The notes below the pieces were generated by a model. That model saw only the letters and a program-made list of their open reading frames with translations, was not told where the DNA came from and made no database searches. From Dehalococcoidales bacterium (GTDB lineage: Bacteria > Chloroflexota > Dehalococcoidia > Dehalococcoidales > UBA3254): 6,762 nucleotides of DNA. Numbering within the stretch: position 1 is the first letter of the stretch; each line of letters begins with the position of its first letter. Positions 1 to 6,762 of the stretch are shown in pieces. Both the position numbers and the translations under genes were made by a program. The stretch is taken from positions 1 through 6,762 of the forward strand of contig JAQULX010000154.1 of assembly GCA_028718465.1 (NCBI GenBank). Direction: 5' to 3'.

Positions 1-18
1 TACTCCCTGCTTTAACAT
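1..18 (-). CDS. Start of a truncated minus-strand gene (first six codons only)
   Basis: Reading the minus strand from position 18 gives ATG followed by five sense codons (Met-Leu-Lys-Gln-Gly-Val) before the window ends. The start is supported by a good Shine-Dalgarno sequence, AGAGGTG (minus strand, 30 to 24), five bases upstream, and by a plausible sigma-70 promoter further up (59-88). The gene would be divergent from the SPFH gene. Six residues say nothing about function. The call rests only on ribosome binding site, spacing and start codon. Confidence 0.5.
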
Positions 19-22
19 TTTT

Positions 23-37
23 TCACCTCTTTGGTGA
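23..37 (-). promoter_or_regulatory. Small hairpin enclosing the Shine-Dalgarno of the minus-strand gene
   Basis: TCACC (23-27) and GGTGA (33-37) are inverted repeats around a 5-base loop. In the minus-strand mRNA the 3' arm of this stem is part of the AGAGGTG Shine-Dalgarno sequence, so folding would partly hide it. The stem is only 5 bp and may be chance. Confidence 0.2.
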
Positions 38-58
38 TTATTCCTTAGCTTTGCTTCT

Positions 59-88
59 ATTGTAGCTTAGCTTCGAAACTAACATCAA
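59..88 (-). promoter_or_regulatory. Candidate sigma-70 promoter of the minus-strand gene
   Basis: On the minus strand TTGATG (88 to 83, four of six matches to TTGACA) is followed after 18 bp by TACAAT (64 to 59, five of six matches to TATAAT). The expected transcription start near 52 would give a leader of about 34 bases with a good Shine-Dalgarno sequence, a normal arrangement. Prediction from motif match and spacing only. Confidence 0.35.
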
Positions 89-431
89 ATGAGGCTGTTA
101 CAGACTTTTTGATGGCGAATCAAGGTTGTCTGGTGGGAATCGAGAAACTGTGCATCTTAAAGTGCCAGGTTCAATGTTTATGATAGCTGAGACACATACA
201 AATTGCTCCGCATATGGCAAGACTTCTGTACCATTTGAGGGGTCTTATTGCGTTATTTTTATCATCGTGCGGGGATAACACTTTCTCTTCATCCTCTGCT
301 TGCCATGTCCTGATGGAATTATAGCAAAGTCAACGGCGGGGTTGAAGAAAGGGCAAAAAATAACATTGGTTTAGTTTTATTTGAAAACACGCCCGAAGGA
401 GAAAACAAATATATTAATAATTCACCTAAAT

Positions 432-467
432 ACTATCTGTTAACTATCTGTTTACATTTGTTTAAAA
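432..467 (+). repeat. Three direct repeats of 11 bp period, response-regulator-like box
   Basis: ACTATCTGTTA (432-442) is followed directly by ACTATCTGTTT (443-453) and the weaker ACATTTGTTTA (454-464). Seen as half-sites, TTAACT (440), TTTACA (451) and TTTAAA (462) lie exactly 11 bp apart, on one face of the helix. Direct repeats with an 11-bp period are what OmpR/PhoB-family response regulators bind, and TTAACA-like half-sites are typical of Gram-positive PhoP. A possible -10 (TATGTT, 479-484) lies about 11 bp downstream. The repeat is seen; the function is inference. Confidence 0.35.
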
Positions 468-572
468 TAATTTCGCAATATGTTTACTGGGCGGAACAAC
501 GGCTGTTTTCTAACGGAAGGTGTAGCTAATTTATCAGGGTCGTAAATACGATACATCGGCTATTTTTAGACA

Positions 573-602
573 TAGACAAGACCCATCATTATCCAGTAAT
601 AT
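573..602 (+). promoter_or_regulatory. Candidate promoter of the SPFH-DnaJ genes
   Basis: TAGACA (573-578, five of six matches to TTGACA; a second copy lies immediately before at 567-572) and TAATAT (597-602) are separated by 18 bp. Transcription would start near 609 and give a leader of about 60 bases before the SPFH start. Weak on its own; position and orientation are right. Confidence 0.3.
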
Positions 603-670
603 GCTAAGGTGTACTTGGTAAATGATCGTTAACTTGCTTACAAGACCAGATAAAAGAGAAGGAGGCAGGA

Positions 671-1615
671 ATGATTGGATTACTCATTTTTGGCATCATT
701 GTCATCGTCGTTGGTTTATACCTGAGGCAGACAAACAAGGGAGCCAAGGGAGATGGCAGAATCCGATTTGGTGGAACAATTGCCAGCATAGGCGGAATCG
801 TCATTATCGTCGTTAGCATTATTGTTGGCTCACTCACGGCAGTACCCGCTGGCCATCGCGGGGTAGTCATACGGTTTAATGCGGTGACTGGCTCAATCCT
901 GGATGAAGGTCTTCAGACAAAGGTCCCGTTCCTGGATTCGGTAGTAATGATGGATGTTCGGACCGACAAATATGAAACCGGTGCGGCCTCGGCATCCCGC
1001 GACCTTCAGGATGTTAAAACTACCATTGCCCTCAACTGGCGTTTGGACCCGACCAGAACAGCCGAGATTTACCGGACATTGGGGACCGAGTATATGAACA
1101 AAATTGCTGCTCCGGCCGTTCAGGAGGTCATCAAGCAGGTCACTGCAAAATACAACGCGGAAGACCTTATTCTGAAACGCGAGGTTGTCAGAAATGAAAT
1201 CGCCGAGAACCTGTCAATTCGACTTATGGAGCGTGGTATCATAACCGAGGCGGTATCGATAACAGAGTTCCAATTCAGTGCCACCTTCGTTGCTGCTATC
1301 GAAGCCAAAGTAGCGGCAGAGCAGGCGGTATGGGAGGCTAAGAACAAATTGGAGCGGGTCAAGGTTGAGGCTGAGCAGGCAGAAGCTGCAGCTATTGGGG
1401 AAGCAGACGCTCGAATAGCCAAAGCAAACGGTGAAGCCGAGTATATTCGCATTGTTACCGATGCCCAGGTCGCCGCTAATAATGCTGTGGCGGAATCTCT
1501 CTCCCCCGAAGTGTTGCAGTATATTCTTCTCGACCGGCTCGGTGAAGACATCAAACTCATGGTGATACCTTCGAGTCAAGGTCTTGACATGGTGCTTCCA
1601 CAGATAACGCCATAA
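671..1615 (+). CDS. SPFH/band 7 (prohibitin-like) membrane protein
   Basis: A 314-residue SPFH/prohibitin-family protein. Two hydrophobic segments (about residues 3-18 and 36-57) anchor it in the membrane. The band 7 domain follows from about 58 to 215, beginning with the typical valine/glycine-rich entry and a GLQTKVPFLDSV stretch equivalent to the family's 'GL.FKIPF.' signature. Residues about 205-268 are rich in Ala, Glu and Lys and should form the oligomerising coiled coil, and the tail (277-314) is hydrophobic as in prohibitins. Relatives build large membrane-bound rings or cages that organise microdomains and hold AAA proteases such as FtsH. The ATG at 671 is chosen because AAGGAGG (659-665) sits 5 bases upstream. 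The J-domain gene begins 30 bp after its stop, so the two are probably co-transcribed. The partner and exact role are not visible. Confidence 0.9.
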   Translation: MIGLLIFGIIVIVVGLYLRQTNKGAKGDGRIRFGGTIASIGGIVIIVVSIIVGSLTAVPAGHRGVVIRFNAVTGSILDEGLQTKVPFLDSVVMMDVRTDKYETGAASASRDLQDVKTTIALNWRLDPTRTAEIYRTLGTEYMNKIAAPAVQEVIKQVTAKYNAEDLILKREVVRNEIAENLSIRLMERGIITEAVSITEFQFSATFVAAIEAKVAAEQAVWEAKNKLERVKVEAEQAEAAAIGEADARIAKANGEAEYIRIVTDAQVAANNAVAESLSPEVLQYILLDRLGEDIKLMVIPSSQGLDMVLPQITP

Positions 1616-1645
1616 GAACCAAAAAGTAGACTCTGCAGATTAACG

Positions 1646-2083
1646 ATGGTAACAGAGCTTGACTATTATTGTATCCTCCAGGTGCACCACAAGGCTGAGA
1701 AAGAGGTAATTGATGCCGCTTATCGCAGGCTGGCAGCAAAGTATCACCCTGATGTAAGTCGGGTACCAGATGCTTCGGAGAGAATGAAGCAGATAAATAC
1801 TGCTTACGAAGTGCTATCTGATCCAGCCAGGAGAGCAGCATATGACGCCTCCTTGGGTATGTCGGCTTCACCGGACGCACTACCTTATACTACGGTTAGG
1901 TCGAGACACCTTGCCAAACCGTGGCGGGTTTTGCTGATAATGGCTGGTATAATACTGATTGCTTTCGTGGCGTTCCGATTAGGGTTTGGCCTTTTGTTGA
2001 GATCGTCCAGACTAGTGGCAGTGCTCGTGGTGATTTTTATTGCTATTTGGTTGTTCCTTACCCTGGTAAAGCAAAAACGTTGA
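1646..2083 (+). CDS. Membrane-anchored J-domain (DnaJ-like) co-chaperone
   Basis: A 145-residue protein with an N-terminal J domain (about residues 5-70): it opens with DYYCILQV, carries the essential HPD tripeptide at 34-36, and ends with the usual [14 protein letters not shown] helix. There is no Gly/Phe-rich linker, zinc-finger or substrate-binding domain, so this is not DnaJ itself but a small class III J-protein. After a basic linker come two predicted transmembrane helices (about 94-118 and 122-141) and a basic tail, so it should recruit and stimulate a DnaK-type Hsp70 at the inner face of the membrane. It lies 30 bp downstream of the SPFH gene on the same strand, which suggests joint work on membrane protein quality control (inference). 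No clear Shine-Dalgarno precedes the ATG, although the J domain begins so close to it that the start is probably right. Confidence 0.87.
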
Positions 2084-2111
2084 ACGAGGAGTTATGTAGA
2101 CGATATTAGTA

Positions 2112-2123
2112 TTCACATGTGAA
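2112..2123. promoter_or_regulatory. 12-bp perfect palindrome upstream of the zincin remnant
   Basis: TTCACATGTGAA is a perfect inverted repeat 10 bp before the start at 2133. It is not followed by a T run, so it is not an intrinsic terminator. It could be an operator half-site pair or chance. No matching copy was noticed elsewhere in the window. Confidence 0.2.
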
Positions 2124-2132
2124 CAACTAACT

Positions 2133-2507
2133 ATGGCTAGAAAGAATAAGTTATCTCGTGAAGAGTTTAAACGTCTAGTTGAAAAAGCTCTGGTAACTCT
2201 GCCGGAGGAATTTCAGTGCTATCTGGATAATTTAGCCGTTGTGATAGAGGATGAACCACCAGACGTCACTAAGATATCAAAGGAAGCCCTCGCTAAGGCG
2301 GTCAACATCTTTGATGACATAAAGCATAGGGAACTTCGACCAGTTAATGAAATTCAACAGGATATTGCACGAGCGGAAATTGACACAAGACTAGGCATAG
2401 TAGTATTAGGATGCACTCCTGAGTTGATGGCACCAGATGGTCCGCTTGCGCTATTGAGGCAGAAGTTGGCGTTGGAGCCTTCTATTACTGGCAGTAAGGT
2501 GAGTTAG
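2133..2507 (+). CDS. Broken zincin_1 metallopeptidase-family protein, chimeric C-terminus
   Basis: The 124-residue product starts like the zincin_1 family of small predicted metallopeptidases: SREEFKRLVEKAL, then LPEEF and LDNLAVVIEDEPPD (residues 8-44). Family members then continue with an LGLYEG-type segment and end near residue 110-120 in an HExxH zinc-binding motif. None of this is present here. From about residue 45 the sequence changes to something I do not recognise, ending with LGIVVLGCTPEL and LLRQKLALEPSITGSK. The gene therefore cannot encode an active zincin and looks like a host gene cut by a recombination event and fused to foreign sequence. No Shine-Dalgarno is visible before the ATG. 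It may be untranslated. The second half might be the tail of another enzyme; I make no assignment. Confidence 0.6.
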   Translation: MARKNKLSREEFKRLVEKALVTLPEEFQCYLDNLAVVIEDEPPDVTKISKEALAKAVNIFDDIKHRELRPVNEIQQDIARAEIDTRLGIVVLGCTPELMAPDGPLALLRQKLALEPSITGSKVS

Positions 2508-2523
2508 AAACGCCTATGCTTAA

Positions 2524-2545
2524 AAGTCGTGGGTTCGAACAATAC
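2524..2545 (+). other. tRNA T-arm-like fragment, possible integration scar
   Basis: GTGGGTTCGAAC (2529-2540) matches the 5' T-stem and T-loop of bacterial tRNAs, including the invariant TTCGA. The 3' half of the stem that should follow (roughly CCCAC) is absent: the next bases are AATAC. No D-arm or anticodon arm can be folded upstream. Many integrases recombine in this part of tRNA genes, so it may be a leftover attachment-site half. Chance is also possible for such a short motif. Confidence 0.25.
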
Positions 2546-2579
2546 AACGGGACTCATTGATTACTTCTTCGTGTGACTT

Positions 2580-2840
2580 TGACCTGCTCCCCGGAAACGA
2601 TACCAACTATAATATCGTAAAGGGGGAAAGGAAATGGTCAGAAAAGGGTATACAGCGGAACAAATCATCACCAAGCTACGCGAGGCTGAAGTCCTGCTCA
2701 GCCAGGGCAACACCATTAGTATTGTTTGCAAGAAGATTGGAGTCAGTGACTACACTTATTACCGCTGGAGAAAAGAATATGGTGGGATGCAGGTGGAACA
2801 GGCCAAGAGGCTGAAAGAATTAGAGGTCGAGAAATTCCCG
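2580..2840 (+). mobile_element. Remnant of an IS3-family insertion sequence (left end)
   Basis: TGACCTGCTCCCCGG (2580-2594) looks like an IS3-family left terminal inverted repeat, which usually begins TGA.CTG.CCCC. It stands about 40 bp upstream of the orfA start, the normal distance. The element breaks off inside orfA near 2825-2840, where serine recombinase sequence takes over in another frame. orfB (the DDE transposase) and the right end are missing, so it cannot move by itself. Confidence 0.6.
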
Positions 2841-2843
2841 TAG
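2634..2843 (+). pseudogene. Truncated IS3-family transposase OrfA
   Basis: A 69-residue fragment of the small OrfA protein of an IS3-family element. It has the typical start (MVRKGYTAEQIITKLREAEV), a helix-turn-helix that would bind the terminal repeats (about residues 8-47) and the family hallmark YYRWRKEYGG at 42-51. Full OrfA proteins continue after KRLKELE with a leucine-zipper region and run to about 85-100 residues, with a frameshift window into orfB. Here the similarity ends at about residue 64 and a stop follows at 2841-2843. A strong AAGGGGGAAAGGA-type ribosome binding site lies just upstream, so the peptide may still be made. With no orfB next to it, it cannot act as a transposase. 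Confidence 0.75.
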
Positions 2844-3525
2844 TCTGGCTAACTGCAAAGCCTCAGGAACCTCCATCAGCTGCAAGATACCGGATGGTCA
2901 GTTGGACCAGATAATTAAAGCGATTGAGCTGCATCCCCAGTGGTTAGAAGAGGTCTTAGCCATCGTTAACCTGAAAGATGAAGTGGACAGAGTGAAAAAG
3001 CAAAGAGCCGTAGTCCAGGAAAGGTTAAGAAGAGTGGGTAAAATCTATATTGATAGACTGATCTCCGATGAGGAATATAACCATCAGCTCAGAAAGCTGA
3101 ATGATGAACTGGCCTCTCTGGTAGTACCGGGTATTAGTGCCGCTGAAGAGGCTGGAAAATTGATTAGCCATATCCCAGAACTGTGGGCTGGAGCCAATAT
3201 TGAGGAAAAAAGAAACTTACTTCTAACCATGCTGGAGGCGGTCTATTTTGACGTTAAACAAACTAAGTCCATTGTCGCTATCAAGACCAAGCCGCCTTTC
3301 GTCCCTATATTTCAAGTGGCAGTAACCCGTGAAGGTTCAGGTATCCATATAATCAAAAACGAGCCCTCAAGCAAAGAGTCAAGGAACTCGTCAGTGTTCA
3401 TGGTGGAGACGGGGGAGGCACTCTCTCCGTCATCACTCAGCCTCGAAAATATCCTCCTTGAGAGGCGGGCGATGGGGATAACGTTCATTACAGAATGCTT
3501 CCAGAAAGCTGACAACACCAGGTAA
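2824..3525 (+). pseudogene. C-terminal fragment of a large serine recombinase
   Basis: The frame is open from 2824, just after a stop at 2821-2823. The first initiation codon I can place is TTG at 2902 without a Shine-Dalgarno, giving at most 207 residues. The sequence matches the C-terminal part of large serine recombinases: a remnant of the zinc ribbon (two cysteines, at 2854-2856 and 2881-2883), the helix LDQIIKAIELHPQW, then a charged coiled coil (about residues 22-75 from the TTG) with the IDRLISDEEYN segment usual in these enzymes, and a terminal region with KTKPPFVPIFQVAVTREGSG. The N-terminal resolvase domain with the catalytic serine and the recombinase domain are absent, so it is inactive. 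It abuts the IS3 fragment directly, so a deletion probably joined the two. Confidence 0.7.
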
Positions 3526-3533
3526 GTTTCTGT

Positions 3534-3561
3534 TTGAAATATTGTATTGGAAGTTTATAAT
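3534..3561 (+). promoter_or_regulatory. Near-consensus sigma-70 promoter of the toxin gene, leaderless
   Basis: TTGAAA (3534-3539, five of six matches) and TATAAT (3556-3561, six of six) are 16 bp apart. The expected transcription start is about 3567-3568, at the ATG of the toxin gene (3567). The mRNA should be leaderless or have a leader of very few bases, in line with the lack of a correctly spaced Shine-Dalgarno. Confidence 0.6.
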
Positions 3562-3566
3562 AAGGC

Positions 3567-3932
3567 ATGACCTGGCAAGTTGAGTTTTTTATTGATTCTG
3601 ACGGCAATGAGCCAGTGAAGGATTTCATTCTGGCTCAATCCAAAGACACCATGGCCGAGATCATCCATGTTTTTAAACTCTTAAGAGAGTTTAACATCGG
3701 GCTCGGAATGCCCTACGTTAAAAAGATCGATAAGTCAGGTCTAAGAGAACTCAGGATAAAGCACAGTTCCAATATTTACCGCATCTTCTTTTTTGCCTAT
3801 ATCGGCCAGAAATTTATTCTCCTGCACGCCATTATGAAAAAACAGGATACCACCCCGGAAGGAGATAAAAGGTTAGCCCTGGAAAGGATGCGGGAATACA
3901 TGTCTCGGAACCCTGGTTCTAATGCTGCTTGA
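3567..3932 (+). CDS. higB: HigB/Gp49-like toxin of a type II toxin-antitoxin pair (RelE fold)
   Basis: A 121-residue protein of the phage-derived Gp49-like/HigB family (RelE superfamily). It has the family opening (WQVEFFIDSDGNEPVKDFI, 3-21), the central helix pair and LGMPYVKKI (46-54), the core SGLRELRIKHSSNIYRIFFF (57-76) and the LLHAIMKKQDTTP strand-turn (85-97), followed by a helix with arginines and a terminal tyrosine. Known relatives are ribosome-dependent mRNA endonucleases. The Arg/Lys/His residues expected for RNA cleavage are present in the 60-95 stretch. The toxin comes first and the XRE antitoxin second, the HigBA order. The start fits the family N-terminus exactly although no proper Shine-Dalgarno precedes it, which agrees with the leaderless promoter. 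It appears complete. Confidence 0.87.
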   Translation: MTWQVEFFIDSDGNEPVKDFILAQSKDTMAEIIHVFKLLREFNIGLGMPYVKKIDKSGLRELRIKHSSNIYRIFFFAYIGQKFILLHAIMKKQDTTPEGDKRLALERMREYMSRNPGSNAA

Positions 3933-3940
3933 TTTGTATT

Positions 3941-3958
3941 TATAACTTATAAGTTATA
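3941..3958. promoter_or_regulatory. 18-bp perfect palindrome between toxin and antitoxin genes
   Basis: TATAACTTATAAGTTATA is a perfect inverted repeat with no central gap, 8 bp after the toxin stop codon. XRE antitoxins bind such two-fold symmetric sites, so this may be an internal operator. The same bases could also carry the -10 element of a separate antitoxin promoter (TATATT at 3955-3960). An all-A/T stem without a loop is unlikely to be an RNA terminator. Confidence 0.4.
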
Positions 3959-3969
3959 TTATGAAGGTG

Positions 3970-3979
3970 GGTTTAAACC
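3970..3979. promoter_or_regulatory. 10-bp palindrome upstream of the antitoxin gene
   Basis: GGTTTAAACC is a perfect inverted repeat 36 bp before the antitoxin start. Its sequence differs from the larger palindrome at 3941-3958. Their centres are 25 bp apart, roughly two and a half helical turns. It may be a second operator element or chance. Confidence 0.2.
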
Positions 3980-4015
3980 GATATTAAGCAGCAACTCATT
4001 TGAGAGGGTAATTTC

Positions 4016-4330
4016 ATGAACAAGAAGAAACCTACTAATTTTGAAGAATTTGAAGGCGAATTACTTAAGGACCCGGAAATCCGTAAGGAATATGAGGAAC
4101 TTAAACCCAAATATGAAATGATCCAGAGTTTGATAAAACGCAGGAATCAGCTCCGCATGAGTCAATCTCAGCTTGCCAGGACTGTCGGTACGAAACAACC
4201 GGCAATATCCAGGCTGGAGCGCGGTGAATTCAATAACGTCACACTGAGCACTTTAATAAAAGTTGCTCATGCCCTTGACCTGGACCTGGATATTTCTTTA
4301 AAAGCTAAAAGGACAAAAGTGATAGCCTAG
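4016..4330 (+). CDS. higA: HigA-like XRE-family antitoxin
   Basis: A 104-residue protein: an N-terminal acidic, lysine-rich helical region (1-37) followed by a Cro/C1-type helix-turn-helix domain (about 38-92). The domain reads MSQSQLARTVGTKQPAISRLERGEFNNVTLSTLIKVAHALDLDLDI, with the usual SQ.QLA..., QP.ISRLERG and L..L.K.A.AL.L.L signatures. The role is to neutralise the upstream HigB-like toxin and repress the locus through the DNA-binding domain. A Shine-Dalgarno GAGAGGG (4002-4008) lies 7 bases before the ATG, in contrast to the toxin, so the antitoxin is likely translated more efficiently. The gap of 83 bp is longer than the usual overlap or few bases and holds palindromes 3941-3958 and 3970-3979, which suggests separate antitoxin expression. 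It is convergent with the PLD gene. Confidence 0.88.
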   Translation: MNKKKPTNFEEFEGELLKDPEIRKEYEELKPKYEMIQSLIKRRNQLRMSQSQLARTVGTKQPAISRLERGEFNNVTLSTLIKVAHALDLDLDISLKAKRTKVIA

Positions 4331-4438
4331 AGCTTGCGATTAAAACAATATTCCTCTCAATTTTACCTAGCTCGCTATGGAATTCAAAAAATGGATTAGT
4401 AATGATCTTTTATTTTCAATTCTCCCTGATAATAACCA
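4331..4438. other. Convergent intergenic spacer, no strong terminator
   Basis: The antitoxin and PLD genes face each other across 108 bp. On the minus strand a weak A/T stem (AAAAGAT with ATC and TTTT, around 4389-4410) is followed by T residues and could be a poor terminator. No GC-rich hairpin with T tract is seen on either strand. Confidence 0.3.
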
Positions 4439-5992
4439 TTAACTTGAGAAAAATGTTTTGAAGTAATAATTCCATCTTTCCTCGCAAACTTCCGGGTCAA
4501 AAATAACGTCTGTCCCCTCATGACGTAATTTATGTTTTCCATCAGCTTTACCGGAAAAAGACAAAAGATTAAAGCTTCCGCCGAAAGTAAAACGATTATC
4601 GCATATTAAACGTTTTTCGTGGTTCCAGCCAATATCTTTAAATACTAATTGATTTGGAAATTCCTTCTGGATTTTTAGTAAGGTCGCCTCTGCTTGTTTC
4701 CAATATGTACTATCTCTCTGTTCTTTTCCTCGCCGAGTATCGCGATCAAAACCATACCCGATCCAGATTTTTACACCTCTTCGAAGAGCATTTCGTATTT
4801 CCATAGCCATAGTGTCATTGACAATTTCCGAGGAGATCCATCCCGATAACATTAATAACCGTTCTTTTGCGGTTTTTATCGCTTCCCATAATTTTTCACG
4901 TATTTCGGGAGTCCATAGAAACACCACTTTTCTTGCATTTCTCATTTCTTCAGCTTGCTCAAGCTTTTTCCTTGATTCATCCAATTCCATCTTCAAATCA
5001 TCAATTTGTTTACGTTGAATATCTTTAGTATCAGATTTATTAAGGAAATCCAACTGTTCTTGTTTATCTTTAACTTCTTGCTTGACTGAAACAACTTTTG
5101 CTGCCAGGTCTTCGGCATCATCAAATCGCCCTAATTTTTGTAGTACCTTCTCTGGTACTTGTTCTTTAATACGATTCTCTATTGACTTTTCCTTAGGTGA
5201 CATCAAGTTCGATAATAACTCAGGACCTCTTGCCTTTATAAAAGCATATTCATAATCATTCTTTAACTGGCCCCCAATAATAAATGAAATGAGCCGTTCT
5301 CTTTGGTCGTCAATTGTTTCGTATTCTACCATCACCCCTGGTTCATATAATGTCCGAACATTTTTTAAAACGCTTTTCACAGCAATAACAGTCTGGCTGT
5401 TGCCCGACTTTGAGTGATGAACTCTCTTTATTACTGTCTCTAGTTTTTCAACATCAATCTCATCTGGATAAGGTGCCCGATTTGGTATTGCCCGAACCAA
5501 ATCCAAGCCAAAATCTTGAGCTTCTATTGGCCTTAAATATTGAGACCGTGCGAAACCACCCAAATCAACTGGTTGTCTTAACAAACCATGGAAAATAACA
5601 TTGGGGACAGTTATTTCTTGCATAAAAGCTTGTTTAAGATTAGTTGATATCTCTTTCCCTTTATGGGTTAAGACACACTGTGCATTATTAGAACCGTTAT
5701 CGCTTAGGACCTCTATAACCTCTTGTCTCCGAAGGTCAACTAAACATGAACGTACAACTTCTTGATCAAGACCTAGGATGTCTGAAAGAACTGACAAAGA
5801 AGTAAGTCCCTCGGCCATCAACTTTATTACGAACTCATGGATAGGAGGAATATCTCGTGATTCCACGGCTAGGATCCGTAGGTTCATTGAGTAAACTGCG
5901 ATAGCTACTCCTCGATAAGCAACGAAGCGATACCCTGGTCTTTCGGCAAACCTACTTGCAATCGCATCAACATCGAATATTGAAGGGTTCAT
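4439..5992 (-). CDS. Winged-helix/coiled-coil/phospholipase D nuclease, candidate Mokosh MkoB-like
   Basis: A 517-residue protein in three visible parts. Residues about 50-116 form a winged-helix-like fold (LTSLSVLSDILGLDQEVVRSCLVDLRRQEVIEV). Residues about 117-292 are unassigned. Residues about 293-353 are a highly charged coiled coil. A PLD-like domain takes up 354-517: an entry with LLMLSGWIS and ALRRGVKIWIGYGF, then the catalytic motif H458-x-K460-x4-D465, followed by GGSFN at 471-475 and a glutamate at 492. Only one HKD motif is present, as in Nuc and MitoPLD/Zucchini, which dimerise to build the active site; the coiled coil could aid this. The likely activity is nucleic-acid cleavage. 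AGGAGG (minus strand, 6006 to 6001) lies 8 bases upstream and overlaps the stop of the helicase gene, so the two are coupled. Helicase plus PLD nuclease is the gene content of Mokosh defence; DISARM DrmC is an alternative but is usually much shorter. Confidence 0.75.
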   Translation of the reverse strand: MNPSIFDVDAIASRFAERPGYRFVAYRGVAIAVYSMNLRILAVESRDIPPIHEFVIKLMAEGLTSLSVLSDILGLDQEVVRSCLVDLRRQEVIEVLSDNGSNNAQCVLTHKGKEISTNLKQAFMQEITVPNVIFHGLLRQPVDLGGFARSQYLRPIEAQDFGLDLVRAIPNRAPYPDEIDVEKLETVIKRVHHSKSGNSQTVIAVKSVLKNVRTLYEPGVMVEYETIDDQRERLISFIIGGQLKNDYEYAFIKARGPELLSNLMSPKEKSIENRIKEQVPEKVLQKLGRFDDAEDLAAKVVSVKQEVKDKQEQLDFLNKSDTKDIQRKQIDDLKMELDESRKKLEQAEEMRNARKVVFLWTPEIREKLWEAIKTAKERLLMLSGWISSEIVNDTMAMEIRNALRRGVKIWIGYGFDRDTRRGKEQRDSTYWKQAEATLLKIQKEFPNQLVFKDIGWNHEKRLICDNRFTFGGSFNLLSFSGKADGKHKLRHEGTDVIFDPEVCEERWNYYFKTFFSS

Positions 5993-6000
5993 TCCTTCGT

Positions 6001-6007
6001 CCTCCTA
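6001..6007 (-). promoter_or_regulatory. Shine-Dalgarno of the PLD gene overlapping the helicase stop codon
   Basis: On the minus strand the helicase stop TAG (6007 to 6005) runs straight into AGGAGG (6006 to 6001), 8 bases before the PLD gene ATG at 5992. Ribosomes ending the helicase finish on the next gene's ribosome binding site, an arrangement that normally couples translation and fixes the ratio of the two products. Confidence 0.7.
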
Positions 6008-6762
6008 ATTTTTTAATTCCTCGAAATAGCAATGGTCTGGTCTTTGTTTTACATGGTTAAGTACTTTAAGTAAATGCTCTGAATTATCGGCTCTCGTTAC
6101 AAAACGATCGTCACCAACGATATACAAGAGTTCACGGGCGCGAGAAATTGCAACGTTTACTCGTTCCAATTCTTTTAAGAATCCCACGTTGCTTTCCTGG
6201 TTTGAACGTGTCAGCGAGAATACTACAATATCGGCCTCCCTCCCTTGCACTTGATCAATAGTTAAGCATTCAATTTTTAGAATTTTTATGTCGCGAACAA
6301 TTTGATTTATTCTACTTTTTAAAAGTCTTAACTGCGCATCATAACCACTCAAAATTAGTACTTTTTTCTCGTCACTGACTCTTTTCCTTACTAATTTATT
6401 ATCAATACTACTGATTATGTTACATATTCTTGATGCTTCTTCTGAGTTCGTCCGGCTGTGCCCAGCTACCTGTTCAAATCTTTTATCTAATTTACTAGTC
6501 GATAACCAATTAATCGATTTACCGGTACATGAACAGAGAACCGGATCAATATTAGTCCGGCCTCCTGTTAATTCATCTTCATAAAAGCAATGGCTTATTA
6601 ACTCTCTAATTGGGGCGACCATTCTATATTGCTCTGTTAATTTAACCTTATTTTCAATTGGTAAAAGTCGCTGAAATCGCTGGAACATCGACTCCTTAGC
6701 TTCTGGAGAACCGATTTCAAAACGCTCTTGTAATTCAGGTTTTGAAAGAATTTCTTCTTGAA
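6005..6762 (-). CDS. Superfamily 1 DNA2/NAM7/UPF1-like helicase, C-terminal part (5' end outside window), candidate Mokosh MkoA-like
   Basis: The frame is open from the right edge to the TAG at 6005-6007, giving 251 visible residues of the second RecA-like domain of a UPF1-type superfamily 1 helicase (COG1112/AAA_12 type). The methionine at 6688 is internal: upstream codons still match the family, with a segment like SLFERL in front. Motif IV is LTEQYRM (6620-6640), motif V TIDQVQGREADIVVFSLTRS (6203-6262) and motif VI RVNVAISRAR followed by ELLYIVGD (6134-6163). These couple ATP hydrolysis to movement on RNA or single-stranded DNA. Walker A, Walker B and any N-terminal kinase or other domain lie outside the window. 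It is the first gene of a two-gene operon with the PLD nuclease, so a defence role is likely (inference). Base composition is AT-rich like its partner. Confidence 0.85.
   Translation of the reverse strand, partial: QEEILSKPELQERFEIGSPEAKESMFQRFQRLLPIENKVKLTEQYRMVAPIRELISHCFYEDELTGGRTNIDPVLCSCTGKSINWLSTSKLDKRFEQVAGHSRTNSEEASRICNIISSIDNKLVRKRVSDEKKVLILSGYDAQLRLLKSRINQIVRDIKILKIECLTIDQVQGREADIVVFSLTRSNQESNVGFLKELERVNVAISRARELLYIVGDDRFVTRADNSEHLLKVLNHVKQRPDHCYFEELKN

Follow-up and report, generated by a model that had tools for sequence, protein, structure and literature searches.

Mokosh was reportedly described by Millman et al. in 2022. In the accessible part of one account (PMC11672841), type I has its helicase and its PLD protein encoded by two genes and carries an extra STK domain, and type II is a fusion. 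An initial annotation proposed a Mokosh-type operon in the window, by which we mean the whole stretch of 6,762 nucleotides that was analyzed. Both proteins of this pair, the helicase by its tail, match Mokosh models, and the two genes recur as neighbors elsewhere; the window very probably contains the 3' end of an mkoA-mkoB operon for Mokosh type I anti-phage defense. Judged from sequence comparison, the locus fits type I, with a kinase that would lie beyond the end of the contig.

The ORF list of the window contains two adjacent minus-strand ORFs, for a helicase C-terminus of 251 aa followed by an HKD phospholipase D protein of 517 aa (Table 1). They adjoin on the same strand as first annotated, with a gap of 12 bp (5993-6004). 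The minus-strand letters of the junction (...AATTAGGAGGACGAAGGAATG...) confirm that the TAG stop of the helicase gene overlaps the Shine-Dalgarno sequence AGGAGG, the end of which is 8 nt before the mkoB ATG. The pairing is not a matter of chance, since the helicase tail and the PLD protein independently pick MkoA (PDLC03920) and MkoB (PDLC03922) as their top PADLOC models and since the same pair recurs in other records. The GC content is 0.37-0.41 across the pair and at most 0.52 across the prohibitin gene. Because the flanks are also low in GC (0.38 at 1-600 and 0.38-0.43 around the toxin-antitoxin genes), the low GC content of the pair is a weak sign of transfer. Scans of the window found four promoters, compared to 8.1 expected by shuffling, and three terminators, compared to 1.9 expected; these counts are uninformative.

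Table 1 Coordinates of genes, motifs, and predicted domains in the window
Feature	Position	Strand	Evidence or remark
Prohibitin/SPFH gene (671-1615), DnaJ-domain protein, unassigned 124-aa ORF	671..2507	+	ORF list, Pfam
IS3-family orfA piece	2634..2843	+	HTH_Tnp_1 4.1e-15; transpos_IS3 1.1e-7, below its cut-off
207-aa ORF resembling the C-terminal part of a phage integrase family	2902..3525	+	Weak, phrog_95 1.1e-6
Gp49-family toxin-like gene	3567..3932	+	Pfam Gp49 1.2e-22; convergent with mkoB
HTH antitoxin-like gene	4016..4330	+	Pfam HTH_3 7.4e-13, HTH_37 9.1e-13; convergent with mkoB
mkoB, complete, 517 aa	4439..5992	-	PADLOC PDLC03922 MkoB 2.9e-46
Single PLD-superfamily lobe, mkoB residues 355-517	4442..4930	-	Predicted structure
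HKD motif HEKRLICD, HxK(x)4D, residues 458-465	4598..4621	-	Motif search
Two long helices (293-318, 324-352), coiled-coil-like linker, mkoB residues 293-352	4937..5116	-	Model secondary structure
MarR-like winged helix, mkoB residues 47-120	5633..5854	-	Predicted structure
Junction: mkoA TAG stop, AGGAGG overlapping it, mkoB ATG	5990..6007	-	12-bp gap
mkoA, 3' part only: last 251 aa of UPF1-like SF1 helicase	6005..6760	-	Frame open at contig end

The helicase fragment aligns with positions 862-1106 of the 1112-position MkoA profile PDLC03920 (1.5e-60), followed by a second MkoA model (PDLC03921, 1.2e-54) and MkoC (3.3e-18), and it contains Pfam domain AAA_12 (9.9e-44). The UPF1-like helicase of Mokosh type I is thus represented by its tail, with the first part of the motor off the contig, and the annotation of a helicase C-terminus beside a PLD gene holds. 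The fragment is 48.6% identical to the C-terminus of a complete 1161-aa kinase-helicase encoded on a viral contig (L044) and 49.6% identical to a homologue in a Desulfobacterales MAG (L002). The NCBIfam model for the PLuB helicase was considered and rejected (57 bits versus a cut-off of 999), and none of the papers listed in a combined literature query contained PLuB. By comparison with its relatives, the full window MkoA is expected to be a fusion of about 1150 aa between a Ser/Thr kinase and a UPF1-like SF1 helicase. All but its last 251 aa are read from those relatives; the contig ends before the putative kinase and the Walker motifs.

To find relatives of the pair, plasmid records were searched by tblastn with the window PLD protein, which yielded 17 records, 11 of these at a coverage of at least 80%. 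Ten of the 11 loci were opened (H1-H5 and H7-H11); H6, which has the scores of H5 and comes from another Tolypothrix strain, was omitted, as were six short matches (H12-H17) that count for or against nothing. At all ten loci, the gene directly upstream of mkoB on the same strand has a product of 1136-1184 aa that is annotated either as a Ser/Thr kinase or as an AAA protein, and the gaps range from -4 to +28 bp. For every MkoB relative scanned (7/7) and for the phage-borne one, PDLC03922 ranks first among the models, and PDLC03920 covers four of four complete MkoA proteins nearly end to end (L034, L038, L041, and L044). The HRD kinase motif occurs in all 11 complete MkoA proteins, as does a DEA[S/G] box, and ten have the Walker A sequence GPPGTGKT (GPPGTSKT in L040). 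The four that were scanned with Pfam (L034, L036, L038, and L041) all contain Pkinase. The DFG position reads DFG in eight of the 11, DYG in L040 and L041, and DFS in L044; since DFS replaces DFG in this relative from the same subclade as the window, it is not sure that the L044 kinase is active. In the Desulfobacterales MAG, a 645-aa helicase piece overlaps mkoB by 11 bp. Only 151 bases are present upstream of the mkoB relative in L001, in which a few residues, mostly the last ones, resemble the helicase tail. An apparent linkage of P0002 and P0145, each on a contig of length 9348, was rejected and treated as coincidence, because the kinase-helicase P0145 is only 40% identical to the window helicase while P0002 is 70% identical to the window MkoB.

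On the Nostoc plasmid pNPM2 (L039, 7001-12557), a Mokosh pair is located about 800 bp upstream of a CBASS-like gene set annotated as a DncV-like nucleotidyltransferase, an E2 protein, and a Mov34/MPN family protein.

A complete pair was also found in a scan of viral contigs (L044; MkoA of 1161 aa, gap of -4), with an MkoB 49% identical to that of the window. The 48.8-kb contig IMGVR_UViG_3300021604_000003 (1-16591 in L044 and 16500-32000 in L046) belongs to a temperate tailed phage, and it carries a complete Mokosh type I operon at 1586-6597 of L044. Phage gene content was assigned by PHROGs scans. The operon directly follows a tyrosine integrase gene and precedes genes for exonuclease VIII, Sak4, SSB, a helicase-like protein, and primase; terminase, portal, head protease, major tail, and tape-measure genes are located further on. 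Pfam searches of the L044 record for portal, TerL_ATPase, and capsid gave one weak result and two null results. Two further viral-contig scans, one based on the L044 MkoB and the other on an MkoB alignment of mainly cyanobacterial members, returned no copy beyond the L044 record, which is the only phage-borne case in the three scans, and the INPHARED phages had no match.

The MkoB family search recovered 46 proteins, counting the one in the window, and all 36 members of at least 450 aa, the window's included, have exactly one HKD motif. In a maximum-likelihood tree of 48 MkoB rows, the window protein groups with P0002-P0006 in a clade of six rows (support 100/100), which is nested in a group of 37 rows (100/100) that also includes L044 and L002. 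Outside this larger group fall P0046 and the plasmid forms from cyanobacteria, Arthrobacter, and Alphaproteobacteria. The tree has several long branches, whose joins may be false; one of them is P0043, which is basal in the 37-row group. Among the cyanobacterial plasmid members, those aligned over most of the query (H1-H6, H8, and H9) share 22% to 28% identity with the window MkoB. By sequence, it falls in a supported subclade apart from the plasmid forms, as a new divergent member of a known system. The 388-aa protein P0031, on a 586-kb contig, is 58% identical over 74% of the query and stops in the early part of the PLD lobe without reaching the HKD motif; it is possibly a decayed mkoB copy.

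The genome collections searched contain few close relatives. A genome-contig scan with two peptide patterns matched 78 stretches, two of which code for relatives (L001 and L002, each on a short contig). In a set of 297 genomes chosen around G001, the one strong match was G001 itself, with five others at E values of 5.5e-8 or worse. UPF1-like helicases and PLD enzymes also occur outside defense, which would allow the window genes to be a housekeeping pair for RNA or DNA processing. This is highly improbable given the matches to the MkoA and MkoB models, the carriage of the pair on plasmids and a phage, the CBASS-like genes beside the pNPM2 pair, and the small number of genomic relatives in the two-pattern scan and around G001.

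The Mokosh assignment of the second gene extends beyond its PLD lobe. Residues 26-446 of the window MkoB align with positions 5-384 of PDLC03922 in two stretches (157 bits for the whole protein), so that the MkoB-specific part is present, and the next models are MkoC (8.2e-11) and MkoB PDLC03923 (2.3e-9). A match to Pfam PLDc_2 (7.9e-8) and an intact HKD motif, followed by SFN at residues 473-475, agree with the annotation as an HKD phospholipase D protein. As a control, some PDLC03922 match was present in 128 of the 297 genomes, indicating that the PLD lobe alone is not specific, and outside G001, which encodes a true relative, no match exceeded 68.3 bits. Among the control matches listed, the better ones fell in the PLD region (profile positions ~257-608), and the winged-helix part drew a few weak matches of no more than 26 bits. 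The MkoB of the close relative L001/G001 aligns with positions 4-380 and then 530-601 of the profile, skipping the stretch between; the profile apparently includes two PLD lobes, compared to one in the window MkoB.

The structure model of MkoB (pLDDT 89.7) predicts a winged helix, a beta-rich middle region, long linker helices, and one single-HKD PLD lobe. Nuc, NucT, and BfiI are dimers in which two copies build one active site. Because the model has only one PLD lobe, MkoB probably dimerizes in the same manner, by analogy with these enzymes. A PDB sequence search with MkoB gave no useful match. Comparisons of the PLD lobe by fold gave the highest Z for SauUSI and also listed NgoAVII and BfiI; the top rows are within 1 Z, and the nucleases SauUSI, NucT, and Nuc tie with lipid enzymes. 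Overall, the lobe ties with restriction enzymes, lipid synthases, vaccinia F13, PLD1, PLD3/4, and FAM83 proteins; FAM83 is the top Foldseek family, and mouse Zucchini/PLD6 is at rank 17. Since these matches tie, nuclease activity does not follow from the fold alone, and the fold was rejected as evidence for nuclease over lipase activity. These ties speak neither for nor against the RNA targeting that the analogy with MOV10L1/PLD6 in the initial annotation would imply.

From the gene pair, the protein families, the conserved motifs, and the predicted fold, we infer an anti-phage activity in which the MkoA helicase would engage a nucleic-acid form made in phage infection (RNA, an R-loop, or ssDNA) and move along it. 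The MkoB dimer, gated by ATP hydrolysis and by the MkoA kinase domain, would then cut the bound nucleic acid. Taken alone, this mechanism has about an even chance of being correct. RNA as the substrate follows the literature (PMC11291487 and PMC10740426, in their accessible parts), and the available text of the former states that Mokosh degrades viral transcripts. The parts of the Mokosh literature that were searched yielded no experiment on the mechanism, and such work may still exist in print. Alternatively, the same operon may target DNA, with MkoB binding duplex via its winged helix and acting as a translocase-coupled restriction nuclease like SauUSI and NgoAVII, which would make the analogy with the piRNA pathway superficial. 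The leading Z of SauUSI, the presence of NgoAVII and BfiI among the fold matches, and the MarR-like character of residues 47-120 speak for a DNA target. However, lipid enzymes are among the tied top rows, and the fold therefore does not discriminate between substrates; the best PDB sequence match of the helicase tail is NAM7/UPF1 (1.9e-15), and viral transcripts are the stated target in PMC11291487. On balance, we consider a DNA target possible but rather unlikely.

The surroundings of the pair are consistent with the nearby toxin-antitoxin genes and mobile-element debris that had been noted. Pfam identifies a Gp49-family gene and an HTH_3/HTH_37 gene next to mkoB; the IS3-type orfA piece and the ORF with a weak match to an integrase C-terminus, for which no Pfam or NCBIfam match was found, are probably mobile-element remnants. 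A defense-island context, which had also been proposed, is weakly suggested by this single toxin-antitoxin pair and the remnants. The prohibitin-family gene shares 83% identity with Chloroflexi MAG proteins. Among the 120 matches listed, the ten with an organism name are all assigned to Chloroflexi, Chloroflexota, Dehalococcoidia, or Dehalococcoidales, so a Chloroflexota bacterium is the most likely host. The mobile-element remnants, together with the existence of truncated relatives such as P0031 (388 aa), raise the question of whether the pair is a decayed remnant of an operon that is broken outside the window. We regard such decay as quite improbable, since MkoB is full length with an intact HKD motif and a strong Shine-Dalgarno sequence, and the helicase frame stays open to the contig end.

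In the Alphaproteobacteria, MkoB relatives that do not have the HKD motif were found on a Microvirga plasmid (L040, 6980-9299) and an Aminobacter plasmid (L041, 6986-9167). In both, the kinase-helicase gene precedes mkoB and an overlapping PP2C gene follows it (PP2C was checked with Pfam in L041 and taken from the annotation in L040). From their gene content, these loci are possibly a signaling variant of Mokosh with a dead nuclease. The co-occurrence of PP2C with HKD loss hints that phosphorylation matters; however, two cases are few, and the DFS in L044 urges caution. A more inclusive reading is that the window belongs to a distinct Mokosh subclade that occurs in uncultured bacteria and in one or more temperate phages and whose kinase-helicase gates a homodimeric winged-helix PLD nuclease by reversible phosphorylation; in the alphaproteobacterial operons, where PP2C joins and HKD is lost, the output would come from the kinase/phosphatase pair instead of from cleavage. 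This combination is speculative and unlikely to hold in all its parts. The assignment to Mokosh type I adds a Chloroflexota-like host to the system, in a mostly metagenomic MkoB subclade, and the domain anatomy (a winged helix, long helices, one PLD lobe, a kinase, and at times a phosphatase) leads to a testable mechanism.

Compared to other described systems, the window MkoB differs from the single-HKD PLD nucleases SauUSI, NucT, Nuc, NgoAVII, BfiI, and Zucchini/PLD6 in its partner domains and shares 13% to 20% identity with them. DrmC of DISARM has a PLD lobe as well and was rejected as a candidate (NF038319, 16.4 bits versus a cut-off of 133). Similarity to Mokosh type II is seen in matches of the PLD part to MkoC positions 994-1113 (8.2e-11) and of the helicase to positions 769-959 (3.3e-18). 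However, MkoC is one fused protein, whereas the window genes are split by a stop, a ribosome-binding site, and a start; with two ORFs that score far better with MkoA and MkoB, a type II fusion was rejected. The window differs from known type I operons in having an MkoB with a single PLD lobe, compared to an apparent two in the PADLOC model, at 22% to 28% identity to the cyanobacterial plasmid members and in a tree group that excludes them. It resembles type I in its separate adjacent genes, a UPF1-like helicase and then a PLD protein, each with the corresponding PADLOC model on top, and in the kinase-helicase architecture that the complete relatives of the pair display.
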